Shown: positions 1 through 51,976 of the stretch, piece by piece | Layout: each line of letters begins with the position of its first letter | Position numbering within the stretch: position 1 is the stretch's first letter | Assembly (NCBI GenBank): GCA_021775495.1 | Contig: JAJFHT010000060.1 | Coordinates: forward strand, 1 to 51,976 | Origin: Hyphomicrobiales bacterium | GTDB lineage: Bacteria; Pseudomonadota; Alphaproteobacteria; Rhizobiales; Rhizobiaceae | Length of the DNA stretch: 51,976 nucleotides | Reading direction: 5' to 3' | Position numbers and translations under genes: made by a program | The notes under the pieces: generated by a model | The model's input: only the letters and a program-made list of their open reading frames with translations | Told to the model about the DNA's origin: nothing | Database searches by the model: none

Positions 1-420
1 AAAATGCTGAAAGAGGGCAATGATCATTTCGAGATCACCAAGACACCGCCCAAAATCGACGTTTGCGACCGCAGGTATGTGTTTAACAGCCTGCCGGTGG
101 AAGGCGAGAAATTCCGTTCGACCGAAATCTGCCCGCCAACAGCTCAACCGGAAAAACTGACGCTCGCCTACCAGGCCAAACAGCGCCAGTTCGATACCGC
201 ATTTGCCAAGGCGATCTCGGAGTTGGAGAGCACCGCGACACCAAAGGCCGAGACCGAGGAAGCGCCGCCGGCCAGCGAGACGCTGGCGCGGCCGCAAACC
301 CCTATTATCACGGGAACGACACCGGATGCAGCGTCACAGCCCGAGGCAACGGCATTGGTTCAGCAGGACATGCCGCCGGCTCAAAAGAAGCGCTGGTGGA
401 AAGTTTTCGGCAAGAACTGA
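1..420 (+). CDS. L,D-transpeptidase (YafK/DpaA-like), C-terminal part, 5' end outside the window
   Basis: The frame is open from the first base, and the only upstream Met is at position 4, inside what looks like conserved sequence. I therefore read it as the 3' part of a gene entering from the left. The start of the visible piece (KMLKEGNDHFEITKTPP, then VCDRRYVF) resembles the segment that follows the catalytic cysteine domain in E. coli YafK (QLKPGYDYFEQTRKPP), from memory. That family (YkuD fold, periplasmic) acts on peptidoglycan crosslinks or on protein anchored to peptidoglycan. The catalytic SHGC-type motif lies outside the window and cannot be checked. The last ~70 residues are rich in Pro, Ala, Thr and Glu and end in a basic tail (KKRWWKVFGKN), probably disordered. 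tusA follows after 6 bp, so the two are probably co-transcribed. An independent 138-residue protein starting at position 4 is the alternative. Confidence 0.55.
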   Translation, partial: KMLKEGNDHFEITKTPPKIDVCDRRYVFNSLPVEGEKFRSTEICPPTAQPEKLTLAYQAKQRQFDTAFAKAISELESTATPKAETEEAPPASETLARPQTPIITGTTPDAASQPEATALVQQDMPPAQKKRWWKVFGKN

Positions 421-426
421 TCGTAG

Positions 427-687
427 ATGCCTTCAGACGCGCCCGACACGATTACAATCTATGATCTGAAAGGGCTGAACTGCCCCCTTCCGGTGTTGAA
501 GGCACGAAGGCGCCTGGCCGACCTGCCTGCCGGCACCCGATTATGGCTTGAGACTACAGACCCGCTGGCAGTGATCGACATTCCGGCATTTTGCCAGGAA
601 AACGGTCATCAGTTGATACGAAGTGAGACTGTTACAGGCGGACACAGATTTCTTGTTGAACGCGGGATGCCGGCGATCAGAAAGTAA
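427..687 (+). CDS. tusA: TusA-family sulfurtransferase / sulfur carrier
   Basis: Small (86 residues) cytoplasmic protein with the TusA/SirA signature near the N-terminus: GLNCPLPVLKAR, with Cys19 followed by Pro20. In the family this cysteine carries a persulfide sulfur passed on from a cysteine desulfurase for tRNA 2-thiolation, molybdopterin synthesis or other sulfur transfer. Length and the fold pattern (a beta strand ending in the CPxP loop, then a helix) fit the family. The ATG lies 6 bp after the preceding stop codon, which points to a shared transcript. The last 11 bp overlap the convergent CobW-type gene. Several TusA paralogues exist in most proteobacteria, so the exact partner (tRNA modification or another acceptor) cannot be read from the sequence. 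Confidence 0.85.
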   Translation: MPSDAPDTITIYDLKGLNCPLPVLKARRRLADLPAGTRLWLETTDPLAVIDIPAFCQENGHQLIRSETVTGGHRFLVERGMPAIRK

Positions 688-1765
688 GCCCGGGCACCGC
701 TAGCGGATTGTCTTCAAGTGCCGCCCGGTCCGGGGTATCGACCGACGGTTTTCCGACAAACGCATCGAACAGCCGGCGCACATAGTCCTCATCCATATCC
801 ATGGTGATCAGAACCAGGCGGGACCGGCGGTCCGGACCTGGCCAGCCAGGCAACCGGCCGGCCGGATGAAACACGCTTTGCACCGCATGAATGACCATCG
901 GACGATCCGGATCTTCGGCAAGTTGGACAATGCCCTTCATCCGCAGTAGACGCTCTCCCTGTCCGGATTGCAGAAGATCGAAGAACGTCTCCAGCGTAGT
1001 CAGCGCAATCGGCCTGTCATGAACAAGACTGAACGATCGGATGCGGTCGTCATGATGTGATTCACCCGCATGGTGATGATGTTTGTCCGGACTTTCGGGA
1101 GCCTTCAGCTTCAGCCAGCGATCGACATCGGCGCTATGTGTTTCCGGATTGTATAGTCCGGTCTCGAACAGCCATTCAGGACTGAATTGCGGATCCTGCG
1201 CATCGACAATATCGGCGCCTGGATTCAGCGCCTCCAGGCGAGGCCGGAGCGATCCGCCGATCTCGCCGGCCTGCACAAGGTCCAGCTTGGTCAACACGAC
1301 ACGGTCTGCCACCGCCACCTGCTTGACGGCTTCCTCGTGCCGGTCAAGGGTGCTGCAACCGTTGACCGCGTCAACCGTTGTGATCACCCCATCCAGGCGT
1401 ACCGCCTGCAACAGCAACGGATGCGCCATGATCGCGTGAAGGATAGGTGCCGGATCGGCAAGACCGGTCGTCTCGACTATGATTCGCCGGAAGGCACTTG
1501 TTTTTCCACTGCGCCGCCGTTCGATCAGATCGACAAGCGTATCGATCAGTTCGCCGCGGATCGTGCAGCAGATGCAGCCATCGGAGAGTTCGACAATTCC
1601 GTCCTCGGCCTGTTCGACCAGCAGGTGATCGATCGCAACTTCGCCAAACTCGTTGATGATAACGGCGGTGTCCTGCAGATTCGGATGCTTCAGCAACCGA
1701 TTGAGCAGCGTTGTCTTGCCCGATCCGAGGAATCCCGTCAGAATCGATACCGGGATCAGCTGCAC
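677..1765 (-). CDS. CobW/YjiA-type metal-chaperone GTPase (G3E family)
   Basis: 362-residue P-loop GTPase of the COG0523 group. Visible motifs are the Walker A GFLGSGKTT (residues 11-19), the family metal site GCICC (63-67), an ETTGLADP switch segment, a TKLD guanine-specificity motif and a His-rich loop (KHHHHAGESHH) before the C-terminal CobW_C domain. Such proteins bind zinc, cobalt or iron and insert or allocate the metal to client enzymes. Which metal applies here cannot be decided, and no Zur-like site was recognised. The start codon is GTG at 1765, preceded by an AAAGG-type ribosome binding site. The gene begins 17 bp after the D,D-carboxypeptidase gene and is probably co-transcribed with it. 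Its 3' end overlaps tusA by 11 bp. Confidence 0.85.
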   Translation of the reverse strand: MQLIPVSILTGFLGSGKTTLLNRLLKHPNLQDTAVIINEFGEVAIDHLLVEQAEDGIVELSDGCICCTIRGELIDTLVDLIERRRSGKTSAFRRIIVETTGLADPAPILHAIMAHPLLLQAVRLDGVITTVDAVNGCSTLDRHEEAVKQVAVADRVVLTKLDLVQAGEIGGSLRPRLEALNPGADIVDAQDPQFSPEWLFETGLYNPETHSADVDRWLKLKAPESPDKHHHHAGESHHDDRIRSFSLVHDRPIALTTLETFFDLLQSGQGERLLRMKGIVQLAEDPDRPMVIHAVQSVFHPAGRLPGWPGPDRRSRLVLITMDMDEDYVRRLFDAFVGKPSVDTPDRAALEDNPLAVPGLTF

Positions 1766-1782
1766 GATACGCGGCCTTTCAT

Positions 1783-3030
1783 CTATGGTTTCGCGCTGCC
1801 GTCGGATTCGGCAGGTTTTTCCGACAGTTTTTCCATCTTCGCCGGAACAGGGCTCACCGGCTTGGCGGCGGGTACCTTGATATCGAACTCGGTCTGCTGT
1901 GCGTCTGCATCCCCTGTGGACCGTACCGCTTCGGTATGCGCTTCGACGGCCGGAGCAATATCCGGACGCGGCGTCGGGACCGGAACATCGGCATAAAAGA
2001 CCGCTTTACCAGCGGGACCGGTCGCACCGCCAAGTCCGACCCGGACTGTTTTCGGCGCCCGGTTCATCGGCCGGATATGTGAGGACCGGATGACCATTTT
2101 GCCCTTCTTGTCGCGCGCCTTGCGACGCGCCTTGCGCGCCTCTGCGGTGCAAATCTTCGACCGGATATCCATGACTTTGTTGCGGCCGCTGCCATAGGGC
2201 TTCAGATTTTTGAGCGTGGGGGACGAAAAACCGGTTCTCTTGAAACCATTGACCAGAAGTTTGGCCGCCTTTTCGGCCCGTATCTCTGGAGACGTCGCGC
2301 CAAGCACCACTGCCACAAGGGTTCGGTTCTTGCGGGTCGCAGAAGCAATGAGATTGAATCCGGAGGCACAGATAAAACCGGTTTTCATTCCATCGGCGCC
2401 GGAAAAGCGGCCGAGCAGCAGGTTGTATGAACGAAGAGTTCTTTTGCCGGCCTTTATGGCCTCGGTGGCAAAATAACTTCTGTACTGCGGGAACTCGCGG
2501 CGGATTGCGGCTGTCAGAACCGCCAGATCGCGGGCGGTTGAGTACATTCTCTTGTCGGGCAGGCCGTTTGGATTTGCGAATCTGGTACCGGTCATGCCGA
2601 GTCTTCGGGCTTCCGAATTCATCAATGCGACGAATTGCTCTTCGGTGCCGGAAATGGTTTCGCCCACCGCTACGGACACATCATTGGCCGATTTGACCAT
2701 CATCATCTTGATGGCATTATCCAGGGTCATGGCCGAGCCAATTTTGTAACCCATCTTGCTTGGTGGTTCGGACGCGGCATTGCGTGACATGCGAACCGGG
2801 GATTTCATCGTCAGTTCACCGGACTTGACGGCACGAAACGCCAGATAGCCGGTCATCAGTTTGGTCAGGGATGCCGGATACCAGCGTTGAAACGCATCCT
2901 GATGTGACAGCACCTTGCCGCTCTTGACATCAATGACCACCGACGGGCCCGCCAGGACCGGTGCCGTCGGCACTGTCAAGATGATCAGAACGGCAAGCAA
3001 GACCCGCCAATTCATCAAACTGTTCCGCAT
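1783..3030 (-). CDS. Periplasmic D-alanyl-D-alanine carboxypeptidase (peptidase S11 / PBP5-6 type)
   Basis: Serine carboxypeptidase that trims the terminal D-Ala of peptidoglycan pentapeptides. It starts with a signal peptide (hydrophobic residues ~8-26, AGP cleavage region). The three catalytic motifs are present and in order: SxxK as SLTK (Ser54, Lys57), SxN as SAN (114-116) and KTG (216-218). The catalytic domain ends near residue 265. Beyond it lies a basic segment with many Arg and Lys residues (about 285-320) and then a Pro/Ala/Glu-rich, probably disordered tail to residue 415. I see no clear PBP5-like membrane-anchoring amphipathic helix and no SPOR domain. The ATG at 3030 gives an intact signal peptide. 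It is upstream of, and probably co-transcribed with, the CobW-type GTPase. A 27-bp palindrome lies about 70 bp upstream. Confidence 0.88.
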   Translation of the reverse strand: MRNSLMNWRVLLAVLIILTVPTAPVLAGPSVVIDVKSGKVLSHQDAFQRWYPASLTKLMTGYLAFRAVKSGELTMKSPVRMSRNAASEPPSKMGYKIGSAMTLDNAIKMMMVKSANDVSVAVGETISGTEEQFVALMNSEARRLGMTGTRFANPNGLPDKRMYSTARDLAVLTAAIRREFPQYRSYFATEAIKAGKRTLRSYNLLLGRFSGADGMKTGFICASGFNLIASATRKNRTLVAVVLGATSPEIRAEKAAKLLVNGFKRTGFSSPTLKNLKPYGSGRNKVMDIRSKICTAEARKARRKARDKKGKMVIRSSHIRPMNRAPKTVRVGLGGATGPAGKAVFYADVPVPTPRPDIAPAVEAHTEAVRSTGDADAQQTEFDIKVPAAKPVSPVPAKMEKLSEKPAESDGSAKP

Positions 3031-3099
3031 AAAAAACCCCGAAAATCATCCGCCGATGCAATGACTGACATCTGCGATCCTGCCCACTGGCCGACATCG

Positions 3100-3126
3100 G
3101 ACCGGTTCTTGTTTCAAGAACCGGTC
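3100..3126. repeat. Near-perfect palindrome (12-bp arms, 3-bp loop) in the dac/amidohydrolase divergent region
   Basis: The left arm GACCGGTTCTTG (3100-3111) is exactly complementary to the right arm (3115-3126), with TTT between. It lies 70 bp upstream of the D,D-carboxypeptidase start (minus strand) and 118 bp upstream of the amidohydrolase start (plus strand). No T-tract follows on either strand, so a terminator is unlikely. An operator for a dimeric regulator, or a hairpin in the 5' leader of the plus-strand gene, is possible. The structure is directly visible; any function is inference. Confidence 0.6.
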
Positions 3127-3243
3127 ACACCAGATATAGTCCTATCCCATCTAGTGCGGTTAAGGCAAAGTGCCAGCCGCCCCTTCCTGCGGAAAACTCA
3201 CTACTTCATCCGCATCCCGATCAACAAAGCGAGAGTTCCAACC

Positions 3244-4407
3244 ATGCCAGTCCTTAACCGCGCCGCCGAATTGCAAGAAGAAATCACTGAATGGCGCCGA
3301 CACATCCACCAAAATCCCGAGCTGTTGTTCGACGTTCATCAGACCGCGGCATTTGTGGAAAGCAAGCTCAAGGAATTTGGCTGCGATGAGGTCGTCACCG
3401 GACTTGGACGCACCGGCGTTGTCGGAATCATCAGGGGAAACGGTGGCGATGGAACAACCATCGGGCTTCGAGCCGATATGGATGCATTACCGATCACCGA
3501 AACAAGCGGTGTCCCGCACGCGTCGGTGACGGCCGGAAAAATGCATGCATGCGGCCATGACGGCCACACTGCCATGTTGCTTGGTGCGGCCAAATATCTT
3601 GCCGAGACTCGCAATTTCAGCGGCAGCGTGGCGGTGATCTTCCAGCCTGCCGAGGAAGGCGGCGGCGGCGGCAACGAGATGGTCAAAGACGGCATGATGG
3701 AGCGTTTCGGCATCGAAAAAGTCTTCGGCATGCACAACATGCCAGGCTTGCCGGTCGGTGCCTTTGCCACCCGCTCAGGCGCCATCATGGCAGGTACAGC
3801 GGAGTTCACCATCACCATCACTGGCAAGGGCGGCCATGCCGCCATGCCCAACACGACAATCGATCCGATCGTCATCACCAGTCACATCGTCACCGGATTG
3901 CAGACGATCGCGTCACGCAATCTCGATCCGGTCCAGTCGCTGGTGATTTCGGTGACCAAATTTCACGCCGGCGACGCCTACAATGTCATTCCCGAAACGG
4001 CGGAAATCGCCGGCACCGTGCGGACATTGAAGGCGGAGGTCGCCGAGCAGGCCGAACAGCGTATCCGCGAACTGGTCGAGGGTATTGCCGTGGCCCATGG
4101 GGCCACGGCCGCCATCAAATATGATGTCAATTACCCGGTAACCTACAACCACGCCGAAGAGACCGAATTCGCAACCGGTATCGCACGCGACATTGCCGGC
4201 GACGCACAGGTGGAGGGATCGGTCAATCCGGTCATGGGCGGCGAGGATTTTTCCTACATGCTGGAAGCCCGTCCGGGTTCATTCATCTTCATCGGCAATG
4301 GCGATACCGCAAACCTGCATCACCCGAAATATGACTTCAACGACGAGATCATCCCGCACGGCGTCAGTTACTGGGTCAAACTGGCCGAGACTGCGCTGGT
4401 GCGCTGA
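3244..4407 (+). CDS. M20-family amidohydrolase (HipO/AbgA-like N-acyl-amino-acid hydrolase)
   Basis: 387-residue cytoplasmic zinc/manganese peptidase of the M20D subgroup (hippurate hydrolase, IAA-amino-acid hydrolase and N-acetyldiaminopimelate deacetylase relatives). It shows the metal-site motifs GLRADMDALP, MHACGHDGH and FQPAEEGG in order, then the small dimerisation domain (from about AEFTITITGKGGHAAMP) and a C-terminal MGGEDFSYM segment with a metal-site glutamate. The open frame extends upstream to 3061, but that extension has no conserved sequence and crosses the palindrome. The ATG at 3244 (MPVLNRAAELQEEI) matches the usual family N-terminus and length. The substrate cannot be specified. 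The gene stands alone on the plus strand, and its stop codon abuts the terminator of the convergent chemoreceptor gene. Confidence 0.87.
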   Translation: MPVLNRAAELQEEITEWRRHIHQNPELLFDVHQTAAFVESKLKEFGCDEVVTGLGRTGVVGIIRGNGGDGTTIGLRADMDALPITETSGVPHASVTAGKMHACGHDGHTAMLLGAAKYLAETRNFSGSVAVIFQPAEEGGGGGNEMVKDGMMERFGIEKVFGMHNMPGLPVGAFATRSGAIMAGTAEFTITITGKGGHAAMPNTTIDPIVITSHIVTGLQTIASRNLDPVQSLVISVTKFHAGDAYNVIPETAEIAGTVRTLKAEVAEQAEQRIRELVEGIAVAHGATAAIKYDVNYPVTYNHAEETEFATGIARDIAGDAQVEGSVNPVMGGEDFSYMLEARPGSFIFIGNGDTANLHHPKYDFNDEIIPHGVSYWVKLAETALVR

Positions 4408-4442
4408 AAAAAAACCTGCCGCAGGTCGCCCCGGCGGCAGGT
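4406..4442 (-). terminator. Rho-independent terminator of the chemoreceptor gene
   Basis: Arms 4414-4421 and 4435-4442 (ACCTGCCG and its complement) form an 8-bp GC-rich stem. Read on the minus strand the stem is followed directly by an eight-T run (complement of 4407-4414). It lies just past the chemoreceptor stop codon at 4490. The T-run overlaps the last bases of the convergent amidohydrolase gene. Confidence 0.85.
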
Positions 4443-4489
4443 CTCTGATATTTCGGTCGTCAGGCTTCACATTTAAGCCTGCCTAAATC

Positions 4490-6877
4490 TCAGAATTCCT
4501 CCCAATCGTCATTCGCAACCGCGGCAGCCGGTGCAGCCCCGCTAGCAGCCCCACCAAATGCCGACTTGACGGCACTGACCATTTTGCGCGCCGGCGAGGG
4601 AATTGTCGCGGTATCCCTGTCGACCGGCCTTGGCGCCGGCCGGTCGTTGCCGGCGAGCTTGAACTCGCCGACCATCATCGACAGGCCGTCAACATCTTCC
4701 GCCAGGCGGTGCGTGACGGCCGTTGTTTCCTCGACCATTGCGGCATTCTTCTGGGTCACCTGGTCCATTTGATTGACCGCCGTGGTTACCTCCTGAATAC
4801 CGATCAGCTGTTCCCTGGCGGCAGTTGATATGGATCCGATCTTTTCGTCCACATCGGTCACCTGTGTGGATATTTGATCCAGTGCCTTACCGGTTTCCCT
4901 GACCAACGCCACTCCGTTGCTCACCTCCGTGCTGGACTTGCTGATCAGTTCCTTGATTTCTTTGGCCGCCACTGCAGCGCGCTGGGCAAGTTCCCGGACT
5001 TCCTGTGCCACGACAGCAAAGCCCTTGCCGGCCTCACCGGCCCGCGCCGCTTCAACGCCGGCATTCAAGGCAAGAAGATTTGTCTGGAACGCAATGTCGT
5101 CGATCACATTGGTTTTCGCGGCTATTTCATCAGAAGCTGCCTCGATGCCCTCCATGGCCTTGACCGCATTGGCAACAACGGAACTGGATTTTTCGGATTC
5201 CGACCTCGCCAGTTGTGCCATGTCAGCGGCTTCGGTGGCCGCGTCAGATGTTTCCTTCACGGTCGCACTGATCTGTTCAAGCGCGGCGGAGGTTTCTTCG
5301 AGCGACGCGGCTTGTTGTTCGGTGCGGCCTGAAAGATCGTCGGCCGCGACGCGCATTTCCTTTGAATTGGAATCGATCGACCCGGTGTTCTCTCTGATCT
5401 TCAGCATCGTCGACTGCAGCCGTTGCACGGAGGCATTGAAATCAACACGCAACCGATCGAGACTGTCCATGAACTGCTCTTTCAGCTCGATCGTCAGATC
5501 GCCTTCCGAAAGCCGGGTCAGGCCGTTGGCAAGAGCATCGACTGCCGCCTGCATTTGCCGCGCTTCCTCAGCTTTCGCCGCATCCCGTTCGGCCCGCTCA
5601 CGTTCCGACATGGAGCGGTTGGCTTCGTTTTCCTGCTCAAGCTTTTCCTTTTCGATCGCTGCTTCCTGGAACACCGCGACGGACGCGACCATGGCGCCGA
5701 TTTCATCGTTGCGATCTGTGTCATTCAACTCGAGATTGGTGTCACCCTTGGCCAGTTTGGCCATGCTGTCGACGATCCCGGAAATCGGCCGGGTGATCGT
5801 TCGCGAAAACCAGATCGACGCCGCCAGCGCCGCCAGAAGCAGGGCAAGGGCGATGGACAGAACCGTATTGCGCATGGATGTGACACCGGCGAGCGCTTCT
5901 CCGCGGTCAATGAGAGCGGCAATGACCCAGTCGGAGCCGCGAAAATTCACGCGGACCATGGCGGTTGAACTCGTCAGGTCACGATATCCGGTCATATCAC
6001 CGGTGAGGATCGTTTCGCCGGTTGCGGCCTTCACCATATCAGAGGACATTTTGACCTTGAGGGTGTCATCACCGTCGATCTTCTGCGAGTCCGAGATCAA
6101 ATACCCGTCCTTACGCAACAAAACGGTTTCTCCGGATGCACCGAGGCCAGTCGTATTGCCCATGATCTTGGCAATTGTATCGCTCGGCATCTGCAGCACA
6201 AGTGCGCCGATGGCCTGGCCGTTCCGGACAACCGCTTTGCCGATAAAGGCCGCCGGAGCATCCGCTGAAGGGCCATATGGACGGTAGTCTTTCAGGACAA
6301 TCTTGTTTGCATCCTTGGCCGATGTGATGTCACGAAAAATCACGCCAAGATCGCTGTCGCGCCATTCACCATTTTTCAGGTTTGTCGCATAGTCGAGTTC
6401 CTTGAAAACGCTGTAGATAATATTCCCATCCGTATCAATCAGGAACAGGTCATAATACCCCTCCTCCAGAATCTTGTTCCTGAAGTTGGTATGATATTTG
6501 GAGTGCACATCGTCGTAATGATCGACGGATGCGGTATCCAGCAGGTGCTTTTTTCCGTTCGGATGCGGATTGTTCTTGATGTATCTGGATTGCAATTCGT
6601 CGAGCTGATTTCCGCCCAGCAAACGCCAGCTTGAGGAAAACTCATCCACCGCCCGCAATGTGTTGGTATCGGCCGAAATCAGTTTGAGGTCGGTTTCGAT
6701 ATTGCCAAGATAGGACTCAATCTGGTTTCTGCGACCGTCGGCGACGGCCTCAAGTTTTTCGTACGACTGTTGTTCGATAGCGCTCGAACCAATCATGAGC
6801 GCAGCAATGCTGGCACCCCCGATCGAAAGAACGGTCAAAATTGCTGCGGCAAGCGGAAGTTTACGTGAAATGAGCAT
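4490..6877 (-). CDS. Methyl-accepting chemotaxis protein with a periplasmic Cache-type sensor
   Basis: 795-residue transmembrane chemoreceptor. Order: TM1 (about residues 7-30), a large periplasmic sensor (about 35-330, dCache-like, with the [17 protein letters not shown] segment typical of Cache folds), TM2 (about 335-360), HAMP (starting RTITRPISG), a second HAMP-like or coiled segment, and a long cytoplasmic signalling domain with the conserved hairpin tip around [21 protein letters not shown]. The last residues, DDWEEF, resemble the C-terminal CheR/CheB-docking pentapeptide of high-abundance receptors. I chose the ATG at 6877 over the one at 6949 because TM1 follows at once and a GGGGGCG ribosome binding site lies upstream; the longer frame adds a non-conserved leader. 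No che genes are nearby, so it is an orphan receptor. The ligand is unknown. Confidence 0.92.
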
Positions 6878-7343
6878 GTGAAATCGCCCCCAAGGAAACC
6901 GATACAAAACATGCCTGAAAAGGCAACAATTGAGCGCATCATGCGACATCGGCTCAACAACCGAAGCAATTGCCTGCCGAAGAAATAGGCAAATTCAGAA
7001 AACAAATTGTTAAAGTCCCATTTTTTATACGCAGCACACTCCCATTAAACGGAATTACACAAAACTCGAAAAAACTTAATTTTTTCAATATATTACAAGG
7101 TATCATCGACACTCAGTCAGGTCCCTCAACACAAATTTTGGACATCAAACATTACCGTTACGCAACATTTTGTATCCATAAAGGATTTTCACAACATGCA
7201 TTGGTTGAATTCAGCGGCAATCGGCCAGCGGATTTCAATTCCAGGGAGCAAACGGCGAAATCTCCCGCAATACACCCTGTCGGCAGTCGTGAAACCATTC
7301 TTGGTCATTGAAATTTTGCCGGGCTTTGTTATCAGAAGCAGCA
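6878..7343. other. AT-rich intergenic region upstream of the chemoreceptor gene
   Basis: About 466 bp between the chemoreceptor start and tRNA-Arg. The part from 7000 to 7200 is clearly richer in A and T than the surroundings and must hold the chemoreceptor promoter on the minus strand. I could not pick a convincing -35/-10 pair or a CtrA box. An open frame on the plus strand (6970-7311) starts with TTG, lacks a ribosome binding site and has no recognisable similarity, so I see no gene here. Confidence 0.5.
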
Positions 7344-7420
7344 GGTCCCGTAGCTCAGCAGGATAGAGCACCAGATTCCTAATCTGGGGGTCACAGGTTC
7401 GAATCCTGTCGGGATCGCCA
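7344..7420 (+). tRNA. tRNA-Arg (anticodon CCU)
   Basis: 77 nt including an encoded CCA end (7418-7420). The acceptor stem GGTCCCG (7344-7350) pairs with CGGGATC (7410-7416). The anticodon stem CCAGA/TCTGG (7371-7375, 7383-7387) encloses the loop TTCCTAA with anticodon CCT at 7378-7380. The T-arm carries GGTTCGAATCC. It reads AGG codons. No integrase or attachment-site duplication was seen next to it. Confidence 0.96.
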
Positions 7421-7727
7421 TTCCTCAAAGGGTCCGTTCTGGACACATAGGTGGCTATGTTTCGAGCTCGGCTCGACATCCGGCGGCAACTGAAACTACT
7501 TACTTCAACGGAACACAGGTTCACCATCGTTTTGCGGCTGCCGTTCAGCATTCATAAACCCTTTTCCTCCACCATTTATAAAGGGATTGTGGGCAGGCGA
7601 TCCTGGTCAGGCGGATCGACTGGGCGCCGGGAACTGAGGATAATTACCTGCCAAATCCATCAAGACTCCTGTTCAGCCGGATTTGCGAATTTTCGGCGTG
7701 ACGGAACCGTCCTTCCGGAGAAGCCGC
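7421..7727. other. Intergenic region between tRNA-Arg and the pruR-like gene
   Basis: 307 bp without a convincing gene. It should contain the promoter of the pruR-dcpA-like operon. A loose inverted repeat (CCCTTT ... AAAGGG, about 7560-7587) is visible but weak. Open frames crossing this stretch are antisense to the tRNA or to the following genes. Confidence 0.4.
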
Positions 7728-8261
7728 ATGTATTCCAACTTCCTGATGCCGCTTTCTCGTCTGCCACGGCTGCTTCTGCTGGCAGCATCGCTGTTCGCCG
7801 TCTGCACAGGACCGTCCGGCGCAATGGAACAGTTGCAAAATCCGCCCAGCGCCACCGGACCGGCATTCATCATCGTCAACGGCTCCCGGGAGATGCAGAT
7901 TGATCTGGCGCGGCTCAGCACGCTGCCGCAATACCGGCTGGTCACCAACAGCCCTTGGGAAAAGGGACAACAGGAATTCGAGGGCGTGCTTTTTCGCGAT
8001 GTCTTGGCCCTCATGCAACTGGAAGACGCCGATGCCGTTCTGGTCCGGGCGATCGACAACTACGCCCAGCGCATTCCACGGCAGGACTGGGTCGATTTTC
8101 CCGCCCTGCTGGCACTGCGCAGCAGCGGTGCTTTTCTGACTCGCAGGGACCAGGGACCGGCCCGATTGGTCTATCCGGTGCTGGACTACCCCGAGTTGGA
8201 CAACCCGGTCCACAGGAACCGATGGGTCTGGCTCATCAAGTCGATCGAGCGGGCCAAGTAG
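7728..8261 (+). CDS. pruR: Periplasmic PruR-like pterin-binding protein (molybdopterin-oxidoreductase-like fold)
   Basis: 177 residues with an N-terminal signal peptide (hydrophobic stretch ~12-27). The rest resembles a shortened sulfite-oxidase/molybdopterin-binding domain: GVLFRDVLALM, then VRAIDNYAQRIP, then GPARLVYP and a closing RWVWLIKSIE. In Agrobacterium such a protein, PruR, binds a monapterin-type pterin in the periplasm and acts on the partner GGDEF-EAL protein DcpA to favour c-di-GMP breakdown (established for that system). Here the next gene, 6 bp downstream, is exactly such a GGDEF-EAL protein with a periplasmic domain, which supports the assignment. I chose the ATG at 7728 because CCGGAG lies 8 bp upstream and the signal peptide is then intact; the frame could start at 7683. 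Pterin binding is inferred. Confidence 0.75.
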   Translation: MYSNFLMPLSRLPRLLLLAASLFAVCTGPSGAMEQLQNPPSATGPAFIIVNGSREMQIDLARLSTLPQYRLVTNSPWEKGQQEFEGVLFRDVLALMQLEDADAVLVRAIDNYAQRIPRQDWVDFPALLALRSSGAFLTRRDQGPARLVYPVLDYPELDNPVHRNRWVWLIKSIERAK

Positions 8262-8267
8262 CGTTCA

Positions 8268-10250
8268 ATGGAAGATGCGCGGACACAAAAATCGGAAGCT
8301 CCCCCTCGCTTCGCCTGGGTAAACCGAAACAATGCCGCAATCCTGTTCGCGGTGCTGCTTTCGTTTGGCATTATCATAAAAATCTACGTCAGCATCCACA
8401 CGGTGGAACAGAAACTGCCACAATACGGTTTTCTGTCGATCCGTGAATTGCATGCGCAACTGGGTGATCTGCGGCGATTGAAGGACATGGTTCTTCTCAG
8501 CAAGACCGCGCCCGCCAGCATCGAGGGCCGGTCGATGCTGTCCGAAGCAGCGGATCTGGCCCATATCCGTTTTACGCGGGTCGACCGCAGCAGAATAACA
8601 GCAGAACTTCCAGGTTATTCTCAACTGCATCAGGAGATCGTTGGACTGATCGGCCAGATCGACGCACTTCTCGGCGAAAATCTGCCCTTCGACAGGCAGA
8701 AACTCGAAGCGGTTGAGAGTGAGATTAAAATAACTGAAGCAGCGCTAAACGAGCTCTATTTCCGATCCGGCGAGACAAACAATGCCGGATTGTTCGAGGC
8801 GCAGCAGAGTCTGGCACGTCTCAATATCGAAATACTTGCAATCCTGGTGATCCTGTCGTCGCTGCTCATCGGTGTTGCCGTGCTGTTCGTCCAACGGCAA
8901 CGCGTGACAAGGCAACTGCGCCATCTGGCATGGCACGACACGGTCACCGGCCTGAAAAATCGCGCCTGGCTGATGGACAACGGGCAGAAGATGGTCGCCC
9001 GTGCCAGAGCGGAACAGGAACTGTTGGGGCTTTTCATCGTCGATCTCGATCACTTCAAGAAAGTGAATGACACGTTCGGACACTATGTCGGCGATGCGCT
9101 CTTGTGCGAGGTCGCAACCGTCATGACCGCGCATGTCAATGATGCGACCGCCGCTGCCATCCGCCTTGGCGGCGATGAATTCGCTTTTCTCAAACAGGCG
9201 GCCACGCAAGCTGAACTGGCGCAATTCAGCGGCACCTTGTGCCAAAGCATTTCTGGTTTCCGAACTGTCGAAGGGCATCAGATCAGGCTCGGTGCCAGTG
9301 TCGGCTGTTCCATCTGTCCGGATCACAGCTGGAAGATCAGCGAGTTGCTGAAGCATGCCGATATGGCACTCTATTCCGCAAAAGCCGGCGGCCGTCAGGC
9401 AGCTTCTGTCTATTCGCCGCAAATGAAGGTCCATCGCGATACACAGTTGCAGACCGAAGAGGATTTGAGACAGGCCATTTGCAATGATGACTTTTTTCTC
9501 GTCTGGCAACCGCAACTTGCCGTTGCAACCGGCCAACTGACTGGCGCGGAAGCGCTGCTGCGGTGGAACAATCAGCGCACGGGCGAACTGGTTCAACCGA
9601 TGGAATTCATCCCCATAGCCGAAACTTCGGAACTGATTCTGGAAATCGACAAACTCGTTCTTCGCAAAGCCTGCGATCAGGCTTCGCAATGGATGGCGCA
9701 TCTCCCCGACAGCTTTACCATCAGCGTGAACATTTCAGGCAGGCATCTGCAGGACCGCAACCTTCCGGATTTTGTCGAGGATCTGCTTGAGACAACCGGG
9801 GTGCCGGCCGGGCTGCTGGAACTGGAACTGACCGAAGGCATATTCATTGAGGACAGAGAATCAGCACATGAGGTTCTGTCCAGAATTCGCCGCCTCGGCG
9901 TACGTATCGCGCTCGATGATTTCGGCACCGGTTATTCGAGCCTTGGCAGCATTGCCGATCTTGAAATCGACCGGGTCAAAATCGACCAGACCTTCATCGC
10001 CAACGTCTGCGATTCATCACGAAAACGCGGGGTGGTCCACTCAATTCTGGCAATGTGCGACGCACTTGGCATGGAGACCGTTGCCGAAGGAATCGAGACC
10101 GCAAGTCAGTTCGACTTTCTAATTGAAAACGGCTGCACCTACGCACAAGGGTTCTTTCTGGCCGAACCGCTCTCCGAAGCGGTGTTTTCCCGCTATTTCA
10201 GCGCCCAGCGAACCAGCTCGGGCACAATCGGCAAAGAGCAAACAGGCTGA
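8268..10250 (+). CDS. dcpA: DcpA-like membrane GGDEF-EAL protein (dual c-di-GMP cyclase/phosphodiesterase)
   Basis: 660 residues. TM1 lies at about 23-42, a periplasmic, mostly helical domain at ~45-185 and TM2 at ~187-208, followed by GGDEF (218-385) and EAL (395-645). The cyclase signature GGDEF (301-305) is intact, with the preceding DLDHFKKVND metal motif. The phosphodiesterase site is also intact: EAL (428-430), NISG, ELTEG, DDFGTGYSS, KIDQ and AEGIE. Both activities are therefore possible. The periplasmic domain is the expected docking site for the PruR-like protein encoded just upstream (6-bp gap, probable operon). In A. tumefaciens the homologous pair controls attachment and polysaccharide production; here that is inference. 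The 3' end faces phoB tail to tail. Confidence 0.88.
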   Translation: MEDARTQKSEAPPRFAWVNRNNAAILFAVLLSFGIIIKIYVSIHTVEQKLPQYGFLSIRELHAQLGDLRRLKDMVLLSKTAPASIEGRSMLSEAADLAHIRFTRVDRSRITAELPGYSQLHQEIVGLIGQIDALLGENLPFDRQKLEAVESEIKITEAALNELYFRSGETNNAGLFEAQQSLARLNIEILAILVILSSLLIGVAVLFVQRQRVTRQLRHLAWHDTVTGLKNRAWLMDNGQKMVARARAEQELLGLFIVDLDHFKKVNDTFGHYVGDALLCEVATVMTAHVNDATAAAIRLGGDEFAFLKQAATQAELAQFSGTLCQSISGFRTVEGHQIRLGASVGCSICPDHSWKISELLKHADMALYSAKAGGRQAASVYSPQMKVHRDTQLQTEEDLRQAICNDDFFLVWQPQLAVATGQLTGAEALLRWNNQRTGELVQPMEFIPIAETSELILEIDKLVLRKACDQASQWMAHLPDSFTISVNISGRHLQDRNLPDFVEDLLETTGVPAGLLELELTEGIFIEDRESAHEVLSRIRRLGVRIALDDFGTGYSSLGSIADLEIDRVKIDQTFIANVCDSSRKRGVVHSILAMCDALGMETVAEGIETASQFDFLIENGCTYAQGFFLAEPLSEAVFSRYFSAQRTSSGTIGKEQTG

Positions 10251-10283
10251 CGATAACCGCTGATCAACGGTTGATTCAAATGG

Positions 10284-10973
10284 TCAACTTTCCTGCATCG
10301 AATATCCGGCGCCGCGGATCGTCCGGATGACGTCAGCCCGGCGGCCGATATTGATCGCCTTTCGCAACCGGCCGACATGAACGTCAACAGTGCGTTCGTC
10401 GATGTAAATCGTCTCGCCCCAGACATTGTCGAGCAACTGGCTGCGCGAAAACACCCGCCCAGGATTCTGCATCAGGAACTCAAGCAGCCGAAACTCCGTC
10501 GGCCCGAGATGGATTTCTTCCTTGCGCCGATAGACCCGGTGCGTTTCCCGGTCCAGAACGATATCGCCGACTGACAGCACGCTGGACAGGATTTCCGGTT
10601 TGGCGCGCCGCAGCAGCGCTCGAACCCGCGCAATCAGCTCCGGTGTCGAGAACGGTTTGACCAGATAATCGTCTGCACCGGTGGAAAGCCCGCGCACCCG
10701 GTCGCTTTCCTCTCCCCTTGCCGTCAGCATGATGATCGGCAGCCTCTCGGTTTCAGGCCGCGCCCGCAACCGCCGGCACAGTTCAATGCCCGAAATCGCC
10801 GGGACCATCCAGTCAAGCACAAGCAGGTCAGGGACACTCTCCTGCAGACGGATTTCAGCTTCATCGCCACGCGTCACAACCTCAACCTGATAACCTTCAG
10901 CCTCCAGGTTGTAACGCAACAGGACGCAGAGCGGCTCTTCGTCCTCTACCACCAAAACCTTCGGTGCGATCAT
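10284..10973 (-). CDS. phoB: Phosphate-regulon response regulator PhoB
   Basis: 229-residue OmpR/PhoB-type regulator. The receiver domain has the acidic pocket (E10, D11), phosphoacceptor Asp54 (LVLDWMVP) and conserved KPF lysine. The C-terminal winged helix includes GPTEFRLLEFLMQNPGRVFSRSQLLDNVWG and DVHVGRLRKAI, which match PhoB closely. Phosphorylated PhoB binds Pho boxes, such as the one upstream of pstS in this window. The gene is last in the pst operon, 3 bp after phoU. The histidine kinase gene phoR is not in the window, whereas in many relatives it sits beside these genes. Confidence 0.95.
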   Translation of the reverse strand: MIAPKVLVVEDEEPLCVLLRYNLEAEGYQVEVVTRGDEAEIRLQESVPDLLVLDWMVPAISGIELCRRLRARPETERLPIIMLTARGEESDRVRGLSTGADDYLVKPFSTPELIARVRALLRRAKPEILSSVLSVGDIVLDRETHRVYRRKEEIHLGPTEFRLLEFLMQNPGRVFSRSQLLDNVWGETIYIDERTVDVHVGRLRKAINIGRRADVIRTIRGAGYSMQES

Positions 10974-10976
10974 CTG

Positions 10977-11690
10977 CTAAACCACCTCTCCGAGGCCGAG
11001 TGTTTCATCCGACTTCGGGCGGTGCAACGGCAATTGCACACCGGTGACGATATAATAGGCATTCTCGGCAATATTGGTGACATGATCACCGATCCGTTCG
11101 AGGTTTTTCGCGCAAAACAACAGATGCGTGCAGGCGGTGATGTTACGCGGGTCTTCCATCATATAGGTCAGCAGTTCACGGAACACAGCCGTGTACTGGA
11201 TATCGATTTTCTCATCCGCCGCGCGCAGGGCATCGAGTTTTTCGGCCTCCCCGCCGACATAGAGACTTGCCACCTGTTCCACCTGCCGGTGGACCATCGT
11301 GGCCATTTCCTCGATCCCATGCGCAAGATTGTAATTGTGAGGCATGCCGGCATCACCGACTGCGCTGACACGTTTGGCAATATTCTTGGCCAGATCGCCA
11401 ATTCGCTCCAGATCTGCGGCCATGCGGATGGCGCCGACAATCAAGCGCAAATCCTGGGCCATCGGCTGCCGTTTGGCAATCAGTGTAATGGCCCGCTCGT
11501 CCAATTCGCGCTGATGCGAATCCATCAGCGCATCGTCGGAAATGGTGTGTTGTGCCAGTGCCGTATCGGAATTGACAAGCGCGCGCGCAGAGGCGGCAAC
11601 CATCGCACCGGCAAGCTCTCCCATCTCGGTGAGGAGACGCTCGAGATGCCCAAGTTCTTCATCAAAGGAACTGACTGTGTGTTCGCCCAT
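10977..11690 (-). CDS. phoU: Phosphate transport regulator PhoU
   Basis: 237-residue all-helical protein with two PhoU repeats. Metal-site clusters of the family are recognisable: DLERIGDLAKNIAKR in the first repeat and NLERIGDHVTNIAENA in the second. PhoU couples the PstSCAB transporter to PhoR so that the Pho regulon is shut off when phosphate is plentiful. It lies between pstB (31 bp upstream) and phoB (3 bp downstream) in one operon. The ATG at 11690 gives MGEHTVSSFDEEL, a typical PhoU start. Confidence 0.95.
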   Translation of the reverse strand: MGEHTVSSFDEELGHLERLLTEMGELAGAMVAASARALVNSDTALAQHTISDDALMDSHQRELDERAITLIAKRQPMAQDLRLIVGAIRMAADLERIGDLAKNIAKRVSAVGDAGMPHNYNLAHGIEEMATMVHRQVEQVASLYVGGEAEKLDALRAADEKIDIQYTAVFRELLTYMMEDPRNITACTHLLFCAKNLERIGDHVTNIAENAYYIVTGVQLPLHRPKSDETLGLGEVV

Positions 11691-11721
11691 CGGCGTTTAT
11701 CCTCAACTGTTTGTTCCAGCG

Positions 11722-12540
11722 TCAGCCGAAGCGGCCGGTGATGTAATCCTGGGTCCGCTTGTCATCCGGATTGGTGAACATGGTCTCTGTGTCATTGACC
11801 TCGACCAGATAACCAAGGTGGAACATCGCGGTGCGCTGTGAGACGCGCGCGGCCTGCTGCATCGAGTGCGTGACGATGACAATCGTGTAGTTCAGCCGCA
11901 ATTCGTCGATCAGTTCCTCCACCTTTGCAGTGGCAATCGGATCCAGCGCCGAGCACGGCTCATCCATGAGGATGACTTCAGGGCTGACGGCGATGGCGCG
12001 GGCGATACACAGCCTTTGCTGCTGGCCGCCGGACAGACCGGTTCCGGGTTCCATCAGCCGGTCCTTGACCTCTTCAAACAAGCCGGCTTTGCGAAGGCTT
12101 GTCTCCACGACGTCATCAAGTTCCGACTTGCTCTTGCTCAGACCATGGATGCGCGGGCCATAGGCAACGTTTTCGTAGATCGACTTCGGAAACGGATTGG
12201 GTTTTTGAAAAACCATTCCGACGCGGGCGCGCAATTCAACCACATCGATCGACGGGTCGTAAATGTCCTGACCGTCGAGACGGATATCGCCGGTGACACG
12301 GCAGATATCGATAGTATCGTTCATCCGGTTCAGACAACGTAAGAAGGTCGACTTGCCACAACCGGAAGGGCCGATCAGCGCCGTTACCATCTTTTCCGGG
12401 ATGTCGAGACTGACACCAAAGAGGGCCTGTTTCGCGCCATAATGAACATCGACTTTTTCGCCGCGCATCTTGATAACTTGCGATTCCGGCTCCGACTGCT
12501 TCAGGGTGTATTCCACGGCCTGTTCACTCATGATGTTCAT
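11722..12540 (-). CDS. pstB: Phosphate ABC transporter ATP-binding protein PstB
   Basis: 272-residue ATPase with Walker [10 protein letters not shown], the Q-loop region [21 protein letters not shown] typical of PstB, ABC signature [14 protein letters not shown], Walker [14 protein letters not shown] and the H-loop [11 protein letters not shown]. It drives phosphate uptake through PstC-PstA. The N-terminus (about 20 residues before [12 protein letters not shown]) is short and variable. ATG codons at 12540 and 12531 are both possible; the first has a GGAGTAATGGGG-type site upstream. Gene order pstS-C-A-B-phoU-phoB is the classical operon. Confidence 0.95.
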
Positions 12541-12554
12541 GCCCCATTACTCCA

Positions 12555-14150
12555 TTACCAACGGCGTTCGAAACGCTTGCGCAGGAAAACCGCCAGTGCA
12601 TTCATCATCACCAGGAATCCCAGCAGGATGAGGATCGCAGCGGCCGTTTTCTGTTGAAATCCCGGTTCCGGAAAGTCCGCCCACATAAAGACCTGGACCG
12701 GCAGGACCGTTGCCGCGTCGGTGAATCCACCCGGAATATCGACAATAAATGCCACCATGCCGATCATCAGCAACGGCGCCGTTTCGCCGAGCGCCTGTGC
12801 CATGCCGATAATGGTCCCGGTTAGGATTCCCGGCATTGCCAGAGGCAGCACGTGGTGGAACACCGTTTGAACCTTCGATGCTCCGATCCCCAGGGCCGCC
12901 TCGCGAATTGACGGCGGAACCGCCCGGATTGCCGCCCGGGAAGCGATGATGATTGTCGGCAGCGTCATCAGTGCCAGGACCATGCCACCGACCAGCGGTG
13001 CCGAGCGTGGCAGGGCGAACCAGTTGAGAAAAACCGCCAGGCCGAGCAAACCGAAAACGATCGACGGCACCGCTGCAAGATTGTTGATGTTTACTTCGAT
13101 CAATCTGGTCCAGCGGTTCTTCGGCGCAAACTCTTCCAGGTAGATCGCTGCCGAAACGCCAACCGGAAATGACAGAACCAATGTGACCAGCATGGTCAGC
13201 GTCGATCCGACCACCGCCCCCCAAATTCCGGCAAGCTCCGGTTCACGGCTGGCTCCGCCGGAAAAGAAGATCGTATTCCAGTGGTTCTGAATCAGTCCAT
13301 CGTCTTTCAGGCGATCGATCCAGACGATCTCGCGGTCGCTGATCTTCCGCTCGGCTTCCGGCGCCTCTATGACACGGACCTGCATACCGCCTGACGCAAC
13401 GGCTGATTGCAGTGGCCGATAGATATCAACGCTGGCGACCTCTGCCGATATCTCCTGCAGCTTGGCGACTCCGCCATTGATCTCCAGCAGGTAGGAAGGT
13501 TCACCCGATGTCAGGCGGATCGACCCGTCTTCGGATGTCTGCCCGTGGCCCGATGACCGCACCAACTGGTAAAGTGCCGGACCGTCAAGCGTCAGACTAG
13601 CGGAACCATTTGTTGCCGACGGGGTCGCGGTGCTGTCCAACTGGGCATATTGACTGCGCTCGGCCAATAATCCCTTCAGATAGAGGTCGACGAAATCATC
13701 GACCGGAACACTGTACTCGAGCGTGCCGCCCAATATCGACGCATCAGACGCAACGGCGCGCCTCAAAAGATTTCCCGAACCGGTCGACACAAGACCCCGC
13801 ACCGCCCGCCGCTCCTGGCGTGACGTCACATGAGGAAACATTGCCAGCAGCGCGGTGCGCACGATCTTGTCATAATCGGCACGTTTCGCATCGGCCGGAT
13901 CGATGTTCCCAGGCGAAAGATCGACCGACAACTGCAGAAAGTTTGCCCGGAAAGCCGGAATTGCCTGGCCGACGATCGTTGACAGCAAGCCAACCAGGAA
14001 CAGCGCAGCAACGGCGACCGCCGCCGCGCCCATTATCTTGAAACGGAACTCGGCCGCATAACGCCGGCGCAGCCGTGTTCTTGCATCCCCATCAGTATGG
14101 CGGTCGGTGATCTGATCGGCGGATTCAAACGAAGGATTCGCGTCAGTCAT
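12555..14150 (-). CDS. pstA: Phosphate ABC transporter permease PstA (long form)
   Basis: 531 residues, clearly longer than E. coli PstA (about 300). TM1 at ~38-62 is followed by a periplasmic segment of roughly 240 residues (about 65-300). The usual permease core comes next, with the cytoplasmic EAA-like loop GIGASKVQTVFHHVLPLAMPGI and further TM helices. The extra periplasmic domain is typical of alphaproteobacterial PstA; its function is not known to me. I chose the ATG at 14150 because it overlaps the pstC stop codon by 8 bp (ATGACTGA), a translational-coupling arrangement. The longer frame to 14192 would run inside pstC. Confidence 0.92.
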   Translation of the reverse strand: MTDANPSFESADQITDRHTDGDARTRLRRRYAAEFRFKIMGAAAVAVAALFLVGLLSTIVGQAIPAFRANFLQLSVDLSPGNIDPADAKRADYDKIVRTALLAMFPHVTSRQERRAVRGLVSTGSGNLLRRAVASDASILGGTLEYSVPVDDFVDLYLKGLLAERSQYAQLDSTATPSATNGSASLTLDGPALYQLVRSSGHGQTSEDGSIRLTSGEPSYLLEINGGVAKLQEISAEVASVDIYRPLQSAVASGGMQVRVIEAPEAERKISDREIVWIDRLKDDGLIQNHWNTIFFSGGASREPELAGIWGAVVGSTLTMLVTLVLSFPVGVSAAIYLEEFAPKNRWTRLIEVNINNLAAVPSIVFGLLGLAVFLNWFALPRSAPLVGGMVLALMTLPTIIIASRAAIRAVPPSIREAALGIGASKVQTVFHHVLPLAMPGILTGTIIGMAQALGETAPLLMIGMVAFIVDIPGGFTDAATVLPVQVFMWADFPEPGFQQKTAAAILILLGFLVMMNALAVFLRKRFERRW

Positions 14151-15528
14151 ATTGTTCCCGGTATTTCTGAACGACGCGCAGGGCGGCGACATTCATGGCA
14201 AGGGTGACACAGAACAGCACCAGGCCAAGGGCAAAGGCGGCCAGAGTCTTGGCGCTGTCAAATTCCTGATCCCCGACAAGAAGTGTGACGATTTGCACCG
14301 TCACGGTGGTCACGGCTTCCAGCGGATTGATGGTCAGATTTGCCGCAAGACCGGCCGCCATGACGACAATCATGGTTTCGCCGATGGCCCGGCTGATCGC
14401 CAGCATCAGGGCGGAGACTATGCCCGGGAGTGCTGCCGGCAGGATCACCCTGCGAATGGTTTCGGATTTGGTGGCGCCAAGAGCATAGGATCCGTCTCGC
14501 AAGGACTGCGGCACTGAATTGATCACGTCATCCGACAGCGACGACACAAAGGGGATGATCATGATGCCCATGACAATGCCCGCGGCCAGCGCCGACTCGG
14601 ACGCGACATCAAGACCGAACCCGTCACCAAGTCTGCGGAAAAAAGGCGCAACCGTCAGAGCCGCAAAGAATCCGTACACCACGGTCGGCACACCGGCGAG
14701 AATCTCCAGCATCGGCTTGGCGACTGCGCGCACGCGGGACGATGCATAGTCGGAAAGATAAATGGCCGACATCAGACCGATCGGCGCGGCCACCAGCATT
14801 GCAAGAACCGTTATCAGAAATGTGCCGGCAAACAGCGGCACTGCACCGAATGCCAAGGCGTTGACGCTTGACGCTTCCGCGCCGGCGCCCTCAAAGGCGC
14901 TTTGCGGGCTCCAATGGATGCCGAACAAGAACGAAAAGACCGGGACTTTCTGGAAAAACCGGATGGATTCGAACACCAGGGACAGAACGATACCGAGTGT
15001 CGTCAGGATGGCGATCAGCGAACACAGGATCAAAAACCATTTGACCGCGCGTTCGACGATATGGCGTGCCCGAAAAGGTGCGGTGATCCTGCGATATCCG
15101 AAAACAAAACCAGTAATGGCAATCAGCACCGCTAAAATGGCAACCGCGATGGTACCGGTCGAGTGGACCGCCTGGTAGGCTTTTGCGGCGGCTTCCTTCG
15201 TCGCGTCGGAGAACGCGACGATCCCGCCGAATGCAATTGCGCGCGCGTCGCGCACAAACGCCTCGACCTGTGGAATGCTCAGTTCCGAGAGCTCAGCTGC
15301 AAACTGCGATTTGATCAACGCTGTCTCAATTGACGGTCCAAAACCGCCCCACGCCAGCAGTGCGAGCAAAGCCGGGCCTGCGCTGACAAGCGCCAGGAAC
15401 AGACCATGCTGCCCCGGGCGCGAGTGAAGTTGCGAAACGGCGCCATCAACAATCGACATTGCACGGTGTTGCCCGACAAAGAACGCGGCAATGGCAAGCG
15501 CAATAATGGCAAGGACCAGGTACAGCAT
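14143..15528 (-). CDS. pstC: Phosphate ABC transporter permease PstC (long form)
   Basis: 461 residues with several TM helices before the permease core and an extended N-terminal region compared with E. coli PstC (about 320). The core contains AAPIGLMSAIYLSDYAS, the conserved AGVPTVVYGFFA segment and the EAA-type loop ALGATKSETIRRVILPAALPGIVSA. It forms the phosphate channel with PstA. It begins 79 bp after pstS; a hairpin in that gap may set the high pstS to low pstC ratio. It overlaps pstA by 8 bp. Confidence 0.93.
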   Translation of the reverse strand: MLYLVLAIIALAIAAFFVGQHRAMSIVDGAVSQLHSRPGQHGLFLALVSAGPALLALLAWGGFGPSIETALIKSQFAAELSELSIPQVEAFVRDARAIAFGGIVAFSDATKEAAAKAYQAVHSTGTIAVAILAVLIAITGFVFGYRRITAPFRARHIVERAVKWFLILCSLIAILTTLGIVLSLVFESIRFFQKVPVFSFLFGIHWSPQSAFEGAGAEASSVNALAFGAVPLFAGTFLITVLAMLVAAPIGLMSAIYLSDYASSRVRAVAKPMLEILAGVPTVVYGFFAALTVAPFFRRLGDGFGLDVASESALAAGIVMGIMIIPFVSSLSDDVINSVPQSLRDGSYALGATKSETIRRVILPAALPGIVSALMLAISRAIGETMIVVMAAGLAANLTINPLEAVTTVTVQIVTLLVGDQEFDSAKTLAAFALGLVLFCVTLAMNVAALRVVQKYREQYD

Positions 15529-15573
15529 GGCGATCCGTTTCGCACTCAGATGGTTTTTGAGCTTCAGGCAAAC

Positions 15574-15596
15574 GGCCCGGTTGAAACAGCCGGGTC
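15574..15596 (-). other. Intergenic mRNA hairpin between pstS and pstC
   Basis: Stem of about 9 bp (including two G-U pairs) around the loop GAAAC, with the arm core CCCGG at 15576-15580 and CCGGG at 15590-15594. It lies just after the pstS stop codon and has no T-run, so it is more likely an RNA-stabilising or partially terminating element than a full terminator. Unequal expression of the binding protein and the permeases is common in such operons; that role here is inferred. Confidence 0.45.
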
Positions 15597-15606
15597 GAAG
15601 ACCTTG

Positions 15607-16638
15607 TTACATGCTCACCGGCTTCAATGACCGGGCATCTTTTGCCTGGCTTTCACGCTCGGCGTCCGGCAGCGGGATCAGGCCCTTGTCGGCAAGATAC
15701 CCATCCGGTCCCCAGGCATTGTCGGAGGTGTATTCGATGATGAATTCCTCCATTCCGGGAATCACGCCGACATGCTCTTTCTTGGCGTAGATGAACAGCG
15801 ACCGCGACACACCGTAATCGCCAGCAGCGATTTTCTCGAAAGTCGGGAACTCACCGTCAATCCGCGCGCCCTGCAGCTTGTCTGCATTCTGATCAAGGAA
15901 CGAAAAGCCAAAAATACCGAAGGCGTTCGGATTGGCTTCCAGCTTCTGCACGATCAGATTGTCGTTTTCACCTGCTTCGATAAAAGCACCGTCCTCACGC
16001 ATGGCGTGGGCAACTTTCTTGAAGGCCTTTTTGTCCGCCTTGCGCATCGCGGCAAGGCTTTCGAACTTTTTCGCGCCGCCTTCCATGGCAAGCTCGACAA
16101 ATGCATCACGCGTGCCGGAGGTTGGCGGCGGGCCGAGCACTTCGATCTTGGCGTTCGGAAGCAAGGCATCGATGTCGGACCACATCTTGTTCGGATTGGC
16201 GATCAGTTTTCCGTCCGCGCCGGGAACCTCCTTGGCAAGCGCCAGGAAGATCTGTGCCTTGGTCAATTCAAGCGGTTTACCGGATTTGGAGTTGGCAAGA
16301 ACGATGCCGTCGAACCCGACCTTGATCTGGATCGGTGTCACGCCATTGTCCATGCAGGTTTTCAGTTCTTTCTCCTTGATGGCGCGCGATGCATTTGTGA
16401 AATCAGGCGTACCCTCGCCGACACCTTGGCAAAAAAGCTTCATGCCGCCGCCGGTTCCGGTTGATTCGACAACCGGGGTCTTATCGCCAGTCTGACCAAA
16501 TTTCTCGGCAACTGCCGTGGTAAAGGGAAACACCGTCGAAGAACCGACAATCTTGATTTGGTCTCGCGCTACGGCAAAGCCCGACGATGCCGCAATCGCA
16601 ACCGCCACTACCGTCATTGAGAGAATGGAATTCCTCAT
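15607..16638 (-). CDS. pstS: Periplasmic phosphate-binding protein PstS
   Basis: 343 residues with a clear Sec signal peptide (hydrophobic 5-20, cleavage near FAVA-RDQ). The mature protein opens with IKIVGSSTVFPFTTAVAEKF, where GSST is the first phosphate-contact loop. The second contact loop TSGTRDAF is also present. It delivers phosphate to PstC-PstA. It is the first gene of the operon, with a Pho box about 70 bp upstream, so it is expected to be strongly induced on phosphate starvation. Confidence 0.95.
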   Translation of the reverse strand: MRNSILSMTVVAVAIAASSGFAVARDQIKIVGSSTVFPFTTAVAEKFGQTGDKTPVVESTGTGGGMKLFCQGVGEGTPDFTNASRAIKEKELKTCMDNGVTPIQIKVGFDGIVLANSKSGKPLELTKAQIFLALAKEVPGADGKLIANPNKMWSDIDALLPNAKIEVLGPPPTSGTRDAFVELAMEGGAKKFESLAAMRKADKKAFKKVAHAMREDGAFIEAGENDNLIVQKLEANPNAFGIFGFSFLDQNADKLQGARIDGEFPTFEKIAAGDYGVSRSLFIYAKKEHVGVIPGMEEFIIEYTSDNAWGPDGYLADKGLIPLPDAERESQAKDARSLKPVSM

Positions 16639-16708
16639 CTAACCTGCTCCTGTCTGGAAAATTCAATCCGACGCCTTCCAGCGTCCAACAGGGCATTAAC
16701 GACCTATT

Positions 16709-16726
16709 GTAACAGTTGCATGACAG
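16709..16726 (-). promoter_or_regulatory. Pho box upstream of pstS
   Basis: On the minus strand the sequence reads CTGTCAT, GCAA, CTGTTAC: two 7-bp PhoB half-sites in the required 11-bp repeat. A weaker flanking repeat (GCGTCAA) sits 11 bp upstream. The element is 71 bp before the pstS start codon, a normal position for PhoB-dependent activation replacing the -35 element. Confidence 0.85.
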
Positions 16727-16863
16727 TTTTTTGACGCCTCGGGGACACCATGTGGATTGGGGTCAGGGCTCTTGTGTCAGGCAATGCCCCGACCACCGGA
16801 AGCGGCTTTTTTGCCGCAAGGGTTTCGCGTTGATAAGGATCGCTTCAATCCATACATTATGCG

Positions 16864-17640
16864 TTGGCAACGACGATGCCATATCGCCTGAAATTCTATA
16901 GAAAGACCTTTTCCGTGGCAGAAACCAAGATCGAGCAAGACAAAGCGCTGCCTTCACTGTGCCAATCATGTGAGGCACGTCACCGCGGCGTGTGCGGTGC
17001 GATGACCACGCCGGAACTCGTCGAAATCAACAAGCTTTCGCACCGAAAAACCGTGGAGCACGGCGAAACCCTGATATTCGATGATGAAACCATCTACCAC
17101 TATGCGAACATTGTGAAGGGTGTCGTCAAACTGTCAAAGATCATGGCCGACGGGCGGCAGCAAATCGTCGGACTGCAATTCGCGCCGGACTTCCTCGGGC
17201 GGCCATTTGCTAAGGAAAGCAAACTCTCCGCCGAAGCCGCATCCGAGACCGAGATTTGCGTCATCCCTAAAACCGCTTTTGAGAACATGCTGCGCAAATC
17301 TCCCGAACTCGAACACCGGCTGTTCGCGCAAACATTGGTGCAACTCGACGAGGCGCGCGAGTGGATGGTGACACTCGGCCGCAAGACAGCGGCGGAAAAA
17401 GTCGCAAGCTTCATGTATCTGATCGCTTCACACATCGATCCAGCTCAACCAGACAGCGAGTCGGTTCATTTCGACCTGCCTTTGACCAGGGCCGACATCG
17501 CCGATTTCCTCGGGCTGACGATCGAAACCGTCAGCCGGCAGATTACCAAGCTGCGCAAAAGCGGATTGCTCGAGGTTGTCAACAACCGCGCCATCACGGT
17601 GCCCAGCCTGAAGAAACTCAAACGCGCCTCCGGCTCCTGA
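16864..17640 (+). CDS. fnrL: Oxygen-sensing Crp/Fnr-family regulator with Fe-S cysteines (FnrN/FnrL type)
   Basis: 258 residues. Cys33, Cys36 and Cys44 (C-x2-C-x7-C) plus an internal Cys132 give the four-cysteine set of [4Fe-4S] FNR/FnrN/FnrL proteins, which is absent from FixK. The cyclic-nucleotide-binding-like beta-roll follows (~50-160), then the long dimerisation helix and an HTH with LTRADIADFLGLTIETVSRQITKL; the E-SR triplet matches FNR-type recognition of TTGAT-N4-ATCAA. The perfect FNR box in front of ccoN, 0.6 kb downstream, is its obvious target. A degenerate half-conserved site (TTGAT-AAGG-ATCGC, 16830-16843) lies just upstream of the gene and could allow autoregulation (weak). 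Met5 is an alternative start. The 3' end overlaps the convergent hemerythrin gene by 23 bp. Confidence 0.92.
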   Translation: MATTMPYRLKFYRKTFSVAETKIEQDKALPSLCQSCEARHRGVCGAMTTPELVEINKLSHRKTVEHGETLIFDDETIYHYANIVKGVVKLSKIMADGRQQIVGLQFAPDFLGRPFAKESKLSAEAASETEICVIPKTAFENMLRKSPELEHRLFAQTLVQLDEAREWMVTLGRKTAAEKVASFMYLIASHIDPAQPDSESVHFDLPLTRADIADFLGLTIETVSRQITKLRKSGLLEVVNNRAITVPSLKKLKRASGS

Positions 17641-18202
17641 TCTTGACCCGCGTGACCGTGCAGGCGACCGGCGCCATCATGCGATGCGCTTCGAGCTGCT
17701 CGCCCAGTTTTTCCAAATCCGTCACCGACAATCGATCTCGTGCCTGCTGCAGCACGTGTTCGATTTCGAACACGGTGTGACGGCGAACCGTCTCGAAAAA
17801 ACCACGCAACATATAGCCGGCGCGTTCCATGTCGACGTCCGAACCGCCTCGCCGCAAGGCTGTCAGCAATTCGATGATTTCCTCGGCGTAACCCTGATCG
17901 GCAAAATGCTCCTCAGACAGTCTTTGAAAGGTCTGGCGGTTCGTCGTTCCGTCACTGTCGGCCAGCAACGGATGCAGTACGTCTTCTTCGAACCGGTGAA
18001 GAAAGGCCATCGAACGCCGGATGTCGGTGGCTATCTCCTGGCACATCTGCATATCGATCTGGCCACCCAGCGAATCGGCGACTTCCTCCAGCCGGGAGCA
18101 GATCTGTAGTTGTTCCTGATAAAGGCGCGCCAGTGCCGTCAGCGGATTTTCTACCGCCGGACACGCCGACAAAGGTTCCGGTTCTTCTTTATTACGTTGC
18201 AT
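17618..18202 (-). CDS. Hemerythrin-like (HHE) domain protein
   Basis: 194-residue helical protein resembling the HHE cation-binding family. Candidate di-iron ligands are in FLHRFEEDVLHPLL, LSEEHFADQG and RRHTVFEIEHVL. The histidine usually found in the first helix (as in AEHxRQ) seems replaced (LYQEQLQICSRLE), so iron binding may be altered. Such proteins in this lineage often sit beside Fnr regulators and may sense or bind oxygen, nitric oxide or iron; no exact role is claimed. I chose the ATG at 18202 over 18259 because the extra residues are Cys-rich and not conserved in style. It is divergent from ccoN, and the FNR box between them is 66 bp from its start, so both may be FNR-controlled. 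Confidence 0.75.
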   Translation of the reverse strand: MQRNKEEPEPLSACPAVENPLTALARLYQEQLQICSRLEEVADSLGGQIDMQMCQEIATDIRRSMAFLHRFEEDVLHPLLADSDGTTNRQTFQRLSEEHFADQGYAEEIIELLTALRRGGSDVDMERAGYMLRGFFETVRRHTVFEIEHVLQQARDRLSVTDLEKLGEQLEAHRMMAPVACTVTRVKIRSRRRV

Positions 18203-18267
18203 AGCTTGCGTCCGCGGGTCACAATTCGAACAGGAATTGAATGGAACGCAGAACGGCAATTCATTCC

Positions 18268-18281
18268 TTGATCGAGATCAA
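18268..18281. promoter_or_regulatory. Perfect FNR box (anaerobox) between the hemerythrin gene and ccoN
   Basis: The sequence is TTGAT-CGAG-ATCAA, an exact match to the FNR/FixK consensus. For ccoN a -10 candidate TCTAAT lies at 18301-18306, which would put the box near -40, the usual class II activation position. The site is symmetric and could also affect the divergent hemerythrin-like gene. Confidence 0.92.
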
Positions 18282-18365
18282 TGCTGCAATTGCGAAGCGA
18301 TCTAATTTGCGCGCATTGCGGTCGGTAATTCCATACAGACCGTTCATCCTTTCGAGGGGCATCCG

Positions 18366-19973
18366 ATGAAATATCTGACAGAAACCATATTGCTGGCAGT
18401 CGCGGCATTTATTGCGCTGCTGGGAGCTGCTTTTTCAAAGGACAGTCTGTTCCAGGCGCATGCCTGGATCCTGTTCTTCGTCCTGGCGGCAAGTGCCATT
18501 TTCCTGATGCGCAAGGTGAAGCCGGCGGCGGCCGATGACACCAGATCCGACGGGTATATGGATGAGGTCGTGCGCTACGGCACGATCGCCACCATGTTCT
18601 GGGGAATTGTCGGCTTTCTGGTCGGCGTCATCATCGCAGCACAACTGGCATTTCCCGAGCTCAACATCGAACCATGGTTCAATTTTGGCCGGATGCGCCC
18701 ATTACACACCTCCGCGGTGATTTTCGCTTTTGGCGGCAACGCCCTGATCTGTACGAGTTTTTATATCGTGCAGCGGACGTCTCAGGCACGGCTGTTCGGC
18801 GGCAATCTCGGCTGGTTCGTTTTCTGGGGTTACCAGCTCTTCATCGTCCTGGCGGCAACCGGCTACCTGCTCGGCGTTACCCAGTCGAGGGAGTATGCCG
18901 AACCGGAATGGTATGTTGATATCTGGCTGACCGTTGTCTGGGTCGCCTACCTGATCGTCTTTGTCGGCACCATCGTGCGCCGCAAGGAGCCCCATATCTA
19001 TGTCGCCAACTGGTTCTTTCTGTCGTTCATCGTCACGGTTGCCATGCTGCATCTGGTCAACAATTTGTCGTTGCCGGTGTCACTGCTCGGCGCCAAAAGC
19101 TATTCGGCCTTTGCCGGTGTACAGGACGCTCTGACCCAATGGTGGTATGGGCACAATGCGGTCGGGTTCTTCCTCACTGCCGGCTTCCTCGGCATGATGT
19201 ATTATTTTGTGCCGAAACAGGCCAACAGACCGGTCTACTCGTACCGGCTGTCGATCGTGCATTTCTGGTCGCTGATCTTTCTCTACATCTGGGCCGGCCC
19301 GCATCACCTTCACTACACCGCTCTTCCCGATTGGGCGCAGACACTTGGCATGGTGTTCTCGGTCATGCTGTGGATGCCGTCCTGGGGTGGCATGATCAAC
19401 GGCCTGATGACCCTGTCTGGGGCGTGGGACAAACTGCGCACCGATCCGATCATCCGGATGATGGTCATTTCGATCGCATTTTACGGCATGTCCACCTTCG
19501 AGGGCCCGATGATGTCGATCAAGGCGGTCAATTCGCTGTCCCACTATACGGACTGGACCATCGGTCACGTGCATTCCGGTGCGCTCGGCTGGAACGGGAT
19601 GATCACCTTCGGAGCCCTCTACTTCCTGGTTCCAAGGCTGTGGAACAGAGAGCGGCTCTATTCGTTGCGCATGGTCAACTGGCACCTTTGGCTGGCGACA
19701 CTCGGCATCGTGGTTTACGCCTCGGTCATGTGGGTCTCCGGTATCACCCAGGGGCTGATGTGGCGCGAATATGATGATCAGGGTTACCTGGTCTACTCCT
19801 TCGCCGAATCGGTTGCAGCACTTTATCCCTACTACGTGCTGAGGACCTTCGCCGGGCTGCTGTATCTCTCCGGAGCACTGCTGATGGCCTACAACATCTA
19901 CAAAACGATCCGCGGCGATGTGCGCGAGGAGGCCCCGATGGGCGCTCCCGCGCAGGCCGTACCGGCGGAATAG
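18366..19973 (+). CDS. ccoN: cbb3-type cytochrome c oxidase subunit I (CcoN)
   Basis: 535-residue, 12-14 TM haem-copper oxidase catalytic subunit, type C. Conserved segments include [23 protein letters not shown] (copper B histidine region), [19 protein letters not shown] (the two adjacent histidines) and [18 protein letters not shown] (haem-ligand histidines). It reduces oxygen with high affinity under microaerobic conditions. The ATG at 18366 is preceded by GAGGGG. First gene of the ccoNOQP-ccoGHIS block, downstream of the FNR box. Genes follow at gaps of 9, 9 and 4 bp. Confidence 0.97.
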
Positions 19974-19982
19974 GAGGCGATC

Positions 19983-20717
19983 ATGGCAGCCCTAGACAGA
20001 CACGGCCGCATTGAGCGCAACGTCACACTGCTCTTCGTATTGTCGCTGATCGTTGTCAGCATCGGCGGCATCGTTCAGATCACACCATTGTTCTATCTGG
20101 AGAACACCATCGAAAAGGTGGAGGGCATGCGGCCCTACACCCCGCTGGAGCTCACCGGACGCAACATATATGTCCGGGAGGGATGTTACGTCTGCCACAG
20201 TCAGATGATCCGGCCGTTCCGCGACGAGGTGGAGCGCTACGGTCATTATTCGCTGGCGGCCGAAAGCATGTACGATCACCCGTTCCAGTGGGGCTCGAAG
20301 CGCACCGGTCCGGACCTGGCCCGTGTCGGCGGACGTTATTCCGACGAATGGCACGTCCAGCATATGATCAACCCGCAGGAGGTTGTGCCTGAATCGATCA
20401 TGCCGAGTTATGCATTTCTCGCATCGACACCGCTCAAAGCTGACGACATGGCCGCACATCTGAGAGCCAACCAGATCGTCGGTGTACCCTATACCGGCGA
20501 AATGATCGAAAACGCGGTAGCCGACCTGCGTGCCCAGGCCGACCCGGACAGTGACGACACGGACGGTCTGGAAGAGCGCTATTCATCGGTCAACATCCGC
20601 AACTTTGACGGCAACCCGGGTACGGTCACCGAAATGGACGCGCTGGTTGCCTATCTCCAGATGCTTGGAACACTTGTCGATTTCGACACATTCAAAGCCG
20701 AACAGAGCGGACGATAG
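19983..20717 (+). CDS. ccoO: cbb3 oxidase mono-haem cytochrome c subunit (CcoO)
   Basis: 244 residues with one N-terminal TM helix (about 15-38) and a periplasmic cytochrome c domain. The haem motif CYVCH (Cys68, Cys71, His72) is followed by SQMIRPF, characteristic of CcoO, and distal methionine candidates (MPSY). It passes electrons from CcoP to CcoN. It starts 9 bp after ccoN behind an AGGAGG site. Confidence 0.96.
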
Positions 20718-20726
20718 GAGGGTTTC

Positions 20727-20876
20727 ATGGATTATGACACCGTACGGCACGCAGCCGACAGTTGGGGACTGGTTTATCTACTGGTTCTGTTTGTCGGTGT
20801 GGTGTTTTTCACTTTCCGTCCCGGTTCCAAAAAAACGTCGGATGAAGCGGCTCAGATTCCGCTGAAAGAGGACTAA
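20727..20876 (+). CDS. ccoQ: cbb3 oxidase small membrane subunit CcoQ
   Basis: 49-residue protein between ccoO and ccoP. It has a short N-terminus (MDYDTVRHAADSWG), one TM helix (about LVYLLVLFVGVVFFTF) and a charged tail beginning RPGSKK. The length, position and RPGS tail are typical of CcoQ/FixQ, which stabilises the oxidase complex. The start codon ATG at 20727 follows a GGAGGG ribosome binding site, and the stop is 4 bp before ccoP. Confidence 0.92.
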   Translation: MDYDTVRHAADSWGLVYLLVLFVGVVFFTFRPGSKKTSDEAAQIPLKED

Positions 20877-20880
20877 TCGC

Positions 20881-21765
20881 ATGACTGTCAAGGAAACAGA
20901 CGAACTCAGCGGCACTGAGACCACCGGCCATGAATGGGACGGAATCAAGGAACTGAACTCGCCATTGCCGAGATGGTGGTTGTGGACCTTCTACGCCACG
21001 GTCGTTTTTGCCATCGGATATTCGCTGTATTATCCGGCCATACCGCTGATCAAAGGTGCAACAGCCGGAATTTCCGGATACTCAAGCCGGGCCGAAGTGG
21101 CCAAGGACATCGCTATGGCAGCCGAGGCACAATCGGGGATCATCGAAAGGACCCGAAACAGCACGATCGATCAGATTGCAACCGATGACGAACTGAGACG
21201 GTTTGCTGTCTCAGCCGGCAAATCCGCGTTCAAGGTCTATTGTGTGCAATGTCACGGATCCGGTGCGCAGGGCGCTCCCGGTTACCCGAATCTGAACGAT
21301 GACGAGTGGATCTGGGGCGGTGACCTGGAAACAATCCACATCTCCATCAGTCACGGCATACGCAATGACCAGGACGATGATGCACGCCTTTCCGAAATGC
21401 CGGCATTCGGCGTCGACGAACTGCTGGAGCGCAGCGAAATTGCAGCGGCTGCCAATTATGTGCTGAAACTTTCCGGCCAGGAACACGACGCCGCGTTGCT
21501 GGGCGAGGGCGAAACGGTCTTTGCCGACAATTGCGCCGCCTGCCATGGCGAGGCAGGCAAGGGCGACCGCGAGCAGGGAGCACCGGACCTGACCGACGCG
21601 ATCTGGCTCTACGGCAGCACACCGGAACTGATTCTGACTCAGATCAACCGGCCGAAACACGGCGTCATGCCCCCCTGGCTCGAGCGGCTTGGCGACGTAA
21701 CGGTCAAACAGCTTGCAGTCTATGTCCACGGCCTCGGCGGTGGCGAAGACAGCGAGCCGGAATAA
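20881..21765 (+). CDS. ccoP: cbb3 oxidase di-haem cytochrome c subunit (CcoP)
   Basis: 294 residues. The N-terminal cytoplasmic part contains HEWDGIKELNSPLPRWW, the CcoP signature, followed by a TM helix (about 37-58) and two cytochrome c domains with CVQCH (121-125) and CAACH (218-222). It receives electrons from soluble cytochromes. It is 4 bp downstream of ccoQ and 4 bp upstream of ccoG. Confidence 0.96.
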   Translation: MTVKETDELSGTETTGHEWDGIKELNSPLPRWWLWTFYATVVFAIGYSLYYPAIPLIKGATAGISGYSSRAEVAKDIAMAAEAQSGIIERTRNSTIDQIATDDELRRFAVSAGKSAFKVYCVQCHGSGAQGAPGYPNLNDDEWIWGGDLETIHISISHGIRNDQDDDARLSEMPAFGVDELLERSEIAAAANYVLKLSGQEHDAALLGEGETVFADNCAACHGEAGKGDREQGAPDLTDAIWLYGSTPELILTQINRPKHGVMPPWLERLGDVTVKQLAVYVHGLGGGEDSEPE

Positions 21766-21769
21766 GAGC

Positions 21770-23341
21770 ATGACCGCCATGACCGACCATGCAGCACCGG
21801 TCGAAACCATTGACGCGGAAGCCGTTAATTCCAAGGACAACCGCGAGCTCTATGCAGCCCGCAAGAAGGTTTTCCCCAAACGCGCCAGCGGCTGGTTTCG
21901 CGGACTCAAATGGTGGATCATGGCGGTCACGCTCGGCATCTACTATATTACGCCGTGGCTGCGTTGGGACCGCGGTGTCTATGCACCCGACCAGGCAGTG
22001 CTCATCGACCTTGCCAACCGTCGGTTCTATTTCTTCTTCATAGAAATCTGGCCGCAGGAATTCTACTACGTCGCCGGCTTGCTGGTTATGGCAGGTATAG
22101 GCCTGTTTCTGGTGACCTCGACAGTTGGCCGTGCCTGGTGCGGTTACACCTGCCCGCAGACCGTCTGGGTCGATCTGTTTGTTGTCGTGGAACGGTTCTT
22201 CGAAGGCGATCGCAATGCGCGGATCAAGCTCGATGCGGCTCCCTGGACCAGCAACAAGATCATCAAACGCACCATGGTCCACACCAGCTGGCTGCTCATC
22301 GCGATTGCAACCGGCGGCGCCTGGATCTTTTATTTTGCCGATGCCCCCACATTGTTCCTGGATCTGGTGACCGGCAATGCGGCGTCTATTGCCTATGCGA
22401 CAGTGGCGGTACTGACTTTCACGACATATGTTTTCGGCGGCCTGATGCGCGAACAGGTCTGCACCTACATGTGCCCCTGGCCGCGGATTCAGGCCGCCAT
22501 GCTGGACGAAGATTCGCTGACCGTCACCTATAATGACTGGCGCGGCGAAACGCGCAGCCGGCATGCCAAGAAGGCGGTTGCGGAAGGCAAGCTGGTTGGC
22601 GACTGCGTCGACTGCAATGCCTGCGTCGCGGTCTGCCCGATGGGCATCGACATTCGCGACGGGCAACAATTGGAGTGTATCACCTGCGCCCTGTGCATCG
22701 ACGCGTGCGACACCGTGATGGACAAGATCGGCAAAGAGCGCGGATTGATCTCCTATGCCACATTGCGTGATTACAATGTCAATATGGCCATTGCGACCGC
22801 CGGATCAGAAACCGTGCAACCGGACCTGGTGCGGCCTGACAAGAGTGGACTGTCACCTTCACTGGCACAGACGACCTGGCGTTCCATCGTGCGACCGCGG
22901 ACTATCGCCTACACCGCGATCTGGGGCAGCATCGGACTGGCTTTGCTGATCGCTCTCAGCCTGCGTGACCGGCTTGACATCAATGTTCTGCACGACCGCA
23001 ATCCGGTCTTTGTTCTGCTGAGTGACGGATCCATCCGCAATGGCTTCGAAATCAAGATCCTGAACATGATTCCGCAACCGCGTACGTTCCGCATCGAACT
23101 TCAGGGGCTGCAATCTGCGACGATGAGTGTTGCCGGATCGAATGAGAATTTGGGGCAATCCTTCGACATCGAAGTGCCGTCGGATAAGCTGCTGGCCACG
23201 AAGGTCTTCGTACGCATGCCACGGGACCAGATCACGGCGACCAATCAATCGTTCCGTTTTACCGTCAGCGAGATCGGCGGGTTGGAACAGGCAAGTTATG
23301 ACGCACGTTTTGAAGCGCCTGAAGAAGTGATCGGAAAATGA
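21770..23341 (+). CDS. ccoG: CcoG/FixG membrane polyferredoxin for cbb3 oxidase assembly
   Basis: 523 residues. Several TM helices in the N-terminal half carry the WCGYTCPQTVW and YMCPWPRIQAAM motifs. A ferredoxin-like region with two clusters of cysteines follows (DCVDCNACVAVCPMGIDIR and CITCALCIDACD), then another TM helix and a C-terminal immunoglobulin-like FixG domain. CcoG is thought to reduce copper for insertion into CcoN. The ATG at 21770 lies 4 bp after the ccoP stop; ATG 21779 is an alternative. The stop codon overlaps the ccoH start in an ATGA arrangement. Confidence 0.95.
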   Translation: MTAMTDHAAPVETIDAEAVNSKDNRELYAARKKVFPKRASGWFRGLKWWIMAVTLGIYYITPWLRWDRGVYAPDQAVLIDLANRRFYFFFIEIWPQEFYYVAGLLVMAGIGLFLVTSTVGRAWCGYTCPQTVWVDLFVVVERFFEGDRNARIKLDAAPWTSNKIIKRTMVHTSWLLIAIATGGAWIFYFADAPTLFLDLVTGNAASIAYATVAVLTFTTYVFGGLMREQVCTYMCPWPRIQAAMLDEDSLTVTYNDWRGETRSRHAKKAVAEGKLVGDCVDCNACVAVCPMGIDIRDGQQLECITCALCIDACDTVMDKIGKERGLISYATLRDYNVNMAIATAGSETVQPDLVRPDKSGLSPSLAQTTWRSIVRPRTIAYTAIWGSIGLALLIALSLRDRLDINVLHDRNPVFVLLSDGSIRNGFEIKILNMIPQPRTFRIELQGLQSATMSVAGSNENLGQSFDIEVPSDKLLATKVFVRMPRDQITATNQSFRFTVSEIGGLEQASYDARFEAPEEVIGK

Positions 23342-23823
23342 GTACACAACAACAGATTACCGGAAAGCATGTTGCCATTGCGTTTGTCGCGTTCTTTGCT
23401 GTCATTATTGCCGTCAACTTTACCATGGCGGGGCTGGCGACGAGCAGTTGGACCGGCCTGGTGGTCAAGAACAGCTATGTTGCCAGTCAGAATTTCAACC
23501 GGGAGCTTGAAAAGGCCCGTGTACAGTCGGCGCTCGGCTGGACAAGCCGGCTGGTCGTCGAGTCGGACCGTATTGTTGTCCACCTGATCGATCGTGACGG
23601 AAATCCGGTGATTTTGCCGCAGGCGGAGTTGGCGGTCGGTCGCCCGGCGTTCGAGCAGATGGACCGGGTATTGACGCTGACGCACCAGGGTTCCGGCCTC
23701 TACGCCGCAATTGGCAAGTTGGAGCCGGGATTGTGGGCGGCTCGCCTGGAAACCGCGATCGGAGATCAGCCGTACCGGCAGGATTTTCGCTTCACCGTTG
23801 AAGAACGTGACAACGGCTCATGA
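23338..23823 (+). CDS. ccoH: CcoH/FixH cbb3 oxidase assembly protein
   Basis: 161 residues with one N-terminal TM helix (about 10-33, VAIAFVAFFAVIIAVNFTMAG) followed by the FixH pattern TSSWTGLVVKNSYVASQNFNR and a periplasmic beta-rich domain. CcoH stays associated with the assembled oxidase. It overlaps both ccoG and ccoI by 4 bp (ATGA), which indicates translational coupling. Confidence 0.94.
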   Translation: MSTQQQITGKHVAIAFVAFFAVIIAVNFTMAGLATSSWTGLVVKNSYVASQNFNRELEKARVQSALGWTSRLVVESDRIVVHLIDRDGNPVILPQAELAVGRPAFEQMDRVLTLTHQGSGLYAAIGKLEPGLWAARLETAIGDQPYRQDFRFTVEERDNGS

Positions 23824-26180
23824 GTTGCTGTGATTTCGAATTTGGCGTGGCTGCATCGGGTGGACAACCCACAGACAGCTACTCGGCACTTGAAGAGCAG
23901 AAGCTGCGCCTTGCCGCCAGGGACATGGGCAGCGGCATGCTGCAATCAGATTTTCATGTGCCCGACATGCACTGCGCCGCCTGTATCGGAAAGATCGAGC
24001 GCGGCCTGACAGCGCTACCCTTTGTCGACACGGCGCGGGTCAATCTGTCCAACAAACGTGTTTCGGTGCTGTGGCACGGTGCGCGCGGCTCTGCCGCTGA
24101 ACTGATGAACACCATTTCCCGGCTGGGATTTGATCCGTCGACCTTCGATCTCGAGGCTTCCGTCATATCCGAGGATCGAACGGGCCGGCAATTGCTTACG
24201 GCGCTCGGCGTTGCCGGATTCGCTGCGGCCAACATCATGCTGCTGTCGGTGTCGGTCTGGTCCGGCGCGGACGGCACCACCAGCGCTTTGTTCCACCTGA
24301 TTTCCGGAATCATCGCCGCCCCGGCCATCGCCTATGCCGGCAGGCCGTTTTTCAGATCGGCCCTCAAAGCACTGCGCGCCGGCGCGCTCAACATGGACGT
24401 GCCGATTTCACTCGCTGTCTTGCTGGCGTTTGCGATGAGCCTCTATGAAGCACTGACCGGCGGCGACAACGCTTATTTCGACGCATCCGTCACCCTGCTT
24501 TTTTTCCTGCTGATCGGCCGCTATCTCGACCACCGCATGCGCGAGAAAGCGCATGGCGCTGTCACCCGCCTCAGCCGCCTCGGGGCCAAGGGCGCGTCGG
24601 TCCTACTGCCAGACGGGACGATGCATTATCATGCCGCGGCCGACCTCCAGCCCGGCATGCGACTGGCCGTGGCCGCCGGTGAACGCATTCCCGTCGACGG
24701 TCGGATCCTCTCCGAAAGCGGCACGCTGGACCGGTCGCTGGTCACCGGCGAAAGCCAGCCGGTGACGTTGACCAAGGGCGCTGCGGTAGAAGCCGGCACG
24801 GTCAATATGGCCGGCCAGATCATCGTCGAGGCGACCCGGACCGCCGATCAGTCTTTTCTGGCCGAAGTGGTTCAGATGATGCAGGCTGCCGAACACGGCA
24901 AGGCCCGCTATGTACGCATCGCCGATCGCCTGGCCCGACTCTATGCGCCGGCTGTTCATCTGGTTGCACTGGCGACATTCGCCGGCTGGATGGTTTTTGG
25001 CAATAGCTGGCAGGACGCGCTTTATGCCGCCATCGCTGTTCTGATCATCACATGCCCCTGTGCGCTCGGCCTGGCGGTGCCTATCGTGCATGTGGTCGGC
25101 TCCAACCGGCTGTTTGCCAATGGCGTGATGATCAAGGACGGCGCGGCTTTTGAGAAAATGACGGCCGTTGACACCGTCCTGTTCGACAAGACCGGGACAT
25201 TGACACGCGGCGCACCAGCAGTCGTCGTGCCACCGCAGGCAAGCGCGGCGGAACGTTCCGCAGCCTGTGCGCTGGCGGCTGCGTCCGCCCATCCTTTTGC
25301 GAAAGCCGTATCGCAGCATCTGGGCGACAGCCAACGAAGTATCGAGCTTCGGGAGGTCAAGGAGACCGCCGGTTCGGGCGTGGAGGCTGTTCTCGCCGGA
25401 AACACTGCGCGGCTCGGACGCCGCGACTGGGTGCTGGAGATTGCCGGCGGCAGTGTCCCGCCACCGGCCGAGGGCAGCGAAGTGCTGTTCGCGCTGACCG
25501 GAGAACCCGCCATTCGATTTGGGATCAGCGATGCGCTAAGGCCAGATGCGGTGCAAACGGTTCAGGCGTTGAATGCGGGCGGTCTCGACATTGAAATACT
25601 GTCAGGGGACCTGGAAGCGCCCGTTCGCGCGATCGCGGCAGAACTCGGAGTTAAAAAATTCCGGTTCGGCATGAAACCGGCCGACAAGGTCAGCCATGTC
25701 GAGACGCTTCAGAACGCGGGTAGACAGTGTTTTGTGGTTGGCGATGGACTGAACGATGCGCCGGCTCTGACGGCCGGATATGTATCCATGGCGCCCTCTT
25801 CCGGCTCTGATGTCGGCCGGCTGGCCGCGGATTTTGTTTTCACCGGCGACAGTCTCGGTGCCGTACAATTGGCCCGCGCTACCGGCATGGCAACAGGGCG
25901 TCTGGTCCGGCAGAATTTTGCCATCGCCCTTGCCTATAATTGCATCGCTGTTCCGCTTGCCATGTTCGGATTTGTCACGCCACTGTTCGCGGCGCTTGCC
26001 ATGTCGGCCTCATCGATTGCCGTTGTCGCCAACAGCATGCGCCTCAACCTGATGAAATTGCCCGGCAGCAAAGTCCCTGCAACCGGCGCGCGCGGGGAAG
26101 ACCGACTTGATTCGGACGTCCGCACTGCCGACAAGCACTCTGCGCGACGTCCGTCACGGACGCTGGATGCGACGGCATGA
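23820..26180 (+). CDS. ccoI: CcoI/FixI copper-transporting P1B-type ATPase
   Basis: 786 residues. An N-terminal heavy-metal domain carries MHCAAC (50-55). TM helices follow, then the actuator with TGES, the transmembrane CPC copper site (Cys412, Cys414), phosphorylation site DKTGT (Asp456), an HP motif in the nucleotide domain (SAHPFAKA) and the hinge GDGLNDAPAL. It exports copper from the cytoplasm for CcoN maturation. The last ~45 residues are an Arg/Asp/Ser-rich tail without similarity I recognise. It overlaps ccoH and ccoS by 4 bp each. Confidence 0.96.
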   Translation: MSCCDFEFGVAASGGQPTDSYSALEEQKLRLAARDMGSGMLQSDFHVPDMHCAACIGKIERGLTALPFVDTARVNLSNKRVSVLWHGARGSAAELMNTISRLGFDPSTFDLEASVISEDRTGRQLLTALGVAGFAAANIMLLSVSVWSGADGTTSALFHLISGIIAAPAIAYAGRPFFRSALKALRAGALNMDVPISLAVLLAFAMSLYEALTGGDNAYFDASVTLLFFLLIGRYLDHRMREKAHGAVTRLSRLGAKGASVLLPDGTMHYHAAADLQPGMRLAVAAGERIPVDGRILSESGTLDRSLVTGESQPVTLTKGAAVEAGTVNMAGQIIVEATRTADQSFLAEVVQMMQAAEHGKARYVRIADRLARLYAPAVHLVALATFAGWMVFGNSWQDALYAAIAVLIITCPCALGLAVPIVHVVGSNRLFANGVMIKDGAAFEKMTAVDTVLFDKTGTLTRGAPAVVVPPQASAAERSAACALAAASAHPFAKAVSQHLGDSQRSIELREVKETAGSGVEAVLAGNTARLGRRDWVLEIAGGSVPPPAEGSEVLFALTGEPAIRFGISDALRPDAVQTVQALNAGGLDIEILSGDLEAPVRAIAAELGVKKFRFGMKPADKVSHVETLQNAGRQCFVVGDGLNDAPALTAGYVSMAPSSGSDVGRLAADFVFTGDSLGAVQLARATGMATGRLVRQNFAIALAYNCIAVPLAMFGFVTPLFAALAMSASSIAVVANSMRLNLMKLPGSKVPATGARGEDRLDSDVRTADKHSARRPSRTLDATA

Positions 26181-26320
26181 GTCATCTTGTCTATCTGATT
26201 CCGATTGCCTTGTTTTTGGGCGCGCTCGGCCTGGCGGCGTTTATCTGGAGCCTCAACTCCGGACAATATGACGATCTGGACGGTGCCGCCGAGCGGATTC
26301 TGGAAGACGAAGAGCCGTGA
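26177..26320 (+). CDS. ccoS: CcoS/FixS cbb3 oxidase maturation small protein
   Basis: 47 residues: one TM helix (about residues 4-26) followed by the CcoS hallmark SGQYDDLDG and an acidic tail ending EDEEP. CcoS is needed to insert redox cofactors into CcoN. It begins inside the ccoI stop codon (ATGA). It closes the operon, and a long perfect inverted repeat follows 12 bp later. Confidence 0.93.
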   Translation: MSHLVYLIPIALFLGALGLAAFIWSLNSGQYDDLDGAAERILEDEEP

Positions 26321-26332
26321 TTGCGCTTTATA

Positions 26333-26385
26333 CCAACGGTCCTTGATAGTGACCCATCAGAGGAATCGCTATCAAGGACCGTTGG
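26333..26385. repeat. Perfect 17-bp inverted repeat, 19-bp loop, downstream of ccoS
   Basis: The left arm CCAACGGTCCTTGATAG (26333-26349) is exactly repeated in inverted orientation at 26369-26385. A hairpin this long would terminate or stabilise the cco mRNA, but no T-run follows (CATTATGCAAC). The arms are longer and more perfect than the other terminators in the window. A dispersed palindromic repeat or a miniature mobile element is an alternative; no flanking target duplication is evident. Confidence 0.7.
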
Positions 26386-26490
26386 CATTATGCAACTGCG
26401 GACAGGAACCACACAAGGCAAATGGCAAAGTGAACCACAACAGGTGTAACCTGTGCGATCACTTTGCAATATCAAGTCTCTGGGCCGGAA

Positions 26491-26922
26491 TTACTTGCCC
26501 TTCGGCTTGCGTCCCAGTCCCAGCTTCTTTGCCAGCTTCGACCGTGCGGCGGCATAATTCGGCGCAACCATCGGGTGGGAAGCGCTCAGGCCCCACCGCT
26601 CCCGGTACTGCTCCGGAGTCAATCCATGATGACTCATCAAGTGCCGCTTGAGTGACTTGAACTTCATGCCGTCTTCGAGGCAGATGATATAGTCGTCATG
26701 CACCGACTTTTTCGGATTGACGGCAGGTTTTGGCCTTTCGGCAACGGCTGTCTTTTCCGTGTCCTGTACATTGCCGAGCGCAGCATGCACATCGGCAATC
26801 ACCGATGGCAAGTCAGCCGCCGGCACGGAGTTTTTGCTGACATAAGCTGCGACAACTTCAGCCGTCAGTTCTATCAGCGTCGTATCTCTAAGCTCGTTTT
26901 CCTCAGTATTTTCCATGTTCAT
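26491..26922 (-). CDS. mucR: MucR/Ros-family transcriptional regulator
   Basis: 143 residues. The N-terminal half (ELTAEVVAAYVSKNSV onwards) is the MucR oligomerisation region. The C-terminal half holds the Ros/MucR finger, CLEDGMKFKSLKRHLMSHHGLTPEQYRERW written in two parts here: CLEDGMKFKSLKRHL, then MSHHGLTPEQY. The second metal-site position is Asp84 instead of Cys (Cys81-x2-Asp84, His94, His98/99), a variant known in some rhizobial members that fold with altered or no zinc. MucR proteins act as H-NS-like silencers and control exopolysaccharide, motility and cell-cycle genes. It is a single gene between the cco repeat and a 370-bp intergenic region; autoregulation would be typical. Confidence 0.92.
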   Translation of the reverse strand: MNMENTEENELRDTTLIELTAEVVAAYVSKNSVPAADLPSVIADVHAALGNVQDTEKTAVAERPKPAVNPKKSVHDDYIICLEDGMKFKSLKRHLMSHHGLTPEQYRERWGLSASHPMVAPNYAAARSKLAKKLGLGRKPKGK

Positions 26923-27294
26923 TTGCCCCAGGTTTTAGTGTTTGGCCCGATCCATCGAAATTCGATAATCCGGTCCGCTAGAACTGTGCGCGGATCAATA
27001 TTCTTCTGATTCTCTGGCACAGCGGGCGGACTGTATCTCACGTTTCCGGCGATCTAAAGTAGCAATCCGGATTTCTCTTCAAATATTGACAGCTGAGATA
27101 CACATTCGGCTGATCGATTAAAACTGTGATCTGCTTGCCGGGAAGGTACTTTGCGCGAGCAAGACTGAGATATTCGGCAAAGCACGTCTTTTGTCCAGCG
27201 TTTCGATCGCGATGCGGGAAAACGTCCGAAGACCAAAGCGGGGCGCCACAGCTATTGGCGAATCGCCATGCAAGTCGTTGATTTTAAAGGAATT
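26923..27294. other. Intergenic region upstream of mucR
   Basis: About 370 bp between mucR and tRNA-Glu. It should contain the mucR promoter on the minus strand. I recognise no further gene, no CtrA or FNR box and no strong hairpin. A short minus-strand frame (27054-27236) has no ribosome binding site or familiar motif. Confidence 0.4.
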
Positions 27295-27369
27295 TGGTAC
27301 TCCCAAGGGGAATCGAACCCCTGTTTCCGCCGTGAGAGGGCGGCGTCCTGACCGCTAGACGATGGGAGC
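27295..27369 (-). tRNA. tRNA-Glu (anticodon CUC)
   Basis: 75 nt on the minus strand with a CCA end (complement of 27295-27297). The acceptor stem begins GCTCCCA. The D-arm has TCTAGCGGTCAGGA, and the anticodon stem CCGCC/GGCGG encloses the loop CTCTCAC with anticodon CTC. The T-arm has GGTTCGATTCC. It reads GAG codons. Confidence 0.96.
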
Positions 27370-27447
27370 GCAGCGAAGAAGCGGATATAGTCCCACCTCG
27401 GTTCAAATGCAATGCAAAACCTGCCTCGATCGGGCATTTGCTGTCGT

Positions 27448-27837
27448 TTATTCTTTCACGATGCTGAAGCGTCCGATCATCCGTCCAGCGGCAAAATCGT
27501 ACAGATAAAGCCGCTGTGTCCCGTCCGGCAGTTGCACCTGCAGCGCAATGCGGTTGGCATCAAGGCTGTGTGATCGGATTTCCCCTCCCGCAGGCAGGGC
27601 AATATCGCCGGTCAACATGCCGCCCTCCGGCGGCATCAGCAGGTCCGCAGCCTGTCCGGAACCTGCCGGATCATCCGACGAAGTCTTGTAGACAATCGTG
27701 AACAGCACGGCCATAAGTCCGGCCATCATGATGCCGATCGACACCACCAGGAGCCGCACCATTTTGCGGCGCACCTTTTCCACCGCCGGATCGAGGGGTT
27801 TTTCCTCGATCTCATCTTCGGTCACAATCCTGTTCAT
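27448..27837 (-). CDS. Small single-pass membrane protein, unknown function
   Basis: 129 residues: a charged cytoplasmic N-terminus (MNRIVTEDEIEEKPLDP), one TM helix (about 27-50) and a periplasmic domain with several beta strands (SLDANRIALQVQLPDG, then LYLYDFAAGRMIGRF). Proteins of this layout commonly lie divergent from rluD in alphaproteobacteria, possibly the DUF6476 group (from memory, unverified). I chose the ATG at 27837; the frame to 27921 would overlap the divergent rluD gene. The 24-bp gap between the two starts means the promoters overlap. Confidence 0.7.
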   Translation of the reverse strand: MNRIVTEDEIEEKPLDPAVEKVRRKMVRLLVVSIGIMMAGLMAVLFTIVYKTSSDDPAGSGQAADLLMPPEGGMLTGDIALPAGGEIRSHSLDANRIALQVQLPDGTQRLYLYDFAAGRMIGRFSIVKE

Positions 27838-27861
27838 GGCTGATCTGCTCCGGGCCGCGAT

Positions 27862-28890
27862 ATGAGCGCCCCTGATATCGAAGCCGGGCCGATAAGAAAA
27901 GAGTACACGGCCGAGCAGCAAGACGCCGGGCGTCGGCTCGACCAGTGGCTCGCAGCGAAATTGGCACCGGACCTGTCACGCAACCGGGTCAAGGTGCTGA
28001 TTGAAAGCGGTCATGTTGAAATCAACGGCACTCCGGCCAGGGAACCAAAACGAAAAACCCTGCCTGGCGACAATGCGGTGCTGCTATTGCCGCCGCCCGA
28101 ACCCGCTGCACCGAAGCCTGAGGCCATCGCCCTCGACATCCTTTACGAAGACGGCGATCTGATCGTGATCAACAAACCATCCGGCCTGGTCGTTCATCCC
28201 GGCGCTGGAAATCCCACCGGTACATTGGTCAACGCGCTCATCCATCATTGCGGATCAAGCCTGTCCGGCATTGGCGGGGTCCGGCGTCCCGGCATCGTGC
28301 ATCGCCTCGATAAGGAAACCAGCGGCGTCATGGTCGTCGCCAAAACTGACACCGCTCACCGGAATTTGAGCGCGGCCTTCGCCGATCATGGCCGCACCGG
28401 TGATCTTGAAAGAGCTTATGCCGCCTTGGTCTGGGGGGCGCCGCCACGTGCAACTGGGACGGTCAATGCGCCGCTCGGGCGTTCCAGCAGCGATCGCACC
28501 CGGCGGGCGGTCGTCGGCGAAGGCCGGCCGGATGCACGTCATGCGGTTACCAATTACAGCCTGCTGGAGCGTTATGGCGCCGAGCCCGGTAAAACCACGG
28601 CCTCACTTTTGGAATGCCGGCTGGAAACCGGCCGAACCCATCAGATACGGGTGCATATGGCGCATATCGGTCATCCGCTGATCGGGGACATGGCCTATGG
28701 CCGGGCTTTCACCACCAAGGTCAATTTGCTGCCACAGAATGTTGCTGAAATCGTTCGTGCGTTTCCACGACAGGCGCTGCATGCCCAGCTGCTGGCTTTC
28801 CGTCATCCTGTGAGCGGTGAACTCTGCCGCTTCGAGGCTTCCATGCCGGCGGATATGGCCGCGCTCCTGCAAGCGTTTCGAAGCCTGTGA
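27862..28890 (+). CDS. rluD: RluD-type 23S rRNA pseudouridine synthase (RluA family)
   Basis: 342 residues. The N-terminal S4 RNA-binding domain (about 15-80, GRRLDQWLAAKLAPDLSRN) is followed by the RluA catalytic domain with HRLDKETSG, in which Asp150 is the catalytic aspartate, and the closing ETGRTHQIRVHM motif. RluD modifies helix 69 of 23S rRNA. The S4 domain and length favour RluD/RluC over the shorter RluA; RluC cannot be excluded. It is followed by rpoH on the same strand after a 159-bp gap. Confidence 0.88.
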   Translation: MSAPDIEAGPIRKEYTAEQQDAGRRLDQWLAAKLAPDLSRNRVKVLIESGHVEINGTPAREPKRKTLPGDNAVLLLPPPEPAAPKPEAIALDILYEDGDLIVINKPSGLVVHPGAGNPTGTLVNALIHHCGSSLSGIGGVRRPGIVHRLDKETSGVMVVAKTDTAHRNLSAAFADHGRTGDLERAYAALVWGAPPRATGTVNAPLGRSSSDRTRRAVVGEGRPDARHAVTNYSLLERYGAEPGKTTASLLECRLETGRTHQIRVHMAHIGHPLIGDMAYGRAFTTKVNLLPQNVAEIVRAFPRQALHAQLLAFRHPVSGELCRFEASMPADMAALLQAFRSL

Positions 28891-29049
28891 CGAACCGAGT
28901 GCCTGTTGCGCGGCGTTTTTGTTGTAACAGGACGTGATTTTGCCGAAATCATACCTATATTAAGTAGGGATGGTGCGCATTTGCGGCCATTTTCAAATGT
29001 CTGCCTTTTGAAAAAAGGGGGCATGTGAAACAACAATGGAGGGTGCTTA

Positions 29050-29964
29050 ATGGCCCAGTCACTTCCAAGTCTCGTCTCCGGTGCCGGAGGCCTCAGTCGG
29101 TATATGGAAGAGATTCGCCGGTTTCCAATGCTGCAACCGGATGAAGAATATATGCTTGCCAAACGCTACCGCGAGCATGACGACACCAAGGCCGCGCACA
29201 GGCTTGTCACAAGCCATTTGCGCCTCGTTGCGAAAATCGCGATGGGTTATCGTGGTTATGGATTGCCGATCGGCGAAGTCATGTCAGAGGGCAATGTCGG
29301 TCTGATGCAGGCCGTCAAGAAATTCGAGCCGGAACGTGGGTTTCGCTTGGCCACCTACGCCATGTGGTGGATCAAGGCGTCGATCCAGGAATATATCCTG
29401 CGGTCCTGGAGCCTGGTGAAAATGGGCACGACCGCCAACCAGAAACGGCTGTTTTTCAACCTGCGCAAGGTTAAGAGTAAAATCCAGGCCATGGAGGATG
29501 GCGATCTCAGACCCGAACAGGTGTCCGAGATTGCAACACGTCTGAACGTCTCCGAAGCGGAGGTCATCTCGATGAACCGCCGGCTGTCGGGTGATGCATC
29601 GCTGAATTCGCCGATCCGCGCCACCGAGGGAGAATCCGGAGAATGGCAGGACTGGCTTGTCGATGAAAGCGACAGTCAGGAACAGATGCTGGTTGAGCAG
29701 GACGAACTGCAAAACCGGCGGTCGATGCTGTCGAGTGCACTGGAGGTCCTCAACGAACGCGAGCGCCGTATTTTCGAAGCAAGACGCCTGTCGGAAGATC
29801 CGATGACACTTGAAGATCTGTCCGGCGAATTCGGCGTCAGCCGGGAACGGGTGCGTCAGATCGAAGTCCGTGCATTTGAAAAGGTGCAGGATGCGGTCAA
29901 GGCCGCCGCCCGGGAGCAGTCCCAATCGCGCCGGGCGCTCGAATCGGAAGCCAACGCCGGGTAA
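29050..29964 (+). CDS. rpoH: Heat-shock sigma factor sigma-32 (RpoH)
   Basis: 304 residues. Region 2 holds SEGNVGLMQAVKKFEPERGFRLATYAMWW in sequence (only parts quoted: GLMQAVKKF, RLATYAMWW). The RpoH box QKRLFFNLRK, diagnostic of sigma-32, follows, then region 4 with the HTH LEDLSGEFGVSRERVRQIE. It directs transcription of chaperone and protease genes. The ATG at 29050 follows a GGAGGG site. Alphaproteobacteria often have two rpoH genes; which one this is cannot be told. The upstream region 28891-29049 has an AT-rich stretch (TATATTAAG near 28960) suitable for a promoter. Confidence 0.95.
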   Translation: MAQSLPSLVSGAGGLSRYMEEIRRFPMLQPDEEYMLAKRYREHDDTKAAHRLVTSHLRLVAKIAMGYRGYGLPIGEVMSEGNVGLMQAVKKFEPERGFRLATYAMWWIKASIQEYILRSWSLVKMGTTANQKRLFFNLRKVKSKIQAMEDGDLRPEQVSEIATRLNVSEAEVISMNRRLSGDASLNSPIRATEGESGEWQDWLVDESDSQEQMLVEQDELQNRRSMLSSALEVLNERERRIFEARRLSEDPMTLEDLSGEFGVSRERVRQIEVRAFEKVQDAVKAAAREQSQSRRALESEANAG

Positions 29965-29967
29965 TAC

Positions 29968-29995
29968 CAACGCGCCTCACCATCGGGGCGCGTTG
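29968..29995. terminator. Hairpin between the convergent rpoH and membrane-protein genes
   Basis: 9-bp GC-rich stem (CAACGCGCC at 29968-29976 with its complement at 29987-29995) and a 10-nt loop, 3 bp after the rpoH stop. Only a short T-rich stretch (ATTCTAT) follows, so termination strength is uncertain. It may serve both converging genes. Confidence 0.65.
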
Positions 29996-30006
29996 ATTCT
30001 ATCGGA

Positions 30007-31356
30007 CTATTGCCCCGCCGTCGCCGCCTGCCAGGCGGTCAGGACATCATCAAAGACCTTGTCGCCAGGCACGCCTTTTTCCATCGTCAACAATGCCCGG
30101 CGGCCAGTTCCGTAGGCAATCGGAATGTCGATCCAACTCTGGCGACGCAGCAGAGTCATGTTGGTTTCCACCTCTGCCTTCGCATCGGTCAGCGCGACGA
30201 GGAAGAATCCGTCGGCGATCTTCGCCGGAATGCCGATGAGCGGATTGCCGGTTGCCTGTTCAGAATCCTTCATCGTGATGCGCAACACACCATCAATCGT
30301 GCCGCCGGCAAAACCCTCCGGCGTCTCGAAGACCAGCTCGATGATATGACTTGCCGGCAGCGTCTTGTCGGCGTTGCGCCGGAACGTAATGCGCAAGGAC
30401 ACACCGTTTTCAGGAATGGTCAGTTCACCGCGAATGGCCGGCTCAGGCGGAAAATCTCCGCCGGGGGATTCTTGTATTATGGACCAGACAACGGCTCCCG
30501 CTTGTGCCGAACCATCGAGCGAAGACGTCCGTTCCTCGTAATAGATCGCCTTTTGCCCGACCGGCAATGTCGGTGTTTCTCCAGCCGTTGCACTGGTGCC
30601 ATCGGTCTGCGCGGTCTGCGGCTCAGACGTTCCATTGTCCGGTGTCGGATTGGAAATCGATGTGCCCTCGCCAACCGTTGGCTCCCCGGCAGCCGGTCCC
30701 TCATCGACCTCACGGCCATCGGGCGTCAGGCGCTGAGTGAATTTGGTGGAGGATTGTTCCGGCCCGCCATTGCTGTCCTGCGTGTCTTCGCCAGCCGGTC
30801 GGTCCGGCTGGTTTGCCGTATCTGCCGGTTGATCCTTACCATCTTCGGCACCCGGTTGGTCCCCGCCAAGCACCATATCGGCATATTGCTGAAGGCGATC
30901 CTGGTTGGCCCAGGCGAAATAGCCGCCGACTCCGACCGCAACGAGCAGCAGCACAGCCCAAAGCAAGCCACGACCACGCCTCCCCTTTTGTTGTGTCAGG
31001 CCGCTGAGCGGCGGCGGCGCACCCTTGTCATCCCAGCGTTCCGATGCCACCGAGCTAACCTCCGGCGCAACCGGGTCATTGGCGGCAACCTCCGGACCGA
31101 CCCGCGGCGCAGGACCGGGCTCGTCGACTGCAATGTCAGCTGGCTGCGCGCCATAGTCGACCTCGACCTGTTCAACGGCCTGGTCAAGCGCCTGCATCTG
31201 CCGGTCGAAAACTTCCTTGGCCGGTGGCGGATCAATCGCCATAAGTTTCTTGCTGATCGCGGCGCGGGCCTTTTCATAGACTTTTTTTCGGATTTCGGGG
31301 GTGGTATTGCCCAACCCGTCAATCGTTTTTTTCAGAACCGCTACATAATCTGCCAT
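30007..31356 (-). CDS. Single-pass membrane protein of unknown function
   Basis: 449 residues. The N-terminal helical segment (1-70, MADYVAVLKKTIDGLGNTTPE) is followed by a Pro/Ala-rich linker and a TM helix (about 130-150). A long low-complexity periplasmic stretch rich in Asp, Gly, Thr, Pro and Gln comes next (about 155-265), then a compact C-terminal domain of about 180 residues with alternating strands (KAIYYEERTSSLDGSAQAG, then GVSLRITFRRNAD). I do not recognise a catalytic motif. The layout (short cytoplasmic helical domain, TM, flexible spacer, periplasmic domain) suggests an envelope-spanning protein. It is conserved-looking but unnamed. It converges with rpoH, and a 278-bp gap without a gene separates it from purA. 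Confidence 0.75.
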   Translation of the reverse strand: MADYVAVLKKTIDGLGNTTPEIRKKVYEKARAAISKKLMAIDPPPAKEVFDRQMQALDQAVEQVEVDYGAQPADIAVDEPGPAPRVGPEVAANDPVAPEVSSVASERWDDKGAPPPLSGLTQQKGRRGRGLLWAVLLLVAVGVGGYFAWANQDRLQQYADMVLGGDQPGAEDGKDQPADTANQPDRPAGEDTQDSNGGPEQSSTKFTQRLTPDGREVDEGPAAGEPTVGEGTSISNPTPDNGTSEPQTAQTDGTSATAGETPTLPVGQKAIYYEERTSSLDGSAQAGAVVWSIIQESPGGDFPPEPAIRGELTIPENGVSLRITFRRNADKTLPASHIIELVFETPEGFAGGTIDGVLRITMKDSEQATGNPLIGIPAKIADGFFLVALTDAKAEVETNMTLLRRQSWIDIPIAYGTGRRALLTMEKGVPGDKVFDDVLTAWQAATAGQ

Positions 31357-31634
31357 GCTTTCGAACCCGTCATTGAAAGCCGATGCTCGCGGCGTCCCGC
31401 CACGCGCATTTGCTCTTCCCGGCCTGTCGCCGGCCTGTTCGGCACAATAGTCCGAAGATGGTAACTATTGGCCTAAACTTTCGTCCCCTACCAACGCAAT
31501 ACCGCGCAAACGCGGATCGTATGGGCCATTTCGCCCGAACACAAGCAGTGGTCCAGGCGAAAATGCAACCATTTTCAACCCCTTGTGCCGCAAAGCAGGC
31601 GGTGGCGCAATGCGGACCATGAGCAGCAGATAAT

Positions 31635-32930
31635 CTAATCCTGAAACGGATCGGTCACCAATATGGTGTCATCGCGTTCCGGACTGGTTGACAACAGCGC
31701 AACAGGAGCGCCGATAAGCTCCTCGATATGGCGGACATATTTGACCGCCTGGGCCGGAAGATCGTTCCAGGTACGAGCACCGGCCGTCGATCCGCTCCAG
31801 CCTTCCAGCGACTCATACACCGGCTCGGCCCGTGCCTGAGCGCCCTGACTTGCCGGCAGGTAGTCGATCAGTTCGCCATCAAGCCGGTATCCGGTGCAGA
31901 CCTTTATGGTTTCCAGGCCGTCCAGCACGTCCAGTTTTGTCAATGCAATGCCGGTGATCCCGTTGACCGCGACCGCTTGGCGCACAAGCACGGCATCGAA
32001 CCATCCGCAGCGCCGCTGGCGGCCGGTGACTGTCCCGAATTCATGTCCCTTCTCGCCCAGAAACCGGCCGACTTCGTTCTGCTGCTCGGTCGGAAACGGC
32101 CCCTCGCCAACCCGGGTGGTATAGGCTTTGGTTATGCCGAGCACATAATCGATGGCACTCGGACCGAGACCCGATCCCGTCGCGGCCTGTCCCGCCACGG
32201 TATTGGAAGAGGTCACGAAGGGATAGGTGCCGTGGTCGATGTCCAGCAATGTGCCCTGCGCGCCTTCGAACAGAATGCGCTCACCGGCCCGGCGTTTGGC
32301 GTCGAGGATTTTCCAAACCCGGTCCATGAACGGCAGAATACGGCCAGCCACCGATTTCAATTCCGCCAGCAATGTTTCCGGCTGCACTTCGGCAACACCG
32401 AGACCGCGGCGCAATGGATTGTGATGCGCCAGCAGCCGGTCAATCTTCGCCGGCAAGGTTTCGGAATTGGCCAGATCCATGACCCGGATCGCCCGTCGGC
32501 CGACTTTGTCTTCATAGGCCGGTCCGATGCCACGGCCGGTCGTTCCAATTTTTGTGCCCTTGCTGGCCTTCTCCTCGCGAATCCGGTCCAGTTCTCCATG
32601 GACGGACAGGATCAGCGCTGTGTTTTCGGCAATCTTGAGCCGTTCAGGCGTAATCGACAGCCCCTGTTCGGCAAGCCGATCGACTTCGGCGACAAATGCG
32701 TGCGGATCGAACACCACACCATTGCCGATGACAGACATCTTGCCCTGCCGCACAACCCCGGAGGGGAGCAGTGACAATTTGTAGACCACGCCATCGATGA
32801 CCAGCGTATGGCCGGCGTTGTGGCCACCTTGAAAACGCACGACAATATCGGCACGCTCCGACAGCCAGTCGACAATCTTGCCTTTGCCTTCATCGCCCCA
32901 TTGCGAGCCGACCACCACCACATTGGCCAT
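31635..32930 (-). CDS. purA: Adenylosuccinate synthetase (PurA)
   Basis: 431 residues, the usual bacterial length. The start [18 protein letters not shown] holds the GTP-binding loop, followed by QGGHNAGHT, the [14 protein letters not shown] segment and GEGPFPTE. It converts IMP and aspartate to adenylosuccinate in AMP synthesis. I chose the ATG at 32930 because a GGGGAG site precedes it and the protein then begins as in the family; the frame open to 33032 is not conserved. Confidence 0.96.
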
Positions 32931-33081
32931 AGGAACTCCCCGCTGGCGCCACTGTCTCGGGCGCCCGTGATGTTTCTCTTTTCGCCTCTCTATACCCCCG
33001 CGCGGGCAGCGGCGCGAGCCCGGTGAAAGCAATCTGCCGCCAGGCCCACAGTTTTGAGCGAAAAATTCTTACAAGCGCGCG

Positions 33082-34683
33082 TCAGAGTACCGAAACATCG
33101 AACTCCAGCGGTATGGCAGAAATGATTTCTTCATTTGCCAGAACATCGTCGAGCACATCCTGAGGCACCTGTTTGTCGAGATACAACAGCGCGATCGCGT
33201 CACCGCCGGGCCGGTTCCGCCCAAGCGCAAAATTGGCGATGTTGACCTTGGCCTCTCCGAACACCGTGCCGAGCAATCCAATGATGCCAGGCGCATCATT
33301 GTTGGTGGTGTAGAGCATATGCTGTCCGACCTCGGCATTGAGGTTGATGCCCTTTATCTGGAGAAAACGTGGTTTCCCATCTGAAAAGCACGTGCCCGCA
33401 ATGGTCCGGGTTCGTTTGGCGGTCTTGACCGCAAGTTGGATGTAACCGTCATAAACACCGGATTTGTCGCGTTTGATCTGCGACAGCACAATGCCGCGTT
33501 CCTTGGCCATCACCGGCGCCGACACCATGTTGACATCGGAGACCTGAGGCCGGATCAGACCGGCAAGGGCGGCACTTGTCAGCGCGTTCGTATTCAGTCC
33601 GGCAATATGACCGTCATAGAGAATCTCGACCTCGCGGATCGGTTCATCGGTGACCTGTCCGACAAAGGTACCAAGCACCTCGGCCAATTTGACAAACGGT
33701 TTGAGGACCGGAGCCTCCTCGGCGGTTATCGACGGCATGTTGATGGCATTGGAAACCGCGCCATCGACCAGGTAGTCCGACATCTGCTCGGCGACCTGAA
33801 GCGCCACGTTTTCCTGCGCCTCGGATGTCGAAGCACCAAGATGCGGCGTGCAGACGACATTGGCCATGCCGAAAAGTTGATTTTCCGTTGCCGGTTCCGT
33901 CTCGAACACATCGATTCCCGCTCCGGCAACCTTGCCCGATTTCAGGCCCTCAACCAGATCTTTCTCGACAATCAGTCCGCCCCGCGCACAGTTGATAATA
34001 CGCACGCCGTCTTTCATCATGGCGATGGCTTCGGCATCGATGACACCGCGGGTCTTGTCGGTCAGTGGCGTATGCAGGGTAATGAAATCGGAGCGACGGA
34101 ACAGCTCTTCCAGCTCAACCTTTTCCACCCCAAGCTCGCTTGCGCGTTTTTCGGACAGGAACGGATCAAATGCGATCACCCGCATCTTCAAGCCGATACC
34201 GCGGGCCGCGACGACAGAGCCGATATTGCCGCAGCCGATCACTCCAAGCGTCTTGCTGGTGATTTCAACGCCCATGAATTTCGATTTTTCCCATTTGCCG
34301 GCCTGGGTCGAGGCATTGGCTTCGGGCAATTGCCGTGCGACTGCGAGCATCATGGCAATCGCATGTTCGGCGGTCGTGATCGAATTGCCGAACGGCGTGT
34401 TCATGACAATGATACCTCGGCGCGACGCTGCCTGGATGTCGACATTGTCGACACCGATGCCGGCCCGGCCGATCACCTTGAGCCGGTGCGCCGCAGCGAT
34501 CAGCTTCTCAGTTGCCTTGGTCGCGGACCGGATCGCCAGACCGTCATAATCGCCGATGATCTCAAGCAATTTGTCCTTGTCCTTGCCGATATCGGGTTGA
34601 AAATCGACGTCGATCCCACGATTCCTGAAGATTTCAACGGCGGTGGGGGAAAGTTTATCGGATACCAGTACACGCGGTGCCAT
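33082..34683 (-). CDS. serA: D-3-phosphoglycerate dehydrogenase (SerA, long form)
   Basis: 533 residues, type 1 (long) phosphoglycerate dehydrogenase. An N-terminal substrate-binding part (IGRAGIGVDNVD) and an NAD domain with the GCGNIGSVVAARG fingerprint come first. The catalytic Asp/Glu-His region includes NCARGGLIVEKDL and TPHLGAST, followed by the allosteric substrate-binding domain and a C-terminal ACT domain (about 460-533). It catalyses the first step of serine synthesis. It follows serC after 54 bp and is probably co-transcribed with it, thus also under the serC leader. Confidence 0.96.
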   Translation of the reverse strand: MAPRVLVSDKLSPTAVEIFRNRGIDVDFQPDIGKDKDKLLEIIGDYDGLAIRSATKATEKLIAAAHRLKVIGRAGIGVDNVDIQAASRRGIIVMNTPFGNSITTAEHAIAMMLAVARQLPEANASTQAGKWEKSKFMGVEITSKTLGVIGCGNIGSVVAARGIGLKMRVIAFDPFLSEKRASELGVEKVELEELFRRSDFITLHTPLTDKTRGVIDAEAIAMMKDGVRIINCARGGLIVEKDLVEGLKSGKVAGAGIDVFETEPATENQLFGMANVVCTPHLGASTSEAQENVALQVAEQMSDYLVDGAVSNAINMPSITAEEAPVLKPFVKLAEVLGTFVGQVTDEPIREVEILYDGHIAGLNTNALTSAALAGLIRPQVSDVNMVSAPVMAKERGIVLSQIKRDKSGVYDGYIQLAVKTAKRTRTIAGTCFSDGKPRFLQIKGINLNAEVGQHMLYTTNNDAPGIIGLLGTVFGEAKVNIANFALGRNRPGGDAIALLYLDKQVPQDVLDDVLANEEIISAIPLEFDVSVL

Positions 34684-34737
34684 TACGGCCTCCCTGAACG
34701 GTTTTTTTTGCAGATGAGGTTGAAATCCGGGCGCCGA

Positions 34738-35913
34738 TCAGGCGGCAGCCGGCAATTCCGACTTGCAGACGGCAAAGGCCCAGTCGAGCCAGGGCATCAG
34801 CGCTTCTAGATCGGATTTTTCGACCGTCGCTCCGGCCCAGATCCTCAGACCGGGCGGCGCGTCGCGATAGGAACCGATGTCGAAGGCCACGCCCTCATCG
34901 TCAAGCAGCGCAGCCAGGGATTTGGCAAAACCGGCCTGTTCAGAGGGTGCCAGCGCGGTGATCTGGGGATCGACGATGCTGAGACAGACGGAGGTGTTGG
35001 ACCGGGTCTCAGGTTCGACCGCCAGATGGCCGATCCAGCCGGATCGACTGACAAAATCATCGATGACCGCGAAATTCGCGTCCGCACGGGCAACAAGGCC
35101 GCCTAGGCCACCGGCCGATTGTGCCCAGTTCAAGGCATCGAGATAATCCTCGACACAGAGCATCGATGGCGTGTTGATCGTCTCGCCCTTGAATATACCC
35201 TCTATCAGCTTTCCGCCCTTGGTCAGCCGGAAGATTTTTGGCAATGGCCAGGCAGGAACATAGGATTCAAGCCGTTCGACCGCGCGCGGCGACAGGATCA
35301 GCATGCCGTGACCGGCCTCTCCGCCAAGCGCCTTCTGCCAGGAAAACGTCACCACATCGAGCTTGTCGAAATCGAGCTTTTGCGCGAAGGCGGCCGATGT
35401 TGCATCGCAGATCGTCAGGCCCTGGCGGTCGGCGGGTACAAACGAGCCATCGGGAACACGCACGCCAGACGTCGTGCCGTTCCAGGTGAAGACGACGTCA
35501 CGGTTGAAATCGACGCCGGAGAGATCCGGCAGGACGCCATAGGCAGCGTCGATTTGCCGAACGTCGTCGAGCCGCAGTTGTTTGATCACATCCGTGACCC
35601 ATCCGGCACCGAAGCTTTCCCACGACACCATATCGACGCCGCGCTGTCCGAGCAGCGACCATAGCGCCATCTCGACGGCGCCGGTGTCGGAGGCCGGAAC
35701 GATGCCGATTCGGTAATCGTCCGGCACGCCAAGAACCTGGCGTGTCAGTTCGATCGCCTCAGCCAGCCTGGCCTTGCCGATTTTGGATCTGTGGGAACGG
35801 CCAAGCACTGCGTTTGCAAGCACCACCGGCGACCAGCCGGGGCGTTTGGCACAGGGACCTGATGAAAAATTGGGATTCGCCGGACGAATGCCCGGACGTT
35901 TATGTGCAGTCAT
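34738..35913 (-). CDS. serC: Phosphoserine aminotransferase (SerC)
   Basis: 391 residues, the alphaproteobacterial form of SerC. The N-terminus [18 protein letters not shown] is characteristic. The PLP lysine is Lys194 in [10 protein letters not shown], and [10 protein letters not shown] is the PLP-stacking region. It converts 3-phosphohydroxypyruvate to phosphoserine, directly after SerA in the pathway. The ATG at 35913 is preceded by a GGAAGGA site that lies in the last hairpin of the leader RNA. Confidence 0.95.
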
Positions 35914-36006
35914 GTCATCTATCCTTCCAGATAGCAGCCCCTCGGTGGGGAGGGGTGGCCCATTGGCGGGATTACTTGAACGTCACAAAAAGCGCAAGTC
36001 CGTTGT
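35914..36006 (-). ncRNA. serC leader RNA (5' UTR regulatory structure)
   Basis: On the minus strand the region before serC contains three stems in order. The first is ACTTG/CAAGT around a U-rich loop with GCGCTTTTTGTGACG. The second is CCCCT/AGGGG. The third is CTATC/GATAG, whose loop is the serC ribosome binding site (GGAAGG). This matches the description of the serC leader of alphaproteobacteria, in which the last stem overlaps the ribosome binding site. It would control translation of serC, and possibly serA. The ligand or sensing mechanism is unknown. Confidence 0.8.
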
Positions 36007-36026
36007 ATGGAAGGAGTCAAACTGTC

Positions 36027-36062
36027 CCCTTTGTCCCGCGCCCTTGAGCGCAGGACAAAGGG
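36027..36062 (-). terminator. Strong hairpin after the carrier-protein gene
   Basis: Arms CCCTTTGTCC (36027-36036) and GGACAAAGGG (36053-36062) pair perfectly over 10 bp, with a further short GCGC/GCGC stem inside. It lies 28 bp after the carrier-protein stop codon on the minus strand and before the serC leader. It therefore separates the aminoacylation operon from serC-serA. The following T content is modest (GACAGTTTGACT). Confidence 0.75.
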
Positions 36063-36090
36063 TTCATCGCATAAACATGTCGCCCGCTCG

Positions 36091-36342
36091 TCAGGCAGAA
36101 AGCCGCGCGTCAGCGTCAAATGAGACACCCTTGCCCACCAGCAATGAACGCATGTCGCCAAGGTTCTGCATGCTGACCATTTCAGGCATGGTGAAGCGCA
36201 CGCCAAAAGCGGTCTCTACAGCAAGCATGAGCTCGATATGACGCAGCGAATCCCAGTTCGGGGTATTCAGCGCGTTTGATTCCTCACTCAGGATTCCGGT
36301 TTCGATTTTCAGAATTCCTGCAACAACTTCAAAAAGTTTCAT
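36091..36342 (-). CDS. Acyl-carrier-protein-like aminoacyl carrier protein
   Basis: 83-residue carrier protein. The phosphopantetheine site is NWDSLRHIELMLAVE with Ser32 in the DSL motif. The surrounding helices (helix 1 KLFEVVAGILKI, helix 2 SLRHIELMLAVETAFG, helix 3 NLGDMRSLL) match the ACP fold, but it does not resemble the fatty-acid AcpP closely. It is encoded 65 bp after the amino acid:carrier-protein ligase, the arrangement known for such ligases and their cognate carriers. I infer that it bears a small amino acid as a thioester, like DltC. I chose the ATG at 36342 because TAGGAGGCG is 6 bp upstream; the longer frame to 36513 overlaps the ligase gene. It is the last gene of the operon. 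Confidence 0.88.
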   Translation of the reverse strand: MKLFEVVAGILKIETGILSEESNALNTPNWDSLRHIELMLAVETAFGVRFTMPEMVSMQNLGDMRSLLVGKGVSFDADARLSA

Positions 36343-36407
36343 TTTATCGCCTCCTAGTTTAAGTCCCTGTTGAATTTTTGGTTTTTGTGTTTTTGATTTC
36401 AGTTTGA

Positions 36408-37619
36408 TCAGTCGAAAATTCTGTTGCGCACTTCCTCGGGCCACCTGTCGGGCTCGAAGCCGTGATGGGTAAAGGCAGCCAGCACCCAGCGTTCGATACC
36501 GAGTCCCACACAACCGGTCATCGCCGGTTTTTCATCGGTATCGCGAATGTCGAAACGCTCACCAAAGAAATTGCCGTGAAGATTGATCGACCCGCAGGCG
36601 ATCGTTTTGACTTGACCCTCGGCATCCAGCACGGGGATCTTGATTTCGTTTTTCACTTCCTGGGCGGCCTGCCAGAATTTCTTGGCCGCCGATACGGTTG
36701 CAAAGAACGGATCAGTTGCCGTTTGGAGCTTACAATCCATGTCAAAAAATGCCGCCAGTTCGGAAACCAGCGGAACCGAACGGTTGCGCACGTCGCTGAC
36801 GTAATCTTCCGAACCGACGAAAACCAGTTCGCGGACATTGAACTCGTACAGCCGGTCGAGCCCCGATATGTTGCGGGATTCGTAACGGAATACGCGCCCC
36901 ATCCAGGTGAAACATTCACCGGTCTCGTAGCGCTTTCCCTTCAGTGTCGGGTAGGCAGGAAAACAGGCCGCCGGATTCAGGCACATGCCATCGATATGCA
37001 CATGATCACGATGTGGCATATGGGCACCTTCGGAACACGAGTTCGCAACCCGGAACTCCTCGATGGCATCGAAATCCTCGATCATGTTTCCGACAAAGGT
37101 GACGGCGTTTGGATGGCTGTCGAAATAACCGCATTTGTGCAGAGTATCGGCGTCGATCATCGCCGGGAAATGGCCATCTGCAGCCTTGAATTCCCGAGCG
37201 TACAGTTCGGCGGCCTTTTCATTGATCAACTGTGCCAGTTTCAAAACCGGCCCATTATATGCAACCTGGCCGGAGCCATAATCATGCACCCAACCGCGTT
37301 CGACCAGGCCCTGGTTGACGTCTTTCTGATAGGGTCCTTCATCCTTACGCACGGATTCGGAAAATACCTTGATCTCGTAACCCGAGACCTGTTTGGCCAT
37401 CACGTCTAGAAAACGTGCAGCCTTGTCCATCACCGCCTCGACGTCACGACGGTCCTGCAGGACAACAGTTGCGGTTTTGCCGTCTTCGGCAACGATGATG
37501 CGATCGATTGCCGGAGAGACAAACACCGATTCCTTTTCGATGTCGCCCGCAACCTCCTCATCGACCTGCCGTGGCATATCGATTGCAATCTGCATGCGCT
37601 GGTTCAATTGTTTGTTCAT
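36408..37619 (-). CDS. Amino acid:[carrier protein] ligase (class II SerRS-like)
   Basis: 403 residues. The C-terminal two-thirds resemble the catalytic core of atypical (archaeal-type) seryl-tRNA synthetase. Motif 2 is FRYESRNISGLDRLYEF (244-260) and motif 3 is GLGIERWVLAAF (372-383). Cys219, Glu264 and Cys370 form a plausible zinc triad with spacing similar to that recalled for this enzyme group. No tRNA-binding coiled coil is present. Proteins of this kind from Bradyrhizobium and Agrobacterium are known to adenylate glycine or alanine and load it on a carrier protein, not on tRNA. The first ~90 residues are an extra domain of unknown role. I chose the ATG at 37619, with GGAAGGGG upstream. 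The adjacent carrier, MBOAT and SGNH genes suggest that the amino acid is passed on to an envelope acceptor. Substrate is inferred. Confidence 0.85.
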   Translation of the reverse strand: MNKQLNQRMQIAIDMPRQVDEEVAGDIEKESVFVSPAIDRIIVAEDGKTATVVLQDRRDVEAVMDKAARFLDVMAKQVSGYEIKVFSESVRKDEGPYQKDVNQGLVERGWVHDYGSGQVAYNGPVLKLAQLINEKAAELYAREFKAADGHFPAMIDADTLHKCGYFDSHPNAVTFVGNMIEDFDAIEEFRVANSCSEGAHMPHRDHVHIDGMCLNPAACFPAYPTLKGKRYETGECFTWMGRVFRYESRNISGLDRLYEFNVRELVFVGSEDYVSDVRNRSVPLVSELAAFFDMDCKLQTATDPFFATVSAAKKFWQAAQEVKNEIKIPVLDAEGQVKTIACGSINLHGNFFGERFDIRDTDEKPAMTGCVGLGIERWVLAAFTHHGFEPDRWPEEVRNRIFD

Positions 37620-37659
37620 AATCTGGCCCCTTCCAAAGAGTTCATTTTTTTCCAGTCCC

Positions 37660-39177
37660 CTAGAACTGGTAGTAGAGAAACGACGAGTTCGATCCGATGT
37701 TGGTGAGGGCCACAACGAACAGCGCTGCGGTCGCTACGGACCAACCAAGAGCCGGACGCCAGCTGAACGACTCGACAAAAGAACTGAAACTGTCGGGTTT
37801 CGGAGTACAGCTGAGCCAGTCACGGGAGAGAATTTCCTGCGTGTTCGGTGCCACCAGGACGATTGCGCCGAAAACCAGGATCATCGGGAAAACGTCGGCC
37901 AGAACCAGCGAAACGGACTCAGCTGCAATGTCCGGAAACAACATCGAGACGCCCCACATGGACGACAGAATGGTCAGCGCGGTCGGCACATCGGCCGCAC
38001 GGAAAATGGCCAAACCACTTGCCACCACCGACATCGTCATCAGCCAGCCCATTGCCGGTGAGATTTTTGGCAGGTTGAACTGTTTCCAACCATTATTGAC
38101 CGCGATGGCAACTCCGTGCAGCAGACCGTAGAGAACAAACACCCAGCCTGATCCGTGCCAGATACCGGCCACCAGCATAGTGAATACAATTGGCCATGCG
38201 CCGGAAACCATGTAACGGCGTAGGGGCTCATATTGACCGCCTACGGCCTTGCGCATTCCCTTCATGGCGACCGGTGAATAGACGAACGTGGTGAAGAACC
38301 GCGTCATCGTCATATGCCAACGCTGCCAGAAATCGGATATGCTGGTTGCCTTGAAGGGCGAGTTGAAATTCAACGGCAGCATGATTCCGAATATGGCGCC
38401 CAGCCCGAGAGCCATGTCGGAGTAACCGGAAAAATCAAAATAGAGCTGCAGGGTGTAGGCAAGCGTTCCCGCCCACGCGGTCACCATGTCAATCGATTGA
38501 CCCGCTGCCACACCGTTGAAGGCAGTGTTGGCGAAGGGCCCAATACTGTCGGCCAGCACCACTTTCTTGAAAAGCCCCATGGTGAACATGGCGCTGCCAA
38601 CCGCAATTCGGCGGGCATCAAGAACAGAATCCTTTCGGTCTTCCATCTGCTTGAAAATTTCGCGCTGCAGAACAAGCGGTCCGGCCGTCACGCAGGGAAA
38701 GAAGGTGGCAAATGTTACATAACGGACAAAAGGTTGCTGTTTGGCTTGCCCTGCATGCGCTTCGATCAGGTAACCGATCTGGATGAAGGTATAGAAGGAA
38801 ATGCCGATCGGCAGAATGGTTTCCAGATGCGAAATCCCTCCCCCGGTCACCTGATTGGCGATGTCGACGAAGAAGTTCATATATTTGAAATAGCCTAGCG
38901 CAACGATGTTGCCGATGATGCCTGCAGCAAGCAGTGAGCCAGAAGCTTTGCCGGCTTCAGTTGATCGGATCAGCACATTGCCAATGACATAGTTTGAGAC
39001 GACCGATACCGACAGAATGCCCAGAAAAAGCACGCTGAACTGCCCGTAGAACACCAATGAAGCCACCGCCAGCACACCGTAAGCGGCTTGCCATCCGGCA
39101 AATCGCTGGGCTGCCGCATAGGCAATGAATGCCAATGGCAGAAAGATGATGATAAACTCGTAGGAATTGAAAATCAT
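37660..39177 (-). CDS. MBOAT-family O-acyltransferase (DltB/AlgI type)
   Basis: 505-residue polytopic inner-membrane protein with about 11-13 TM helices. MBOAT hallmarks are present: LPIGISFYTFIQIGYLIE, FPCVTAGPLVLQREIF, LYFDFSGYSDMALGLGAIFGI (quoted in part), DFWQRWHMTMTRFF with His288, and the catalytic-type His341 in WHGSGW. DltB and AlgI relatives move an acyl group from a cytoplasmic donor across the membrane to a secreted acceptor. Here the likely donor is the aminoacylated carrier protein encoded downstream, as in DltB-DltC; that link is inferred from gene order. The start is 10 bp after the stop of the BASS-SGNH gene. C-terminal residues (SSFLYYQF) end near the last helix, as in DltB/AlgI. 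Confidence 0.9.
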   Translation of the reverse strand: MIFNSYEFIIIFLPLAFIAYAAAQRFAGWQAAYGVLAVASLVFYGQFSVLFLGILSVSVVSNYVIGNVLIRSTEAGKASGSLLAAGIIGNIVALGYFKYMNFFVDIANQVTGGGISHLETILPIGISFYTFIQIGYLIEAHAGQAKQQPFVRYVTFATFFPCVTAGPLVLQREIFKQMEDRKDSVLDARRIAVGSAMFTMGLFKKVVLADSIGPFANTAFNGVAAGQSIDMVTAWAGTLAYTLQLYFDFSGYSDMALGLGAIFGIMLPLNFNSPFKATSISDFWQRWHMTMTRFFTTFVYSPVAMKGMRKAVGGQYEPLRRYMVSGAWPIVFTMLVAGIWHGSGWVFVLYGLLHGVAIAVNNGWKQFNLPKISPAMGWLMTMSVVASGLAIFRAADVPTALTILSSMWGVSMLFPDIAAESVSLVLADVFPMILVFGAIVLVAPNTQEILSRDWLSCTPKPDSFSSFVESFSWRPALGWSVATAALFVVALTNIGSNSSFLYYQF

Positions 39178-39187
39178 TTTCCTGTCC

Positions 39188-41647
39188 TCAGCCTTTCAGT
39201 GCGCCGCGAAGCACATAATCGAATGTCGGTTTCACTTCGGCACCGTTTTCTCCAGCGCCATACTGATTGAGCAGCATGCCAAGACAGGTCGGATTTCCGT
39301 GTTCGGCATCGATATACATGTTTGATGTGCAGCCGACGGCATCGGGTGCGAACCCGCCGATGAAGTCGAAACCGTATTTGTCGGCCCAGCTCTGCGTCAG
39401 TTCTTCGATCTTTTTCAGACCATCCATGTAGGGGCTGTCTTCAACACCCGACCAGAAGATCGGATTGAATTGCGGGTGAGCAAGCGTGACCTTGACCCCT
39501 TTTTCGGTAAGAAAATCAAACAGCGCTTCCATATGCGCGACCCCCTTGGGATCGATTTTCGGCGGATCGTTTCGGCGCGCCTGAGCAAATGCCATTGCTT
39601 CTTTGCGTGCACGTTCCTGGGTGAAAAGCCGTTTATGTTCTCCCGACCAGAGGATCGAGCCTCCGGGCAGCAGCGTATCGAGCGTTTCGAAATCACGCTG
39701 CACCGTCGCATGCGGCTGCACAGGACCTGTCAGCATCATCGTTGCCTGGCTCATCAGGAGAGGCATTGACAGCAGTTCCCGCCAGGTATTGACCGGCAGC
39801 GTTTCCCAAACACTGTGCGGCTCAAGGCCAATGCGCTTTGCAAATTCGCGATAATACTTGATGCCCGGCAGCCACAGGAAATCGGTGCGATCCTTGATTG
39901 GTGTCAGCAGGTTGTCGCGGATAGTGATAATCATTTCCTTCGGAAGCTTGCCGTTTGCAGTCCACATTTCCGTCACGGCAAGCATGTCTTCGTAGTAGTC
40001 GCGGTGGACATGCGAGTTGTAGAAGTCCCGGCCCTCAAGCAATTCGACATGAGCTTCCTGCCAGTGACTGGCACCCAGCACTACGACTTCCGGTGTTTTT
40101 ACCATCCGTTCGATGGTCGCGTTGCGCAGATCCCGAATATTGATATTCAGATCGAAAACACCGAAATTCCTGCCGTCGGTATGGGCCTGCGCCACCTTGC
40201 TGATCAGTTCCTGATCAAACAGCATCGGTGAAAAATACCGGTTCGCCTGCCAGACGGCAGCTGTGCCGGCTACACACAACACCAGAAACAAGGCGATGTA
40301 GCGCGCTGAAACAGCTTTCAGTTTCGATGCAGTGGCCACGGCAACCGGAGCGGCCTGTGTATAATGCACGCTCAGCCGATTGAGCAGAGCGCGCGCGTCA
40401 TCGCGGGAGACTTCAAGCCCGTCCGTCAGATATTCTTCAAGATTCTCATCGACTTTAACTGGCTCAGCAGTGGTCTGCATCGGGACGGCATAATCATCCA
40501 AATCAAGGGCAGTGGCTGTTGCCGTGTTGCCAGTCGGCAAAATACCGTGGAATTGGCGCGATCCGCCACCAACGGAACCGGTGAAACGTCCAGGTTGATT
40601 GGCAGCAGGTGAGATACGCCCGATGCCGGGATTAGCGCCGCCGGTTGAAACAGAAACCGGGTCTGCGGGAATCTCGTTTTCATTCGATTGTATATCGGGT
40701 TTCATCGTTCCCTCTCGTAGCGGAACCCGGCTTTTGCCGACAAAAAGGTCGAACAGCAGGGGTGAAAAGAACATCGGGATCTGGCAAACACCGACATAGA
40801 TCGCCAATTCCGATCCGGCGATGTGCCCAACAAGCCCGAATGTCAGCCCCACATTCCTGAAGCTCGCGAGCACCATTGCCGTGGTAGAAGCCGTTGCGCC
40901 AAATCTCGCCATGACCAATCGCGTGGTAAATCCGATACCGACTGCTACCGAGATGGCTATGGCAAGATAGGCGATGATCTGCTGTGGATTGTCGGAGATT
41001 GACTCGGTTACCTGTGCTTCCAAAGCGAAGCAGAAAGCCACCAGAGCCAAAACCGAACCCCATCGGCCGATGGTATCCACCTTGTCTTTCCCGGCGTCAC
41101 TCCAGCCTGAAATTTTCGACCTCAGCAACGCAAAAATGGCTATTGGGATCACCAGGAAAACCAGCATCCTAAATCCGAACAGGCTGAGATCCAGGGCCAA
41201 TACACTGCCTTGAAGCAAGCCAAAAAACAGGTAGATGGAAATCGGAGCGGCGATGGTTGAGACAATGACGGTCTGAACAGCCACCTTCTGGTTCAGCCCC
41301 ATCAGTTGCACCAGTGTCGGCGATGCAAATAGAGACCCGCTGGTTACCGTCACAAGGATAAAATAGAGGAGTTGGCGTTCCAAATCCAAAATCTGGGCAA
41401 CCATGATGACCAAAGCCGGCAAAATGAATTGCTGCCAAAACACCAGCGAGAGCACAACCGGATGCAACCGAGTGAGTTCGCCTGCCTCCAGCCGCGCAAA
41501 CGGAAACAGCGAGAACACCATTACGAAAAACAGTGACGGCAGGAGATAGGGTTCGAAAGCCCTTGAAATCTGAGGGAAAAACAGCGCGATGATTACGCCG
41601 AGCGCCAGAATCAAAGATGCCAGCGTTTTTTCGTCTTCAGCACGCAT
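39188..41647 (-). CDS. Fusion of a BASS-like transporter domain and a periplasmic SGNH/DltD-like domain
   Basis: 819 residues. Residues 1-305 form about ten TM helices with features of the bile acid:sodium symporter/arsenite permease fold, including a conserved FRNVGLTFGLVG segment. A 140-residue linker, low-complexity then with an acidic helix, follows (310-447). A second anchor helix lies at 449-468. Residues 480-819 form a periplasmic domain with GASHWQE (candidate nucleophile Ser527) and YIDAEHGNP (candidate Asp780 and His783), the first and last blocks of SGNH esterases/acyltransferases such as DltD. It is the first gene of the operon; MBOAT, ligase and carrier follow. I infer the transferase that completes the O-aminoacylation. 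The transporter half could move a substrate or be a scaffold. The ATG at 41647 has GTGGGG upstream; an in-frame TTG lies at 41659. Confidence 0.75.
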   Translation of the reverse strand: MRAEDEKTLASLILALGVIIALFFPQISRAFEPYLLPSLFFVMVFSLFPFARLEAGELTRLHPVVLSLVFWQQFILPALVIMVAQILDLERQLLYFILVTVTSGSLFASPTLVQLMGLNQKVAVQTVIVSTIAAPISIYLFFGLLQGSVLALDLSLFGFRMLVFLVIPIAIFALLRSKISGWSDAGKDKVDTIGRWGSVLALVAFCFALEAQVTESISDNPQQIIAYLAIAISVAVGIGFTTRLVMARFGATASTTAMVLASFRNVGLTFGLVGHIAGSELAIYVGVCQIPMFFSPLLFDLFVGKSRVPLREGTMKPDIQSNENEIPADPVSVSTGGANPGIGRISPAANQPGRFTGSVGGGSRQFHGILPTGNTATATALDLDDYAVPMQTTAEPVKVDENLEEYLTDGLEVSRDDARALLNRLSVHYTQAAPVAVATASKLKAVSARYIALFLVLCVAGTAAVWQANRYFSPMLFDQELISKVAQAHTDGRNFGVFDLNINIRDLRNATIERMVKTPEVVVLGASHWQEAHVELLEGRDFYNSHVHRDYYEDMLAVTEMWTANGKLPKEMIITIRDNLLTPIKDRTDFLWLPGIKYYREFAKRIGLEPHSVWETLPVNTWRELLSMPLLMSQATMMLTGPVQPHATVQRDFETLDTLLPGGSILWSGEHKRLFTQERARKEAMAFAQARRNDPPKIDPKGVAHMEALFDFLTEKGVKVTLAHPQFNPIFWSGVEDSPYMDGLKKIEELTQSWADKYGFDFIGGFAPDAVGCTSNMYIDAEHGNPTCLGMLLNQYGAGENGAEVKPTFDYVLRGALKG

Positions 41648-41680
41648 TAAACCCCACAATGCGCGATGTCAGCAATCAGA

Positions 41681-41721
41681 CTTCGGATACCGGTGTGCCC
41701 CCACACCAAAACGCTCCGAAG
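41681..41721 (-). other. Potential leader hairpin upstream of the aminoacylation operon
   Basis: The outer stem CTTCGGA (41681-41687) pairs with TCCGAAG (41715-41721). Inside it GGTGTG (41692-41697) pairs with CACACC (41702-41707) around a 4-nt loop. It lies 34-74 bp upstream of the first operon gene and within the 253-bp region divergent from the histidine kinase gene. It could be a 5' UTR regulatory structure or a binding site for a dimeric regulator. The pairing is directly visible; function is inferred. Confidence 0.55.
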
Positions 41722-41900
41722 ATCCCGTCCACCACGCTTCCCCGTTATGAACACTCAACTTCGATCTTGGCGCTGAAAATTCCCTTAACAAACAGGGTTC
41801 TGAGCCGACTGCTCAAAAGCATCGTTAACAAATTCTCTATTCTTTTGGGTTTAGTTCTAGCTCGGGGAAGAGGCTCGTCGCTGATTCGGCGGCCGCAACA

Positions 41901-43895
41901 ATGGGCGACACCGCTTTGGACAATATTGCTGAACAATTTGAACCGCGGAGCGACGCGATCGATCCAATATTGATCGATGTATTTGATGGCGTTGATTTCG
42001 GTCTGGCTGTGTTTGACAGTCATCTCAACCTTATCAGGGCGAACGCTCTTTACCTTGAGTTGTGCGGCTACCGACGCGAGGATGTGCCTGTCGGCACCCC
42101 GTTGAAGTTGCTCATGCAACGCGCACTGTCGGCTCAGGGACAGGTGGCATCCGATATCGAGACTTCGATCGCAACCACCTTGCTGCGTTTGAAGGTTGGC
42201 GGCACCCACAAATTTCGTTTTGAGCCTGTCAGCGGTCAATTCATTACCGTCACCAGACATCGCAACCCCGACGGCAACCTGATCGAAACCGTTCAGGAGG
42301 CGTCTGATGGCGACCACGATGCAGATCGTGCAGGGCAGTTGAAACACATCGCCGAGACCGCTCATTCGCGAATGATGCATGCGCTCGATACCATGATCGA
42401 CGGATTCGCGCTTTATGATCCGGACGATCGGCTGGTCTTCTACAATCAGAAATATGTGGAACTGAACCCACACATTGCCGACCTGATCAAACCGGGTGCA
42501 CATTACGAGACGATGCTTCGGGAAGGCATCGCGCGCGGTGGGATGAAGACCCAGGGAATGGACAAAGAGACCTTCATCAAATGGAGGTTGCATCAGCATT
42601 TCAATCCGGGGGAAGCACACGAGCATCAGTTGGAAGACGGACGCTGGATACGGGTCCTGGAGAAACAGACCGACGACGGCAGTATCGTTGGCACCAGGTC
42701 CGACATAACCGAGCTCAAGAACCGCGAACTTGAGGTTCAGCAAATTTCCGGTGTGCTGGACAAGACCAACGGCCAATTCGACATCGCGATAAACAACATG
42801 ATCCAGGGTCTGTGCATGTTTGACAGCGATCAGAAACTGATCCTGTGCAATCGGCAATATCTGGAGATGTACGGATTCTCTGCTGAAGTAGTCAAACCGG
42901 GCATTTCACTGTCCGATATCATGCGATATTCGATTTCGCTGGGTAATTATCGCGAACAGGACGCGCAAGCCGCCTTGAAGGCCCGGCATGATCCCGACAA
43001 GCTGAAGAAGCAGACAACAATCAAGCAGTTCCTGCGTGATGGCAGGGTTATGGCTGTGATGAATAAACCGATGCCCAATGGCGGTTCGATTGCCACGTAT
43101 CAGGACATTACCGTCATTGAGCAGCATGATATCACGCTCATGGCCTATACGAAGAAACTCGAGCGCTCGAACCGAGAACTGCAAGATTTCGCTTATGTCG
43201 CATCCCACGATCTTCAAGAGCCGCTCCGCAAGATTGAAGCGTTTGGAGATCGGTTGCTTCACAAACACAGTGACAAACTCCCCGATGACGGCAAAATGTT
43301 TATTGATCGCATGCAAAATGCCGCAATGCGCATGCGCCAGCTGATCAACGACCTGCTCAGCTATTCCCGTGTGACGACAAAGGCAAAACCATTCAAGAAC
43401 GTGGATCTGAATGAGGTCCTGGAGGGAGTTCTCTCCGATATCCAGATGCGGATACAGGATTCCGGCGGCAAGGTGGAATTCGGGGAACTTCCGGTTTTCA
43501 TTGCCGATCCGACGCAGATGCGTCAACTGTTCCAGAACCTCATTTCCAACGCGCTAAAATTCCGCAAGCCGGATGTCGACCCCGTTGTCAAAATTACCGC
43601 GACGGCCGTCAAACATGAAGATGAAAGCGGAAACGCACTCGACTTTTGGCGTTTTGAAATCGCCGACAACGGCATCGGATTCGACAACCAGTACAAGGAG
43701 CAGATTTTCACGATCTTCCAACGGCTCCACGGGCGGGTCGAGTTCGAAGGTACTGGCATCGGATTGGCAACCTGCCGGAAAATTGTCGAAAGACATGAGG
43801 GAGTAATTGATGCGGAAGGCGTCCCGGATGTCGGCGCGACATTCATAATCGAATTGCCGGCAGTTCAGAAAATCGAGGAAGAAACAGACTCATGA
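41901..43895 (+). CDS. Cytoplasmic multi-PAS sensor histidine kinase
   Basis: 664 residues without TM helices. Three PAS-like segments (about 25-135, 155-275 and 290-405; the last two are of the PAS_7 type, with GFALYDPDDRLVFYN and GLCMFDSDQKLILCN) are followed by HisKA with FAYVASHDLQEPLRKI (His436). The ATPase domain has QNLISNALKF (N box), IADNGIGFD (G1) and GTGIGLATCRKI (G2). The H-box and kinase type resemble phytochrome-like kinases (Cph1/Rcp1 pairs), but no phytochrome GAF/PHY domain is present. The signal is unknown; PAS domains could bind a small ligand or cofactor. It overlaps the next gene, an Rcp1-like receiver, by 4 bp (ATGA), so the two form a pair. Confidence 0.9.
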   Translation: MGDTALDNIAEQFEPRSDAIDPILIDVFDGVDFGLAVFDSHLNLIRANALYLELCGYRREDVPVGTPLKLLMQRALSAQGQVASDIETSIATTLLRLKVGGTHKFRFEPVSGQFITVTRHRNPDGNLIETVQEASDGDHDADRAGQLKHIAETAHSRMMHALDTMIDGFALYDPDDRLVFYNQKYVELNPHIADLIKPGAHYETMLREGIARGGMKTQGMDKETFIKWRLHQHFNPGEAHEHQLEDGRWIRVLEKQTDDGSIVGTRSDITELKNRELEVQQISGVLDKTNGQFDIAINNMIQGLCMFDSDQKLILCNRQYLEMYGFSAEVVKPGISLSDIMRYSISLGNYREQDAQAALKARHDPDKLKKQTTIKQFLRDGRVMAVMNKPMPNGGSIATYQDITVIEQHDITLMAYTKKLERSNRELQDFAYVASHDLQEPLRKIEAFGDRLLHKHSDKLPDDGKMFIDRMQNAAMRMRQLINDLLSYSRVTTKAKPFKNVDLNEVLEGVLSDIQMRIQDSGGKVEFGELPVFIADPTQMRQLFQNLISNALKFRKPDVDPVVKITATAVKHEDESGNALDFWRFEIADNGIGFDNQYKEQIFTIFQRLHGRVEFEGTGIGLATCRKIVERHEGVIDAEGVPDVGATFIIELPAVQKIEEETDS

Positions 43896-44344
43896 ACGAT
43901 CCCAAACCCATTCGTATTCTCATCGCTGATGACGACGCCGATGATCGCATGCTGATCGCCGACGCGCTTGAAGAGGCACGCCTGAAGAATCCGGTCGACT
44001 TTGTGGAAGACGGCGTCGAATTAATGGAATATCTCAATCATGAGGGGGACTACGCGCACCTCACCGATGATCATCTGCCCAGTATTATTCTGCTGGACCT
44101 GAACATGCCGAGAAAAGACGGACGTACTGCATTGAAGGAAATCAGAGCCGATGAAAAACTGCGGAGGATTCCGATCGTCGTGCTGACCACATCAAAATCC
44201 GAGGAAGATATCCTGCGCACCTACAATCTCGGTGTGAACTCCTTCATAACCAAACCCGTGACGTTCAACGGTCTGGTTGAAGTCGTTCAGATCCTTTCAA
44301 AATATTGGATCGAGATCGTCGCCTTACCGCACGATTTTGATTGA
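43892..44344 (+). CDS. Single-domain response regulator (Rcp1-like)
   Basis: 150 residues, a stand-alone receiver. The acidic pocket is IADDDADD (12-18), the phosphoacceptor Asp69 lies in LLDLNMPRKDG, and the signature VVLTTSKSEEDI and FITKPVT follow. The insert between strand 2 and helix 2 (LNHEGDYAHLTDDHLPS) is typical of Rcp1 regulators paired with phytochrome-type kinases. It has no output domain and so probably relays to another protein, for example the receiver-GGDEF-EAL protein downstream. Translationally coupled to the kinase. Confidence 0.92.
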   Translation: MNDPKPIRILIADDDADDRMLIADALEEARLKNPVDFVEDGVELMEYLNHEGDYAHLTDDHLPSIILLDLNMPRKDGRTALKEIRADEKLRRIPIVVLTTSKSEEDILRTYNLGVNSFITKPVTFNGLVEVVQILSKYWIEIVALPHDFD

Positions 44345-44499
44345 TGGACATTTGACTTCGAGAACAAGGTTACACCAAATCGAATATCAATATATACTGG
44401 CGTTAACAGATTTTTATTCACGATAGATAATCGCTGATTTCGTTTACCCAACGAACATTCCATTCGCGCATATTGAATGAAATGCTTTGGGGAAAGCTT

Positions 44500-46554
44500 G
44501 TGGGAACCGATAAAATACAGATCCTTGTTGTCGATGACGATGAGGACGATATTTATCTGATTTGCGATACGATTTCGGAGTGTCCAGGCAACTCCTACTC
44601 GGTTCGCACGTCAAACAAACCGCCAGAAGCTGCGGAAATCCTGCGGCAAGGCGGTGTGGATGTCGTCCTTTGCGACTATGTCATGGGTTCGGTCACCGGA
44701 ATTGATTTCATCACCGCCGCCCGTGCCGAGGGGATCGATGTTCCGATCATCCTTCTGACAGGAATGGCGGCTGGTTCCGCCGATCAGGCCGCACTTGAAG
44801 CCGGCGCTTCCGATTTCATTTCCAAGACCAATATGACATCGGAAGTGATCGACAGGGCGATACGCTATTCAATCGCGAATACGGAACGCCATCGACTGTT
44901 CCAGACAGTGCTGAACAACGTCAACGCAGCGGTCGCACTGATCGACCGGGACCAGCAGCCAACACTGTGGAATCCGGAATTCGGCGAACTTGCCAAAAAC
45001 CATGCAAACGACAGCGGTTGCGAAGCGGACATCGAAGCCTTCGCCGGTGAGATGCTTGCAGCCAAGCGCACCATTTCTATCGGCGGACGCGTCCTCGACA
45101 AAAATGTTTCCAATACACCCGACAATGGTGTCGTCATTATCCTTCACGATGTGACGGAACACGTGGAAGCTCTGCGCGAGCGGGAAAAGGCCGAGAACCG
45201 GGCAGCGCATCTTGCAATGAATTGTTCGCTGACAAGCCTGCCGAACCGCAATGCTTTCTCCGAGCGGATCAACAGCGAAATAGCAGATGCGAAATCTCAG
45301 GGACGCGAGTTCTATCTCCTGAATCTCGATCTCAACAAATTCAAGGAAGTCAACGATATTTACGGACACAACAAAGGTGATCTGCTGTTGATCGAGGTTG
45401 CCCAGCGCCTGTCCGATTGTTGCCAGGGAGACGATTATATCGCCCGCCTCGGCGGTGATGAATTCATGGCGATCCAGACCAAGCCGCCGGGTTCGACGGA
45501 TCTGCCGTCGCTGGCCAAGCGAATTGGTCTGTCGGTCGACACATCGATCCAGGTAGATGACATCCTCGTCCGCACCGGAGTCAGCATCGGCGTTGCGGTT
45601 TTTCCGCATCATGGTGAAACGGCTGAAGAATTGATGTCCAAGGCAGACATCGCGATGTATCGGGCGAAGGCGGATCCGATCAATCGGATATACGCCTACG
45701 ACGAGGAAATGGACAGAAATGTCCGTGAAACGATGAAGATCGGACAGGAGCTTCGCAAGGCCGTCGAAAATGGCTGCATCGATGTCTATTTCCAACCGCA
45801 AGCCGATTTCGAACGCGGCGAGACCATTGGATTTGAAGCGCTGGCCCGCTGGAATCATCCTGAACTCGGACCGATTCCGCCATCCACATTTATTCCGATT
45901 GCCGAAGAGAACGGATTGATCACCGAACTCGGCGAACTGGCGTTGACGCGAGCTTGTGAAATTGCGGCCGGCTGGGACAACTCACTCTCAGTCGCCGTAA
46001 ACATCTCGCCGGTTCAGATCCGCCATGTCGATCTGCCGGCGCTGGTACATTCGGTGTTGCTGAAAACCGGTTTGCCGCCAAGTCGACTTGAACTCGAAGT
46101 CACAGAAAGTGTGCTCATTGACGACGAAAGCCGCGCACTTCACGCTTTACGGGGAATAAAGAATCTGGGTGTATCGATTGCGCTCGATGACTTCGGCACG
46201 GGTTACTCGTCCTTGTCGACGCTAATTTCGTTTCCATTCGACAAAATCAAGGTCGATCGTTCGTTTGTCGAACAGCTCGGGCACAACCATCAGGCGGACG
46301 TCATCATACGGGCAATCATTGGCATGGCCCATCAACTGGGCTTCAAGATCATTGCCGAGGGTGTCGAGAACCGCGAACAAATCGAATTCCTGCTCAGGGA
46401 ACGATGCCACGAGATGCAGGGCTTCTTCATTGGCAGACCCGTCCCTGCCGACAACATTTCAGAATATCTCGCGAGTTCCAAAACCTCTGGCATCCGGCAG
46501 CAGAGTATTGTCAGGAATGAAAATGACGAGATCAATAAACGACGGGCCGTATGA
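44500..46554 (+). CDS. Response regulator with GGDEF and EAL domains (c-di-GMP turnover)
   Basis: About 684 residues. The receiver comes first (QILVVDDDEDD, phosphoacceptor in VVLCDYVMG), then a short PAS-like segment (about 135-240), GGDEF with an intact RLGGDEF motif and EAL with intact EAL (in GFEALARW), DDFGTGYSS, KVDRS and AEGVE. Both synthesis and breakdown of c-di-GMP are possible. I chose GTG at 44500 because GGGGAAAG lies at the right distance; the next upstream ATG (44482) and TTG (44473) have no ribosome binding site. The 155-bp AT-rich gap before it suggests its own promoter, but it lies in the same direction as the kinase and receiver and probably acts with them. Confidence 0.9.
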   Translation: MGTDKIQILVVDDDEDDIYLICDTISECPGNSYSVRTSNKPPEAAEILRQGGVDVVLCDYVMGSVTGIDFITAARAEGIDVPIILLTGMAAGSADQAALEAGASDFISKTNMTSEVIDRAIRYSIANTERHRLFQTVLNNVNAAVALIDRDQQPTLWNPEFGELAKNHANDSGCEADIEAFAGEMLAAKRTISIGGRVLDKNVSNTPDNGVVIILHDVTEHVEALREREKAENRAAHLAMNCSLTSLPNRNAFSERINSEIADAKSQGREFYLLNLDLNKFKEVNDIYGHNKGDLLLIEVAQRLSDCCQGDDYIARLGGDEFMAIQTKPPGSTDLPSLAKRIGLSVDTSIQVDDILVRTGVSIGVAVFPHHGETAEELMSKADIAMYRAKADPINRIYAYDEEMDRNVRETMKIGQELRKAVENGCIDVYFQPQADFERGETIGFEALARWNHPELGPIPPSTFIPIAEENGLITELGELALTRACEIAAGWDNSLSVAVNISPVQIRHVDLPALVHSVLLKTGLPPSRLELEVTESVLIDDESRALHALRGIKNLGVSIALDDFGTGYSSLSTLISFPFDKIKVDRSFVEQLGHNHQADVIIRAIIGMAHQLGFKIIAEGVENREQIEFLLRERCHEMQGFFIGRPVPADNISEYLASSKTSGIRQQSIVRNENDEINKRRAV

Positions 46555-46590
46555 ATCCATGACGATGATGAATCTCAGCAGGTATTTGAT

Positions 46591-47100
46591 ATGAAAGACT
46601 CCAAGCATGTTCTTGCAGTGGCCGTTCTTTCGGCGGCTTTCGTTTGCCAAACACTCGATCTGACGGCTGCAGGAGAAGCGTCGGCGGGCAATGCCAGTGC
46701 GATGGCAATCAATTCCCAAACTGGTATCGACCAGAAGCGGTTGAATAGGGAGGTCAAACACTCGATCGAAGCCTTTCGCAAGGCAATGGTGGAGGCAGAC
46801 CCTGGCGTCATCCTGGCTTATTCGATGCCGGAACTTTCATTCGGGCACTCAAACGGGGTCGTTCAGACCCGGGAACAGTTCGCAGAAGTGGTCCGCTCGA
46901 AAGCAGAAGATTTCAAGCGTGTGGAACTGACCAACAGGCGCCTTGAGATCGTCGGCGACACAGCCATCGAACGCCATCACTTTTCAGCCGACATTGTCTA
47001 TGAAGGCAAGTTGAGAAATTTCGAACTCGAAGTGGTGGAGGTCTGGAGAAAGGTAGATGATTATTGGCGCCTGTTCGTTCGCCAGGCTTTCAAGACCTGA
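46591..47100 (+). CDS. Secreted NTF2-like (SnoaL/DUF4440-type) protein
   Basis: 169 residues with a signal peptide (hydrophobic 7-27) followed by a linker and a cone-shaped NTF2-like domain: a helix SIEAFRKAMVEADPGVIL, then LSFGHSNGVVQTREQFAEVV and paired strands ending in YWRLFVRQAF. Such domains bind small ligands or act as enzymes; the HSNG pattern resembles the DUF4440 group. No function can be assigned. It lies 36 bp downstream of the receiver-GGDEF-EAL gene on the same strand and may be part of the same signalling unit. Confidence 0.82.
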   Translation: MKDSKHVLAVAVLSAAFVCQTLDLTAAGEASAGNASAMAINSQTGIDQKRLNREVKHSIEAFRKAMVEADPGVILAYSMPELSFGHSNGVVQTREQFAEVVRSKAEDFKRVELTNRRLEIVGDTAIERHHFSADIVYEGKLRNFELEVVEVWRKVDDYWRLFVRQAFKT

Positions 47101-47211
47101 CATAACCGATCAGCAAGCATGAAACGCTTTTGATCCTGGCTGCAACAATCTATCGAAAAGAGCGTCGTCACGGCGTGAGATGGCTTTTCAACTGAGTAAT
47201 CCGAAGTAGGC

Positions 47212-47502
47212 TCAGAGTTTTGCCTTGCTGTGAAAACTAACGCCCATCTCCTGGGAATTGCGCCATGCCATTTCACATTCATACAGGAAGCCGGTTTCCG
47301 GAACGAAGAGTTTAAATCGTTTGGGCACGATATCGACGCCACTCAGGTGCAGCTTCGCACCGGTTTCGGAAATATCCAGAACCTGGCAATCCAGTGCATC
47401 TTCTGCTCCGGGGAAAAGGCCAAGCGCTTCATGATCGACAGATTCACGATCAGCGTAACGCCTGTCGACAAGCAATACATTATCGTCTTTTATCGCAACC
47501 AC
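47212..47502 (-). CDS. PilZ-domain c-di-GMP receptor
   Basis: 96 residues. The PilZ motifs are present: RRYADR (RxxxR) near residues 14-19 and DISETGAKL (D/N-x-S-x-x-G) later, followed by the beta-barrel strands including MAWRNSQEMGVSF. It would bind c-di-GMP made or degraded by the GGDEF-EAL proteins in this window. The start is GTG at 47502, with GGGAG six bases upstream; a longer open frame runs through the outer membrane protein gene and is not the gene. It lies 40 bp downstream of that outer membrane protein gene on the same strand, so they may share a transcript. Confidence 0.85.
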   Translation of the reverse strand: MVAIKDDNVLLVDRRYADRESVDHEALGLFPGAEDALDCQVLDISETGAKLHLSGVDIVPKRFKLFVPETGFLYECEMAWRNSQEMGVSFHSKAKL

Positions 47503-47542
47503 GATATTCTCCCAGTTTTTGCAGGTATCGACCGCGTGGCGG

Positions 47543-48403
47543 CTACCAGAGCTCGTAACGCAGGCCGACCTTGATCTCATGAGTTGAAAACCCATTGTCT
47601 TCAGCCCGGGTTCCGGTGGCGCCAGCCGCCGTGCTTGTCGCATTCCAGCGCGCCATCGTTCCGCCGGCAATGTGCCGGTAGCGGTAGCCGAGATCGATTT
47701 TGAGGTTCTTCGACACGTCCATGGCAACACCGGCCATGAATGCATAGGCAAATCGAACATCGGACTCGCCGGGATAACTTGTCGTGGAAACAAAATTTGT
47801 TGGACAGGCTCCGGTGCCATTGGCGCAAAAATTGCTGCTGCTCATGGCATCCCAGTTGACCCAGGTCACACCTGCGCCGGCACCCACATAGGGCGTTATA
47901 CCGACAAAGGTCCCCAGATCGACATAGCCGTTAGCCATTCCAGTCCAGGCTGTGAAATCGGCAGAATCGACGGAACCGCATGTCGTTCCGGCGTAACCGG
48001 CAACGGTTGTCGGGCTTATGCAAGGCGGGTTGCCCGCAGTTGTACCGGAAAAACTGCCGCCAAACCGGTCAACCGTCACATCGGCACGCAGCCAGCGATT
48101 GAACGTGTAACCAAAGCCGACACCGACACCGAGGTCTGTATCCAGATCGCTGGTCGCGAAAGCGCCGCCGGCATAGGTGCCCGTAACAGTATCGAATGTC
48201 CTGTAGTTGAAGGTGCCCGGCGAATTTGTAATGGCATAACTGACATCGCCGCGCAGATACCAGCCGGACCCGATTTCGACCGGGACAAGCTCCGGCGCCT
48301 CCTCGACAAAGATGGGCAGGTCGAGATCGGCCGCCTTGGCGGGTGTAAGCTGCGACAGGCCCAAAATGGCCGATGATAGTAGAAGACGCGAGAAAATTCT
48401 CAT
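47543..48403 (-). CDS. Outer membrane beta-barrel protein (Omp25/Omp31-like)
   Basis: 286 residues. A signal peptide (about 1-24, cleavage after AKA) is followed by the ADLDLP start typical of rhizobial porin-like Omp25/31 proteins. The eight-stranded opacity-type barrel has GWYLRGDVSYAI, a middle segment TPYVGAGAGVTWVNWD and a final strand ending KVGLRYELW with the terminal aromatic needed for BAM recognition. Related proteins are abundant structural outer-membrane proteins. A CtrA-type box lies 75 bp upstream. It is a paralogue of the next gene upstream; they share gene layout and promoter element. Confidence 0.88.
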   Translation of the reverse strand: MRIFSRLLLSSAILGLSQLTPAKAADLDLPIFVEEAPELVPVEIGSGWYLRGDVSYAITNSPGTFNYRTFDTVTGTYAGGAFATSDLDTDLGVGVGFGYTFNRWLRADVTVDRFGGSFSGTTAGNPPCISPTTVAGYAGTTCGSVDSADFTAWTGMANGYVDLGTFVGITPYVGAGAGVTWVNWDAMSSSNFCANGTGACPTNFVSTTSYPGESDVRFAYAFMAGVAMDVSKNLKIDLGYRYRHIAGGTMARWNATSTAAGATGTRAEDNGFSTHEIKVGLRYELW

Positions 48404-48477
48404 GATTGGTACCCCATGGACGGAATGCCGAAGCTGTCCGTCAGCCGTTGTTTCATGAGACAGTGTTAACCATAGTG

Positions 48478-48494
48478 GTTAAACCGCGGTTAAC
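48478..48494. promoter_or_regulatory. CtrA-type binding site upstream of the first outer membrane protein gene
   Basis: The sequence GTTAA-ACCGCGG-TTAAC is a perfect TTAA-N7-TTAAC full site, symmetric on both strands, 75 bp before the start codon at 48403. A half-site TTAACCAT (48466-48473) lies nearby. CtrA, the alphaproteobacterial cell-cycle regulator, recognises this motif (established); binding here is inferred. Confidence 0.75.
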
Positions 48495-48630
48495 CGAACT
48501 CGTTCAATTCTTACATTAAAAACAAAGACTTATGAGTTGCAGATCGATTTCATCAGCATCATGGTTCCGATCATCCGATAACATTGAAAATTCATCTGTT
48601 CCGATCGGCACCGGCAGTGGCGGTCAAACG

Positions 48631-48662
48631 AAAACCGCCCGGTTAAAACACCGGGCGGTTTT
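48631..48662. terminator. Bidirectional terminator between the two outer membrane protein genes
   Basis: Arms AAAACCGCCCGG (48631-48642) and CCGGGCGGTTTT (48651-48662) pair perfectly over 12 bp around TTAAAACA, with U-tract capacity on both strands. It follows the upstream paralogue (stop at 48689) on the minus strand. Confidence 0.9.
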
Positions 48663-48688
48663 GACTAAATCAGCGATTTTGCTGGCTG

Positions 48689-49573
48689 TTACTTGTAGAC
48701 CACCTGGGGTTCCGGATCGATCTCGCGGATCACTTCGCCGCCGCCGAATTGGTAGCGCAGACCGGCACGGACCTGATGGATATTAAAGCCGTTATCATAC
48801 CCCTGCGTACCGAGACCAGTGCAACATCCCGTCGGGACGTAATCGAACATCGCGCCTCCGTGGACACGGGTATAGCGGTAGCCGGCATCAAGCTTGAGAT
48901 TGGATGTCAGGTCATAGGATGCACCGGCACTCAGCGACCAGGCGAAACGCCAGCTTGCCACACCGGCGTGCGGCGATGCGGTGATGGTCGTTCCGGGACC
49001 GCCCGGGAAAGAGCCGTTACAAACGGTCGCTGTGCAGGTCGCTGTGTTGTTGAGCGTGTCCCAGCTCACATATGCACCACCGATACCGGCACCGACATAG
49101 GGTGTGAAGCCGTGATACTTGCCAAGATCGACATAGGCATTGGCCATCAGGATCAGCATCGAGTAGCTGCTGCTGTCGGCTGACGTACAGGAGCCGGGCT
49201 GGTTGCTGGCGGCCGAGCAGTCGCCGGATGTCGAACCGCGAAAATCCGAGCTGAATTCGTAATCGGCGGTCAGGTCGGCACGCAGGTAATTGTTGATCTG
49301 GTAGCCGATTCCGGCACCGATCGACCAGGTGTTGTCAACTTCCGATGTGATGAAGGAGTTCAGGTTGCCACCGGCATGGTAGTCGACGCCGCGGATCTGC
49401 ATGAAGGCGAAATCCAGATCGCCACGCAGATACCATCCACCGGTCGACACTTCGACGATCTCGCGCTGTACTTCGACCATCGGCGGTTCATAGAGATCCG
49501 CAGCCAGGGTTGGGACCGAAACACTTGCCAGCAGCGCTGCTGCGAGGATTGTCGGCACGGCTACCTTGCTCAT
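48689..49573 (-). CDS. Outer membrane beta-barrel protein, paralogue with C-terminal extension
   Basis: 294 residues. Signal peptide about 1-24 (LASVSVPTLAADLYEPP), then the same barrel pattern as its neighbour: GGWYLRGDLDFAFMQ, FTPYVGAGIGGAYVSWD, LKLDAGYRYTRVHGG and a last strand VRAGLRYQF. The protein does not stop at that phenylalanine but runs on for 17 residues (GGGEVIREIDPEPQVVYK), which would place the usual BAM C-terminal signal internally. Whether the tail folds back or is exposed is not known. A CtrA-type box lies 82 bp upstream. It has its own terminator. Confidence 0.87.
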   Translation of the reverse strand: MSKVAVPTILAAALLASVSVPTLAADLYEPPMVEVQREIVEVSTGGWYLRGDLDFAFMQIRGVDYHAGGNLNSFITSEVDNTWSIGAGIGYQINNYLRADLTADYEFSSDFRGSTSGDCSAASNQPGSCTSADSSSYSMLILMANAYVDLGKYHGFTPYVGAGIGGAYVSWDTLNNTATCTATVCNGSFPGGPGTTITASPHAGVASWRFAWSLSAGASYDLTSNLKLDAGYRYTRVHGGAMFDYVPTGCCTGLGTQGYDNGFNIHQVRAGLRYQFGGGEVIREIDPEPQVVYK

Positions 49574-49654
49574 TTCATATTCCTTCCAGCTTCCCCGGCA
49601 GCCCGCGCAGCCGAGGTTATCGTTGAATTCTGTTAGGGATAATGAAGTGCAAAG

Positions 49655-49671
49655 GTTAAGGCGCGCTTAAC
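49655..49671. promoter_or_regulatory. CtrA-type binding site upstream of the second outer membrane protein gene
   Basis: The sequence GTTAA-GGCGCGC-TTAAC is a perfect TTAA-N7-TTAAC site at nearly the same distance from the start codon (82 bp) as in the neighbouring paralogue. The arms GGTTAAG/CTTAACC would also form a hairpin in RNA if transcribed. Confidence 0.75.
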
Positions 49672-49765
49672 CGTGTTTGTTAGCCATACCGGGAAGAACA
49701 GCCGGCGGCACCAGGCGGTTTTTCGGTGTATTTCGACCGCCGCTACCGGCGTCGTGCGAGTGGAT

Positions 49766-51118
49766 TCAGGCTGCCGATTTTTCAGCGGATATGACACCGA
49801 CAATGTCGTTGACGACCGTTTCGACGAGGCGCTGGTCATCGCCTTCGGCCATCACCCGGATCAACGGCTCGGTGCCGGACACCCGGATCACCAGCCGCCC
49901 GGTCTGGCCGAGCTTGTCGCGTGAATCCTCGATCGCCGCCTTGACGGCCGGTTTTTCCAGCGGTTCTTTGCCCGAGAACCGGACATTGCGCAGCAATTGC
50001 GGTACCGGCTCGAACTTGCGGCACACTTCACTGACCGGTTTGTCGGCTTTCTTGACGCAAGCCAGCACCTGCAGCGCACTCACCAGTCCGTCTCCGGTAG
50101 TGGAAAAATCAGTCAGTACGATATGGCCGGACTGTTCACCACCGACATTCTGGCCGTGCGCACGCATATGTTCAACGACATAGCGGTCACCGACCTTCGT
50201 CCGTTCCAGCGAAAGATCCATATCGCCCAGGAATCGTTCCAGCCCGAGATTTGACATCACGGTCGCCACGACACCACCGCCTGACAGACGGCCGGTTTTG
50301 TGCCAGCTCTCCGCCACTAAAGCCATGATCTGATCGCCGTCAACGACAGACCCGGTTTCATCCAGGATCAGGACACGGTCCGCATCGCCGTCAAGCGCGA
50401 TGCCGATATCGGCGCGCACTTCGTGGATCTTCTTGCTGAGGCCGATCGGATGGGTGGAACCGCAATCCAGATTGATGTTCAACCCGTCCGGTGCGTCATT
50501 GATGGTGATCACTTCCGCACCGAGTTCCCAAAGCGCTGCAGGAGCCACCTTGTAGGCAGCACCGTTTGCGCAGTCGACAACGATCCTGAGGCCGGAAAGC
50601 GACAACGAGCGCGGCAGCGTACGCTTGGCAAATTCGATGTAGCGGTCATGCACCCCGTCGACGCGTTTGGCACGGCCAAGTCCATCAGCCCGGGCCAACC
50701 GCGATTCCAGGTTTTCCTCGACCAGCTTCTCGATCCGCATCTCGAACTCGTCGGAAAGCTTGTATCCATCAGGACCGAACAGCTTGATGCCATTGTCGTG
50801 GAACGGGTTGTGAGAGGCTGAGATCATCACGCCGATATCGGCCCGCAGCGAACGGGTCAGCATGGCGACAGCCGGTGTCGGGATCGGCCCGAGCAGGAAG
50901 ACATCCATCCCTGCCGCGGTGAAACCGGCAACCAGCGCATTCTCGATCATGTAGCCTGAAAGCCGCGTATCCTTGCCGACAACCACCCGGTGGCGATGAT
51001 TACCACGCTGAAAGGAAATACCGGCAGCCATGCCAACCTTCATGGCGATGTCCGCCGTCATTGGAAAACTGTTGGCCCGTCCCCTGATACCATCGGTACC
51101 GAAATATCGCCTGCTCAT
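49766..51118 (-). CDS. glmM: Phosphoglucosamine mutase (GlmM)
   Basis: 450 residues. N-terminal [11 protein letters not shown], active-site serine loop [15 protein letters not shown] with Ser102, metal loop LDGDADR and the C-terminal phosphate-binding [12 protein letters not shown] are all present. It converts glucosamine-6-phosphate to glucosamine-1-phosphate for UDP-GlcNAc, hence for peptidoglycan and LPS. I chose the ATG at 51118 because the family begins at this point; the frame open to 51166 adds a basic leader. In many alphaproteobacteria glmM follows ftsH, but here the gene upstream is a di-haem cytochrome. Confidence 0.95.
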
Positions 51119-51300
51119 AGACTCAAAAACCCTCAAACCCCGCTCTCGCGAACGCAAATGTGGCACATTTTAGGCAAAATCTGCCATCACAATATGTGAG
51201 AAACCGTTACGGAAGGCTTGCGAACCCGCAAAATAGGATACTCGAATGCGCCGCCGTCCCAGTTCCGTGAACTAAACAAGAACGCATCCATTGTCACCAA

Positions 51301-51976
51301 TTATTTGCGCAGAGAGTTAATCCACTGCCGCAAAAGGTCGACCGCTTCAGGGTCGGCGAGGCTGCGTCCAAGTTCCGGCATCATGACACCGGCTTCGGTG
51401 CTTTCGACCCGGTGCAGCAGGATCGACCCATCCGGGTTGCCCGGATCAACATCGAACAGCCGCCCTCCCGATCCACGTCCGGCCGCAACCGGGCGTTTTT
51501 CGATTCCAAAAGCGCCCTCGTCCTGCTGGCCCCAGTTCAAAAACAGACCTGAATTGCTGGCCGGCCCCTCGGGACGGTGACAATGGGCGCAATTGATGTC
51601 GAGCCAGGCCCGCGCCCGGGCATCAAGCGGTTGGGAATGATTGCGCCAGTCAGGTGCGGAAGGCGCATCGGACGGAGCGGGTGCACCGCTGAGAATATTG
51701 CGGCGGGACCAGACGGCGATCTGGTTGTCCGGCCCGTCCTGGTAATCAAGGCTGTTGTTGAGAAACCGTGCCTTCGGACCGATCGGAGAAAGCTCTTTGC
51801 CCAGTGCATGGCAGCCCTTGCACTGGTTTTTGTTCGGCACACTGTATTCGAATGCCAGCGAGGTTCCGTCCGCCAGCACCACCTCGAGCGGCAAGCGCGC
51901 TCCGGCAATTTTCAGGACCGCGTCGCTTTGTTCGTCATTCCAGACATAGGCCCAAGCTTTCCAGCCGGTGTCCTGC
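51301..51976 (-). CDS. Di-haem c-type cytochrome (SO2930-like), C-terminal part
   Basis: The minus-strand frame runs from a TAA at 51301 to the right edge of the window without a start codon, so the gene's 5' end lies outside. Two haem motifs, CKGCH and CAHCH, are present. The first follows EYSVPNKNQ, and the second is preceded by RARAWLDIN. After them a GGRLFDVDPGNPDGSIL segment and a closing MMPELGRSLADPEAVDLLRQW segment match the SO2930-type family of periplasmic proteins. Their function is not established. The gene likely encodes a larger secreted protein, with the signal peptide outside the window. 182 bp separate it from glmM, with no gene between. Confidence 0.8.
   Translation of the reverse strand, partial: QDTGWKAWAYVWNDEQSDAVLKIAGARLPLEVVLADGTSLAFEYSVPNKNQCKGCHALGKELSPIGPKARFLNNSLDYQDGPDNQIAVWSRRNILSGAPAPSDAPSAPDWRNHSQPLDARARAWLDINCAHCHRPEGPASNSGLFLNWGQQDEGAFGIEKRPVAAGRGSGGRLFDVDPGNPDGSILLHRVESTEAGVMMPELGRSLADPEAVDLLRQWINSLRK

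Follow-up and report, generated by a model that had tools for sequence, protein, structure and literature searches.

In the Dlt system of Gram-positive bacteria (DltA, DltC, DltB, DltX, DltD), D-alanine is loaded onto a carrier protein by DltA, an NRPS-type adenylation domain, and is placed on teichoic acid by way of a carrier-docking segment on the MBOAT protein, a Tyr hexapeptide on the DltX microprotein and an SGNH transferase. The AlmEFG proteins of Vibrio cholerae likewise place carrier-borne glycine on an envelope molecule, here of a Gram-negative bacterium, with an adenylation-domain loader and an unrelated transferase. FkbH, a loader of another kind, produces glyceryl-carrier. In MBOAT-SGNH pairs of the PatA-PatB/AlgI type, the MBOAT ends in the acyl-shuttle motif FxYxxF, the SGNH protein is a separate partner, and the donor is acyl-CoA without a carrier protein, according to the part of the source available to us (PMC12148441). 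The SerRS-like amino acid:carrier ligase Bll0957 of Bradyrhizobium (3mey, 4h2s) is encoded next to a carrier gene. In a 2010 note in proof, such a system was proposed to join amino acids, via Atu2574, to a sugar on the cell surface (PMC2922099, of which only part was available).

The window analyzed here, a 51,976-nucleotide stretch of a Hyphomicrobiales genome (contig JAJFHT010000060.1), contains four consecutive minus-strand genes for an SGNH protein, an MBOAT O-acyltransferase, a SerRS-like ligase and a carrier protein (Table 1), all present in the order and on the strand reported in a first-pass annotation of this DNA and separated, in that order, by gaps of 10, 40 and 65 bp. Compared with its nearest relative, locus L002, the window differs mainly at codon position 3 (39/28/204 for the ligase). 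The locus resembles Dlt in its inferred carrier-loaded amino acid, MBOAT docking segment, Tyr hexapeptide and SGNH transferase, but it uses a class II synthetase relative as loader, carries the shuttle peptide on the MBOAT itself, has a BASS (bile acid/sodium symporter) domain fused or linked to its SGNH protein, and belongs to a Gram-negative host, where teichoic acid is not expected. Three things had escaped the first-pass annotation: that the SGNH protein also contains a BASS-like domain, that the MBOAT ends in the shuttle motif, and that genes for a PAS kinase and a CheY protein are linked to the operon, a receiver-SGNH fusion being present in one genome.

Table 1. Features of the operon and its surroundings, with positions in the window.
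Feature	Position	Strand	Details
SGNH protein (BASS-SGNH fusion, DltD role)	39188..41647	-	819 aa
BASS fold domain, N-terminal	40721..41647	-	residues 1-309; AF2 model
Hydrophobic helix before SGNH	40250..40300	-	residues 450-466; sequence and model
SGNH domain	39248..40180	-	catalytic Ser527 (GASHWQEA), Asp780/His783 (IDAEH)
MBOAT O-acyltransferase (DltB role)	37660..39177	-	505 aa; Pfam E 2.4e-22
Segment SPVAMKGMRKAV, aligned with DltC-docking helix HC of DltB	38242..38277	-	alignment
Acyl-shuttle hexapeptide FLYYQF (FxYxxF), Tyr502	37663..37680	-	MBOAT C-terminus
SerRS-like amino acid:carrier ligase (DltA role)	36408..37619	-	403 aa
Carrier protein (DltC role)	36091..36342	-	83 aa; NWDSLRH phosphopantetheine site
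Strong terminator-like hairpin 3' of operon, no T-run	36027..36062	-	-32.8 kcal/mol, z -7.6
PAS_7 x3 - HisKA - HATPase sensor kinase, divergent	41901..43895	+	Pfam; ortholog in 16/19 loci
CheY-like single-domain response regulator	43892..44344	+	Pfam; ortholog in 15/19 loci
Receiver-GGDEF-EAL protein, variable island partner	44473..46554	+	Pfam

The first-pass annotation identified the loader as a class II synthetase relative rather than an adenylation domain, and this is confirmed by a Pfam match to tRNA-synt_2b (E 4.1e-8) and not to AMP-binding, and by retention of the zinc ligands C219, E264 and C370 (C131, E176 and C279 in what we take to be the native numbering of Bll0957). The class II motifs lie at R245/E247 and E376-R377, and C219, E264, C370, R245, E247 and R377 are invariant across 19 aligned ligases. 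Structural comparison of the ligase model ended in a tie between SerRS2 and a glycine:carrier ligase (Z 29.6 and 29.3), and the DPFF residues examined did not tell the glycine ligase and M. kandleri SerRS apart. The carrier-ligase model NF005479 scored 162.6 bits against a cut-off of 357, and the type-2 SerRS models scored 154 and 123 bits (122.7 against 489.6 for TIGR00415). The nearness of these scores, all under cut-off, leaves room for a reading in which this protein is a tRNA-charging enzyme, the amino acid being provided by a tRNA-dependent step. On sequence grounds, tRNA charging appears unlikely because an ordinary SerRS (506 bits) is also encoded in the genome and because most of the SerRS2 N-terminal domain, which binds tRNA, is absent, the alignment to M. 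kandleri SerRS beginning only at residue 123. The carrier gene moreover adjoins the ligase in 17/17 loci and no further gene family is common to most of the 19 loci, and we regard this reading as very improbable. The carrier itself has a Pfam PP-binding match just under cut-off (19.8 against 20.8 bits, E 1e-3), and its Ser, within the motif W[DS]S[LA].H, is kept in all 17.

The biochemistry of rhizobial SerRS-like ligases, on which the first-pass annotation had drawn, concerns a different ligase clade. Bll0957 shares its fold, zinc ligands and adjacent carrier gene with the operon ligase, but it has 346 residues in the PDB, tag included, versus 403, and an annotated short-form example stands with acyl-CoA dehydrogenase, DUF1839 and GH2 genes, not with an MBOAT gene. 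Short-form relatives form a clade apart from the operon ligase in our tree (100/100; Bll0957 itself was not included), and they are MBOAT-linked in none of the 12 genomes checked, only one of which has any MBOAT. A plasmid search returned 85 records matching the ligase, all below 60% identity and none a close copy.

The expectation that the four families co-occur and remain adjacent was borne out: of 19 orthologous loci, 18 have the SGNH, MBOAT and ligase genes in an uninterrupted row, and the carrier gene comes next in all 17 contigs that extend that far. An MBOAT gene lies within 5 kb of the ligase gene in 18 of the 19 genomes, which are related, versus 0.06 expected by random placement, and the operon MBOAT is the only one found in 14 of them. 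The exception, L081 in genome G1129, has ligase, carrier and kinase genes but no MBOAT or SGNH gene at the locus, and no MBOAT was detected anywhere in this genome, which is 82% complete. We also clustered all reading frames in the flanks, which are short (5 to 26 kb in total per locus) and whose functions were judged by eye. No gene family outside the island occurs in more than seven of the 19 loci, those at six or seven being TRAP-transporter-like, so that no competing conserved partner was seen; nor did any polysaccharide gene stand out in these flanks as a pointer to the acceptor.

Another possible arrangement is one in which ligase and carrier feed another pathway, yielding for example a redox-modified aminoacyl carrier or peptide, while MBOAT and SGNH move an ordinary acyl group from acyl-CoA, the two sharing an operon only because both act on one envelope polymer. 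Nine of 20 long-form ligase loci, some of them on short contigs, have no MBOAT within 5 kb, and the long-form family therefore probably serves other pathways as well; full-length relatives on two Streptomyces plasmids, moreover, lie between acyl-CoA dehydrogenase and acyltransferase genes in PKS/NRPS clusters. Against this separation, no such partner gene recurs in the available flanks of the 19 loci, ligases from three branches of their tree are paired with an MBOAT, and the MBOAT loop class described below agrees with carrier feeding. We consider the separate-pathway arrangement distinctly unlikely.

The operon MBOAT carries His288 (RWH) and His341 (WHG), with RWH and WHG kept in nine aligned sequences, and DltB structures (6bug/8jem, E 1e-33) are the sole PDB entries related to it in sequence at E <= 0.01. 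F[LV]YY[QK]F ends the operon MBOATs in 18/18 cases. A match to the NCBIfam DltB model (185 bits, below the cut-off of 375) was rejected as evidence of DltB kinship, since eight MBOATs not linked to a ligase score alike (153-174 bits, versus 159-196 for the three operon MBOATs scanned) and the tree groups the operon MBOATs with two ordinary GG-loop MBOATs (100/99) and not with DltB, whose own placement is unsure because it forms a long branch represented by a fragment only.

A further feature of these proteins concerns a loop. AlgI and PatA presumably possess a short GG[NSG] loop, which operon MBOATs lack; in all 21 ligase-linked MBOATs its place is taken by a segment that aligns with the docking helix of DltB. 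In the window this segment, SPVAMKGMRKAV, is present opposite DltB residues M302, V305, I306 and M309, the docking residues taken from PMC11035591, and docking of the carrier there is inferred from the alignment. The GG loop was present in seven of eight unlinked MBOATs in a first control and in 22 of 31 once this was enlarged to all those collected, leaving it absent in 9/31 versus 21/21. These nine exceptions led us to a test of carrier linkage. Among MBOATs without a ligase neighbor, a carrier gene was found nearby in 8/8 loci lacking the short loop versus 0/12 with it (Fisher p 8e-6). Loops were sorted by eye from the alignment, at a time when the gene neighborhoods had not yet been obtained, and the test took in 12 of the 22 GG loci together with all eight loci in which the nine exceptions lie. 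It is limited to 20 loci, some of them related (L117 and L118 closely so); one exception, L112 at locus L119, carries an insert ending in GG and was placed among the exceptions by eye, and the carrier genes of L119 and L120 lie several kb away from the MBOAT. In four of the nine exceptions the reading frame does not end in FxYxxF. Phylogenetically, the 18 operon MBOATs are one clade and hence one case, and the ligase-linked MBOATs amount to three. An FkbH gene occurs in seven of the eight ligase-free loci with a carrier-linked, short-loop-less MBOAT; these FkbH-carrier-MBOAT-SGNH clusters thus resemble the operon in having a carrier-fed MBOAT without the short GG loop, and differ in that their loader is FkbH and not an amino acid ligase.

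The first gene of the operon had been described as an SGNH protein; the SGNH domain stands, but the protein is a fusion of two domains, with an N-terminal BASS fold of about 309 residues. The window SGNH protein has no Pfam or NCBIfam match, and one homolog gives a Pfam DltD match at E 0.18 only. The fold assignment rests on the model (VIA Z 14.2 to esterase 7ddy; Foldseek weak, E 0.03) and on the invariant Ser and DxxH, GAS[HQ]WQE and ID.EH being retained in 18/18 loci. The hydrophobic helix ahead of it is expected, from inferred topology, to place the domain in the periplasm. Sequence searches with the N-terminal domain gave weak Mem_trans or ASBT matches only, and its BASS fold depends on an AF2 model (mean pLDDT 73.8) that aligns 294 residues to 6lh1 (VIA Z 25.6, rmsd 3.4) with a best Foldseek E of 1.3e-6.

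BASS proteins transport small organic anions. Among the 19 loci, three have the BASS fold fused to SGNH, and another 13 encode it nearby. This domain could therefore handle the acceptor, which would be a small exported molecule or a lipid, and the system would make or export an aminoacylated metabolite, not a modified polymer. In the other three loci (L080, L081 and L082, on contigs of 15, 9 and 5 kb), however, no BASS gene was found adjoining the operon. Sodium-driven transport is also doubtful, because the position of ASBT N115, which we take to be a sodium ligand, is occupied by an invariant Pro in the domain alignment (TM9 falls outside it). Known MBOAT-SGNH pairs, as far as the accessible part of PMC12148441 describes them, modify polymers. 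An aminoacylated metabolite is in our judgment unlikely, without being negligible.

The operon is flanked by signaling genes. Where the CheY-like gene is missing (four loci), the contig stops at its expected place, and the receiver-GGDEF-EAL protein is swapped for a 763-aa receiver-kinase hybrid in L042, L083, L084 and L085. One genome, L045, has a receiver-SGNH fusion; this receiver domain is expected to lie in the cytoplasm, and phosphorylation could therefore act directly on the transferase. The leader hairpin and terminator proposed in the first-pass annotation held up only in part: folding near 41682-41720 is moderate (81-nt stretch, z -2.9), and the strong 3' hairpin is real as a fold but lacks a T-run, so that "terminator" is only likely. 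A terminator pattern scan missed this hairpin and listed just one weaker site, at 36081-36097, close to where the carrier gene ends. At 35914-35965 lies an Rfam serC leader, which goes with the following gene, serC, and not with the operon. Serine as substrate, inferred from serC/serA downstream, has only weak support, as serA is near the operon in only two of 19 loci (the window and L002); L081 has only a 30% relative.

We propose that the zinc-dependent SerRS-like ligase would activate a small amino acid with ATP and load it onto the phosphopantetheine of the 83-aa carrier; the charged carrier would dock on the MBOAT from the cytoplasmic side, and the MBOAT would transfer the aminoacyl group to Tyr502 in the FLYYQF at its own C-terminus; and the periplasmic SGNH domain would accept it on Ser and esterify an envelope hydroxyl group. 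Timing is probably controlled by the divergent PAS kinase together with the CheY-like regulator. With a class II synthetase relative as loader, we expect the substrate to be glycine, L-alanine or L-serine and not D-alanine. Export of the ligase-charged carrier's cargo through MBOAT and SGNH, as suggested in the first-pass annotation, is supported by the linkage (18/19), intact motifs and loop class, and by no biochemistry. We consider it likely that the locus encodes a Dlt-like, carrier-fed line for envelope aminoacylation loaded by a SerRS-like ligase, the chemical steps, transfer order and regulation being inferred. A literature search found no account of this gene set, and none is given in the available parts of PMC12930378, PMC10888616 and PMC12419801; subscription papers were mostly outside its coverage, and novelty is unproven.

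More tentatively, and with somewhat less than even confidence, the operon may be a signal-gated member of a modular class in which a carrier-fed MBOAT without the GG[NSG] loop is combined with interchangeable loaders (adenylation domain, FkbH or SerRS-like ligase), the synthetase-derived ligase here sending an L-amino acid or glycine via a tyrosine-ester shuttle to a Gram-negative envelope. The loop rule would provide a sequence test separating carrier-fed from acyl-CoA-fed MBOATs. The proposed line offers both a route and a destination for the aminoacyl carriers of synthetase-like ligases, whose purpose has apparently been open since 2010 and, if true, would extend Dlt-like surface modification to the alphaproteobacteria, with an L-amino acid or glycine and an unrelated loader.

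The reading frames and coordinates bore out the four consecutive minus-strand genes described in the first-pass annotation, which are separated by intergenic gaps of 10 to 65 bp. In a predicted model, the 819-aa protein combines a bile acid/sodium symporter (BASS) fold at the N-terminus (Z 25.6 to 6lh1) with an SGNH fold at the C-terminus (Z 14.2 to 7ddy), and its BASS domain has an invariant proline aligned with a sodium-site asparagine of ASBT. A serC leader lies between the operon and serC.

Operon genes and adjacent RNA leader in the window
Feature	Position	Strand	Match
819-aa protein (BASS + SGNH)	39188-41647	-	No Pfam match
MBOAT	37660-39177	-	Pfam MBOAT, E 2.4e-22
Class II synthetase relative (ligase)	36408-37619	-	Pfam tRNA-synt_2b, E 4.1e-8
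Carrier, 83 aa	36091-36342	-	Pfam PP-binding, E 1e-3
serC leader	35914-35965	-	Rfam serC leader, 64.5 bits

Ligase residues C219, E264 and C370 align with the zinc ligands of Bll0957 and, together with R245, E247 and R377, are invariant across 19 aligned ligases. The ligase model matches the SerRS of M. barkeri (Z 29.6), Bll0957 (29.3) and the SerRS of M. kandleri (29.2) about equally well; most of the SerRS2 N-terminal domain is missing, and an ordinary SerRS (506 bits) is encoded in the same genome. Carrier ligases are treated as synthetase paralogs in a review (PMC9437257).

Orthologs of the ligase (at least 65% identity) occur in 19 genomes, the window included, four of which are the MAG contigs L002-L005 (G072, G1141, G357 and G067; L-numbers denote loci and G-numbers genomes). 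Matches with E <= 1e-38 were obtained in 7/397 genomes of an order sample, 3/385 of a class sample (one a distant relative) and 10/398 of a phylum sample, where the window was the only close match, as well as in 11/69, 1/2 and 4/99 genomes of the sampled families f23, f116 and f2; the distribution is therefore patchy. Linkage across related genomes, which the first-pass annotation had proposed as a check, held, with SGNH, MBOAT and ligase genes adjacent and in the same order in 18 of the 19 loci. Only L081, from a genome that is 82% complete (G1129), departs from this arrangement: ligase, carrier, kinase and GGDEF-EAL genes (the last broken in the assembly) are present, with no MBOAT or SGNH at the locus and no MBOAT found in that incomplete genome. 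The carrier gene is seen in 17 loci, and in the remaining two (L005 and L082) the contig ends inside the ligase. BASS and SGNH form a single protein in the window, L002 and L005, and BASS is a separate neighbouring gene in 12 loci; in L045 it is on the opposite strand, and among the 19 loci it was not found in L080, L081 and L082. The BASS gene at L079:4995-5976 consists of two overlapping reading frames, through a frameshift or an assembly error.

A tree of 35 ligases, taking in only nine of the 19 orthologs, places the window ligase in a clade (100/99) separate from the short-form, Bll0957-like clade (100/100; 11 of 12 short rows). Pairing with an MBOAT appears in three branches, and the well-supported branches require at least two changes; in the other two pairings (L046; L055 and L056) a carrier gene is also adjacent, as is, judged by eye, an SGNH-like gene. 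An MBOAT lies within 5 kb of the ligase at 11/20 long-form loci of the genomes compared and in none of 12 short-form genomes, only one of which has any MBOAT. Two different ligase-MBOAT-SGNH systems, whose ligases belong to separate branches, coexist in genome G613: L056 (G613:C1) and L045 (G613:C75). Five loci (L047, L051-L054) have a long-form ligase and carrier gene with no MBOAT nearby, pointing to another use of the ligase; in L051 the pair adjoins, by eye, GNAT-like and polysaccharide-type genes. Two Streptomyces plasmid loci (L037 and L038) encode full-length relatives (32% identity, annotated 'hypothetical protein') inside PKS/NRPS clusters, next to 3-hydroxyacyl-CoA dehydrogenase, carrier and acyl-CoA dehydrogenase genes, an arrangement like that of aminomalonyl-carrier cassettes.

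F[LV]YY[QK]F forms the C-terminus of all 18 operon MBOATs, and FIYFQF or FIYFRF that of distant ligase-linked MBOATs. According to PMC12148441, PatA acetylates the tyrosine of its own C-terminal FXYXXF, the motif is carried by DltX in the Gram-positive D-alanylation (Dlt) system, and the other MBOAT/SGNH pathways operate without a carrier protein. DltC contacts DltB at Met302, Val305, Ile306, Met309, Lys312 and Arg317 (PMC11035591; numbering checked). At this place a longer segment without GG occurs in 21/21 ligase-linked MBOATs, and a short GG[NSG] loop in 22/31 unlinked MBOATs of the same genomes. Because the nearest relatives of the operon MBOATs are two GG-loop MBOATs (100/99), the replacing segment probably arose more than once. 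Unlinked MBOATs were then sorted by loop before their surroundings were searched with a profile of ligase-adjacent carriers: a carrier was nearby in 8/8 loci whose MBOAT lacks the short GG loop (best E 9.3e-24 to 8.8e-16), whereas the search detected none at 12 GG-loop loci (best E 0.61; Fisher p 8e-6, the 20 loci not all being independent). The loader in the eight carrier loci is FkbH in seven and an adenylation-domain/carrier fusion in one. The seven FkbH clusters (L116-L122), in which the MBOAT lacks the short GG loop and, judged by eye, an SGNH-like gene accompanies the carrier gene, resemble envelope acylation systems fed by a glyceryl-carrier.

A PAS sensor kinase ortholog adjoins the operon in 16/19 loci; the L004 contig stops before the kinase position, and L080 and L082 have a different receiver-kinase. 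A CheY-like regulator is present in 15 loci, the other four contigs stopping at its expected place, and a 763-aa hybrid kinase replaces the window's receiver-GGDEF-EAL gene in L042, L083, L084 and L085. The SGNH transferase encoded at L045:5698-7404, a 568-aa reading frame, includes a fused receiver domain (Pfam E 5e-9), which suggests, without showing, that this periplasmic transferase is controlled directly through phosphorylation. Outside the operon and these signalling genes, no family is shared by more than 7 of the 19 loci. TRAP-transporter-like genes lie nearby in six or seven (L003, L041, L043, L076, L078, L079, L080), perhaps as common local synteny.

Our literature search found no description of this gene set. 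For the related Bll0957-type system, attachment of an amino acid to a cell-surface sugar by another transferase was conjectured in 2010 (PMC2922099). With all chemical steps inferred from homologs, we consider it likely that the ligase would load a small amino acid onto the carrier, the MBOAT would shift the aminoacyl group onto its own C-terminal tyrosine, and the SGNH protein would then esterify an envelope acceptor, whose identity is not established. The amino acid may be glycine, L-Ala or L-Ser, a guess from the enzyme family. The gene set is inferred to work like Dlt, but it fails Dlt membership on two features, the loader and a separate DltX, and we therefore class it as a variant rather than a member of that system.
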